A stretch of 41,868 nucleotides of DNA from Candidatus Nitrosocaldus schleperae (GTDB lineage Archaea > Thermoproteota > Nitrososphaeria > Nitrososphaerales > Nitrosocaldaceae): assembly GCA_013538805.1 (NCBI GenBank), contig JABXGR010000012.1, positions 1-41,868 of the forward strand. Direction: 5' to 3'. Under the pieces are notes generated by a model. The model saw only the letters and a program-made list of their open reading frames with translations, made no database searches and was not told where the DNA came from. Of this stretch, positions 1 to 41,868 are shown one piece after another; position 1 is the first letter of the stretch, and each line of letters begins with the position of its first letter. Made by a program: the position numbers and the translations under genes.

Positions 1-805
1 GAGATCTCACTACCAATAAGAGCGAGTGCTGTAGTGAGTGCTATAAAGTTGCAATGCAATATTCAATGAAAAGAGGATTGCGAGAAGTAGAATTGCTAAT
101 TACTGATAACTCAGGCATAAAATTAGTATCGTTGCAATGCAATATTCAATGAAAAGAGGATTGCGAGAGCTGCAGGCGTTTATTAGGTACCGTGAGAAAA
201 TCATCAAGAAAGGTTGCAATGCAATATTCAATGAAAAGAGGATTGCGAGGTTGATTCTGCAAATAAGCTACTATTCCCTTTATATCGTACGCTGTTGCAA
301 TGCAATATTCAATGAAAAGAGGATTGCGAGATTGTAAAGCTTGGAGGTCTTGGCTGAATTGGCTGATACTTATGTTGCAATGCAATATTCAATGAAAAGA
401 GGATTGCGAGTATGCGGTATTAAACGCATTCACTACTGCTATGTACATGTTAGGTTGCAATGCAATATTCAATGAAAAGAGGATTGCGAGAATATATCTG
501 TGTCAAATGATGAATTGACACGTATTGCATAGTTGCAATGCAATATTCAATGAAAAGAGGATTGCGAGGTGGTCTAACAATCTCAAAGGCTGCTCTGTTG
601 AATATATGGCGTTGCAATGCAATATTCAATGAAAAGAGGATTGCGAGCTTGCAGTTGCACCATTCTTGCAACGTAATCTGTAACTGAAGTTGCAATGCAA
701 TATTCAATGAAAAGAGGATTGCGAGATACCTTAACGGCCTCATTAGTGTCTATCTCGTCGACCCTGATGTTGCAATGCAATATTCAATGAAAAGAGGATT
801 GCGAG
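1..805. CRISPR. CRISPR array, 10 complete repeats, left end cut by the window
   Basis: Ten identical 37-bp repeats start at 48, 131, 213, 294, 374, 454, 532, 611, 689 and 769; the last ends at 805. The nine complete spacers are 46, 45, 44, 43, 43, 41, 42, 41 and 43 bp. Bases 1-3 (GAG) equal the last three bases of the repeat and leave a 44-bp spacer at 4-47, so the array very likely continues to the left. Each repeat begins GTTGCAAT and ends GGATTGCGAG. Both ends resemble the archaeal 8-nt crRNA handle: ATTGCGAG when read on plus, ATTGCAAC when read on minus. Transcription direction is therefore undecided. The last repeat shows no decay. No cas gene is in the window. Short open frames inside the array are repeat artefacts. 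Confidence 0.98.
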
Positions 806-816
806 TAATCAGATCA

Positions 817-1998
817 TCATCTATTGCTTGATGCTTTTAGCACCTTTAGCATCACCAACAGTAATAGCATTGATGCTATTGATAGTGCAACTGAGAATAT
901 GATTACATTTAGAACTGATGATTCATAGAGCATACCCATAGTTACACTGCCAGAGAACCATGCTATACCATAGACTCCATTGAATAGACCATATGCAGTT
1001 GCAAGCCTTGCTTTATCAACCATTGTTGCTATAGATGCACGCATTATAGTCTCTTGCATACCCATTACAATACCCCAAAGCATAACACCTGCTAGTATAA
1101 AGGTAGGGTTTGTTGAGAATACCAATGGTGCTATAGGTAGTGTAGCCAATGGTACAAGGATGAGCACTGGAAGCCCTCTTCTATCGAATACATGCCCCAC
1201 TACTATTGCTATAAGTGCATCTACACCCATTGCAAGAGCAAAGAGGATAGGTATGTACACATCCTCTATAGATGAGGTGTACTTGATATGGTATGATATG
1301 ATCTGAAAGTGTGCATATCCTGCTACACTGATGGATACAAATGCAAGGTAGAGCCAGAATATTGGTATAGAGCCTATAGATGCTCTAGCATGGATGCTGA
1401 TGCTGGTATAAGCATCTCTATCTAAATTTAGTGTAGCATACCTCCTTGCATACATCAGCAATGGTAAGGTTGCAGTTGCTGGTATGAAGAGGTAAAGGAA
1501 TGCATCTCTATACCCTTGATAGTTAATCACTACTGCTACAATCAATGGACCAATTACTGCACCTATCTGGTCCATTGCCTCATGTATACCAAAGCCCTTG
1601 CCTCTCCCAATTGATGATGCTGTATAAGCTATTATAACATCCCTTGAAGGTGTACGTATAGCCTTGCCTAACCGCTCAAGTATTATAAGGGTAGATGCAA
1701 TATCAAGCCTGTTAGCAAATGCTAATGCTGGAAGGGATAGTATCATTGCATAGCCAGTCATAATTAGAGTCCAGTGCCTCCTGCTCTTATCTGCTGCATA
1801 CCCAAACAGTATCCTTGCTCCATAAGAGGCTATCTCTCCTACCCCTGCAACTAACCCTACCATAGTTGCACTTGCCCCAAGGATGAGCAGGTAAGGTCCA
1901 GTTATGCTCCTTGCACCCTCATAGACCATATCTGCAGCAAGGCTAACAAGCCCAAGCAGGAGTATCAATCTTAACGCTTTGTCTCCTGAAGCATGCAT
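817..1998 (-). CDS. MFS transporter
   Basis: This 393-residue protein is hydrophobic throughout, with about 12 predicted membrane segments, and has the layout of a major facilitator superfamily carrier. The loop after segment 2 carries GYAADKSRRHW, a version of the MFS signature GxxxDRxGRR. A GKAIRTPSRD stretch and GKGFGIHEAMDQIG (about residues 110-145) are typical of one MFS subgroup, which I cannot name with confidence. The substrate is unknown. The stop codon is only 11 bp from the last CRISPR repeat, so read-through would enter the array on the minus strand. A TATA-like stretch at 2028-2037 fits a start at 1998. It is divergent from the antiporter gene that carries the fluoride riboswitch; shared control is possible but not shown. 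Confidence 0.85.
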   Translation of the reverse strand: MHASGDKALRLILLLGLVSLAADMVYEGARSITGPYLLILGASATMVGLVAGVGEIASYGARILFGYAADKSRRHWTLIMTGYAMILSLPALAFANRLDIASTLIILERLGKAIRTPSRDVIIAYTASSIGRGKGFGIHEAMDQIGAVIGPLIVAVVINYQGYRDAFLYLFIPATATLPLLMYARRYATLNLDRDAYTSISIHARASIGSIPIFWLYLAFVSISVAGYAHFQIISYHIKYTSSIEDVYIPILFALAMGVDALIAIVVGHVFDRRGLPVLILVPLATLPIAPLVFSTNPTFILAGVMLWGIVMGMQETIMRASIATMVDKARLATAYGLFNGVYGIAWFSGSVTMGMLYESSVLNVIIFSVALSIASMLLLLVMLKVLKASSNR

Positions 1999-2084
1999 TG
2001 CCTTATCCTATACTGCTTCTACAAGCCTTAAATTAAATGTAGAAGGAAGATTCGCTAAATCTTTATCCAATTGCTATTTAGAAT

Positions 2085-2112
2085 TATTAAAATGTTAAGC
2101 AACATTTTAATA
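2085..2112. promoter_or_regulatory. 12-bp inverted repeat holding TATA-like boxes
   Basis: The arms 2085-2096 and 2101-2112 are perfect inverted repeats separated by AAGC. Each arm contains an AT-rich TATA-like stretch. The right arm is centred near 2109, which would place a plus-strand start near 2134, just before the riboswitch-like element. It can be a divergent promoter, an operator for a dimeric regulator, or both. Confidence 0.55.
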
Positions 2113-2139
2113 TGCTGAAGCAAAGCAGGTAAGTAAGCA

Positions 2140-2207
2140 GGCTATGGCATCAGCCTAGGCATCCGTATCAATGCCTGAACCGCCCCCTGTGGCTGATGAT
2201 GCCTACC
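2140..2207 (+). ncRNA. Fluoride riboswitch (crcB motif) in the antiporter leader
   Basis: The element shows the crcB layout. A stem GGCU/AGCC (2140-2143 with 2152-2155) closes a loop AUGGCAUC. GGCAUC (2146-2151) can pair with GAUGCC (2198-2203) to form the long-range helix. An AACCGCC segment (2178-2184) begins a short stem with GGC (2191-2193), followed by the hallmark GCUGAUGAUGCCUAC (2192-2206). From memory, that 15-mer also occurs in the Pseudomonas syringae fluoride riboswitch. An additional hairpin, AGGCAU/AUGCCU (2157-2162 with 2171-2176), is inserted in the joining region. The known role is fluoride sensing. The downstream gene on the same strand is the antiporter at 2252. Confidence 0.88.
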
Positions 2208-2251
2208 GTTCATGCTGATGGTGGCAAAGGCATGTTGGGGGATGATGTAGA
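2199..2251 (+). promoter_or_regulatory. Possible expression platform and ribosome binding site of the antiporter gene
   Basis: AUGCCUACC (2199-2207), which the aptamer needs, can instead pair with GGU (2220-2222) and AGGCAU (2228-2233). A GGGGGA ribosome binding site (2237-2242) lies nine bases before the TTG start at 2252 and is complementary to CCCCC at 2183-2187. Mutually exclusive folds could therefore link the aptamer to ribosome access. The pairings are visible; the switching mechanism is inference. Confidence 0.45.
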
Positions 2252-3358
2252 TTGGTAGATCTGTACAGTAGTGCTCTAGTAGCATCAGCAATAGTTGTAT
2301 CTGGCATTGTAAGTTCAAGGGCAAAGATATCCTCATCCATAATAGAGGTTATGCTAGGGATTATCCTTGCAAATGTACTCCTCCTAAAGATAGAGGAATG
2401 GCTTGATTTCATTGCAACGTTTGGTGGCTTAACTCTTACATTCCTTGCTGGTGTTGAGGTTGAGAGCAGGTTGCTTAAAAGCAAGGCAAAGGTAAGTAGC
2501 GTAATAGGCACACTAGCATTCCTAGCACCATTGATAGGTGAGTTGTTGTTCCTTACGTTCTTTACAGATTGGAGTTGGAATGCAAAGTTAGCATCAAGCC
2601 TAGCATTAACAACAACATCGATAGCAGTTGTGTATGCTGTACTCACTGAGTATGGTATAATGCGTACACAGTTTGCAAAGACCATAGTAGCAATAACATT
2701 TGTTAACGATATCCTAACTATAGTTGGGATAAGCCTTATAGAGCCAGCATTCAATATAACCACTATAGCATTCCTGCTTACACTTGCTGCCCTAGCATTG
2801 ATAGTGCCAAGGTTAACCAATCTGTTGATAGCAAGGTATGGGGAGAAGGTTGTTGAGGTAGAGTTGAGGTTCATATTTGCAATGCTCTTACTCATATCAT
2901 TCTTTGCTGATGAGGCAGGGATGCATGCTGTATTCGGTGCATTCATGCTAGGCTTGATATTTGCTAATACAATGCAGAAGCACGATAGAGTGCTTGCTAA
3001 GATGAAGACAGTAGCATTCACACTACTCTCTCCAGCATTCTTCATAAAGGCAGGGATGCTTATATCTATTAATGCAGTTATGCAGAACATGCTCCTAGTG
3101 CTTATGCTACTCTTGGTTAAGATGTTATCAAAGTTTGCTGGATGCTATATGCTATGCAGAAGATGGTTGCCAGAGGCTCCAACATTCTCAACACTACTGC
3201 TTAGTACTGGGCTTACAGTTGGTACTATAACAGCAACCATAGGAAGGGATCTTGGGTTCCTTACACAAGAGCAGTTCTCCATAACAGTTATAGCAGTTAT
3301 ACTTAGTGCAGTAGTACCAACTATAATAGCAAAGAGATTTGTACCAAAGAATGTATGA
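2252..3358 (+). CDS. CPA/Kef-type cation-proton antiporter under a fluoride riboswitch
   Basis: The protein has 368 residues and about 11-12 hydrophobic segments, and looks like the membrane domain of the monovalent cation:proton antiporter family (Na_H_Exchanger fold). Typical stretches are GLTLTFLAGVEVES (about residues 54-67), a central region around residues 115-150 with EYGIMRTQFAKTI, and FGAFMLGLIFANTM near residue 230. The C-terminal TrkA-N/RCK domains of full KefB/KefC are absent, so it is a short form. The start is TTG, because the ATG ten bases upstream meets a stop after two codons; GGGGGA supplies the binding site. Its leader carries the crcB-like RNA, so it probably responds to fluoride. 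A Usp gene follows 54 bp downstream. The transported ion is unknown. Confidence 0.85.
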   Translation: MVDLYSSALVASAIVVSGIVSSRAKISSSIIEVMLGIILANVLLLKIEEWLDFIATFGGLTLTFLAGVEVESRLLKSKAKVSSVIGTLAFLAPLIGELLFLTFFTDWSWNAKLASSLALTTTSIAVVYAVLTEYGIMRTQFAKTIVAITFVNDILTIVGISLIEPAFNITTIAFLLTLAALALIVPRLTNLLIARYGEKVVEVELRFIFAMLLLISFFADEAGMHAVFGAFMLGLIFANTMQKHDRVLAKMKTVAFTLLSPAFFIKAGMLISINAVMQNMLLVLMLLLVKMLSKFAGCYMLCRRWLPEAPTFSTLLLSTGLTVGTITATIGRDLGFLTQEQFSITVIAVILSAVVPTIIAKRFVPKNV

Positions 3359-3415
3359 ATTATTAATAGTAAATATGAATGATTATAATAATAAGAAGAA
3401 GGAGGGGGAGAAGTG

Positions 3416-3868
3416 ATGGAGGAGAAGAGAGGTAAGAGAAGGAAGAGGATAGTTGTTGCAATTGATACATCTGATAATGCAATACATGTTATTGAGAAGG
3501 CAGCAGAGATTGCAGAGATGGTTGGTGCTGATGTAACTGTTCTAACAGTAGTAGAGGTTCCTTTTGTAGCAAGTGAAGGAGAGATGAATATGGCTAGGAT
3601 AGCAGGTGAGGAGAAGAGGATTGCTGATTACCATAAACAACTCATAGATAGATACTTCGCAGGTTCAACAAGCATACTGGTTGAGTCAATGATACTGTAT
3701 GGTGATGCTGGAGATAAGATATGTGAGCTTGCTGAGAAGATTCATGCTGATCTTGTTGTTGTAGGGAGTAGAGGATTAGGCAGAATAGAGTCTATGCTAC
3801 TTGGAAGTGTCTCTGAGAAGGTACTCAGGAAGTGTAGATGCTCAGTGCTTGTTGTTAAAAGTAGATGA
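3416..3868 (+). CDS. Universal stress protein, UspA family
   Basis: This is a 150-residue single UspA domain, a Rossmann-like nucleotide-binding fold. The N-terminal strand reads KRIVVAIDTSDNA, and the C-terminal signature GSRGLGRIESMLLGS fits the ATP-binding pattern G-2x-G-9x-G-S. A strong AGGAGGGGG ribosome site (3399-3407) precedes it; a GTG codon lies directly before the chosen ATG. It sits 54 bp behind the antiporter and is probably in the same transcript. Usp proteins are often coupled to or fused with ion transporters, so a role in controlling the antiporter or in anion or salt stress is plausible but inferred. Confidence 0.9.
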   Translation: MEEKRGKRRKRIVVAIDTSDNAIHVIEKAAEIAEMVGADVTVLTVVEVPFVASEGEMNMARIAGEEKRIADYHKQLIDRYFAGSTSILVESMILYGDAGDKICELAEKIHADLVVVGSRGLGRIESMLLGSVSEKVLRKCRCSVLVVKSR

Positions 3869-3936
3869 GAGAAAGGGAAAGGAGGTAAGTTAAGGTAAGG
3901 TACGATGTATAAGTGCATGTACAATAAAAATATCTA

Positions 3937-4269
3937 TTAATTGGTGATATCCTCATCACGCCCAGCAAAGATATAGAGTGCTATCAACTCCTTTGTGTTG
4001 CCATGAAACTTATGCTTTGCCTTTGCTGGTACAAAGATCACACTACCTTCCTTTATAGGTATATCCTTGCCCTCTATAGTTATGAATCCATCGCCCTTTA
4101 TTATGTAGTATATCTCATCATTAACGTGTGGAGATTGGGGATCATCCTCTCCAGGCTTCAGGCGTAGTACTCCAGCATCCATGCTTCTACTCTGCAGGAA
4201 TGTGCAGCACCAATCGCCATCCTTGCTCATAGTATCAAGTATATCATTTACATTGTAGATAGTGCTCAT
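3937..4269 (-). CDS. Small single-domain cupin protein
   Basis: The protein has 110 residues and one cupin barrel. Motif 1 has PHVNDEIYYIIKG with the metal-ligand pattern His...Glu (about residues 41-56); motif 2 has FVPAKAKHKFHG with its His near residue 78. GDGFITIEGKDIPIKEGS lies between them. Such proteins bind a divalent metal and have many functions, so substrate and reaction cannot be read from sequence. The second ATG at 4269 is chosen over the one at 4275 because the TATA-like TTTAATTA at 4291-4298 is about 25 bases upstream of it, suggesting a leaderless message. It converges on the Usp gene. Confidence 0.85.
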   Translation of the reverse strand: MSTIYNVNDILDTMSKDGDWCCTFLQSRSMDAGVLRLKPGEDDPQSPHVNDEIYYIIKGDGFITIEGKDIPIKEGSVIFVPAKAKHKFHGNTKELIALYIFAGRDEDITN

Positions 4270-4339
4270 ACACATAATTCATACAAACGTTAATTAAACT
4301 TTACATAGCAAGCCATCCAGCATAAGAGCAAGTCTCATC

Positions 4340-4349
4340 TTTATTAATA
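4340..4349 (+). promoter_or_regulatory. TATA-like box that decides the acs start
   Basis: TTTATTAATA is centred about 25 bases before the ATG at 4370 but only about 10 before the ATG at 4355. The later ATG is thus the likely leaderless start. Confidence 0.5.
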
Positions 4350-4369
4350 AGCATATGGGATATCTTTAC

Positions 4370-6325
4370 ATGCTTACAGGTTCAGGCAAGATAACAAAAG
4401 GCACGAGTGATGGTAGGTTGCTTATGCAGTTAAGGGATAGGGGAGCAAGAGATCCTGAAGGCTTCTGGGCTGAGCAGGCATCCCTGCTAGACTGGTTCAG
4501 GGTATGGGATATGGTACTTGATTGGAAGCCTCCATTTGCAAGGTGGTTCATAAACGGGCTAATAAACGCATCATACAATGCTCTTGACAGGCATCTACCT
4601 AGCAGAGGTGATAAGGTTGCAATACACTGGCAAGGGGAGCAGGATGATGAGAGGAGGAGCATAACGTACAGGGAGATGCATAGAGAGGTTAACAGGATAG
4701 CAAATGGATTGAAGGATCTAGGGCTGAAGAGGGGTGATAGGGTAGCGATATACATGCCTATGGTACCTGAACTCCCCATTGCGATGCTTGCATGTGCAAG
4801 GATTGGAGCAATACACTCTGTAGTCTTCTCTGGCTTCAGTGCTAATGCCCTAGCAGATAGGATAAATGACTCAAATGCAAGGCTTGTTATAACTGCAGAT
4901 GGATATCAGAGAAGGGGTAAGATCATAAACCTAATGGAGAATGTTGCATCTGCACTCAATGCATGCAAGAGTGTAGAGCATGTTATAATGCTTAACAGGC
5001 TTGGCATCTATGGTAGCAGTAGTAATAGTAATAGCAGTAGTAGTAATAGTAATGCATCCTACATAGATTGGCATGATATGGTTGATAAGCATGATGGGTA
5101 CTGTGAGCCAGAGAGGGTTGAGAGCAATGAGCCTCTCTTCATACTCTACACTTCGGGCACAACAGGTAAGCCAAAGGGTATTGTGCACTCAACTGGAGGC
5201 TACTTAACCTATGCAAATGCAACATTCAGATGGGTATTTGGGATAAGGGATGAGGATGTGTACTTTTGCACTGCAGATATAGGATGGGTTACAGGGCATA
5301 CATATGTAGTGTATGCTCCAATGATGAATGCAACCACTATAATCATGTATGAAGGTACCCCAGACTATCCCTCAGTGCATAGATGGTTCGAGTTGATAGA
5401 GAGGTACAAGGCAACTATATTCTACACAACACCAACAGCATTGAGGATGCTGATGCGTTACAACATAGAATATGCAAAGGTTCACGATCTATCATCTTTA
5501 CGATTACTTGGCACAGTAGGAGAGCCTATAAACCCTGAGGTCTGGCTCTGGTACTACAAGGCAATAGGGGAGGAGAGGCTCCCAATAGTAGATACATGGT
5601 GGCAGACTGAGACTGGAGCAGCACTAATAGCAAATGCAGCAGGTATAGAGTTGATACCAATGAAGCCTGGATCTGCTAGCCTTCCATTGCCAGGGATAGA
5701 TGCTGCTGTAGTTGATGATGATGGTAATGAGGTTAGAGGCAAGAAAGGTTATCTTATCATAAGGAGACCATGGCCAGGGCTAATGCTCACAATATGGGGG
5801 GATGATGAACGCTACAAGCAAACATATTGGTCAAGGTTCAGGAATGCATACTACCCTGCAGACTATGCTATGGTTGATGAGGATGGTTACTTCTGGCTTC
5901 TAGGAAGGGCTGATGAGGTACTGAAGGTTGCTGGCCATAGGCTTGGCACTATGGAGGTTGAGAGTGCTATAGTTGCACATCCAGCAGTAGCAGAGGCTGC
6001 AGTTGTAGGCAAGGCAGATCAGATCAAGGGTGAGAGTATAGTTGCATTCGTTGTTCCAAAGCAAGGTTATGCAGAGCATAAGGAGTTGAGGCATTCAATA
6101 ATGAAGCAGGTTGAGAGTAGCCTTGGTGCAATAGCAAGACCAGAGCAGATCTACTTTGTTAGCAGGTTACCAAAGACAAGGAGTGGTAAGATAATGCGTA
6201 GACTGCTAAAGGCTATAGTTAATGGTGCACAGATTGGGGATACAACAACGCTTGAGGATGAGGCAGCTATAGATGAGGTTAAGGCAGTGTATGAGGAGTT
6301 AAGGAAGAATATTACAGATGGTTAG
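4370..6325 (+). CDS. acs: AMP-forming acetyl-CoA (acyl-CoA) synthetase
   Basis: The enzyme activates acetate, or a related short acid, to acyl-CoA through an acyl-adenylate. It has 651 residues from the chosen start, the usual Acs length. Visible motifs are the phosphate-binding loop [12 protein letters not shown] (about residue 260), [10 protein letters not shown] (about 410) with the Trp that favours a small acyl pocket in Acs enzymes, the hinge region [15 protein letters not shown] (about 520), and the C-terminal [11 protein letters not shown] with the catalytic lysine. A Ser/Asn linker of about 16 residues (encoded near 5012-5055) is inserted in the N-terminal domain and comes from an AGTAAT-like microsatellite. 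In an autotrophic archaeon it could serve acetate or 3-hydroxypropionate activation; the sequence does not decide this. Confidence 0.9.
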
Positions 6326-6350
6326 TAGATCAAAAACTTGTTACTACCTT

Positions 6351-7793
6351 TTATCTCTTATTATAGTGTTTATGCATGAGGCATCTATCCCTATCTATAA
6401 CCTCTTTTATGAATACAGCCTTTATCTCTTCTTCTATACCCTCAGCATCTACCTTGAATCCTATGAGTTTAAGGGTTATGGTACAACCATTGCTTATAAT
6501 ATCACCTAACTTAAGCATAACATCTCTATCCCCTCTTACTGGATACTTGTAGTGGTTTACTGCAGTAACAGACCCATTAGATCTATCTATGTGAGTAACT
6601 GTTAACGTTGCATCTACACTACTACTGCTATAGCCATCATCTTCACCCTTGCCTATCATAACCCTACTATATTCTATGCTAGTATCGTTGAAGAGCATTA
6701 GCATCCTCTTCACCATAAATGTCTTCCCATCAACCAGCATCTCCATGCTATCATTGTAATCTATAGCAATAGAAATGGCCTTACTGCTACCATCTTCCAT
6801 AACTACTACTGCATTGAAACACTTATCATGGTTCATGTTTGTGCATTTACTCTGCTCCACACTTAATCTTAACAACTTTGAGTTGCTTATCATAAACCCT
6901 CTCTTGCTATGTTCATTCCATACAACTATAACCTTCTCTCCATCACTACTATATGCCTTGATTGCACCATGCTCTATTGGTATGCTCTTTGATGCTATCA
7001 GTGTTACAGTATACTCATCCTTCTCTATACGCTCATTAACCTTTGGATATGGTTGTACATCAATCAGCATTATTGTATAGTTCATTATCCTTGCTATATC
7101 AGGACCCCTATCCCCCTTTGCAAGCTCAAGGTACATTATGCCATAGATACTTTCTACTTCAAGCAGGATAGTTACGCTACCTGCTCGTACACAGTACACA
7201 CCTTCAGCACACCTTGAGTCCTCAAGCACATCAACTAGCCTAATAGCAAGATCTATACCATCTCTAATCCTTGCTCCTTGACCAATTGATAGTTTGAATT
7301 GCTCATCAACCTCTACGCTCCTATCATCTATAGCAATTGTGAACTCCTTGATTGCCCTCTCAACACTACTATCTACATAATAGGTGAAGGTTACTATTGC
7401 TTTTACTAGCCCTGCAGATCCTGCCTTGTACACTACACCTGATGATGGTCCCGTAACCTCTACACTCTCTCCAGGCTTGAGTTCGTTTATGGTAAAGCCA
7501 AGGCATGCTGGTACATGCTCAACTATAACATGATCATCAAACTCTGCAGATATTGGTGATTCACAGAGACCCCTGTATGTTATAGTTGTATTACTGTTGT
7601 TAACAACAACTGCCTTTATCTTGAACGTATCCCCAACCATAAGACTGGAAGGTACGATCTCTACATATGAGATATACACATAACTGCCATCGCTAACATT
7701 GCTATTATCATCAGCAATTGCATTAGTAATGATGCTGGATAGGATGCTGGATAGCATAAGTATGGTTATAAGTACAAATGGGGTATATCTCAT
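6351..7793 (-). CDS. Exported protein with a conserved DSRC...C domain, function unknown
   Basis: The protein has about 480 residues. The start at 7793 (MRYTPFVLITILML) gives a clean signal peptide ending near NAIADD; a TATA-like TTTATTAAA lies about 23 bases before it. Residues 30-150 look like an Ig/CARDB-type domain (VVVNNSNTTITYRG, ELKPGESVEV). It then has DGIDLAIRLVDVLEDSRCAEG followed by VYCVRAGSVTI, matching a pattern (DSRCP..V.CVWAG) often seen in exported bacterial and archaeal proteins of unknown role. The C-terminal third is beta-rich without recognised motifs. It converges on acs with a 25-bp gap. It is probably displayed outside the cell; no enzymatic role can be given. Confidence 0.75.
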   Translation of the reverse strand: MRYTPFVLITILMLSSILSSIITNAIADDNSNVSDGSYVYISYVEIVPSSLMVGDTFKIKAVVVNNSNTTITYRGLCESPISAEFDDHVIVEHVPACLGFTINELKPGESVEVTGPSSGVVYKAGSAGLVKAIVTFTYYVDSSVERAIKEFTIAIDDRSVEVDEQFKLSIGQGARIRDGIDLAIRLVDVLEDSRCAEGVYCVRAGSVTILLEVESIYGIMYLELAKGDRGPDIARIMNYTIMLIDVQPYPKVNERIEKDEYTVTLIASKSIPIEHGAIKAYSSDGEKVIVVWNEHSKRGFMISNSKLLRLSVEQSKCTNMNHDKCFNAVVVMEDGSSKAISIAIDYNDSMEMLVDGKTFMVKRMLMLFNDTSIEYSRVMIGKGEDDGYSSSSVDATLTVTHIDRSNGSVTAVNHYKYPVRGDRDVMLKLGDIISNGCTITLKLIGFKVDAEGIEEEIKAVFIKEVIDRDRCLMHKHYNKR

Positions 7794-7966
7794 GTTATTA
7801 CTAGCAAGGGATTTAATAAAAGTGTATCTATAATAGATATGCAAGTATGGAATTAGCATGAATATACCTTGCTATTACTTATTATTAACCTCCATTGGAG
7901 TAGCATGTTAGTATTCTTGCAGCAGAAATACTAAAAAGGGTATATGGGAGAGAGTAAAGAGGGGGA

Positions 7967-8332
7967 TTGGGTGCACTTGGATATAACATATTTGCAGATA
8001 TGTATGGATGTGATAATGTACTCGATGATGTAGAGTACTTACGTGGTGTTATGAAGGAGGCAGCAATAAAGGGTAACATGAGTATAGTTAGAACAATCTT
8101 CCATAGATATGAGACTCATGGCGTAACAGGAGTGGTTATTGTTAAAGAGTCGCATCTAGCCATACATACATGGCCAGAGTACTCATTTGCATCTGTTGAT
8201 ATATTCCTCTGTGGTACTAAAAGCAACCCATACGAGGCTTTGAAGTACATAGAGTTGAAGCTGAGACCCAAGAAGGTCTATACGCACAGTATAGAGAGGG
8301 GAATGGCGATAGAGTATGAACGAATCAAATGA
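7967..8332 (+). CDS. speD: S-adenosylmethionine decarboxylase proenzyme, class 1B
   Basis: The enzyme makes decarboxylated AdoMet, the aminopropyl donor for polyamines. It is a 121-residue proenzyme that cleaves itself before Ser62 in KESHLAIHTWPE to create the pyruvoyl group; His67 and Cys82 (FLCGT) match the processing and proton-donor residues of the short SpeD family. The start is TTG at 7967, preceded directly by GAGGGGGA; no ATG or GTG is in frame upstream. It overlaps speE by 17 bp, so the two are co-translated. A related arginine decarboxylase exists in Crenarchaeota, but linkage to an aminopropyltransferase favours AdoMet decarboxylase. Confidence 0.92.
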   Translation: MGALGYNIFADMYGCDNVLDDVEYLRGVMKEAAIKGNMSIVRTIFHRYETHGVTGVVIVKESHLAIHTWPEYSFASVDIFLCGTKSNPYEALKYIELKLRPKKVYTHSIERGMAIEYERIK

Positions 8333-9245
8333 GCAGTGGGTGGTAGAGGAGACATACCCTGGATTCAAGGTTAGCCATAAGGTAAAGAGTAGGATACTTA
8401 CTAAGCGTACAAAGTGGCAATATATAGAACTGGTTGATACTGTAAACTTTGGCAAGATGCTTATCATAGATGGTCTGATACAGTCATCTGAGAGGGATGA
8501 ACGTTACTATCATGAGGCTATAGTGCATCCTGCAATGGTGACGCATAAGGAGCCTAGGGATGTGCTTATACTTGGGGGAGGAGAGGGAGCATGCCTTAGA
8601 GAGGTTCTTAAGCATAATACAGTAAGGAGTGTGGTCATGGTTGATATAGATGAGGATATGATCTCATTAAGCAAGGAGTATCTAGCAAGTATGCATGATC
8701 ATTCATATGATGATCCAAGAGTTCTTCTTATGATAGAGGATGCCAAGGAGTATGTGCAGAGATGTGCTAGAACAGGTAAGCGGTTTGATGTAATAATACA
8801 GGATCTTACAGATCCTCAGCAGGATAGCCCATCTAGGATGCTTTACACGCTAGAGTACTTCAATACCATCCATGATATACTTAGCAGTGATGGTATATTT
8901 GTAACACAGGCAACACTACTCCATCCATCTGCAAAGGCTTATGCTATAATATATAACACGTTAAGGCATGTATTCCCTATCGTTAGGGGCTATACTGCCT
9001 ATATATCATGTTATGCAAACCTATCAGGCTTCATACTTGCATCAAAGATGTATGATCCTCTACTCTTAAGCAAGGAAGAGGTGGATGAGAGGCTTAGAGC
9101 AAGAGGTATAGATATAGGATCACTCAAGGGTTATGATGGTGAAGCACACCATGCCTACTTTTCCCTTCCAAAGTATATAAGGGATGATATAGCGATGGCA
9201 AAGGATACATCTACCATTGATAAGCCAGTAGTATTCCCCCTATAG
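8316..9245 (+). CDS. speE: Aminopropyltransferase, spermidine/thermospermine synthase family
   Basis: The enzyme transfers an aminopropyl group from decarboxylated AdoMet to a polyamine. It has 309 residues. Motifs include the substrate-pocket stretch DGLIQSSERDERYYHE (about residues 51-66), the AdoMet-binding LILGGGEGACLREVLKH (about 84-100), VVMVDIDEDM and FDVIIQDLTDP. The Q-S-(S/A)-E pocket sequence and the DL(T/A)DP stretch look more like plant ACL5 thermospermine synthase and its archaeal relatives than like bacterial SpeE, which usually has QxTERDE and DSTDP. The product could therefore be thermospermine or another longer polyamine. It overlaps speD at the start and a minus-strand zinc-ribbon gene by 6 bp at the end. 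Confidence 0.92.
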   Translation: MNESNEQWVVEETYPGFKVSHKVKSRILTKRTKWQYIELVDTVNFGKMLIIDGLIQSSERDERYYHEAIVHPAMVTHKEPRDVLILGGGEGACLREVLKHNTVRSVVMVDIDEDMISLSKEYLASMHDHSYDDPRVLLMIEDAKEYVQRCARTGKRFDVIIQDLTDPQQDSPSRMLYTLEYFNTIHDILSSDGIFVTQATLLHPSAKAYAIIYNTLRHVFPIVRGYTAYISCYANLSGFILASKMYDPLLLSKEEVDERLRARGIDIGSLKGYDGEAHHAYFSLPKYIRDDIAMAKDTSTIDKPVVFPL

Positions 9246-9434
9246 TTTATGCTCTGCATGCTCAAACCCACAGTATGGGCATTTTGAGCCTCTAAACCTG
9301 CTCCCGCATGATAAGCATATGGTTAATGTATCACTAGCATGATACCTGCCATATGCATGCCTCCTCTCTCCCTTGAGTAGTACAACAAGAACCAGTATTA
9401 TAAGAAGTCCTATCACAACATATACCCAAACCAT
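9240..9434 (-). CDS. Small membrane-anchored zinc-ribbon protein
   Basis: The protein has 64 residues: one N-terminal membrane helix (VYVVIGLLIILVLVVLL), a basic linker, then a zinc ribbon with CLSCG and CPYCG knuckles near the C-terminus. A TATA-like stretch sits about 25 bases upstream of the ATG at 9434, so it has its own promoter, divergent from citrate synthase. The architecture matches the longer protein at 38476-38751 (CINCG...CPRCG), which suggests a small family. The role is unknown; membrane-tethered ribbons can be adaptors for larger complexes. Confidence 0.75.
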   Translation of the reverse strand: MVWVYVVIGLLIILVLVVLLKGERRHAYGRYHASDTLTICLSCGSRFRGSKCPYCGFEHAEHKL

Positions 9435-9496
9435 ATCTTTATTATCGTTAATAAATTATATTAACGTTTCATAGCCTCTTTGGTGCATGGACTTAA

Positions 9497-9506
9497 CTTT
9501 AATAAT
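9497..9506 (+). promoter_or_regulatory. TATA-like box of citrate synthase
   Basis: CTTTAATAAT is centred about 25 bases before the GTG at 9527. The ATG at 9525 stops after four codons, so the GTG is the start of a leaderless message. Confidence 0.5.
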
Positions 9507-9526
9507 CCCCTAGCAAAAGTAAGTAT

Positions 9527-10705
9527 GTGTTCAGCATAAAGAACATAGGGCTAAGGAATGTGGAGGTTGCGGATACCAAGCTCTGCCTTATAGATGGGGA
9601 GAATGGTAGATTGCTATACAGGGGCTATGATATATTTGATCTTGCAAAGAACTCCACATTCGAGGAGACCTCATACCTCCTCCTCTTTGGCGATCTACCA
9701 ACCAAGGAGCAGTTGGATGAGTTCGATGAGCATCTAAGGAGGGTAAGAGCATTACCAAGAGAGGTTATAGATGCTATGCTACATAGATCAAAGAATGCTA
9801 GACCAATGGATGTGCTCATCTCCTCAGTTGCAATGCTTGCTGATTATGATCCCATGGATGAGAGCAAGCCAGCAAACCTAGAGAGAAGTATAAACCTGAT
9901 TGCAAAGATACCAACCATAGTTGCTACATGGAATGCTATAAGGAGTAACAAGCCTATACCTGAGCCCAATCCTGATCTATCCCATGCTGCAAATACACTC
10001 TACATGCTTCTAGATAGCATACCAGATAGAGAGGTTGCAAGGATGTTCGATATCTGCCTTATACTCCATGCTGAGCATAGCTTCAATGCATCAACATTTG
10101 CTGCAAGGCAGGTAGCATCAACAAGGGCTCATATGTATGCATGTATATGTGCTGCTATAGCAGCATTATCTGGTGATCTTCATGGTGGTGCAAACGTTGC
10201 TGTGATGAAGAACCTTCTAGAGATAGGGGATGAGAGCAGGGTTGAGGATTGGGTTAAGGCTAGATTGGATGCTGGAGAGAAGATAATGGGACTTGGACAT
10301 GCTGTATACAAGACAGATGATCCTAGAGCAAAGATATTGAGGGAGATGAGTAGAAGGCTAGCAACAAAGACAGGGAGCAAGTGGTACTCTATAACAAGCA
10401 GGATGGAGCAGGTTGCAAAGGAGGAGGTGAGGAGGAGAAGGGGGGTTGAGATATATGCTAACGTTGATCTGTACAGTGCATCTGTATACTACTCAATGGG
10501 TATACCAATAGATCTTTACACATGCATATTTGCAATAGCAAGGATCTCTGGCTGGTGTGCACATGTTATAGAGGAGAAGTTCGCTGAGGCACAGCCTAAG
10601 CCAGTGCTCTACAGACCAGCAGCAACATACGTTGGGAGGTACTGTGGACCTCTAGGCTGTGAGTATGTACCAATGCAGAAGAGGAGTGATGCAGCAAAGG
10701 CATAG
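9527..10705 (+). CDS. gltA: Citrate synthase
   Basis: The enzyme condenses oxaloacetate and acetyl-CoA to citrate, the entry to the TCA cycle. It has 392 residues, typical of the small archaeal/Gram-positive type. Conserved blocks are LLYRGYDIFDLA, the His block LHAEHSFNASTF, SGDLHGGANVAVM, GLGHAVYKTDDPRA with the second catalytic His, and NVDLYSASVY with the catalytic Asp. The C-terminus carries the arginine-rich CoA-binding part. A 2-methylcitrate synthase role cannot be excluded, as both belong to one family. Succinate dehydrogenase genes lie at the right end of the window. Confidence 0.93.
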   Translation: MFSIKNIGLRNVEVADTKLCLIDGENGRLLYRGYDIFDLAKNSTFEETSYLLLFGDLPTKEQLDEFDEHLRRVRALPREVIDAMLHRSKNARPMDVLISSVAMLADYDPMDESKPANLERSINLIAKIPTIVATWNAIRSNKPIPEPNPDLSHAANTLYMLLDSIPDREVARMFDICLILHAEHSFNASTFAARQVASTRAHMYACICAAIAALSGDLHGGANVAVMKNLLEIGDESRVEDWVKARLDAGEKIMGLGHAVYKTDDPRAKILREMSRRLATKTGSKWYSITSRMEQVAKEEVRRRRGVEIYANVDLYSASVYYSMGIPIDLYTCIFAIARISGWCAHVIEEKFAEAQPKPVLYRPAATYVGRYCGPLGCEYVPMQKRSDAAKA

Positions 10706-10809
10706 CATAGATAGAAGATTGATAGCAATTCATATTATTCTCTCATTGCTACAACATCTCATTCATCCAGATAGATTAGTTTAAGTATGCATATACATTA
10801 ATCCCTGCC

Positions 10810-11910
10810 ATGAGAGCAGCAGTACTAAGATCTATAGACTCTGGACTCAAGATAGAGGAGTTGAACGATCCGAAGCCAAAGGATAATGAGGTTCTGATAA
10901 AGGTTAATGCTGTAGGACTCTGCCATACAGATCTACACGTGCTCAGAGGGCATATACCATTCCCATTACCAGCAGTGCTAGGGCATGAGGTCTCTGGCAT
11001 AGTTGAGAGCGTTGGTAATGGGGTTGATAATGTGCAGAGAGGGGATAGGGTCGTTGGACCATTCATACTCCCATGCGGGAAGTGCAGGTTATGCATAAGG
11101 GGCTATGAGGATCTATGCGAGAACTTCTACAACTACAACAGGCTTAGAGGTGTATACTACGATGGCACTAGCAGGTTAACTGCTAAGGATGGGAGCACTG
11201 TGTACATGTACTCTATGGCTGCACATGCAGAGTACTCTGTTATACCAGCAACATCAGTATTCAAGATACCAGATACCATGAACCTAGATGATGCATCTAT
11301 ACTTGGATGTGCAATAATGACAGCATATGGGGCATGCAGGAATGCTTCACTAAAGCCTGCTGAGCAGGTTGCTGTATTTGGTATAGGTGGTGTAGGGAGT
11401 AACGTTGTACAGATAGCAAGCAAGGTATTCAACACAGATGTTATAGCAATAGACATAAGGGATGAGAAGTTGGAGTATGCTAAGAGCCTTGGTGCAAAGC
11501 ATACAATAAACTCAAAGAAGGATGATCCTGTAAAGGCAATAATGGATATAACAGATGGAAGGGGCGTTGATGCTGCTATAGAGGTTATAGGGATGAAGGA
11601 GACTATAAGTACTGCCATAAGATCTGTAAGGTCTGGAGGGAGGGCAGTACTAGTAGGGCTATCATCAAAGGGTAATGAAGCAGGGTTCGAGATAAACTTC
11701 CTAGTTAGAAAGGGTGTACATATAATAGGCTCTTATGGAGGGAAGCCAAGGGTTGATATGCCAGAGATAATAGCATTAGCAAGCAAAGGCATAATAGATG
11801 TTGCCAATGTTATCTCTGAGAGGTTCAGGCTTGAAGAGGTTAATGAGGCATTTGAGAAACTCGAGAAGGGAGGGATAAGGGGTAGGGCAGTGATAAAGGT
11901 TAGCCAGTAG
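10810..11910 (+). CDS. Zinc-containing medium-chain alcohol dehydrogenase
   Basis: The enzyme oxidises alcohols or reduces aldehydes with NAD(P). It has 366 residues. Catalytic zinc ligands are Cys38, His59 and Glu60 (GLCHTD, LGHE); the structural zinc is held by Cys89, Cys92, Cys95 and Cys103. The nucleotide-binding GIGGVGSN (about residue 178) is followed by an acidic AIDIRDEK that suggests NAD. In archaea with the 3-hydroxypropionate/4-hydroxybutyrate cycle, enzymes of this type reduce succinic or malonic semialdehyde, and that role is possible here. It lies between citrate synthase and the F420-type enzyme and is followed by a T-rich terminator. Confidence 0.88.
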   Translation: MRAAVLRSIDSGLKIEELNDPKPKDNEVLIKVNAVGLCHTDLHVLRGHIPFPLPAVLGHEVSGIVESVGNGVDNVQRGDRVVGPFILPCGKCRLCIRGYEDLCENFYNYNRLRGVYYDGTSRLTAKDGSTVYMYSMAAHAEYSVIPATSVFKIPDTMNLDDASILGCAIMTAYGACRNASLKPAEQVAVFGIGGVGSNVVQIASKVFNTDVIAIDIRDEKLEYAKSLGAKHTINSKKDDPVKAIMDITDGRGVDAAIEVIGMKETISTAIRSVRSGGRAVLVGLSSKGNEAGFEINFLVRKGVHIIGSYGGKPRVDMPEIIALASKGIIDVANVISERFRLEEVNEAFEKLEKGGIRGRAVIKVSQ

Positions 11911-11930
11911 ATAATGCATGAATTAACATA

Positions 11931-11950
11931 TTCTTTTTAATCTCTCTTTT
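11931..11950 (+). terminator. T-rich archaeal terminator after the alcohol dehydrogenase gene
   Basis: A run of TTCTTTTTAA and TCTCTCTTTT begins 20 bases after the stop codon without a strong hairpin, as is usual for archaeal termination. Confidence 0.4.
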
Positions 11951-12060
11951 ATATGATATGGGTATTCAGATATACTGTTGTTATACAAGGGTTATGGCTA
12001 ATTTACCTACATCAATATACTACAAATTAGTTTATTAGTAACCTGCCTATGAGTAATTGC

Positions 12061-13152
12061 ATGGTGAGAGATGGTAGGATAAAGTTTGGGATACAGAATG
12101 GGTTGAATGTTGCCAGACTAGGACTTGGAGAGGATCAGCAACTCATGGCATACATGCTTGCAGATAGACTTGGCTATGACTCTGTATGGAGCATGGATCA
12201 TACTAATGTGCCTCAGTGGCCAAAAGCAGTAGTTAATGATGCTTGGATACTGCTTGCTGCTGCATCCCAGGTTACAAAGAATGTGATGCTTGGAACGTGT
12301 GTTACAGATGCAATTAGAAGGCATCCTTCAACTGTTGCACTCCAGACAGTAACACTTGACAGGGTATCAAAGGGTAGAGCAATACTAGGCATTGGTGCTG
12401 GTGAAGCACAGAATATAAACGATTTTGGCATACAGTGGGATAAACCTGTATCTAGGCTAGAGGAGCAACTCCAAGTTATACACCTACTCTTTCGATCCTC
12501 TCCAGATGAGAGGGTAAGCTTTGAGGGCAAGTTCTATAGGTTGAGTAATGCATGCTTGCAGAGCAAGAGTATACAGCAGCCTAGACCCCCAATCTTCATA
12601 GCAGCAGGTGCACAAAGAACGCTAGAGATAACAGCAAAGTATGGTGATGGTTGGCTACCAATAGCATACACACCAGAGTTGTATGAACATCACTCAAGGA
12701 TAATAGCGGAGAAGGCAAAGGCATCTGGTAGAGAGGATGTTGTTGAACGCTGTCTAGACTTCGATGTATACTTTACAGATGATCCTGAAGAGGCATGGCT
12801 CAAGTTGAGGAGTGCAGTTAAGGTCAGCCTCTACAAGCCTGAACTACTCAAGGTGTACAACATGGATATGCCCAAGGACTTCGACTTTAGACAGTACTTC
12901 ACAGAGTACGCTATGTCAAGGCCAGATCTTATGCAGAAGATGAGGGAGGCAGCACAGCAGATCCCTGATAGCATTGCAAGATCAGCAATTGGCATAGGGA
13001 AGCCTGATGATGTTATACCGAGCATGGAGAGGTTCATAAAGGCTGGGGTTGAGCACTTCATAATAAGGTTCTGGGGAGAGGGATACTACAAGAACATAGA
13101 GCTGTTTGGGAGGAAGGTCATTCCATACTTCAGGGATTCATACAACAAGTAA
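12061..13152 (+). CDS. Luciferase-like, probably F420-dependent oxidoreductase
   Basis: The protein has about 363 residues with the TIM-barrel luciferase-like monooxygenase fold. DRLGYDSVWSMDHTNVP near the N-terminus, GIGAGEAQN, and RPPIFIAAGAQRTLEITAKYGDGW are typical of F420-dependent enzymes such as Mer (methylene-H4MPT reductase) and F420-dependent sugar-phosphate or alcohol dehydrogenases. The substrate is not readable. The ATG at 12061 is preferred over 12049 because the TATA-like TTTATTA at 12031-12037 lies 27 bases upstream. Its stop is 11 bp from the end of the convergent phosphoesterase gene. Confidence 0.85.
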   Translation: MVRDGRIKFGIQNGLNVARLGLGEDQQLMAYMLADRLGYDSVWSMDHTNVPQWPKAVVNDAWILLAAASQVTKNVMLGTCVTDAIRRHPSTVALQTVTLDRVSKGRAILGIGAGEAQNINDFGIQWDKPVSRLEEQLQVIHLLFRSSPDERVSFEGKFYRLSNACLQSKSIQQPRPPIFIAAGAQRTLEITAKYGDGWLPIAYTPELYEHHSRIIAEKAKASGREDVVERCLDFDVYFTDDPEEAWLKLRSAVKVSLYKPELLKVYNMDMPKDFDFRQYFTEYAMSRPDLMQKMREAAQQIPDSIARSAIGIGKPDDVIPSMERFIKAGVEHFIIRFWGEGYYKNIELFGRKVIPYFRDSYNK

Positions 13153-13163
13153 TCAGATTGATG

Positions 13164-14012
13164 CTATAGAGCAGGCATGAGATATCTTATCTTAGGGAAT
13201 CTTTTCACCATCATGCCAACCTCTATCAGATATGGTGTTAACCCCTCTATTCCTATACGCCTCAACATAGGACTCTTTATCACAGCATTCTCATTCAATG
13301 GGTTGCCATAGGCTAATGGGGATAGGGATGGGAGCACTATTATACTTGCACTACTTCCTTTATGTACTATCTCATGGCTACTACTACCAGACTTACAAGC
13401 GTCATAACCAGCAGTATCCTTGCTGATCACACCCTTACCATACAGGAATGCCTTGAATCTATGCTTTACTCCAAGTTCATCCTTGATTGCTATAGATGGA
13501 TGTTCATGCCCCATGACAACGAGCCTTACATCCTTATTATCATACATAACCTTGCTCTCAAGATGTCCATGGATCAGCAGTATACTGCTACCATCGCTAC
13601 ACTCAAGTAGTAGATGGGGATCATGAAGTTTAACACCCAACTCCTTGAGTATGTAGATTATGTAGTTATCATGATTGCCTCTAACAACCTCCAACTCACA
13701 GTTATTCTTGCGTAGAATGCTTACCAACTTCTTGAGAGAGTACCACTCCTCTGCACTAGGTCTACCAAACTCATGCTTCACATCCCCTAGTATTATTACC
13801 TTCCTACATGAGAGTTCCTTGACTGGCCTTACTATGCAGTCTATTATATGCTCAGTAACAGGGTATGGTATGTGTATGCCTAACCTCTCCCTATGCTCTT
13901 CCAAGCCAAGATGTGTATCAGCAAATAACAGTGTATCATGCTCATCTAGGTATATGCATGGGTATGGGCTTGCTATGCTAACACCTTCTTCCAACTCTAT
14001 GAGTTCTATCAT
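13164..14012 (-). CDS. PdeM-like metallophosphoesterase next to Lhr
   Basis: This calcineurin-like phosphoesterase of about 282 residues has the full two-metal motif set: ADTHLG (about residue 32), ILGDVKHEFG, VRGNHDN, LIHGH and VMGHEHPS. It fits the COG1407 group, which in bacteria includes the ligase-associated endonuclease PdeM and is habitually next to Lhr-type helicases. It lies 112 bp downstream of lhr on the same strand, with an AT-rich TATA-like region in the gap, so it may have a promoter of its own. ATG 14012 is chosen over the in-frame TTG at 14018. A middle insertion near residues 200-230 is low in complexity. The likely role is nucleic-acid repair; the substrate is inferred. Confidence 0.85.
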   Translation of the reverse strand: MIELIELEEGVSIASPYPCIYLDEHDTLLFADTHLGLEEHRERLGIHIPYPVTEHIIDCIVRPVKELSCRKVIILGDVKHEFGRPSAEEWYSLKKLVSILRKNNCELEVVRGNHDNYIIYILKELGVKLHDPHLLLECSDGSSILLIHGHLESKVMYDNKDVRLVVMGHEHPSIAIKDELGVKHRFKAFLYGKGVISKDTAGYDACKSGSSSHEIVHKGSSASIIVLPSLSPLAYGNPLNENAVIKSPMLRRIGIEGLTPYLIEVGMMVKRFPKIRYLMPAL

Positions 14013-14124
14013 GAGCAAGATGATGCAGATCTCAAGTATATTCTTTATTTATCTATTTATCCATCTGCTTATTAACTGCATAGATAAAATAATAATACAT
14101 GCATGAATGCATACCTAATACTAT

Positions 14125-16875
14125 CTATCTACTAGCACTAGCACTTATCCTCTTCATCACCATCTCATGTAGTGCTTCAAGCATCTCCTTCCTATCCTCC
14201 ATGAGCACAACATCACTATAGCCAGAGACTATGAGCATATGACTGAACGGTGATGGTACATCTCTAGCATTGAAGATTATGAACCTCCTCCTACCCTCCT
14301 CAACATCCCTTAGCACTTGCTCTGCCCTATTAACATCCATGAGATCCTCCATAACCTCCCTATAAGTCTCTTCTAGCACAGGGAAGCCATCAAGCCTCTC
14401 GCATAACCTCATCAGTATCTCTGCATTGGTCTGCTGCCTTGCAACGGTAACCTCATAGCCTTTGTAGTTCCTAAGTACCATTAGCGATCTTGTTGCACAG
14501 TGCCTAAACCTTGTCCTTACCATCTCTGTACTCTTTATAGCATTAAGCAGGAGCGATCTTATGTTTGATGAGTTGACAGAGGCTATTATCCTATTTGCTA
14601 GAGAGATTATATCTTCACCATCCTCGCCAGAGGTATACTCTCCAAGGGTTAGCATGAATGCACTATCGCTAACAGTAACAGCAACGTTCCTCCTCATCAT
14701 AACCCTAGCAGCATATGCATATGCCCTTGCAAGAGCATCATTGACCCTTCTCCCAAATACACAGTGGAAGATGAGGTTATGTTTACCCTGCTCATCTATG
14801 TAATGCTCTACCAATAGGTTCCTATCGCTTGGACTATCCTTTATGCCCAACACCCTTAGAAACCTATATTGTGCATACATGTACTCAACTATAGCATGTG
14901 AAGCATTCTCATCAGTGTATAGCCTCTCCATAAGCATCCTTGCTATCCTATCCTTCAACATCTCAACATCCCTATAACAACTCTCATTACCCTTATCCTT
15001 CCCCTTACCATTCCTCCTCCTCTTCTTACTACTACTACCTCTCTCTAAAGCCTCAATCCCCTCATCCAACATTGAGAATATCTCACCTCTAAGCCTCCCT
15101 ATCTCCTCCCCAAGGTCAAAGCTCAATGGGAGCATCTCACTGAACCAACTAGGTATCGTTGGCTTCATCCCTTCAGCACTCCTAACCACTGCTGTTAAGC
15201 CCTTGCTTGATATGAACTCATAGGTCTTGCCTCCAAGCACGAATATATCCCCTGGGCTTAAGCGTTCAAGGAACTCCTCCTCTATGCTCCCTACCCACTT
15301 CCCATCCCTTGTATACACCTTGACAGCAACCTCATCTGGTATTGTGCCTATATTGGTAGCATAGATCATCCTTGCTGTAGAACCTCTCTTCCCAAACTCA
15401 TCTGTAGCCTCATCGTACCATATCTTGCCATACACCTTGTGCCCTTCAAGGCTCTTGTACATACCAGCAAGGTATCTGAGCACCTTCCTGAAACTATCCA
15501 TGCTAAGATCCCTGTAGCAGTAACTCCTCCTCACAAGCCTATAGGCATCATCAACCCTCCATCTCCTCTCTATTGCTAAGCCTACTACATGCTGTGCAAG
15601 GACATCAAGGCAGTTCCTTGGTATATGCACGCTATCTATCTTGCCACGCATAGCATTCATGCACATAACAGCATCCTCAACAAGATCATCATTATCCATT
15701 GCAATGAGGTAGCCCTTTGACTCCAACTCTAGAGAGTGCCCTGATCTTCCTACCCTCTGTATGCATCTTGCTATTGACTTTGGTGAGCCTATCTGCACAA
15801 CAGCATCTATGCTCCCTATATCTATTCCTAGTTCTAGGCTTGTACTTGTAACAACTGCACGCATCTTCCCATTCTTAAGCCTATCCTCAACATCAAGCCT
15901 TATCTCCCTTGAGAGTGAACTGTGATGTGCAGCAAGTTCATCATCAGCATCAACAACATTCATCTTTGAGAGATGGTATACTACTCTCTCAGCCCCAGAT
16001 CTGGTATTTGTGAATATGAGGGTTGTTTTATTCCTCCTTATCACATCCTTGATTAGAGCATACATCCTCCTGTTCAGTTCATCCGCCTTTGCATGTACTA
16101 TATCCCTTACAGGCGAGATAGTTATTATGCTCATCGGCTTCACAAACCTAGCATCAACTATAACACAGTCCCTCTCCTCTCCATCCCCATCATACCCAAC
16201 AAGGAACCTAGCAACCTCCTCCAATGGATGGAGTGTTGCACTCAACCCTATCCTTACAAGCCTGTTGGTGCATAACTCTTGTAACCTCTCGAGGCTAAGG
16301 CTTAGATGCACACCCCTCTTTGATGAGCATAACTCATGTATCTCATCAACTATAACCCATCTTGCATCCTTGAGCCTCTCCCTGAACTTTGGTGCACATA
16401 GCACTATCGCTATGCTCTCTGGTGTTGTTATGAGTATGTGAGGAGGCTTCCTTAGCATCCTTGCCCTCTCACTCTGCAGTGTATCCCCAGTCCTAACACC
16501 TACCCTTATCATGCTTACTGATGCATCTATTGCAGATAACTCTGCTAGAGGTTCTCTAAGGTTCTTTGCTATATCGTTGTTAAGTGAGCGGAGTGGGCTT
16601 ACGTATATGCAGTATACCTTATCCTCAAGCATGCCATTCCTTGCAAGGCTCACAAGCTCGCTTATTATGCTCAGGAATGCACTAAGCGTCTTGCCAGAGC
16701 CTGTTGGGCTTGCAACAAGGGTGTTGTTACCTTGGAGTATGCTTGGTATAGAGTATCTCTGTGGAGGGGTTAATGATCTGAACCTCTTCCTAACCCATCC
16801 CCTAACAACATCATCAAGCATACCTATAACATGATCATCTGTATAGGTGTAGAGCTCATCAGCATACCTTATCAT
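14125..16875 (-). CDS. lhr: Lhr-type superfamily 2 DNA helicase
   Basis: The ATP-dependent helicase has 916 residues, the size of Lhr-core proteins. The Q-motif region is LTPPQRYSIP, motif I ASPTGSGKT is at residues 55-63, and motif II is VDEIHEL (about 174). Motif III region ATLHPLEEVARFLVG, motif IV LIFTNTRSGAERV, motif V SLELGIDIGS and motif VI CIQRVGRSGHS follow. The winged-helix and Lhr C-terminal domains come next. A lysine/arginine-rich linker (SSSKKRRRNGKGKDKG, about residue 620) interrupts the C-terminal half. It is the centre of a three-gene set with the upstream MBL exonuclease (53-bp gap) and the downstream phosphoesterase, probably used in DNA damage repair. Confidence 0.95.
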   Translation of the reverse strand: MIRYADELYTYTDDHVIGMLDDVVRGWVRKRFRSLTPPQRYSIPSILQGNNTLVASPTGSGKTLSAFLSIISELVSLARNGMLEDKVYCIYVSPLRSLNNDIAKNLREPLAELSAIDASVSMIRVGVRTGDTLQSERARMLRKPPHILITTPESIAIVLCAPKFRERLKDARWVIVDEIHELCSSKRGVHLSLSLERLQELCTNRLVRIGLSATLHPLEEVARFLVGYDGDGEERDCVIVDARFVKPMSIITISPVRDIVHAKADELNRRMYALIKDVIRRNKTTLIFTNTRSGAERVVYHLSKMNVVDADDELAAHHSSLSREIRLDVEDRLKNGKMRAVVTSTSLELGIDIGSIDAVVQIGSPKSIARCIQRVGRSGHSLELESKGYLIAMDNDDLVEDAVMCMNAMRGKIDSVHIPRNCLDVLAQHVVGLAIERRWRVDDAYRLVRRSYCYRDLSMDSFRKVLRYLAGMYKSLEGHKVYGKIWYDEATDEFGKRGSTARMIYATNIGTIPDEVAVKVYTRDGKWVGSIEEEFLERLSPGDIFVLGGKTYEFISSKGLTAVVRSAEGMKPTIPSWFSEMLPLSFDLGEEIGRLRGEIFSMLDEGIEALERGSSSKKRRRNGKGKDKGNESCYRDVEMLKDRIARMLMERLYTDENASHAIVEYMYAQYRFLRVLGIKDSPSDRNLLVEHYIDEQGKHNLIFHCVFGRRVNDALARAYAYAARVMMRRNVAVTVSDSAFMLTLGEYTSGEDGEDIISLANRIIASVNSSNIRSLLLNAIKSTEMVRTRFRHCATRSLMVLRNYKGYEVTVARQQTNAEILMRLCERLDGFPVLEETYREVMEDLMDVNRAEQVLRDVEEGRRRFIIFNARDVPSPFSHMLIVSGYSDVVLMEDRKEMLEALHEMVMKRISASASR

Positions 16876-16928
16876 TACACATACATGCAGGTGTTGAAGC
16901 CCTATTATTCATTACGTTGAATCCATTA

Positions 16929-17909
16929 CTACACGTAGTCAAGTATGCTACACTTGCTACCTAAAGCCTCTGCATCATAGCCCATCTCTCTAAGATGGGA
17001 TGCAAACTCCTCAGCAAATCCATGGAAGGTATAGATCTTGTTTGGTTTACATGCATTTACAACCTGTACAAGTTCATAAAAGTCACAGTGATCACTTAAA
17101 GGTAGAGTGTAATCATGGAACCTTGAATGCCAATGGGTTAGTGCCCAACCTGTAAATGCTATCGTTATAGCGTTATGATGCTTCTTCATAGCCTTAACAA
17201 ATGTAGAGTTATTGCCCTGCTTTGGTGCAATCATCAACCATGGACCATGCTTTAGGCTATCACTATCCTTGATGCTATACACTCTAGCATCATCATCCCC
17301 TAGATCTATGCCAAGTTCTCTGTATATGCTGTTCATCCTTGCTACGCTCTCATGTATGTAGAGAGGCTTCCAGTGCCTGAATAAACTTGTTATGATCTGT
17401 GCCTTGCCTAATGGGTAGCCCATGAGTATAACTGGTAAGCCTTTGGAGTACATCTCTGCTATGAGCATGTTAGCCCTATGTATAACATCATCTATCCTTG
17501 GGAACCTGAAGTGCTTTCTCCCATATGTTGATTCTATTATTAGGATATCACATCTAGGCAGTCTAGCACCCTTCAGGAATGCCCTATCCCTTGTGCATAT
17601 ATCGCCAGTGTAGAGTATCCTATCATCTATCAGGAGTGCCTTTGAGCCTAGAACATGGCCAGAGTCTATCATCTCAAACATTGGATGAGGTTCATGGCTA
17701 GCATTATGGTACTTGAAGCCTCTAGCCTCTGCTATCCTCAATGTCTCTTTTGATGCTAGAACCTTGCCTATATCTGATGATCTATGCATATGATCTGTAT
17801 GTGCATGCGACACAAATACAAGGTCTGCATCTGTAGCATTCTTTGGGTCTAGGGCAATCCTCTTACCATTGTACTCAACCATGATCCCAGAATCTGAGTT
17901 GATGAGCAT
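16929..17909 (-). CDS. Metallo-beta-lactamase/beta-CASP-like nuclease, Lhr-associated
   Basis: The protein has 326 residues with the zinc motif HAHTDH at residues 35-40, a GHVLGSKALL block, YTGDICTRDR with the metal-bridging Asp, IIESTYGR, and later LSDHCDFYEL and YTFHGFAEEFA. It resembles COG1236 nucleases and the exonuclease of the bacterial ligase-associated repair cassette (SNM1/Artemis-like). It is the first gene of the set exonuclease-lhr-phosphoesterase. A role in RNA 3' processing is the main alternative, since archaeal COG1236 relatives act on RNA; the gene neighbourhood favours DNA repair. Confidence 0.85.
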   Translation of the reverse strand: MLINSDSGIMVEYNGKRIALDPKNATDADLVFVSHAHTDHMHRSSDIGKVLASKETLRIAEARGFKYHNASHEPHPMFEMIDSGHVLGSKALLIDDRILYTGDICTRDRAFLKGARLPRCDILIIESTYGRKHFRFPRIDDVIHRANMLIAEMYSKGLPVILMGYPLGKAQIITSLFRHWKPLYIHESVARMNSIYRELGIDLGDDDARVYSIKDSDSLKHGPWLMIAPKQGNNSTFVKAMKKHHNAITIAFTGWALTHWHSRFHDYTLPLSDHCDFYELVQVVNACKPNKIYTFHGFAEEFASHLREMGYDAEALGSKCSILDYV

Positions 17910-18114
17910 TGTAGTTAGTAAGAGGTCATCTATGCCTTATTAAGATTTGGTAGGCTGATTGGTTAGATGGTCTATTCAAGGACAGTGTATATCTGCTTCG
18001 TCTAATTAATATGTATTTGATGGTTAGGTTGGATCAGTATAAATGGAACAATACTGATTAAGAGATGGCATGCTAGACATACAAATAAAATAAAATAAAA
18101 TGGTTAGGGTACAA
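17910..18114. other. Non-coding gap between repair genes and a pseudogene
   Basis: I see no gene here. It holds the promoter region of the exonuclease gene (a TTATTAA-like box near 17938-17944), an 8-bp inverted repeat (18033-18040 with 18051-18058) and a short AAAAT tandem run (about 18083-18101). Confidence 0.5.
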
Positions 18115-18740
18115 TTACACGTGTTGCCCATCCAGAATTCAGTCATTCATGACTTCCTCACGATATGGTTCCCTATTGTAGAGGTACAAATCCTCTCTAT
18201 ATACAGGATAGCCTTTATTGCTGTGATATCAGCAAGATCCCGTTCTGCATACTCACTATAGCCACTCATGTCTCCCATGGCAATTGATTAGTGAGATGTT
18301 GCAAATACCCATCTGCCTAGACTGCTGTTGGTTAGATAATCTGGGGATTTTGTGCATACACTCATATGAAGATATACATACGCTCTTAATGCGGTAGAAT
18401 AGAAGATACCGATCTTTGTACCTCTATCCTCATCCCATAGATATGTGGTGCCATCATCGCTCATCCTAGCAAACATTCGATCAGCAAATATCGTTGGCCC
18501 CAGTATATCCACTTATTCACATCTGCATTATAGCAGAATATCATATTCACAGGCAGTCTACGTTGTTATTGCTAACATGCTATGTAGGAAATCATAGTTA
18601 TAAAACCTATCCTCATTTATGGATATTAGTCTGAGATTATTTGTGCTTGCAGTATCTATACTACCATTCAGGTATGGAAGGTAGAGCAATGCTATTATCA
18701 TAGCACTTATACAAGCTAGATGTATATTTGTCATCCCCAT
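18115..18740 (-). pseudogene. Decayed gene for an exported protein (second of a broken pair)
   Basis: Reading on minus from 18740 gives a signal-like start (TNIHLACISAMIIALLYLPY) and a mature part. The same frame then meets stops at 18560, 18530, 18515 and 18290 while meaningful sequence continues between them (for example TTYLWDEDRGTKIGIFYS and SSLGRWVFATSH). Near 18200 the reading shifts by one frame into DLYLYNREPYREEVMND, a further TGA, ILDGQHV and TAA at 18115. At least five nonsense changes and one frameshift indicate decay rather than sequencing noise. It begins 6 bp after the end of the preceding pseudogene, as in a former operon. No family was recognised. Confidence 0.7.
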
Positions 18741-18746
18741 CCCTAA

Positions 18747-19501
18747 TCACCCCACTACCTTTGCTGTATACTTCTCAACAACCTGCATGCTCCTCATATC
18801 AACAGCAACCATCATCTCATCTCCATGCTCAGATCTTATGAGAAAGAACGCTATACCATCTGGATACTCTTCAATTATATCTGCTCTTACGAACAAGACA
18901 TTCAGATTCTTATCCTTGAGGTTCTCTTCCTGCAATGCTCTAGATTTTGCTACCTCCTTTGCCTTTGAGTACTTATCTCCTTCTGGAGGCATCTCCTGTG
19001 TTGGTATGGTTGAGCCTACCTCTATACTGACCACTTCTTCCTTGCTCAGATCAACCCTAATAAGTAGACTCTTGCTCCACGTACTGACTCTATCTATGCC
19101 CTTTAATGTCTTGAACTATCCCTCAACCCATACGGCCTCATCCAGTATTATATCTAGAGCACCACCAACCTTCTTACCTTTATCCATTGAAGGACCTATA
19201 TGTAAAACCTTCCATCCCTTAGCCTTATCAAGTATGCTCTTCACTACTGGATCATTTATAGCAATATCTAACCTTCCTCTCCTCCTCTTCGGTAATGTAC
19301 ATCTCCTTCTCCAACTCAGGGTCTGGTGTATAATTCTCAGGCATATAGGCTCTTATCTTTACATCTTCTCCCTTGAGAGGTAGTACTTTATCATCATCAC
19401 TACTATCTAGCCATGGCATTGAAATCACAAGGGTTACAGCAACTACTACTGCTATAACTTGCTATAATTATTGTTGTTGCTTGTATGCTTCTTAACAGCA
19501 T
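18747..19501 (-). pseudogene. Decayed gene for a membrane-anchored or exported protein
   Basis: A TATA-like ATATATA lies about 26 bases before an ATG at 19501. The first codons (MLLRSIQATTIII) run into a frameshift near 19455. The next frame has a hydrophobic stretch (VIAVVVAVTLVISMPWLD) and a charged part (VKIRAYMPENYTPDPELEKE). A second shift in the purine-rich run near 19270 leads to LDIAINDPVVKSILDKAKGW, then TAG at 19116-19118 interrupts AVWVEG|FKTLKG. The last 95 codons (19034-18747) are intact and end normally. Two frameshifts and one stop make it a pseudogene unless the 3' part is expressed alone from the GTG at 19034. Family unknown. Confidence 0.75.
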
Positions 19502-19590
19502 TAACAGCAGATACTAGATAGCCATATATATCGAAAATTAGATATGAGATTGATTATTTATCAGCTAACTATAATTTCATGATATAATAG

Positions 19591-19625
19591 GAGGATAATG
19601 AGAATAATACTCTCAATCCTCTTTT
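19591..19625 (+). other. Hairpin followed by a T-run, overlapping the CRISPR-repeat-like element
   Basis: GAGGAT and TGAGA (19591-19603, separated by AA) pair with TCTCA and ATCCTC (19611-19621) around a 7-base loop; TTTT follows at 19622-19625. It looks like an intrinsic terminator on the plus strand, but no plus-strand gene precedes it. Confidence 0.35.
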
Positions 19626-19645
19626 AGTTAAAGAAACATTACAAT
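19610..19645 (-). repeat. Solitary degenerate CRISPR-repeat-like sequence
   Basis: Read on minus, this 36-base stretch aligns with the 37-bp CRISPR repeat of the array at 1-805 with one gap and about 27 matches by eye. The block AAAAGAGGATTG and the final GAG match, apart from one base between them. No second copy lies within 100 bases, so it is a solo element in the gap before purN. Confidence 0.4.
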
Positions 19646-19684
19646 AATATATTATGCTCATTTGCATAAGCATCGTATATGCAC

Positions 19685-19695
19685 TTATATATAAA
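19685..19695 (+). promoter_or_regulatory. TATA-like box that decides the purN start
   Basis: TTATATATAAA is centred 24 bases before the ATG at 19714, so the in-frame start at 19654, upstream of this box, is excluded for a transcript from here. Confidence 0.55.
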
Positions 19696-19713
19696 GCAGT
19701 TAGCATCAAGCAT

Positions 19714-20340
19714 ATGAGTATAAACCTTGCAATACTTGTATCTGGTAGGGGGAGCAACATGGAAGCGATACTGAAGAGCATAAGGGATGGTAAAGTGAAA
19801 GGTGTTGTACCAAAGGTAGTTATAAGCAATAGACCAAATGTTAGGGCATTGGATGTTGCTAAACAGTACGATGTTGATACCATCGTTATAGATGATAATG
19901 GCAGGAAGGGTGCTGATTGGGAGTATGATAAGAGGATAGTTGAGTGCCTTAACAAGTACGATGTTAGACCAGACAATGGGCTTGTATGCCTTGCAGGGTT
20001 CATGAGGATAATGAGCAGAGAGTTTGTACAACTGTACAGGTGGAGGGTTATGAATATACACCCATCCCTACTCCCTGCATTCCCAGGCTTGAATGCTCAG
20101 AAGCAGGCACTTGAGTATGGTGTAAAGATAACTGGGTGCACTGTACACTTCATAGATGAGGGGGTTGATACAGGACCTATAATACTGCAGGAGGCTGTTG
20201 AGGTTAAGGATAGCGATGATGTTGAGAGTCTAGCAAATAGGATACTTGAGAAGGAGCATGAGATATACCCTAGAGCAGTAAGGTTATTTGCTGAAGGCAG
20301 GTTAAGGGTAGAGGGTAGGAGGGTAAGGATAATACACTAA
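19714..20340 (+). CDS. purN: Phosphoribosylglycinamide formyltransferase (GART, folate type)
   Basis: The enzyme transfers formyl from 10-formyl-tetrahydrofolate to GAR in purine synthesis. It has 208 residues from the chosen start. Motifs: ILVSGRGSNMEAIL (phosphate binding, about residues 7-20), VISNRPNVRALDVA, LAGFMRIMSREFVQ, and the catalytic Asn-His-Asp set, seen as NIHPSLLPAFPG (Asn, His) and HFIDEGVDTGPI (Asp). The catalytic residues are present. With folD and the cyclo-ligase just downstream it forms a folate C1 block, implying this archaeon uses a tetrahydrofolate-type carrier for purines. Confidence 0.93.
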   Translation: MSINLAILVSGRGSNMEAILKSIRDGKVKGVVPKVVISNRPNVRALDVAKQYDVDTIVIDDNGRKGADWEYDKRIVECLNKYDVRPDNGLVCLAGFMRIMSREFVQLYRWRVMNIHPSLLPAFPGLNAQKQALEYGVKITGCTVHFIDEGVDTGPIILQEAVEVKDSDDVESLANRILEKEHEIYPRAVRLFAEGRLRVEGRRVRIIH

Positions 20341-20357
20341 CTAAAATAATCAGATTA

Positions 20358-20738
20358 TCATGGTATTATTGCACATATATCTGATGCATCTATTATCCTC
20401 CCTACTAGATATCTATACTCATATACACTAGTGCTTAAGACTACGAACTTGCCTCGCCTTATGTGTGATACGACAACCTTGGTTCTTATCCCATCTATCT
20501 CTGCTATACATCTTACAATCTGGTTATACTCTATCCTTGGCTCCAACATAACCAACTTCTCATAACCCCTCTGCATAACCTCCATCCCTTCCACACCATT
20601 CTTGCCCTCTTCAAACCCTGAACAACTTGCTATATGCTCATCTATGAATCTAGGATTTGTTGATGCTATCCAGCCATTGCACCTATCGCATCTAACAATT
20701 ACAGCATTGCTATTCTCCTGCTTGCTAATCTCACTCAT
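20358..20738 (-). CDS. Conserved-looking small protein with an N-terminal Cys-rich zinc site, function unknown
   Basis: The protein has 126 residues from the ATG at 20738; the in-frame codon at 20747 is a TTG. A TATA-like TATATCTATA lies about 26 bases upstream of 20738. Residues 15-40 carry CDRCNGW and HIASC, a plausible CxxC...HxxxC zinc finger. The rest is a mixed alpha/beta part (VRCIAEIDGIRTKVVVSHIRRGKFVVLSTS). It converges on purN with a 17-bp gap. The family is not recognised; nucleic-acid or protein binding would fit a small zinc finger. Confidence 0.65.
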   Translation of the reverse strand: MSEISKQENSNAVIVRCDRCNGWIASTNPRFIDEHIASCSGFEEGKNGVEGMEVMQRGYEKLVMLEPRIEYNQIVRCIAEIDGIRTKVVVSHIRRGKFVVLSTSVYEYRYLVGRIIDASDICAIIP

Positions 20739-20851
20739 AACCTTCAACCTGCCTCTAGCCTATATCTATATTACGCATTTTGTATATAGAAAGTATATCT
20801 TTAGATTATCATTTTGCATATTGCTTAATAAAGCCTCTAATATACATAACG

Positions 20852-21007
20852 ATGTATATGAGTAAGCATGATGAAGGAGATGATGAATTTGTACTCTACT
20901 CATTACTTGAGAGTAGGATAGAGATGCTTGAGGAGTGTGTATCAATGCTTAAAAGAGAACTTGCATCAATAAAGAAGATGATAGATATGCTTAGGTATAA
21001 AGAATGA
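20852..21007 (+). CDS. Small coiled-coil protein
   Basis: About 51 residues: an acidic N-terminus (SKHDEGDDE) and a long amphipathic helix (LLESRIEMLEECVSMLKRELASIKKMIDML) with heptad-like Leu/Ile spacing. A TATA-like CTTAATAAAG at 20824-20833 lies about 24 bases before the ATG at 20852, which supports a short leaderless gene; a second ATG at 20858 is possible. It stops 53 bp before folD. Function unknown; probably an oligomerising adaptor. Confidence 0.55.
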   Translation: MYMSKHDEGDDEFVLYSLLESRIEMLEECVSMLKRELASIKKMIDMLRYKE

Positions 21008-21060
21008 TATATGAATGTTGAGGAAGATTTTAATTGCTTTAACCAAGAGTAACCTCTGGC

Positions 21061-21936
21061 TTGGTAGCAGTACTGATTGATGGTAAGAGTATTGCAGGGA
21101 AGGTAACTGAGCATGTTAGGAGAGTTGTTGAGAGGTTGAAGGAGAAGGGTATAGAACCTTATCTTGCAACAGTGCTTGTAGGGAATGATGAGGCATCAGC
21201 AACATATGTAAGGAATAAGCATAGGGCATGTGAGCAGGTTGGCATAAAGACCATAAACCACCATCTTCCAGAGGATTATACCACAGAGAAACTCATAGAA
21301 CTTATAACTATACTGAACGAGGATAAGAGAGTGCATGGCATACTTGTACAACTCCCTTTACCAAAGCATATCAACCAGTTCCTCATAACCAGCATGATAA
21401 AGCCAAGCAAGGATGTTGACTGCTTAACACCGTTCAACATAGGTTTACTAGCATATGATGTTGCAAAACTACTCCCATGCACTCCTGCTGGTATAGTTGA
21501 GTTGATGAAGCAGTACAGGATAGACCCAGCAGGTAAGCATGTTGTTATAATAAATAGGAGCGTGCTAGTAGGCAAGCCTTTAAGCATCATGCTCCTACAC
21601 ATGGATGCAACAGTTACTATATGCCACTCAAAGACAACTAACCTGAAAGAGATGTGTAGAGAGGCTGATATACTGGTTAGTGCAGTAGGTGATAGATCAA
21701 GATTCGTACTAAGCAAGGATATGGTCAAGGCTGGTGCAGTTGTTATAGATGTTGGTATAGATAAGGTAAATGGTAGGCTTGTTGGTGATGCAGATGCAGA
21801 TGTTAGGGAGAAGGCATCATACATAACCCCTGTGCCTGGGGGTGTTGGACCCATGACAGTTGCTATGCTATTAAGGAATACTGTTATTGCAACAACGCTT
21901 AACGAGGGTATAGACCTGGCTGAACTTGATGCATAG
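21061..21936 (+). CDS. folD: Methylene-tetrahydrofolate dehydrogenase / methenyl-THF cyclohydrolase
   Basis: This bifunctional enzyme interconverts 5,10-methylene-, methenyl- and 10-formyl-THF. It has 291 residues. Tyr49 and Lys53 (TYVRNKHRACEQ) match the catalytic pair; other marks are QLPLPKH, DVDCLTPFN, PCTPAGIVELM, VVIINRSVLVGKPLS (NADP site) and PVPGGVGPMTVAMLL. The start is TTG at 21061, with a TATA-like TTTTAATTG about 27 bases upstream. It sits between purN and the cyclo-ligase; FolD can supply the 10-formyl-THF used by PurN. Confidence 0.94.
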   Translation: MVAVLIDGKSIAGKVTEHVRRVVERLKEKGIEPYLATVLVGNDEASATYVRNKHRACEQVGIKTINHHLPEDYTTEKLIELITILNEDKRVHGILVQLPLPKHINQFLITSMIKPSKDVDCLTPFNIGLLAYDVAKLLPCTPAGIVELMKQYRIDPAGKHVVIINRSVLVGKPLSIMLLHMDATVTICHSKTTNLKEMCREADILVSAVGDRSRFVLSKDMVKAGAVVIDVGIDKVNGRLVGDADADVREKASYITPVPGGVGPMTVAMLLRNTVIATTLNEGIDLAELDA

Positions 21937-21957
21937 ATAGGTAGAAGGGTGTTTTGC

Positions 21958-22067
21958 ATAGAAATAGGGAATGGATAGATGGATAGATGGATGGATGGAT
22001 AAGGAAGGGTATGATAATGATGATGGGGAATGGGGGATGAGGATGGATGGAGATGAGGATGAGGATA
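21958..22067 (+). repeat. C-free purine-rich tract with GATG/GATA tandem units
   Basis: About 110 bases between folD and the cyclo-ligase contain no C on the plus strand. The first part is made of ATGGATAGATGG-type four-base repeats (about 21969-22000), followed by G-runs such as GGGG and GGGGG (22025-22036) and GATGAGGAT repeats. It is open in frame with the next gene and would encode an Asp/Gly/Trp-rich extension. Confidence 0.7.
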
Positions 22068-22075
22068 CCATACGC

Positions 22076-22627
22076 ATGAGGAAGCAGGAGTTGAGGAGGT
22101 ACATGATGAGCCTAAGGGATTCACTCAGCAGGGAAGAGATGATCAGGGCAAGTAGTATTATACAGGAGAAGGTTCTAAATACAGATGAGTTCAACTCATC
22201 AAGCATAGTTGGTCTCTACAGCCCAATAGGCTCAGAGGTTGATACCTCTACACTTGCTAGATATGCTATTGAGAATGGTAAGGTACTTGCCTATCCAAGG
22301 ATAGAGGATAGATACACCATGGTATTTACCATGGTTCTAGACCCTGCTATAGATCTAACTATAGGCAGATACGGCATACTTGAACCCTTGCCTAGCAAGG
22401 TGGTTAAGCCAGACCTTGTCATTGTACCAGGGCTTGTATGGGATGAAGATGGCTATAGAATAGGTTATGGGAAGGGTTACTACGATAGGTATCTTAGCAT
22501 GAATAGAGATGCTGTAAGGATTGGGCTTGCATACGACTTTCAGGTGTTGAGTAGCATACCTCATAGCAGGATGGATGTTAGAGTTAACATGATAGTTACG
22601 GAGAGGAGGAGTATAAGAGTAGTGTAA
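22076..22627 (+). CDS. 5-formyltetrahydrofolate cyclo-ligase
   Basis: The enzyme converts 5-formyl-THF to 5,10-methenyl-THF using ATP, returning a stalled folate to the pool. From ATG 22076 it has 183 residues and begins MRKQELRRYMMSLRDSLS, which matches family N-termini (RxxLR...R..L). Later blocks are VGLYSPIGSEVDT, LAYPRI, DLVIVPGLVWDEDGYRIGYGKGYYDRYL (the ATP/substrate signature) and GLAYDFQVL. The open frame extends to 21971 through the C-free tract; this extension is low in complexity and probably not translated, though it cannot be excluded. Part of the folate block. Confidence 0.9.
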   Translation: MRKQELRRYMMSLRDSLSREEMIRASSIIQEKVLNTDEFNSSSIVGLYSPIGSEVDTSTLARYAIENGKVLAYPRIEDRYTMVFTMVLDPAIDLTIGRYGILEPLPSKVVKPDLVIVPGLVWDEDGYRIGYGKGYYDRYLSMNRDAVRIGLAYDFQVLSSIPHSRMDVRVNMIVTERRSIRVV

Positions 22628-22736
22628 GGTTGGTTGATGGTATGGTATGGTATGATATAATCTCTTCCTATGCACTATTATAATAAGAATAATCTATCAG
22701 GGTTAAAAAGTTATAAAATACTATAACGGGTTACTC

Positions 22737-23180
22737 TTGTTGAATTTAAGCGAGGCGAATGTGATACTAAGGAGGGCTATAGTTAGTGCATACTTTGAAC
22801 CAGAGCTTATGAAGCGTAACTACAAGAGGTCAAGCGTGAAGCATCCAAATATAGATGGGCACGGGATCACTTTGAATGAGCATCTACACCTCTTCTTCGA
22901 TCTGCAGACTGGGTGCGATTATCCTGATGGGGATGAGTGGTTCATAGTTGAGTATATTCTGCCTTATAACATAAAGCTCCCAGATAACCTAAAGGGGCCA
23001 GATTACTTCACAACACTAGCAGTGGATGAGAACAACAGTTACTGGAGGCATAGGGAGTTGGTTAGATACAGGTATGGTAAGAGTAAGAGGCTTGATGAGG
23101 CTGTAGATTTTATAGATAGGAAGTATAGGGAGTTGAGTGATATCCTCAATGAACACTCGCTGCTGAGTGCTAAAGAATAA
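22737..23180 (+). CDS. Hypothetical protein, 147 residues
   Basis: No family was recognised. It is a soluble-looking protein with HLHLFFDLQTGCDYPDGDEWFIVEYILPYN in the middle and an acidic, helical C-terminus. There is no signal peptide or membrane helix. The start is one of two adjacent TTG codons (22737/22740); the TATA-like TTATAAAAT at 22711-22719 lies about 25 bases before the second. It converges on the next gene with a 34-bp gap. Confidence 0.65.
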   Translation: MLNLSEANVILRRAIVSAYFEPELMKRNYKRSSVKHPNIDGHGITLNEHLHLFFDLQTGCDYPDGDEWFIVEYILPYNIKLPDNLKGPDYFTTLAVDENNSYWRHRELVRYRYGKSKRLDEAVDFIDRKYRELSDILNEHSLLSAKE

Positions 23181-23214
23181 CATCAATAAGATGCTGCTGA
23201 TGCTGTAGCAATAC

Positions 23215-23799
23215 TCATATTATATTCCATCTGCCTTCTACATACCTATACTCCTTACCACCAAGGTATGCACACATTGGACTCCATCTCATCTCTTCCC
23301 TTAAGAACGTAAACCATATCTCCTCTGCATCTGGAAGAGATCTGAAGAGCACGGTATCAACAACATACTCTATTCCCTCTATAGCCTTGTTGAATACCTT
23401 GCCACTACCACCATGCACTATACTGAATACTATAGTTGGTGAGCCTAGGAACCTTAGCCTGAATGCAAAAGTGCTCTTGCCTCTCCTCCACCTTATATTC
23501 TTGATGATCTCCTTCAACGCCTCCCATCTCTCAAACCCAATACTCTTTACAAAGTTCGTATCGTACTGTACTGGAACATCTATGCTTAAGATGCTCATCA
23601 ACGTACTCCTACTCCTACTACTGCTGCTGCCACTGTGGTTGTTGTTATTATCATCTTTGCCCCAACACTTCTCACCAAAATTTTCTTCATCATCATCTCT
23701 TATGATCTCTTCTACAACCTCGAACCTCTCATTGAGAAGGTTGAATAACACCTCTACCTCTGCTTGTGATAGGCTCTTATGTACCAACCTTGCATACAT
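23215..23799 (-). CDS. Hypothetical protein with a low-complexity insert, 194 residues
   Basis: No family was recognised. The N-terminal 35 residues are helical, followed by an acidic and Asn/Ser-rich insert (DDNNNNHSGSSSSRSRS, about residues 49-65) that looks like a microsatellite product. The C-terminal part is a folded alpha/beta region (TFAFRLRFLGSPTIVFSIVHGG, EGIEYVVDTVLF). No membrane helix was seen. It begins a minus-strand run of unknown genes. An AT-rich TATA-like stretch lies just upstream of 23799. Confidence 0.65.
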   Translation of the reverse strand: MYARLVHKSLSQAEVEVLFNLLNERFEVVEEIIRDDDEENFGEKCWGKDDNNNNHSGSSSSRSRSTLMSILSIDVPVQYDTNFVKSIGFERWEALKEIIKNIRWRRGKSTFAFRLRFLGSPTIVFSIVHGGSGKVFNKAIEGIEYVVDTVLFRSLPDAEEIWFTFLREEMRWSPMCAYLGGKEYRYVEGRWNII

Positions 23800-23841
23800 T
23801 AACTATAAATAATCAAATGCTCACTTATTTACCATCTTCTC

Positions 23842-24402
23842 TTATATCATGCCAAGGAACCTGAGCAGGTGTATGAGCCCATAACCTCCACCAACGAAGC
23901 ATGAAGGTACCCATGGTACAAGTAGTGGTATTCCTTTAAGCCTTATCTGATGGTTGTCTATTATCCTACTAACATACTCGTTGAGGTTAGCATTCCATAT
24001 CTTGTAATCTATACCATTCCTCTTGAGCAGATCTGCAAGTTCATACAGCACTGCTCCTCTAGCACTGAATATATGCTGGATATACCTCCTTGATATCTCA
24101 ACCTCTCCCCCAACTGCTATAGCATCATTATCTATTCCATTAATACGCATGAGCCTAACATGCATCTCCCACCCCTTATTAAGCATCTTTGTAAGCCCGT
24201 GGCCTATCTGCATCCTCTTCCTATTCTCACAGAAGAGTAGTTTATGGAACCCCTCTGCTAGAAGTGCCTCAACTATATCCTTAGCATCCCTTCTAACTAT
24301 AAGGTAGAGTGGACCATCCTTTACCTCATCCTTCCTGATCAGGTGTATTAGTCCCCTTACAAGGCTTACAGTCCTAGGGTAGAGTAGCATGTAATCTACC
24401 AT
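23842..24402 (-). CDS. Hypothetical protein, about 186 residues
   Basis: No family was recognised. The start at 24402 (MVDYMLLYPRTVSLVRG) is preferred over 24420 because the TATA-like ATTTATATA at 24421-24429 lies about 24 bases before it. The sequence is mixed alpha/beta, with GPLYLIVRRDAKDIVEALLAEGF, a basic NRKRMQIGHGLTKML segment, and a glycine-rich, hydrophobic end (VGGGYGLIHLLRFLG). No catalytic motif stands out. It lies in the same direction as its neighbours, with separate promoters likely. Confidence 0.65.
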   Translation of the reverse strand: MVDYMLLYPRTVSLVRGLIHLIRKDEVKDGPLYLIVRRDAKDIVEALLAEGFHKLLFCENRKRMQIGHGLTKMLNKGWEMHVRLMRINGIDNDAIAVGGEVEISRRYIQHIFSARGAVLYELADLLKRNGIDYKIWNANLNEYVSRIIDNHQIRLKGIPLLVPWVPSCFVGGGYGLIHLLRFLGMI

Positions 24403-24480
24403 ACCATTGCTTATTAACACTATATAAATAACCTTTCTATTAGCAAGTATACCATTTGATGATACAAATGCTCTGCTTGC

Positions 24481-25170
24481 TCACACGTTCAGGTAGTATC
24501 TTATTATATCCCTTACAGAACTGCTAGGCACCATCGTCTCATGTTTATGCATGGGCTCAAAGTCATGATCATCACACCTGTATATTGTGCTCATCCTAAC
24601 ATGCGTGCCAGAGGTTAGTATGTATTCAGCCAATCTACTCATACTCCTAAGTGATGCTAGCCCTCTGATTATCCTAGTAGTAGTTGACTCATCCTCATAA
24701 TCCCTTAACCATAGCCTAACTATCTCATCTATAGCATTGCTATCAACCTGCTCTACAGCATCAACCCCTCTTATTATACTCTTCTTGTTGAGTGAGAGTA
24801 TACCTGTGCTTGATGATATGCTATGCAATGCTACACAAGGCTCATCTATTATGAATCTAAGGTTGAATGGAGTAGGGTAAACTATTGGATCTATGCTTAT
24901 GCTAAGATGCTCATAACTGAACCTCTTCACTGCTATGTAGAGTACATGCCTATCTGTAGAGATTATGTAAGGCTTGCCATACTCTACTGCATTGAGTTCT
25001 TTAACCTTTGCCTCTGCTGCAGCAAGTATATGCTCTCCAGCCTCAACAAGCCTCTTTGCTAACTCCTCTCTTGTCTGCTGTTGGTATGCTGCTATAACAT
25101 ACTGCTGCCTCCTCTTCATCTCCTCAACCTCCTGCTCCACAAGTTTAAGAACAGCGTAAAGGTCTAGCAT
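24481..25170 (-). CDS. Hypothetical protein with N-terminal coiled coil, 229 residues
   Basis: No family was recognised. Residues 1-60 form a charged helix likely to be a coiled coil (LVEQEVEEMKRRQQYV, REELAKRLVEAGEHI). A beta-rich middle follows (KPYIISTDRHVLYIAVKRF, SISIDPIVYPTPFNLRFIID), then a helical C-terminus. No membrane segment, zinc site or nucleotide motif is visible. It is an independent gene on the minus strand, separated from its neighbours by 78 and 94 bp. Confidence 0.65.
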   Translation of the reverse strand: MLDLYAVLKLVEQEVEEMKRRQQYVIAAYQQQTREELAKRLVEAGEHILAAAEAKVKELNAVEYGKPYIISTDRHVLYIAVKRFSYEHLSISIDPIVYPTPFNLRFIIDEPCVALHSISSSTGILSLNKKSIIRGVDAVEQVDSNAIDEIVRLWLRDYEDESTTTRIIRGLASLRSMSRLAEYILTSGTHVRMSTIYRCDDHDFEPMHKHETMVPSSSVRDIIRYYLNV

Positions 25171-25264
25171 GGGGCGTATTAATCTGTAGAGTATAAAATA
25201 CTTTCACTTCACTTAACATATGGATTGTTTGCCTGCCTGCCTTCCTTGCCTTGCTTTACTCATC

Positions 25265-25819
25265 TCAGCCTTTGAGATCGCTAGCAAGTATGCCCATTAA
25301 CCTATCTACTATGGAGTTCTCTACATTTAGCCTGACTATACTCTCCATCCTTCTATCAACCTCTATCTCCTCTACGCCCCTCTCATCAAGTGCTCCCTCA
25401 AAGAAGAATCTAAACTGCTGATCCTTAAGTCTAAGCAATGGCTCTATATACTGCCACTGCCAGTTAGAGAGTACAAAGTATACCCTCTTGCTTGTACCTG
25501 CGTTAAGCATATCCTTAACAGCATTCCTCCTCTCATAGAAGCCTATCATAGCAAGGACCTTCTTAACCATATCCTCTATGTTGATACAATCCTCAACCCT
25601 AGCATCTGGGAGGGAAGAAAGCCTTGCATAAAGTTCAGCCTCATCCTTACTCCTTGCAAAGAAGATGGTTCTTATTACACTCTCATCTGCGTGTGACCTA
25701 GCAAGTCTAGAGAAGAGGTTAATTGCTGTATCAAGCCTATTCCTTATATGCCTTGGTATATCTTGAGAATTGATACCTTTGCTACTGTTACAGTAAACTG
25801 CTATTATATTCTCCATCAT
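25265..25819 (-). CDS. Hypothetical protein, distant similarity to DUF218/YdcF possible
   Basis: The protein has 184 residues. The order IIAVYCNSSKG..., HIRNRLDTAINLFSRLA and later KRVYFVLSNWQWQYIEPLL recalls the layout of DUF218 (YdcF/SanA-like) proteins, where a strand, an RLxxAxxL helix and a VTSxxHxxRA segment follow in that order. The usual G-G and His residues are not clearly conserved, so the match is weak. No signal peptide was seen. The start is one of two adjacent ATGs at 25819 and 25816. It is divergent from the anchored metallopeptidase gene at 25906. Confidence 0.55.
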   Translation of the reverse strand: MMENIIAVYCNSSKGINSQDIPRHIRNRLDTAINLFSRLARSHADESVIRTIFFARSKDEAELYARLSSLPDARVEDCINIEDMVKKVLAMIGFYERRNAVKDMLNAGTSKRVYFVLSNWQWQYIEPLLRLKDQQFRFFFEGALDERGVEEIEVDRRMESIVRLNVENSIVDRLMGILASDLKG

Positions 25820-25905
25820 TGATGATGCAGAGTACTCATATTTAAGGTGTAAGTTATAGATGACACATACTAGTATTTAGTATAAAGATATACATGATAA
25901 TGCTT

Positions 25906-26949
25906 ATGAGTATGAAGGAGGAGTATAAGCCAATACTCCTTGCCCTAGCAGCAGTAGCTATAGCACTAGGGATCACAAACATACTCCTAGCATACAATAT
26001 TGCTACAGAGATGAACCAATCCGATAGATCTGATGTTAATAATATACATGCTGAACTTGATTACCTAAAGAATAGGTATGATGCTATAGATAAGAAGGTT
26101 GAGAACATAGATTCTAAACTGATTGAGTTAAAGGGAATTAATGAAGTATTGAATGATATAAGATACAAGTTAGTTAACATAAATAGCATAGATGAAGATA
26201 GCAATAGTAATAGTAATGCATTGAAGTATATGCTTGATCATTCGCTAGAACAAAGATTAAAGGGGTTAGAGGGCAATGTTGAAGATAGAGGTGATTTCAA
26301 GCTCATGTATATTGATGATAAACACTTTAGCAGGATATTAAGTAGATCGAAGGTAATTGATGCATATATTGATGCCTTGAACTCTAAGTTCATACTTCCT
26401 CATGATATTGAAGTTGTTGTTGGTGATGATGATAGATGTAAGAACGCATCTGGCTACTATGAGCAGATGAGGAAGAGGATAGTACTCTGCTACTCCAGCA
26501 TAGATAACTTCATGAGACTATACCCAGATGATGTTGGAAGGTTCTCTATACTAGTGAAGTTTTTACTCTACCATGAGGTTGCACATGCACTCATAGATGC
26601 GTATAAACTGCCTATAGTTGGTATGCAAGAGTATGCTGCAGATAACTTTGCCATTGTTATGATGCTTAATGATGGAGATGATATACATCCCTTAATCTGG
26701 CTTTACGATGCGATGAGGGAGGATAAGTATGCTACTTCTACTACCTCTATTAGATACTGGGATACACATATGCTCTTTGTGCAGAGATACTATGATATCT
26801 TATGCTTAGCATATGGGAGCGATCCATTAAGGTATGATAGCAGTAGCAATGATCTGCCTAGTGAGAGAGCATATAGATGCTCCCATGAGTACTCATCTAC
26901 ACTCAACGCTTGGAATGAGCTGCTTAAGCCTTGGATGAAGGTAAGTTAG
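25906..26949 (+). CDS. Membrane-anchored HExxH metallopeptidase-like protein (DUF4344-like), copy 1
   Basis: An N-terminal membrane helix (ILLALAAVAIALGITNILLAY) is followed by a coiled-coil stalk (about residues 45-85) and a Ser/Asn microsatellite linker. The C-terminal domain carries HEVAHALIDAYKLP and, about 20 residues later, QEYAADNFA. HExxH supplies two zinc ligands and the catalytic Glu; the Glu of QEYAAD is the probable third ligand. This pattern matches the DUF4344 putative zincins. Four in-frame ATGs lie at 25894-25912; 25906 best fits the TATA-like TATAAA at 25881. The catalytic domain is probably outside the cell. A paralogue follows 73 bp downstream; substrates are unknown. Confidence 0.8.
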   Translation: MSMKEEYKPILLALAAVAIALGITNILLAYNIATEMNQSDRSDVNNIHAELDYLKNRYDAIDKKVENIDSKLIELKGINEVLNDIRYKLVNINSIDEDSNSNSNALKYMLDHSLEQRLKGLEGNVEDRGDFKLMYIDDKHFSRILSRSKVIDAYIDALNSKFILPHDIEVVVGDDDRCKNASGYYEQMRKRIVLCYSSIDNFMRLYPDDVGRFSILVKFLLYHEVAHALIDAYKLPIVGMQEYAADNFAIVMMLNDGDDIHPLIWLYDAMREDKYATSTTSIRYWDTHMLFVQRYYDILCLAYGSDPLRYDSSSNDLPSERAYRCSHEYSSTLNAWNELLKPWMKVS

Positions 26950-27022
26950 CCTATACTCTGCTACCCATCTGTTTACAACATGACTTAATTAAGTATATTA
27001 CAATCAGCAACTAACATCATTT

Positions 27023-28207
27023 ATGAATAGACATGCTATAGTTGCTGTTATAGGGTTTGCACTAGCATCCCTAACGGGTATTGCTAGCATCCTACTCTAT
27101 GCTGAGAGTAATGAGTTGAAGGCTGAGGTTAATAGGGTTGTTCAGGATAATAAGATGCTCAAGCAGGAGATTGATGATATGACACAGAACCTTAAAGATA
27201 AAGAGTCTGAACTTGAGAAGAGTAGGGAGGAGATTAACTCTGCACTTAATAGGATCAAGAGCATGAGTGAGGAACTTGACAAAACCAAACAGGAGTTGAG
27301 TATTGCTGAGGAGGAGTTGGAGAAGAGCAAGAGGGATCTTAACAATACAAAGGATGAGTTAAAGAGCACTAGAGCAAAGTTACTTGAGGCTCATGATGAG
27401 CTTAACAGGAGTAAAGAGGAGCATCAACGTACACTTAGAACGCTTGAAGAGTTGAAGGCTGATTACGATGCTCTAAAGGAAAGGTTGAAGAGTGCTGAGG
27501 ATAGTCTGAAGGAGTACATCTATAGGGAGGATAAGGGAGACTTTAAGGTTAGGTATGATGCTGGAAGTAGGTATAGAGATGCAATAGACCAGATCGTTGG
27601 ATTGCTCAACTCTAAGCTCAAACTGCCATACAACATACCCATCTTGGTATCAAGTTGTGGTGATGTATGGTATGCTGCATATGCTGAGTATGAGGTTTAC
27701 ACCCGTAAAGTCAGCAAGATAGTGCTATGTGTTGAGGAACTTGATGGGATAAGCAGTATGGTTGATAATATGTATAGCAATGGAGTAACCTCTAACAAGG
27801 ATGAGGCTCTCAACTTATTCATAAAGTACATAGTATACCATGAGGTTGGGCATGTGGTTATAAGGATAGCAGATCTCCACACAGGTAGCAGGGAAGAGTC
27901 GCTAGTAGATGACTTTGCCTTCTACATGCTTGTTAAGGATGGGGATAATGATAGTATAGATATGCTCATCTGGCTATACAAAGGGCTTGCAAGGCTTGAA
28001 GAAGATGGTAAGATAGAGGCTAGAGATCCAAGCAGCCTGTACCTAACGTATAGGCAGCAGTACCATGATCTCTCATGCCTTGCATATGGTGCTGGCATAG
28101 AATCAAAGCATATAGATCTTGGCGAGAGGGATGAAGAGAAGTGCAAAGTGATATGGTATGAGGTCTCACATGGATGGGGTAGAGCACTTTCGCTCTGGTG
28201 GAAGTAG
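27023..28207 (+). CDS. Membrane-anchored HExxH metallopeptidase-like protein (DUF4344-like), copy 2 with long coiled coil
   Basis: The protein has 394 residues: an N-terminal membrane helix (IVAVIGFALASLTGIASILLY), then about 140 residues of uninterrupted heptad coiled coil (about 30-170), then the same fold as the upstream gene. The join is shared (DKGDFKVRYD here, DRGDFKLMYI in copy 1). HEVGHVV gives the zinc site and REESLVDDFAFYML the third ligand. The Cys pattern near the end (SCLAYGAG) matches copy 1 (LCLAYGSD). A TATA-like TATATTA 26 bases before the ATG gives it its own promoter. It is clearly a tandem paralogue whose stalk is much longer. Confidence 0.82.
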   Translation: MNRHAIVAVIGFALASLTGIASILLYAESNELKAEVNRVVQDNKMLKQEIDDMTQNLKDKESELEKSREEINSALNRIKSMSEELDKTKQELSIAEEELEKSKRDLNNTKDELKSTRAKLLEAHDELNRSKEEHQRTLRTLEELKADYDALKERLKSAEDSLKEYIYREDKGDFKVRYDAGSRYRDAIDQIVGLLNSKLKLPYNIPILVSSCGDVWYAAYAEYEVYTRKVSKIVLCVEELDGISSMVDNMYSNGVTSNKDEALNLFIKYIVYHEVGHVVIRIADLHTGSREESLVDDFAFYMLVKDGDNDSIDMLIWLYKGLARLEEDGKIEARDPSSLYLTYRQQYHDLSCLAYGAGIESKHIDLGERDEEKCKVIWYEVSHGWGRALSLWWK

Positions 28208-28238
28208 GTAGATAAGAGAGTGTTGAGTCAGGAGATAC

Positions 28239-28586
28239 ATGGATAAGGTGAAGGTATATCACTACAGCAAGTGCATAACGTGCAGGAGGAGCATAGATAT
28301 ACTAAGCAAGGAGCATAAACTTGAGTTGAGGGATATATTCAAGGATAGGCTAAGCAAGGATGAGATAAGGGATATAGTTGCCAAGGCAGGGGTTAGTGTA
28401 AGGGAACTGCTAAGGAGGAAGAGCAAGGCATACAAGGATATAATCAATGGCAATTACACCGATGAGGAGATAATAGAGATGATGAGCAATGACCCAAGCC
28501 TAATAGAGAGACCAATAATCATGATGGGAGATAAGGTATTCATAAGACCAAGGTTGGAGAAGGTGGAGAGTAGCAAAGAGGATTGA
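28239..28586 (+). CDS. ArsC/Spx-family thioredoxin-fold protein
   Basis: The 115-residue protein has the ArsC-like fold: YHYSKCITCRRSIDIL at the N-terminus with a CxxC redox site (Cys11/Cys14 by count), a helical middle, and LIERPIIMMGDKVFIRPR near residue 90, where the cis-Pro motif RP and the GxR-like end are conserved. Family members include arsenate reductase and the redox regulator Spx. Two Cys at the active site resemble Spx/YusI more than plasmid ArsC. No ars genes are adjacent. Its stop lies 2 bases before the probable cysS ATG, so the two are co-translated. Confidence 0.85.
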   Translation: MDKVKVYHYSKCITCRRSIDILSKEHKLELRDIFKDRLSKDEIRDIVAKAGVSVRELLRRKSKAYKDIINGNYTDEEIIEMMSNDPSLIERPIIMMGDKVFIRPRLEKVESSKED

Positions 28587-28588
28587 TA

Positions 28589-29998
28589 ATGATGAGGCTT
28601 TATAATACACTAACTGGCAGGGTTGAGGAGGTCAAGCCTAGCAATGGTATGGTTATTAGGATGTACCTCTGTGGTGTTACAGTATACGATTACTCGCATA
28701 TAGGCCATGCTAGAACTATAATAGTCTTTGATGTTATAAGGAGGTATCTTATCCATAAAGGCTACAAGGTGAAGTTCGTTCAGAACTTTACCGATGTTGA
28801 TGATAAGATAATCAAGGCAGCAAGGGAGAAGGGTGTAAAGCCATTGGAGCTTGCTGAGCACTTCATAGAGCAGTACTTCAAGGACTTCGATGGGCTTAAC
28901 GTGCTAAGGGCTGATCATTATCCAAGGGCAACTGAGCATATAGAGGATATGCATAGGATCATAAAGGGGTTGATGGAGAAGGGTTATGCTTATAGAACAA
29001 GCAAGGGCATATACTTCCATATAGCAAAGGATGAAGATTATGGCAAGTTATCAAAGAAGCAGATAGATGAACTGAAGGCAGGTGCAAGGGTTGAGGTTGA
29101 TGAGGAGAAGTTAGACCCTCTAGACTTTGCTCTATGGAAGTTTGTTGATGATGAGCCATCATGGGATAGCCCATGGGGTAGAGGCAGACCAGGATGGCAT
29201 ATAGAGTGCTCAGCCATGAGCATGAAGTACCTTGGCGATACGTTTGAGATACATGGGGGAGGCGAGGATCTTATATTCCCACACCATGAGAATGAGATTG
29301 CTCAATCTGAGTCATTAACATCTAAAGAGTTCTCAAAGCACTGGGTTCATGTTGGTATGGTTAATGTTAAGGGTGAGAAGATGGCAAAATCCCTCAAGAA
29401 TATAGAGCCTATACACTCTGCACTTAGCAGGTGGGGTGCAAATACAATAAGGTTATACTGTCTATCAGCACACTATAGGAAGCCCCTAGAGTATGATGAG
29501 ACGCTCCTCAAGCAGGCACTTGCTGTATGGAGGGATATAGAGAATGCTCTATATGAGTTGGAGCATGCAATGATGATACCTGCTAGAGAAGGGGAAGAAG
29601 GAAGGGCAGTTGTAGAGGAGTTGAAGGGTATAGTTGATGAATCCTTTAAGGTCTTCATGGATAGAATGGATGATGATCTTGATACACCTAATGCAATAGC
29701 ATCCCTACTTACATCCATAAAGGCAGTTAATAGGTATGCTGGGGAGGATATGCTTGATGTTAACACTGCTAAGACAGTTATGCCAAGGCTCAATGATATG
29801 CTCTTCATCCTAGGTCTCAAGAGGGCTGAGGTGAGCAGTGAGGAGAGGGCAAGGATAGAGGAGATGGTTAAGAGGAGGAGCATGCTTAGGGCAGAGAAGC
29901 GTTACAAGGAGGCAGATGAGATAAGGGAGATGCTTAGAGCAGAGGGGATAGAGTTGGTTGATCATAAGGATAGGACTATATGGAAGAAATTAAGCTAA
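28589..29998 (+). CDS. cysS: Cysteinyl-tRNA synthetase
   Basis: The class I synthetase charges tRNA-Cys. It has about 469 residues. The zinc-binding Cys in MYLCGVTVYDY precedes the HIGH motif (SHIGHAR). HIECSAMSMKYLG and IHGGGEDLIFPHHENEIAQSE supply further zinc and substrate residues, and GEKMAKSLKN is the KMSKS loop. The C-terminal helical anticodon domain ends with the usual REMLRAEGIELVDHKDRTIWK. The likely start is ATG 28589 or 28592, behind AGAGGATT; the TTG at 28583 is less likely. The gene follows the ArsC/Spx-like gene with no real gap. Confidence 0.95.
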   Translation: MMRLYNTLTGRVEEVKPSNGMVIRMYLCGVTVYDYSHIGHARTIIVFDVIRRYLIHKGYKVKFVQNFTDVDDKIIKAAREKGVKPLELAEHFIEQYFKDFDGLNVLRADHYPRATEHIEDMHRIIKGLMEKGYAYRTSKGIYFHIAKDEDYGKLSKKQIDELKAGARVEVDEEKLDPLDFALWKFVDDEPSWDSPWGRGRPGWHIECSAMSMKYLGDTFEIHGGGEDLIFPHHENEIAQSESLTSKEFSKHWVHVGMVNVKGEKMAKSLKNIEPIHSALSRWGANTIRLYCLSAHYRKPLEYDETLLKQALAVWRDIENALYELEHAMMIPAREGEEGRAVVEELKGIVDESFKVFMDRMDDDLDTPNAIASLLTSIKAVNRYAGEDMLDVNTAKTVMPRLNDMLFILGLKRAEVSSEERARIEEMVKRRSMLRAEKRYKEADEIREMLRAEGIELVDHKDRTIWKKLS

Positions 29999-30049
29999 TC
30001 TTCTTAGAAGAATGTAAAACTTTAATATCAGTTTAACTATTTATATCTT

Positions 30050-30520
30050 ATGAGGCTAATAATTGAGATTTTAGAGAGATATAGGGATTATGTGATGCTC
30101 AACAAGAACATCTTCATAGCAGGAGTGTGTGCATTCATAGCAAGTGCTCTTATTGCTGAGGCATACTATGCAATTGATGGTAGTGCTGCCATTAACTCAA
30201 CTATGAGCGTTGCTGTAGAGTATGGCATATACATACCTCTCTTTGCATACCTCTACTACAAGGATAATAAAGGAAGGTATAGGGATGAGTACTCTATAGT
30301 GTGGAGGAGAGTGCTAATGGATGCAAGGAAGTTGATAGCAACACTATCAGTTGCAGAGGTAGTGTATGCTGTTGTTAGAGGATATATGCATTACCACTCT
30401 CTTACCATTGGCATGCAGCCTTATCAAGCAGCAGTGCTCTCATCAATAGTAGCATCAGTGCTCTTCTACACTGTAGTGAATATAGGGGCAAGGCTATCAA
30501 GGCTATTCAATAAACCATGA
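30050..30520 (+). CDS. Four-helix membrane protein, function unknown
   Basis: The protein has 156 residues with about four membrane segments (FIAGVCAFIASALIAEAYYA, AVEYGIYIPLFAYLYY, LIATLSVAEVVYAVVRGY, AAVLSSIVASVLFYTVV). A basic, acidic loop (YKDNKGRYRDEYS) lies between helices 2 and 3. A TATA-like CTTTAATAT at 30020-30028 lies about 25 bases before the ATG. No family was recognised. It lies between cysS and the FUN14 gene in the same direction but with its own promoter. Confidence 0.65.
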   Translation: MRLIIEILERYRDYVMLNKNIFIAGVCAFIASALIAEAYYAIDGSAAINSTMSVAVEYGIYIPLFAYLYYKDNKGRYRDEYSIVWRRVLMDARKLIATLSVAEVVYAVVRGYMHYHSLTIGMQPYQAAVLSSIVASVLFYTVVNIGARLSRLFNKP

Positions 30521-30588
30521 TATTTTTTACAAGATGAATACTCTACCTTGACTGTAATATTATAAAGCCTCTCCATACAATAATCATC

Positions 30589-30906
30589 ATGGACCCACTT
30601 GGAGTAGGAGGATTACTAACATCTCAGATAGCCATAGGAGGGATAATAGGCTTCTTCATAGGCTTTGCAATAAAGAAGATAACCAAGGTAGCATTATTCA
30701 TCCTAGGCATATTCTTCATAGCACTACTCTACCTTGAGTACAATGGGTATATAGTAATAAACTATGCAAAGTTTGAAGAAGCGTTTGGTAAGATAGGGAG
30801 TAGTATAGCAGGGCAGTTAGCAGTCCCAGCAACCCCAATACTAACAAACATACCCCTGCTTGGAGGTTTTGGTGTAGGATTCATAATAGGGCTGAAGAAG
30901 GGTTAA
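30589..30906 (+). CDS. FUN14-family small membrane protein
   Basis: The protein has 105 residues and three membrane segments rich in small residues: GGIIGFFIGFAIKKITK, ALFILGIFFIALLYLEYNG and IPLLGGFGVGFIIGLKKG. The GxxxG-like helices and the KK pair after helix 1 fit the FUN14 family, known in eukaryotes as a mitochondrial outer-membrane protein and common, but uncharacterised, in archaea. A TATA-like TTATAAAG 26 bases before the ATG suggests a leaderless message. Confidence 0.8.
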   Translation: MDPLGVGGLLTSQIAIGGIIGFFIGFAIKKITKVALFILGIFFIALLYLEYNGYIVINYAKFEEAFGKIGSSIAGQLAVPATPILTNIPLLGGFGVGFIIGLKKG

Positions 30907-30990
30907 GCGTATAAAGAGAGCATCATAAGTTAAGCACTAGATCATCTAATTACCATAGCTACTGCTCTTCCTATCCTCTCTATTGGATGA

Positions 30991-31269
30991 TTACCTTATC
31001 TCTATGAGTTTTGCTTCTACCATCTCATTTATCAAACCTTCCAATGCTGGTTTGAGTTGAGCAGTATCCTCTCCACTACTACTTGCTATTACATTGACCA
31101 ACTCCTTGAATGATATGCCATTACATACATCCCATATCATTATAACAACTTCATTAACAGAATACGCTACCTTGTCATCATTGACCAGAAGAAGAGAACC
31201 ATCCTCAGCCCTTGCTATGTTACCCTTCTTGTAGAGTTTCTCTAACTCCATCAGTAAATGCGGCCTCAT
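30991..31269 (-). CDS. Stand-alone PqqD-like (RiPP recognition element) protein
   Basis: The 92-residue winged-helix-like domain fits the PqqD/RRE family: GSLLLVNDDKVAYSVNEVVIMIWDVCNGISFKELVNVI followed by a helical end (GLINEMVEAKLIEI). PqqD domains bind the leader of a peptide substrate and deliver it to a modifying enzyme. No radical SAM enzyme, peptide precursor or pqq gene is in this window, so the function here is open. The TATA-like CCATAAAAAC about 24 bases upstream is divergent from the rps11 promoter. Confidence 0.7.
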   Translation of the reverse strand: MRPHLLMELEKLYKKGNIARAEDGSLLLVNDDKVAYSVNEVVIMIWDVCNGISFKELVNVIASSSGEDTAQLKPALEGLINEMVEAKLIEIR

Positions 31270-31307
31270 TTATTATTTAAATGTTTGTTTTTATGGGTAG
31301 AAAGATT

Positions 31308-31315
31308 TTTTTATA
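31308..31315 (+). promoter_or_regulatory. TATA-like box of rps11
   Basis: TTTTTATA is centred about 25 bases before the ATG at 31337, in the divergent region shared with the PqqD-like gene. Confidence 0.5.
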
Positions 31316-31336
31316 CCATTAAGCAAGTAACAAGCC

Positions 31337-31753
31337 ATGTCTGAAGAGCAGAAGGGCGAGGATATAAAGGGTGAGAAGTGGGGTATAGCCCACATATACA
31401 GTAGTTTCAACAACACGATAGTGCATATAACAGATCTTAGTGGGGCAGAGACCATAGCCATAAGCTCTGGAGGGAGGCATGTTACTGCAGATAGGTATGA
31501 GTCATCACCATACGCAGCAATGAAGTCAGCAATGGCAGTTGCAGAGATAGCAAAGAGTAGGGGGATAACTGGTCTTCACATAAAGGTAAGGGCAGTTGGA
31601 GGTGTAGGACCAAGGATCCCTGGACCTGGAGCACAAGCAGCAATAAGAACACTGGCAAGGGCAGGGTTCAAGATAGGTAGAATAGAGGATGTTACACCAA
31701 TACCACATGACTCAACAAGAAAGCCTGGGGGAAGGAGAGGTAGAAGAGTCTAA
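31337..31753 (+). CDS. rps11: Ribosomal protein uS11
   Basis: This small-subunit ribosomal protein has 138 residues. [71 protein letters not shown] and [18 protein letters not shown] are all conserved in archaeal and eukaryotic S11. The ATG is positioned 25 bases after a TATA-like box. It stands alone; the usual archaeal partners rps13, rps4 and rpoD are not adjacent in this window. It converges on a small membrane protein gene. Confidence 0.97.
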
Positions 31754-31777
31754 CCTATTATGATAATCCTCATCGCC

Positions 31778-32176
31778 TTATCCTTGCATATATACAAATC
31801 TTCTAACTATTATAAATGAGAGAGATGCTGCTACAACACCAGTTATGTATGGCAGCACGACTTTGTACTGATCCCCTTCATGCTCCTGTGCTTCTCTTAG
31901 TAACTGTGAAGGCTCTGCCAGCATCCGCTCCCTTTCTCCTTCTGGCTCACTGGTTATTCTTGCCATCTCTTCTGACTTTGCAGTTGCTTGCTCTTGCCCC
32001 TGTCCACCTGTAGAGCCTATGCTCTCTCCTACCCTTCTCTCCCCCTCACCTGTGCCTGCTAATCCCTCTCCTCTTTCTTCATACATACCTGCAGATAAGA
32101 CGTTGAGTATAAGCACTGTTGCAATGGCAAGTGCAGGTGCAGAGCCCCATACTATGAATATGCTCTTCACACTCAT
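31778..32176 (-). CDS. Two-helix membrane protein with low-complexity middle
   Basis: The protein has 132 residues: an N-terminal helix (APALAIATVLILNVLSAG), a Gly/Glu-rich charged stretch of about 70 residues (EERGEGLAGTGEGERR and onward), and a C-terminal helix (VLPYITGVVAASLSFIIVRRFV). No family was recognised. It may be a membrane-tethered spacer protein. A divergently shadowed plus-strand frame was dismissed because this frame has a coherent topology and its ATG starts cleanly at 32176. Confidence 0.6.
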   Translation of the reverse strand: MSVKSIFIVWGSAPALAIATVLILNVLSAGMYEERGEGLAGTGEGERRVGESIGSTGGQGQEQATAKSEEMARITSEPEGERERMLAEPSQLLREAQEHEGDQYKVVLPYITGVVAASLSFIIVRRFVYMQG

Positions 32177-32216
32177 AATTCAACACCCAAAGATATAATG
32201 CTATAGATTAGAACAG

Positions 32217-32642
32217 TTAGAACGGTCTCCTCCTCCATAACCTTATAGTCTCAAACCAGAACGCTATACTTGCAATTATAGCAAAGATAAGTGCATGTAT
32301 GTTGAGCGAAGAGTAGTTTACAATAATGTAAGTTATTAGAAGGGTTGTGAAGAATATTGCAAAGAATGTTAGCCTAGGTATGGTATAGCCTAGGATGCTA
32401 ACGAATGACTCCAGTATGCTTATCTCAGCCTTCTTTGCTATGTAGTATCTACCATACCCATCCTTTGCTACAAGGTTTATACTCATGAGTTTATCTAAAT
32501 GGTAGCTTGCCACGCTTGGGCTTGAGAAGTTAAGATCCCTCTGTATCTCCCTTACACCCACTGGCTCATCCCTCTTGAGCAGATAGAGGTAGACTTGTAA
32601 TGTCTTACCCTTCAGCACCTTCTCTACAGCATCGTCATGCAT
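32217..32642 (-). CDS. Winged-helix DNA-binding protein with two membrane helices
   Basis: The protein has 141 residues. The N-terminal 75 residues form a winged helix of ArsR/MarR-like type (LQVYLYLLKRDEPVGVREIQRDLNFSSPSVASYHLDKLMSINLV, then a GYGRYYI wing). Two membrane helices follow (FFAIFFTTLLITYIIV, ALIFAIIASIAFWF) and a basic tail. It is a membrane-bound transcription-factor-like architecture often seen in archaea. Target and signal are unknown. It lies 40 bp downstream of the two-helix protein gene, on the same strand. Confidence 0.8.
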   Translation of the reverse strand: MHDDAVEKVLKGKTLQVYLYLLKRDEPVGVREIQRDLNFSSPSVASYHLDKLMSINLVAKDGYGRYYIAKKAEISILESFVSILGYTIPRLTFFAIFFTTLLITYIIVNYSSLNIHALIFAIIASIAFWFETIRLWRRRPF

Positions 32643-32741
32643 CTAACTTCTCTAAAGAGATATGGGATATTAGTTTAGTGTTGTTAGTTAGTAGAAATTA
32701 GCATATATAACCTTAATCTATGGAATGGAAGAAAGAACTGC

Positions 32742-33173
32742 TCATTGATCATTGCTTCTCTTGAACTTCTCTGCAAGGGATATGAACCTACCATCCTTCT
32801 CTATCACTATCCTGCTATCCAACCTGACGTTCAAGCCTACTGATCTAAGTATGGCTAAGAGATCTGCACCTGTTATCATCCCCTTCACCTCACCGCTCTT
32901 GATCAAACTTGCAAACTTTGGTATTATGAATGCCATCTCTCTAGGGTATTGATGTTCTGCAGCCTCAAGTACCTCCTCCCCCCTATCTGTAAGATGCTCC
33001 AGCAGTATCTCTCTATCGCTCTTCTGCCTCTGCTCAAGCATCCTCCTCTTCATATCAAGGAGTTTCTTCACCATTATTATCTGCTCTGCAGGATCATAGT
33101 GTTCATCATTACTGCTTGTATTCTTACCACTATCCTGATTACTGCTATTGCTATTGCTATGGCTATTGCTCAT
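32742..33173 (-). CDS. Small unknown protein translationally coupled to RtcB
   Basis: The protein has 143 residues. The first 25 are Ser/Asn/Asp-rich (SNSHSNSNSSNQDSG) from a microsatellite. The rest is helical: EQIIMVKKLLDMKRRMLEQRQKSDREILLEHL, then IIPKFASLIKSGEVKGMITGADLLAILRSVGL. The layout loosely recalls PDCD5-like nucleic-acid-binding proteins, but I do not claim membership. Its ATG overlaps the rtcB stop by 4 bases, so it is translated after rtcB and may assist RNA ligation. Confidence 0.7.
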   Translation of the reverse strand: MSNSHSNSNSSNQDSGKNTSSNDEHYDPAEQIIMVKKLLDMKRRMLEQRQKSDREILLEHLTDRGEEVLEAAEHQYPREMAFIIPKFASLIKSGEVKGMITGADLLAILRSVGLNVRLDSRIVIEKDGRFISLAEKFKRSNDQ

Positions 33174-34621
33174 CCCTTGATAACACCTATTGGGACTAGC
33201 CTAGCAACCTTGGTTGCTATCCCAACCCTATGGCTAACATCTGCCACAGCATCAACATCCTTGTATGCCTCTGGCGTCTCCTCCACAACACCTTCCCTTG
33301 TCAATGCCTTTATGTATATTCCTCTACTCTCTAACCTCTTCTGAACCTCCTGTGCAGTGTATGAACGCTTTGCTGCTGCTCTGCTCATTGTTCTCCCTGC
33401 ACCATGTGCTGTAGAGCCGAATGTAAGCTCCATTGCCTTTGGGTTCCCAAGGAGTATCCAACTAGCAGTACCCATTGATCCTGGGATCAGCACTGGCTGA
33501 CCTATTGCTCTATACTTTGCTGGTATCTCTTCCCTACCTGCAGGGAATGCCCTTGTTGCACCCTTCCTATGCACAACAACCTTCTTGAGCGAATCATCTA
33601 CCTTATGCTCCTCAACCTTGGCTATGTTGTGTGCAACATCATACACAAGGTGCATGTTAAGATCATTCTCGCTAGCATTGAATACCTTCTCGAATGCCTT
33701 CCTTGTCCAGTGTGTTATCATCTGCCTATTACTCCATGCAAAGTTGAGTGCAGAGTACATGGCCTTCCTATACGCTTCACCCTCCTCCGAGTTGTTAGGT
33801 ACACATGCTAATTCTCTATCTGGTAGAGTTATCCCATACTTCTTCAATGCCATCTCTGAGACCCTCAGATAATCACTGCATATCTGATGGCCTAAGCCTC
33901 TTGAGCCACAGTGTATAAGCACAGTTATCTGCCCCTCACGCTCTATACCCATAGCATTTGCTGCCTTCTCATCGTATATCTTATCAACCCTCTGAACCTC
34001 AAGGAAGTGATTCCCAGAACCTAGAGTGCCAAGTTGTGGTGCACCTCTCTTCCTTGCCATGTTAGATACCTTGCTTGGATCTGCACCCCTCATCTTCCCA
34101 TTCTCCTCACACACCTCAGCATCCTCATCCCATCCATAACCATTCCTTATAGCCCAATGCACACCCTCTGTAAGCACCTCATCCAACTCTGCACTACTCA
34201 ACTTCACAACCCCTTCACTCCCAACCCCAGATGGTACTGCTCTAAACAACTCATTAACCAACTCCCTTAACCTTGGTCTAACATCATCTTCGCTTAGATC
34301 TGTCCTTATAAGCCTCACACCACAGTTTATATCATAGCCTACTCCTCCAGGGCTTATAACACCATCATCGAGGCTCATGGCAGCAACACCCCCAACTGGG
34401 AATCCATAACCCTCATGTCCATCTGGGAGCACTACAACATGCTTCTGTACCCCTGGAAGGGTAGCAACGTTCATAGCCTGCTGTATGGTTCTATCGCTAA
34501 GCATCTTGCTGAGCAGTTGCTCATTTGCATATATAGTTACAGGGACCCTCATCCCTTTGCTTGCTATAGGCTCGATCCTATACTCAACATCACTTATCTT
34601 CCTTATGTAATCGCTCATCAT
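33170..34621 (-). CDS. rtcB: tRNA-splicing ligase RtcB
   Basis: The GTP- and metal-dependent ligase joins tRNA halves after intron removal. It has about 483 residues. Signatures: LPDGHEGYGFPVGGVAAM, SPGGVGYDINCGVRL (metal-ligand Cys), GTLGSGNHFLEVQRV, LIHCGSRGLGHQICSDY, YDVAHNIAKVEEH, RKGATRAFPAG and STAHGAGRTMSR, whose His carries GMP. Starts: TTG 34642, ATG 34621 or ATG 34618; 34621 is preferred because AAGGAAGGG precedes it and an AT-rich TATA-like core lies about 30 bases upstream. It is divergent from purB and overlaps its downstream partner by 4 bases. Archaease was not seen nearby. Confidence 0.96.
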   Translation of the reverse strand: MMSDYIRKISDVEYRIEPIASKGMRVPVTIYANEQLLSKMLSDRTIQQAMNVATLPGVQKHVVVLPDGHEGYGFPVGGVAAMSLDDGVISPGGVGYDINCGVRLIRTDLSEDDVRPRLRELVNELFRAVPSGVGSEGVVKLSSAELDEVLTEGVHWAIRNGYGWDEDAEVCEENGKMRGADPSKVSNMARKRGAPQLGTLGSGNHFLEVQRVDKIYDEKAANAMGIEREGQITVLIHCGSRGLGHQICSDYLRVSEMALKKYGITLPDRELACVPNNSEEGEAYRKAMYSALNFAWSNRQMITHWTRKAFEKVFNASENDLNMHLVYDVAHNIAKVEEHKVDDSLKKVVVHRKGATRAFPAGREEIPAKYRAIGQPVLIPGSMGTASWILLGNPKAMELTFGSTAHGAGRTMSRAAAKRSYTAQEVQKRLESRGIYIKALTREGVVEETPEAYKDVDAVADVSHRVGIATKVARLVPIGVIKG

Positions 34622-34646
34622 ACCCTTCCTTGCTATGATCAAAGAT

Positions 34647-34656
34647 AATTTAAATT
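34647..34656. promoter_or_regulatory. Palindromic TATA-like core between rtcB and purB
   Basis: AATTTAAATT is a perfect palindrome. Its centre lies 30.5 bases from both the purB ATG (34682) and the rtcB ATG (34621), so one symmetric element may promote both genes. Confidence 0.45.
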
Positions 34657-34681
34657 AAACTATGAAGAGCAGGATACTAGC

Positions 34682-36043
34682 ATGCCTATACTGCCAATAG
34701 ATGCTGGAAGGTATGGTAGCAAGGAGGTGAAGAGCATATTTGAGGAGGAGCAAGTGCTAAGGTATGCTCTAGAGTTCGAGGCATGTGTTGCTGAAGCACA
34801 AGCAATGCTAGGGATAATACCAAAGGATGCTGGAGTAGAGATAGCAAGGAAGGCAAGGTCTGGCATGGTTAGGCTTGAACGTGTTAAGGAGTTGGAAACG
34901 ATAAGGGAGCATGATGTTGCTGCCATGGTTGAGGCATTGGTAGAGGTATGCGATGATATAGCAAAGCCATGGGTTCACTATGGGCTTACAAGTTACGATG
35001 TTGTTGATAGCAGGATAGCAATGCAGTTGAGGGATGCTCTAGCAATTATAGAGAGGAAGATGAAGAGGCTTACACTACTCCTAGCAGAGAAGGCATTGGC
35101 ATACAAGGATCTTCCAGCAGTAGGAAGGACACATGGCCAGCATGCAAGCATAATCTCCTTTGGTTTGAAGTTTGCTGTATGGGCATCTGATATGCTTATT
35201 CATATAAAGGGTATGGATGAGGTTAAGAGCAGGGTACTTGTATGCAAGACCCTAGGGGTTGTTGGTACAGGATCTCTCATAGGCGATAAGGCGGTTGATG
35301 TTCAGAGCATAGTTGCTGAGAGGCTCAACCTTAAGCCTGTGGATGCTGCAACACAGGTAGTATCAAGGGAGAGGCTTGCAGAGTTCATTGCAAGGTTAAC
35401 GCTAATAGCATGCACGCTAGAGAAGATTGCGGTTGAGATAAGGAACCTACAGAGGACAGAGATAGGCGAGGTTATGGAGCCATTCAAGGAAGGGCAGATG
35501 GGTAGTAGTGCTGTTCCAGTGAAGAGGAACCCAATAAGGAGTGAGAGGATATCAAGCATAGCAAAGATGATCCGTGCTATGTTGATAGTTGCACTTGAGA
35601 ACATAGCGTTATGGCATGAGAGGGATCTCAGCAACTCAGCAAATGAACGCTTCATAATACCTATGAGCATAATCCTGCTGGATGAGATGCTTGAGAGCAT
35701 GATAAGCATTATCTCTGGCTTGATGATCAAGGCTGAGAGGATAAAGAGTAACCTGTATTTAAGTAAGGGTCAGATATTTGCAGAGTTTGTGTTGGATGCA
35801 CTTGTGAAGAAGGGTATGGATAGGATAAGAGCATACTCAATAGTGCAGAGCATAGCATTCAGTGCAGAGATTAAGGGTGTTGAGTTCAAGGATGCGCTTA
35901 AGGATGATGCTAGAGTTAAGGCATTGCTCTCTGAAGAGGAGATAGACTCTCTATTCTCTGCAGAGAAGCATCTAGCAGCATCATCACGGATAATAGAGGG
36001 TGTAGTAAGCAATGTATATGCTGTATGCAAGCCTACTTCATGA
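34682..36043 (+). CDS. purB: Adenylosuccinate lyase
   Basis: The enzyme splits fumarate from SAICAR and from adenylosuccinate in purine synthesis. It has 453 residues. VHYGLTSYDVVDSR near residue 100, GRTHGQHASIISFGLKFAVW with the catalytic His, and GQMGSSAVPVKRNPIRSE (the fumarase/aspartase superfamily signature with the catalytic Ser) are clear. The usual signature Met and Tyr are replaced by Val (AVPVKRNP), a mild variation. It complements purN at 19714 in the same pathway but is not in the same operon. Confidence 0.95.
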   Translation: MPILPIDAGRYGSKEVKSIFEEEQVLRYALEFEACVAEAQAMLGIIPKDAGVEIARKARSGMVRLERVKELETIREHDVAAMVEALVEVCDDIAKPWVHYGLTSYDVVDSRIAMQLRDALAIIERKMKRLTLLLAEKALAYKDLPAVGRTHGQHASIISFGLKFAVWASDMLIHIKGMDEVKSRVLVCKTLGVVGTGSLIGDKAVDVQSIVAERLNLKPVDAATQVVSRERLAEFIARLTLIACTLEKIAVEIRNLQRTEIGEVMEPFKEGQMGSSAVPVKRNPIRSERISSIAKMIRAMLIVALENIALWHERDLSNSANERFIIPMSIILLDEMLESMISIISGLMIKAERIKSNLYLSKGQIFAEFVLDALVKKGMDRIRAYSIVQSIAFSAEIKGVEFKDALKDDARVKALLSEEEIDSLFSAEKHLAASSRIIEGVVSNVYAVCKPTS

Positions 36044-36221
36044 ATATGGCTAGTAATACCATAGGTACTGAGATCACTACTAGGATGATTACTATTGCAG
36101 TTAGTGCTTGTTCATTAACGCTGATGCCCCATATTGGTAGCACTGGGATAGGGAATAGTGCTATGAACCATAGAAGTGCAAGTGCTGCTAACCTCTTCCA
36201 CCTCTTCCTTATAACCTGCAT
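36033..36221 (-). CDS. Small two-helix membrane protein
   Basis: The protein has 62 residues: a basic N-terminus (MQVIRKRWKR), then two hydrophobic helices (LAALALLWFIALFPIPVLP and ALTAIVIILVVISVPMVLLAIF). A TATA-like TTAAAAT-type box lies about 31 bases upstream of the ATG. Its last 11 bases overlap the purB end in the opposite direction. The plus-strand frame over the same bases gives a Thr/Ser-rich sequence without sense and was dismissed. Function unknown. Confidence 0.5.
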   Translation of the reverse strand: MQVIRKRWKRLAALALLWFIALFPIPVLPIWGISVNEQALTAIVIILVVISVPMVLLAIFMK

Positions 36222-36354
36222 TGCTAGAGTGAGTTGAGCATCAAGAGATTTTAACCTTTCCCATGCCTATATTAAGGTATGTCGTGATAATTTATTATGA
36301 AAATCAGATGGAATATTGTTACATTTATAAGATGATTCCTGCTATAGTTTACTC

Positions 36355-37002
36355 ATGTATAGTGGGGAGCTTGAGCTACAGGCTAAGAGGAAGGCACTTG
36401 CAGTACTCCAAGATGAGATAGGCAAGCTCCTTAATGCTGGTAGATCACTCTTAGCAATATACAGCATGGTATTGAATGGCAATCATGATGGTGTACGTAC
36501 AAATCTAGAGAGGATAAAGACTGCTGAGGATGAGATAGAGAACCTAAGGAGGAAGATAACCATGGATATAAGTGAGATAGGCTCTCTTATGGTGAATAGG
36601 GAAGAGTTGCTTAGAACCATATACCTAATGGATGAGATAGCAGGGCATATGAGCGGGATAGCGTTCAGGCTATCAGCACTAAGGCCAGATATATTCAGGA
36701 ACATAGATGGTGAAGTGCAATCACTCCTTGATCTTGTGCTTGATGAACTCTTCAAGTTGAATGAGATGGCTAGAGCATTAAGCATGAACCCTCTAACCAT
36801 AATAGAGATAGGTCCAACTGTGCAGAGGCTTGAGAAGCAGATAGATGAGAGGTATAGAGCACTGGTTGTGAAGGGCTTGAGCAATGTTACAGATACAAGG
36901 GATCTTATACTGCTCAAGGATGTTCTAGATGGGGTTGAAGGCATGGCAGATAAATGCTTAGAGGCATCTGATCACATGACAATATTGGCACTGAACATGT
37001 AG
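36355..37002 (+). CDS. DUF47/PhoU-like helical protein
   Basis: The all-helical protein has 215 residues with two repeats of long amphipathic helices (LQAKRKALAVLQDEIGKLLNAGRSLL..., DEIAGHMSGIAFRLSALRPDI..., VLDGVEGMADKCLEASDHMTILAL). The final ADKCLEASDHM matches the metal-binding ExxxD-type segment of DUF47/PhoU proteins. They usually accompany phosphate permeases (Pit) or regulate phosphate uptake, but no permease gene is adjacent here. A TATA-like TTTATAAG lies 27 bases before the ATG. Confidence 0.75.
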   Translation: MYSGELELQAKRKALAVLQDEIGKLLNAGRSLLAIYSMVLNGNHDGVRTNLERIKTAEDEIENLRRKITMDISEIGSLMVNREELLRTIYLMDEIAGHMSGIAFRLSALRPDIFRNIDGEVQSLLDLVLDELFKLNEMARALSMNPLTIIEIGPTVQRLEKQIDERYRALVVKGLSNVTDTRDLILLKDVLDGVEGMADKCLEASDHMTILALNM

Positions 37003-37052
37003 CCTAAACGATGAGGTAGTTGGTATTGTATTTATGTATAGATGGATAGACC

Positions 37053-37631
37053 ATGGTAGGAAGCATAAAGGGCGAGTTGATAGAGAATAGGATAGTTGTA
37101 TGGAAGATAGAGCATGCTAGGGCTCTCTTTAAGGAAGGGTTCTATGGCAAGCCCCTTGGCATACCAAAACCAAAGGATGCTGAGTTCGATGCACCACTCA
37201 TACTTGACCTTATAGAGGGCTATTACCTTGCAAAGAAGGGAAGGTTAGAGATCTATAGGCATGATGGCACAAACTCAACAGATGGTAGGGTTAAGACTCT
37301 CTCGATGAAGGAGATGACCTCTATATGCAGGAAGGAGTATGCTAGGTTCGATAGCAAGTATATGGTATTCAAGGAGTTGAGGGATAAGGGCTATGTTGTA
37401 ACACCAGGCATAAAGTTTGGGTGTGACTTTGCTGTATATGAGCATGGTCCAGGTATAGATCATGCACCATACCTTGTTCAGGTTGTTAGCCCAAGGGATC
37501 TATTAACAGCAACCATGATAGTGCTATCTGGTAGGCTAGCAACTACAGTAAGGAAGCAGTTCGTACTTGCAGTTGCAAGGGTCAAGGAGAAGAAGGTTGA
37601 GTTCCTAGCATTTGACTGGTGGAGGGCTTGA
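37053..37631 (+). CDS. endA: tRNA-splicing endonuclease
   Basis: The enzyme cuts bulge-helix-bulge introns from precursor tRNAs. It has 192 residues, the short archaeal subunit size. The catalytic triad is visible as Tyr129 (KFGCDFAVYEHG), His137 (DHAPYLVQV) and Lys168 (TTVRKQFVLAV). The N-terminal domain is the usual small alpha/beta piece. The short form implies homotetramer or heterotetramer assembly; a partner subunit is not in the window. The ligase of the same pathway, rtcB, lies 2.4 kb to the left on the other strand. Confidence 0.93.
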   Translation: MVGSIKGELIENRIVVWKIEHARALFKEGFYGKPLGIPKPKDAEFDAPLILDLIEGYYLAKKGRLEIYRHDGTNSTDGRVKTLSMKEMTSICRKEYARFDSKYMVFKELRDKGYVVTPGIKFGCDFAVYEHGPGIDHAPYLVQVVSPRDLLTATMIVLSGRLATTVRKQFVLAVARVKEKKVEFLAFDWWRA

Positions 37632-37665
37632 TCCATCTTCATCATTATTTCAGATCGATCATCAA

Positions 37666-38073
37666 TCACTCAAACTCCTTCATGATGCTCTTCACATGCC
37701 CTGCTATTATATTGTAAGCCTCTATAGCCTCCTTGCTCAAATGCCTTGTAAGATCACTCTCTATCTTGAACCTCGTATATATCCTTACAGCATTCTCGAC
37801 TGGATCTATGAATATATCATCATCATCCTTGAGTATTGATATAAGCAAGTGCTTCAGTCTTGAATCGCTATTCAGCCTCTCAGCTATCTTGCCTCCCTCC
37901 CACCACACATCCTCAACACTCTTCTTTATAACCCCTTTAACCCTCTTCCTTGTCCTAGCCAAGAGCAGCTCTTCAAACATCTTGCCATTGCCCTTTACAA
38001 CGAAGTGTATCTGGTAGAATGGTAATGCTCCATAAGTATGAATGTTAGGACTGTTATCCTCCATCATGCTCAA
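37666..38073 (-). CDS. Hypothetical protein, 135 residues, coupled to the upstream gene
   Basis: No family was recognised. It is a soluble alpha/beta protein with FYQIHFVVKGNGKMFEELLLARTRKRVKGVIKKSVEDVWW and a helical end (SKEAIEAYNIIAGHVKSIMKEF). No metal or nucleotide motif was seen. Its start overlaps the stop of the preceding gene by 4 bases, so the two are translated together. It converges on endA with a 34-bp gap. Confidence 0.65.
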   Translation of the reverse strand: MSMMEDNSPNIHTYGALPFYQIHFVVKGNGKMFEELLLARTRKRVKGVIKKSVEDVWWEGGKIAERLNSDSRLKHLLISILKDDDDIFIDPVENAVRIYTRFKIESDLTRHLSKEAIEAYNIIAGHVKSIMKEFE

Positions 38074-38426
38074 CCTCTAACGAGTAGGTTTATGCAGTCA
38101 AAGTTCATGCCATTAACCTTTATACAGCATACACTTGTGACTACCCTTGGGCTTGATGTGAAGTAGTAACTATAGTGCTGCCCCTCTTCTACCTCTCTAT
38201 CGCTAACAATGTAGGCATCTAAGCCTAGCCTCCTTAGATGGTTCAGAAGTATAATCCTTATATCTGACTCTAGATACTCTTCACCTTCACCTTTATGTGC
38301 ATGCTCATCGCCCACATCCCTTTCTGCATTATGCCTAGAGGTATCCATAACTCCATGATCAGCTACTTTACCCTTCACACCTACACATATAAACCAACAT
38401 AAAATAAAGATTTTGAAGTATAGCAT
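38070..38426 (-). CDS. Hypothetical protein with hydrophobic N-terminus, 118 residues
   Basis: No family was recognised. The first 20 residues are hydrophobic (LYFKIFILCWFICVGV) and may be a signal or anchor; a shorter start at 38348 (MDTSRHNAE) would remove it. The middle is charged and His-rich. The C-terminal half (IRIILLNHLRRLGLDAYIVSDREVEEG, VCCIKVNGMNFDCINLLV) looks like a small folded domain with paired Cys. A TATA-like stretch at 38445-38454, shared with the divergent zinc-ribbon gene, lies about 24 bases upstream of 38426 and supports the long form. Confidence 0.55.
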   Translation of the reverse strand: MLYFKIFILCWFICVGVKGKVADHGVMDTSRHNAERDVGDEHAHKGEGEEYLESDIRIILLNHLRRLGLDAYIVSDREVEEGQHYSYYFTSSPRVVTSVCCIKVNGMNFDCINLLVRG

Positions 38427-38475
38427 CTAGCATTCATCAGCAAAAGATTTAAGCATGGAGAGCCAATAGTATGCG

Positions 38476-38751
38476 ATGATGAGGAATTATTATGTACGCA
38501 TGCTGATCTGGATGGCAGTTAGTGCTGCAGTTAGTTTTATACTGATAAGGTTGTTTGGGCTCATAATAGGGCTCGTACTCTCCTTTGCAATCTTCATACT
38601 ACTGAATATACTGGTGAATAGAAGGATGCTAAACTATGGTAGAGGCTCTTTCAGTGTTGGCATAACCTATAGATGTATAAACTGTGGGTACAGGTTCAAG
38701 GGTGGCTCATGCCCAAGATGCGGCTCCAAGATGAAGCAGGCAGAGTTCTGA
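38476..38751 (+). CDS. Membrane zinc-ribbon protein with two helices
   Basis: The protein has 91 residues. Two hydrophobic segments (MLIWMAVSAAVSFILIRLFG, IIGLVLSFAIFILLNILVN) are followed by a zinc ribbon: YRCINCGYRFKGGSCPRCGSKM, with two CxxC knuckles 9 residues apart. The same architecture and the CxxCG spacing are found in the protein at 9240-9434. A TATA-like ATTTAAG lies 26 bases before the ATG at 38476; the ATG at 38471 stops after two codons. Function unknown. Confidence 0.75.
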   Translation: MMRNYYVRMLIWMAVSAAVSFILIRLFGLIIGLVLSFAIFILLNILVNRRMLNYGRGSFSVGITYRCINCGYRFKGGSCPRCGSKMKQAEF

Positions 38752-38793
38752 GAGGAAAGGGAGATTAATTTTAAATACCTTGCTAGGAGTACA

Positions 38794-39117
38794 ATGGATA
38801 TGAGCATACAAGAGATGCGTGTAAGGATATTTGAGGAGTTGAGCAAGATAGTAGATCCAGAGATAAACGTATCTATAATGGAGTTACAACTTGTAGATAA
38901 TGTTGAGATAAAGGATGGAAATGTTAAGGTTGAGTTGCACCTTACAAGCCCATTCTGCCCTGCTGTATTTGGATTCAAGATTGCTCAAGATATAAGGGAT
39001 AACCTGAAGAGGATAGATGGTGTTAAGGATGTGAAGGTTTTTGTTAGCAACCACTTCATGGCAGAGGTAATAAACAAGCAGGTTAATGAAGGCTTCAGTA
39101 GTAGTACTTACAAATAA
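38794..39117 (+). CDS. MIP18/DUF59 family protein, probable iron-sulfur assembly factor
   Basis: The 107-residue single-domain protein has IFEELSKIVDPEINVSIMELQLVDNVEI, VKVELHLTSPFCPAVFGFKIAQDIRDNL and IDGVKDVKVFV. This is the MIP18 (DUF59) fold of SufT/PaaD/CIA2-like proteins, with the reactive Cys in SPFCP. Members help to mature iron-sulfur proteins. The iron-sulfur subunit SdhB is encoded 45 bp away on the other strand, which fits but does not prove a link. Two possible ATGs (38794, 38800); the TATA-like box at 38769-38777 fits either. Confidence 0.85.
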   Translation: MDMSIQEMRVRIFEELSKIVDPEINVSIMELQLVDNVEIKDGNVKVELHLTSPFCPAVFGFKIAQDIRDNLKRIDGVKDVKVFVSNHFMAEVINKQVNEGFSSSTYK

Positions 39118-39162
39118 GATAGATATGGATGGTTGATGCGTGAATAGATAAAGATAGATAGA

Positions 39163-39921
39163 TTACTTTTCTCTTCTATACAGTTCTGCTACAACTTTGC
39201 TATCCCTGCTCATGCCAAGAAGGTATGCTCTAAGCAACTGTATCCCTAGAGCAGGATCCACTCCCTTTGGGCATACCATACTGCATGAGCCAGCAAAGTG
39301 GCATCTCCATACCCCATGCCTATCATCCACAACCTTGAGTCTCTCATCAGTAGCCATATCCCTGCTATCTATAAGGTATCTATACATCTGTGCTAGGGCT
39401 TGAGGTCCAGGGAACCTCTTATCTGTAGCAACCGTAGGGCATGCTGCATAGCATAGCCCACACTTTATACAGTATGAGAACTGTAGATACTTCTCAACCT
39501 CCTCAGGCTTCTGGAGGAACTCTCTACCATCTATCCTATCAACAGCATCATTAATTATGTATGGCCTCATGCTCTTGTGCTTCGCAAAGAATGCTGTAAA
39601 GTCAGTTGCTAGATCCCTTATTATTGGGAAGTTTGTTAATGGCCTACAAGTTATAACATCGCTACCTAACTCATATACCTTTGTGTAGCATGCAAGCCTA
39701 GGGATACCATTTATAACCATGCCACAGGAGCCACACGATGCCATCCTGCATGAGTACCTCAATGCTATGCTATGATCCTTGTGAGCCTTTATGTAGAGTA
39801 GTGCATCAAGTACAGTAGTCCATCTCTCAGCCTCAACCTCAAACTCATCGTACCTTGCATCTGCACCATCTGCTGGATTGTATCTAAATACCCTTATCTT
39901 AACCCTCTTCATTATGCTCAC
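39163..39921 (-). CDS. sdhB: Succinate dehydrogenase/fumarate reductase iron-sulfur subunit
   Basis: The subunit passes electrons from the flavoprotein to the membrane quinone site. It has 252 residues. The N-terminal ferredoxin domain binds [2Fe-2S] with CRMASCGSCGMVINGIPRLAC. The C-terminal domain has CIKCGLCYAACP and CHFAGSCSMVCPKGVDP for the [4Fe-4S] and [3Fe-4S] clusters. The start is 39921 or 39912 (MKRVKIRVF). It is the last gene of the unit sdhC-sdhD-sdhB, 13 bp behind sdhD. The flavoprotein gene sdhA is not next to it in this window. Confidence 0.95.
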   Translation of the reverse strand: MSIMKRVKIRVFRYNPADGADARYDEFEVEAERWTTVLDALLYIKAHKDHSIALRYSCRMASCGSCGMVINGIPRLACYTKVYELGSDVITCRPLTNFPIIRDLATDFTAFFAKHKSMRPYIINDAVDRIDGREFLQKPEEVEKYLQFSYCIKCGLCYAACPTVATDKRFPGPQALAQMYRYLIDSRDMATDERLKVVDDRHGVWRCHFAGSCSMVCPKGVDPALGIQLLRAYLLGMSRDSKVVAELYRREK

Positions 39922-39934
39922 CTACTTGTTCATA

Positions 39935-40291
39935 TCACATCATACTAGCAAGGATTATGGTTCTTGTACCATATGCTATTATAGCCACTGCTCCAGCAAT
40001 ACACAGCCATTTTACAGCACTTTCCCATGCATCACCTTGCCTCAACTCAAGCAGTATAACCCTGAGTCCATTGAATCCATGAACTGCTACAGTAACAAGT
40101 ATAAGTTCTAGAACTAGTGTATATGAGATGTTCTTGTAGTTGGCTATAACATTCTCGTACTCCAGACTTGCACTGTAACCCTCTGGCACCGTTAGCCTGA
40201 AGAGTATGTGTATAGCAACAAGGACTATCGCTGCTAGCCCAGTGTAGTAGTGAACCTTCATTATACTACTCTCCCTAACCATATGACTCAC
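39935..40291 (-). CDS. sdhD: Succinate dehydrogenase membrane subunit D
   Basis: The protein has 118 residues and three membrane segments (YYTGLAAIVLVAIHILFRL, ISYTLVLELILVTVAVHGFNGLRV, WLCIAGAVAIIAYGTRTIIL). The AVHGFNGLRVIL stretch resembles the heme/quinone-site segment of cytochrome b-type Sdh anchors. It overlaps nothing and lies 6 bp after sdhC and 13 bp before sdhB in the same operon. Assignment rests on topology, the HGxNGLR motif and context; the C/D naming is by order. Confidence 0.82.
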   Translation of the reverse strand: MSHMVRESSIMKVHYYTGLAAIVLVAIHILFRLTVPEGYSASLEYENVIANYKNISYTLVLELILVTVAVHGFNGLRVILLELRQGDAWESAVKWLCIAGAVAIIAYGTRTIILASMM

Positions 40292-40297
40292 CTATAA

Positions 40298-40726
40298 CTA
40301 AGCCTCTCCAAAGAGCACATATGCCCCATACATCATTGCTAATGCAGCAAGTGCAACACTAACCCATATGCATGCCTTCATCCCTAGCCCTAGAGATGTT
40401 GGCTTGTATGGGTACTCTGGCCTTCCTGGTCTCCCAATACCCTTGCCATGCTCAGCAATGTACAGCCTAACACCATTTGCAGCATGGAATACACACATCC
40501 CTATGACTACCATAAGCACTATATGCCCCTCATTTGTTTGGGTTACTGCAAGCATCTTCTCCCATGCACTCTTCCCATATACTATGTTGCTTGTCTCTAT
40601 AACATGTGCTATGAAGTATATCAATAGCCCCAAGCCTGTAAGCCTCTGGAGCCAGTATGCGAACCTGTTTGCTCCATACCTTGTTGGGTTTAGCCAGCCC
40701 TTTACGCCCTCCCTATTCTCCTTCAT
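40298..40726 (-). CDS. sdhC: Succinate dehydrogenase membrane subunit C (cytochrome b556-like)
   Basis: From the ATG at 40726 the protein has 142 residues and three membrane segments. NRFAYWLQRLTGLGLLIYFIAHVIETS holds the SdhC signature with Arg and the first heme-type His; HIVLMVVIGMCVFHAANGVRLYIAEHG holds the second. The open frame reaches back to 40903, but the 59 extra residues are uncharacteristic and overlap the neighbouring gene. A TATA-like ATATATAT at 40749-40756 lies about 26 bases before 40726. First gene of the sdhC-D-B unit. Confidence 0.9.
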   Translation of the reverse strand: MKENREGVKGWLNPTRYGANRFAYWLQRLTGLGLLIYFIAHVIETSNIVYGKSAWEKMLAVTQTNEGHIVLMVVIGMCVFHAANGVRLYIAEHGKGIGRPGRPEYPYKPTSLGLGMKACIWVSVALAALAMMYGAYVLFGEA

Positions 40727-40748
40727 ATGCAAGAGAGGATATACATGC

Positions 40749-40756
40749 ATATATAT
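40749..40756 (-). promoter_or_regulatory. TATA-like box of the sdh operon
   Basis: ATATATAT lies about 26 bases upstream of the ATG at 40726 and excludes the longer start at 40903. Confidence 0.5.
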
Positions 40757-40844
40757 GAGTAACTGAAGCAAGTGCTTGATATAGTTGGGCAGTAGTAAGA
40801 AAGTACATAACATAAAATAATAATAAGATAAGAAGAATGGTTTA

Positions 40845-41868
40845 CTAGCATGCAGGATAGTTCTCTGCCATCTTCTGCAAGTTCCATGTAGCCTCCTGCC
40901 CATTTGCTATACTCCCACTTATGACTATACTCCGCACATAAGCTCCTTCATTACACTTCTTATCAACTTTAGACGCAGAGTCCCAGTTATACCATGTACT
41001 ATCTCCAACCTTCTTGTACTTTGCATATCCAGCCTTGATGTTAGAGCCAAATGACTGATACCAGTCAGTAGTAGTCAGTTGATTCTCTAACCATACACTG
41101 GAGTGCGAACTTTGGAATGTACCTTGTGATATATTGCTTCTATTTATGCACTCTTGCTGACCAGCAGTTGCATTTATTGCACATATATTCCATGTATATG
41201 ATGAGTCTGATCTTACTGTAGCAATGATAAAGTGGTAGGTATTACTGTTGCCATATGTAATCCGTTGATAGTACTGTGGATTACAGTTTGCTCTGGTATC
41301 TGTCCATGTTACTGTTGCTAGATTACCACTCAATGCTAAACCTACTTGTGCCCAGTAACTACCAGTTGTATTAGATGGATTGCACAGTTCGCTTTCGCTA
41401 ATAACTGAGTTTTTAGCTGTTGCATTAAGGCCGAAGAATAAAGGTCCAGATTGTGTTAGCGCACTAAAACTATTTGGAGCTTTCACCCTTACTCTAAACG
41501 CTCTTATATCAGATGCACTGCCATCATAGTAAGCAATGGCAAAACCTGGTCTATACCCTGTAGCAGTTGTAAAATCTCCGTTATCTCTTCTAATATCTTC
41601 ATATTTGTTTATAAGTACATCAACTACTTTCTTCTCTTCTACATCTACTAGTGCAGATAACAGATACTTATCATTACCTTCATGGTAGATATAGACTATA
41701 TTGGCATACCATCTGTTTGGTTCAACACTATTATTAGGCAGATCACTGTACTCAAGGTATCTAACAAAACTATGACTATACAACCTGTACTGTTTATCCT
41801 TCATACTTGCATTTACTCTTTCATCACTAAGGACTACTGCCTCCAGTTCACTCCACTGCTTATCCTCA
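40845..41868 (-). CDS. C-terminal part of a beta-rich, probably secreted protein (5' end beyond window)
   Basis: The frame stays open from the stop at 40845 to the right edge at 41868; the methionine at 41804 is internal (upstream residues read EDKQWSELEAVVLSDERVNAS). At least 340 residues are seen. The sequence is rich in Ser, Thr, Tyr, Trp and Asn with few Lys, typical of extracellular beta-sandwich domains: GYRPGFAIAYYDGS, SYWAQVGLALSGN, YHFIIATVRSDSSYTWNICA, SSVWLENQLTTTDWYQSFGS. Even spacing of Cys (ELCNPSN, ANCNPQ, NICAIN, QQECIN, KKCNEG, YPAC) suggests disulfides. It may be lectin- or Neprosin-like; the family is unassigned and the signal peptide would lie outside the window. Confidence 0.7.
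   Translation of the reverse strand, partial: EDKQWSELEAVVLSDERVNASMKDKQYRLYSHSFVRYLEYSDLPNNSVEPNRWYANIVYIYHEGNDKYLLSALVDVEEKKVVDVLINKYEDIRRDNGDFTTATGYRPGFAIAYYDGSASDIRAFRVRVKAPNSFSALTQSGPLFFGLNATAKNSVISESELCNPSNTTGSYWAQVGLALSGNLATVTWTDTRANCNPQYYQRITYGNSNTYHFIIATVRSDSSYTWNICAINATAGQQECINRSNISQGTFQSSHSSVWLENQLTTTDWYQSFGSNIKAGYAKYKKVGDSTWYNWDSASKVDKKCNEGAYVRSIVISGSIANGQEATWNLQKMAENYPAC

Follow-up and report, generated by a model that had tools for sequence, protein, structure and literature searches.

The leader at positions 2131-2212 (+) of the window, as we call the whole stretch of 41,868 nucleotides analyzed here, contains a fluoride riboswitch aptamer that precedes the gene of a CPA2-type cation/proton antiporter. 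We think it likely that this aptamer leads a fluoride-resistance operon and serves as a translational ON switch for the antiporter, which would counter acidification and ion imbalance. In the proposed mechanism, the 3' strand of the aptamer's pseudoknot would pair with the downstream leader as long as fluoride is absent, and the ribosome-entry region would thereby be occluded. Upon binding of fluoride and Mg2+, the pseudoknot with the loop of P1 would form at the expense of this alternative helix, and the antiporter would be translated. The antiporter would then most likely offset the cytoplasmic acidification and the ion imbalance that are due to the entry of HF.

The first-pass annotation had read a fluoride riboswitch (crcB motif) from the ordered elements of the leader, and a search with the Rfam covariance model bears this out. 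With cmscan and Rfam 15, RF01734 matched 2131-2212 (+) at 44.5 bits (E=3e-9; gathering cut-off 34 bits), and all 64 model positions (1-64) were covered. No other Rfam family matched at gathering thresholds on either strand of the 41.9 kb window, and this is the sole copy of RF01734 in the 1.45 Mb genome. The elements that had been named, a GGCU/AGCC stem, a GGCAUC-GAUGCC helix, AACCGCC and a 15-mer GCUGAUGAUGCCUAC, are all present, and sequence and cmscan agree on them. The P1 hairpin (2140-2155, +) pairs GGCU 2140-2143 with AGCC 2152-2155 around an 8-nt loop, within which the 5' pseudoknot strand GGCAUC (2146-2151, +) is located. Its partner GAUGCC (2198-2203, +) lies inside the 15-mer (2192-2206, +), and the core AACCGCC (2178-2184) together with P2 (GCC 2182-2184 / GGC 2191-2193) occupies 2178-2193 (+). 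The pseudoknot comprises six pairs in the window and shows two-sided changes in relatives (GACAUU/AAUGUC, GGCGUC/GACACC). Between P1 and the core, the cmscan alignment places a 20-nt accessory hairpin, AGGCAU/AUGCCU (2157-2176, +), which has no counterpart in the Rfam model; at the equivalent position, an insert that also pairs but differs in sequence occurs in most of the listed aptamers of relatives, and family f4 has only 2-3 nt there. Four members of the genus retain all core elements of the aptamer while this insert varies, and this conservation, together with the E-value, makes a decayed, non-functional aptamer or a mere chance resemblance extremely improbable; a chance origin was rejected on the strength of the RF01734 match. 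The stretch 2131-2212 is thus confirmed, at the level of sequence, as a genuine fluoride riboswitch aptamer, and it is predicted to bind fluoride. Upstream of it, a TATA-box-like TTTAATAT (2106-2113, +), which is also found in the relatives G197, G273 and G438, would put the transcript start at about 2135, just 5' of the aptamer.

The antiporter gene (2252-3358, +) encodes 368 amino acids and begins with TTG about 40 nt after the aptamer. As had been annotated, it lies on the same strand 45 bases downstream: the first in-frame start, TTG 2252, follows position 2207 by exactly this distance. A start further upstream is ruled out by an in-frame TGA at 2243-2245, and TTG 2252 is supported by a GTG at the same place in the relative G438. 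The earlier assignment to an archaeal antiporter also holds, as the protein matches PF00999 (E=3.6e-43) and its relatives are named as Thaumarchaeota or Nitrososphaerales. PF00999 is the only family matched, neither PF02537 nor PF00654 being found, and the match to the CPA2 model TIGR00932 reaches only 97.7 bits, the cut-off being 238. The nearest solved sequences are the CPA2 antiporters NapA (PDB 4bwz, 5bz3; E about 5e-12, over 335 residues) and KefC (8bxg; E about 5e-8). In the alignment with NapA, D153 of the window protein corresponds to D157, and N152-D153 stands opposite the aspartate pair of NapA, so that the DD of that protein is an ND here. Both residues are invariant in eight orthologues, as is the NDI core of the motif TFVNDIL in which they lie.

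The next gene, 54 nt after the antiporter, encodes a universal stress protein (UspA; 3413-3868, +; PF00582, E=2.1e-33). It is kept directly after the antiporter in most relatives and probably belongs to the same fluoride-resistance operon. On the other side, family search and neighborhood comparison identified a divergent MFS transporter gene (817-1998, -), which is likewise a neighbor of the antiporter in congeners and in Methanoperedens (48% identity); some other antiporter loci have weaker matches. This gene may possibly be part of the fluoride module.

The linkage of riboswitch and antiporter extends well beyond the window. RF01734 was found at E<=0.001 in 79 of the 398 genomes of the phylum and in 58 of the 201 genomes of the order. 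In the other families of the order, the loci that were read have it mostly 5' of crcB, often with a DUF190-like gene (names beyond PF02537 by eye). Ten genomes of the order encode orthologues of the window's antiporter, with 58-95% identity and the riboswitch directly upstream, and the congeners G197, G273 and G438 have aptamer and antiporter as in the window. When GTDB representative contigs were searched with the alignment of the antiporter, 19 loci emerged, 18 of them with upstream DNA, from Nitrososphaerales/Thaumarchaeota, Methanothrix and relatives, Methanoperedens, a Bathyarchaeota MAG, a Methanomethylicia MAG and one Chloroflexi MAG. The clade spans 55-95% identity among archaea, and the single Chloroflexi relative stands at 37%. 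RF01734 lies upstream on the same strand above the gathering score at 15 of the 18 loci; two further aptamers, of L117 (30.2 bits) and L118 (the same as L097; 28.5 bits), fall under that score. Counting these 17 together with the window, G197 and G398, a recognizable fluoride aptamer is found upstream at 20 of the 21 loci of the clade with readable upstream DNA. The leader of L116 contains only a degenerate look-alike, as judged by eye. The leaders of L117 (2895-2966), L118 and L116 have CCAAUAG where the consensus is CUGAUGA/CUGAUAG, before the same antiporter, and could possibly represent variant aptamers. The second PF00999 gene of the genome has no riboswitch match beside it, nor do the antiporter paralogues of the order, which are 26-30% identical.

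How the aptamer may control the gene is best seen in the relatives. In the minimum free energy (MFE) fold of the window, UGCC 2200-2203 and ACC 2205-2207 pair with GGUGGCA 2220-2226, U2204 being bulged, and the resulting helix (2200-2226, +) takes the 3' strand of the pseudoknot; helix and ligand-bound aptamer would therefore be mutually exclusive. With seven pairs and a bulge, the helix of the window is no better than in shuffles (p=0.53), and its distance from the start codon is 25 nt, in contrast to the adjacent position in most relatives, where the homologous helix has 8-10 bp. Pairing of the aptamer's 3' strand with the next ~60 nt was compared with dinucleotide shuffles in 57 related leaders, which are not independent loci, and was significant in 37 of them at p<0.05 and in 20 at p<0.01. 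Across 17 distinct sequences of the arms, pairing is seen in 94% of the cells and two-sided changes in six of eight pairs, as compared with 27-57% paired in slid controls, a count that favors pairing because the arms were picked by complementarity. The downstream arm lies 0-5 nt 5' of the start codon in several relatives and includes the GUG start in Methanothrix-type loci. Other segments of the aptamer seem, by eye, to serve the same role at some loci, namely CCGCUCGC with GCGAGCGG in f4 and the 3' arm of P1 in L119 and L121. Taken together, the covariation and the position of the helix support translational ON control in the related group, as predicted from the leaders. In the window itself, GGGGG 2237-2241 (+), 10 nt before TTG, may be a ribosome-binding sequence, and the MFE fold pairs it with CCCCC 2183-2187; the fold energy of the leader is average (z=0.15). 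Constraint folding of the bound state, which allows nested folds only and leaves pseudoknots outside the model, freed neither TTG nor GGGGG. Because the start was not exposed in this folding, translational control of the window copy is proposed by analogy with the relatives.

It could be argued that the same riboswitch acts on transcription or on mRNA stability instead of translation initiation. Many bacterial fluoride riboswitches use terminators (PMC2864571, PMC13273304), and the 25 nt between the alternative helix and the start codon of the window would also fit such a mode. However, no terminator-like site is found within 2000-3420, and the longest run of T in the 60 nt that follow the aptamer measures 3 in the median and 5 at most among the 57 related leaders, so that an intrinsic terminator can be rejected. 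As the helix furthermore lies at or on the start codon in relatives, we consider control at these other levels unlikely. A different possibility concerns the frame that is controlled. A short frame, MLGDDVDW* (2232-2258), follows the alternative helix and overlaps the TTG of the antiporter, and an ATG frame that ends across or beside the antiporter start is found in the genus of the window, in G398 and in L106-L108. A leader peptide could thus be the directly controlled frame, with the antiporter translated by coupling, and its recurrence in two or three lineages speaks for this. Against it, shuffled spacers yield such a frame by chance at rates of 3-18% per locus, the lineages do not share a peptide sequence, and no such frame exists at loci whose helix lies directly against the start, for which reason we did not retain the coupling and hold it to be improbable.

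While the translational switch concerns the RNA, the role of the antiporter raises the question of whether it extrudes fluoride itself and is a non-orthologous replacement of Fluc or CLC-F. Neither Fluc (PF02537) nor CLC (PF00654) was found in this genome. Fluc is absent from 20 of the 21 genomes of the antiporter clade, G428 (82% complete) being the exception; CLC-family genes occur in G422, G428, G444 and G540, and 17 of the 21 genomes have neither. Within the order, antiporter and Fluc occur together in one of ten genomes, and Fluc is found in 96 of 191 genomes without the antiporter (Fisher p=0.019), in a sample of genomes that share ancestry and are in part incomplete. The nearly constant riboswitch linkage of this clade, which sets it apart from the second PF00999 gene and the 26-30% identical paralogues, also speaks for a transporter of fluoride. 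However, Fluc is absent from all 50 genomes of the Methanotrichales, only six of which have an antiporter match, so that its absence is partly lineage-wide, and the congeners G257 and G432 lack both antiporter and Fluc. When only the riboswitch-bearing genomes of the order are considered, the test of antiporter against Fluc gives p=2e-6, but this test is biased, as each riboswitch necessarily has a target of some kind. With an unconditioned p=0.019 in genomes that are not phylogenetically independent, and with an independent order devoid of Fluc, a statistical law of replacement was rejected, and the exclusivity of antiporter and Fluc is only suggestive. The protein has moreover kept the CPA2 cation-site motif (TFVNDIL, with D153 aligned to D157 of NapA), and we know of no CPA protein that moves fluoride. 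Fluoride export by the antiporter is therefore quite unlikely in our view, and we are equally doubtful that this CPA2 clade, almost invariably under riboswitch control, represents a third kind of fluoride-resistance transporter, replacing Fluc/CLC-F in many archaea and possibly moving fluoride. A role in offsetting acidification and ion imbalance remains the preferred reading.

Several parts of this picture are already known. The crcB motif has been known from archaea since 2010 (PMC2864571), and Na+/H+ antiporters, for which a role in pH homeostasis has been proposed, are reported to be the next commonest riboswitch targets after exporters (PMC11139923). The window shares with the fluoride riboswitch (RF01734; Weinberg 2010; Baker 2012) P1, the AACCGCC core, P2, the pseudoknot from loop to 3' strand and the position in a 5' leader; it differs from the model by the hairpin between P1 and core, and its downstream partner is an anti-pseudoknot helix and not a terminator. 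In 2018, Speed et al. reported a fluoride-responsive riboswitch of archaea (AEM e02306-17, as cited in PMC9855744), and the system, which according to that citation was used in hyperthermophiles, has the archaeal host and the riboswitch class in common with the window. The riboswitch-linked antiporters of PMC11139923 are CPA-type targets as well, whereas the one described here belongs to a specific archaeal clade that is nearly always riboswitch-linked and mostly without Fluc or CLC. A uspA gene is part of the riboswitch-controlled fluoride operon of Enterobacter cloacae FRM (PMC5533749), which resembles the window in both respects; it also contains crcB, eno, ppaC and gpmA, and in the window the antiporter takes the place of the exporter. 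In a search mostly outside the subscription literature, we found no description of this antiporter clade as almost constantly linked to the riboswitch, nor of its frequent occurrence without Fluc or CLC, and we claim no priority. With this analysis, the archaeal fluoride riboswitches gain a well-supported member, and fluoride, as the likely physiological signal of an antiporter clade, can be read from an RNA leader. The survival of archaea under fluoride in the absence of Fluc or CLC becomes a testable question. To our knowledge, few archaeal riboswitch expression platforms have been worked out, and the helix next to the start codon in the relatives offers a simple and testable model for such control.

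Further riboswitch copies were encountered beside other genes. Methanothrix-type loci have extra RF01734 copies 5' of enolase-like and glutamine-synthetase-like genes (names by eye). In another genome of the same order (G303), contig C37 carries seven copies within 20 kb (54369-73392; L102, L103), one of which does not reach the gathering score. Their neighbors by eye are TFB-like transcription factors, a hydrogenase-4/formate-hydrogenlyase-like operon, UspA, DUF190, enolase and a secreted protein, and a crcB gene (PF02537) follows at C37:74732, so that the region looks like a fluoride regulon island. In G089, G180, G209 and G268 (L038, L041, L042, L044), the riboswitch stands before a protein of 342-391 aa with a signal-like N terminus, which matched no family, and crcB is located further downstream. 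Many riboswitches of the phylum (several of L002-L030) precede proteins of ~280-297 aa with an RQNxDGGY motif, which by eye have prenyltransferase/cyclase-like repeats, and a gene of this type is also found divergently oriented beside the Methanothrix-type antiporters.
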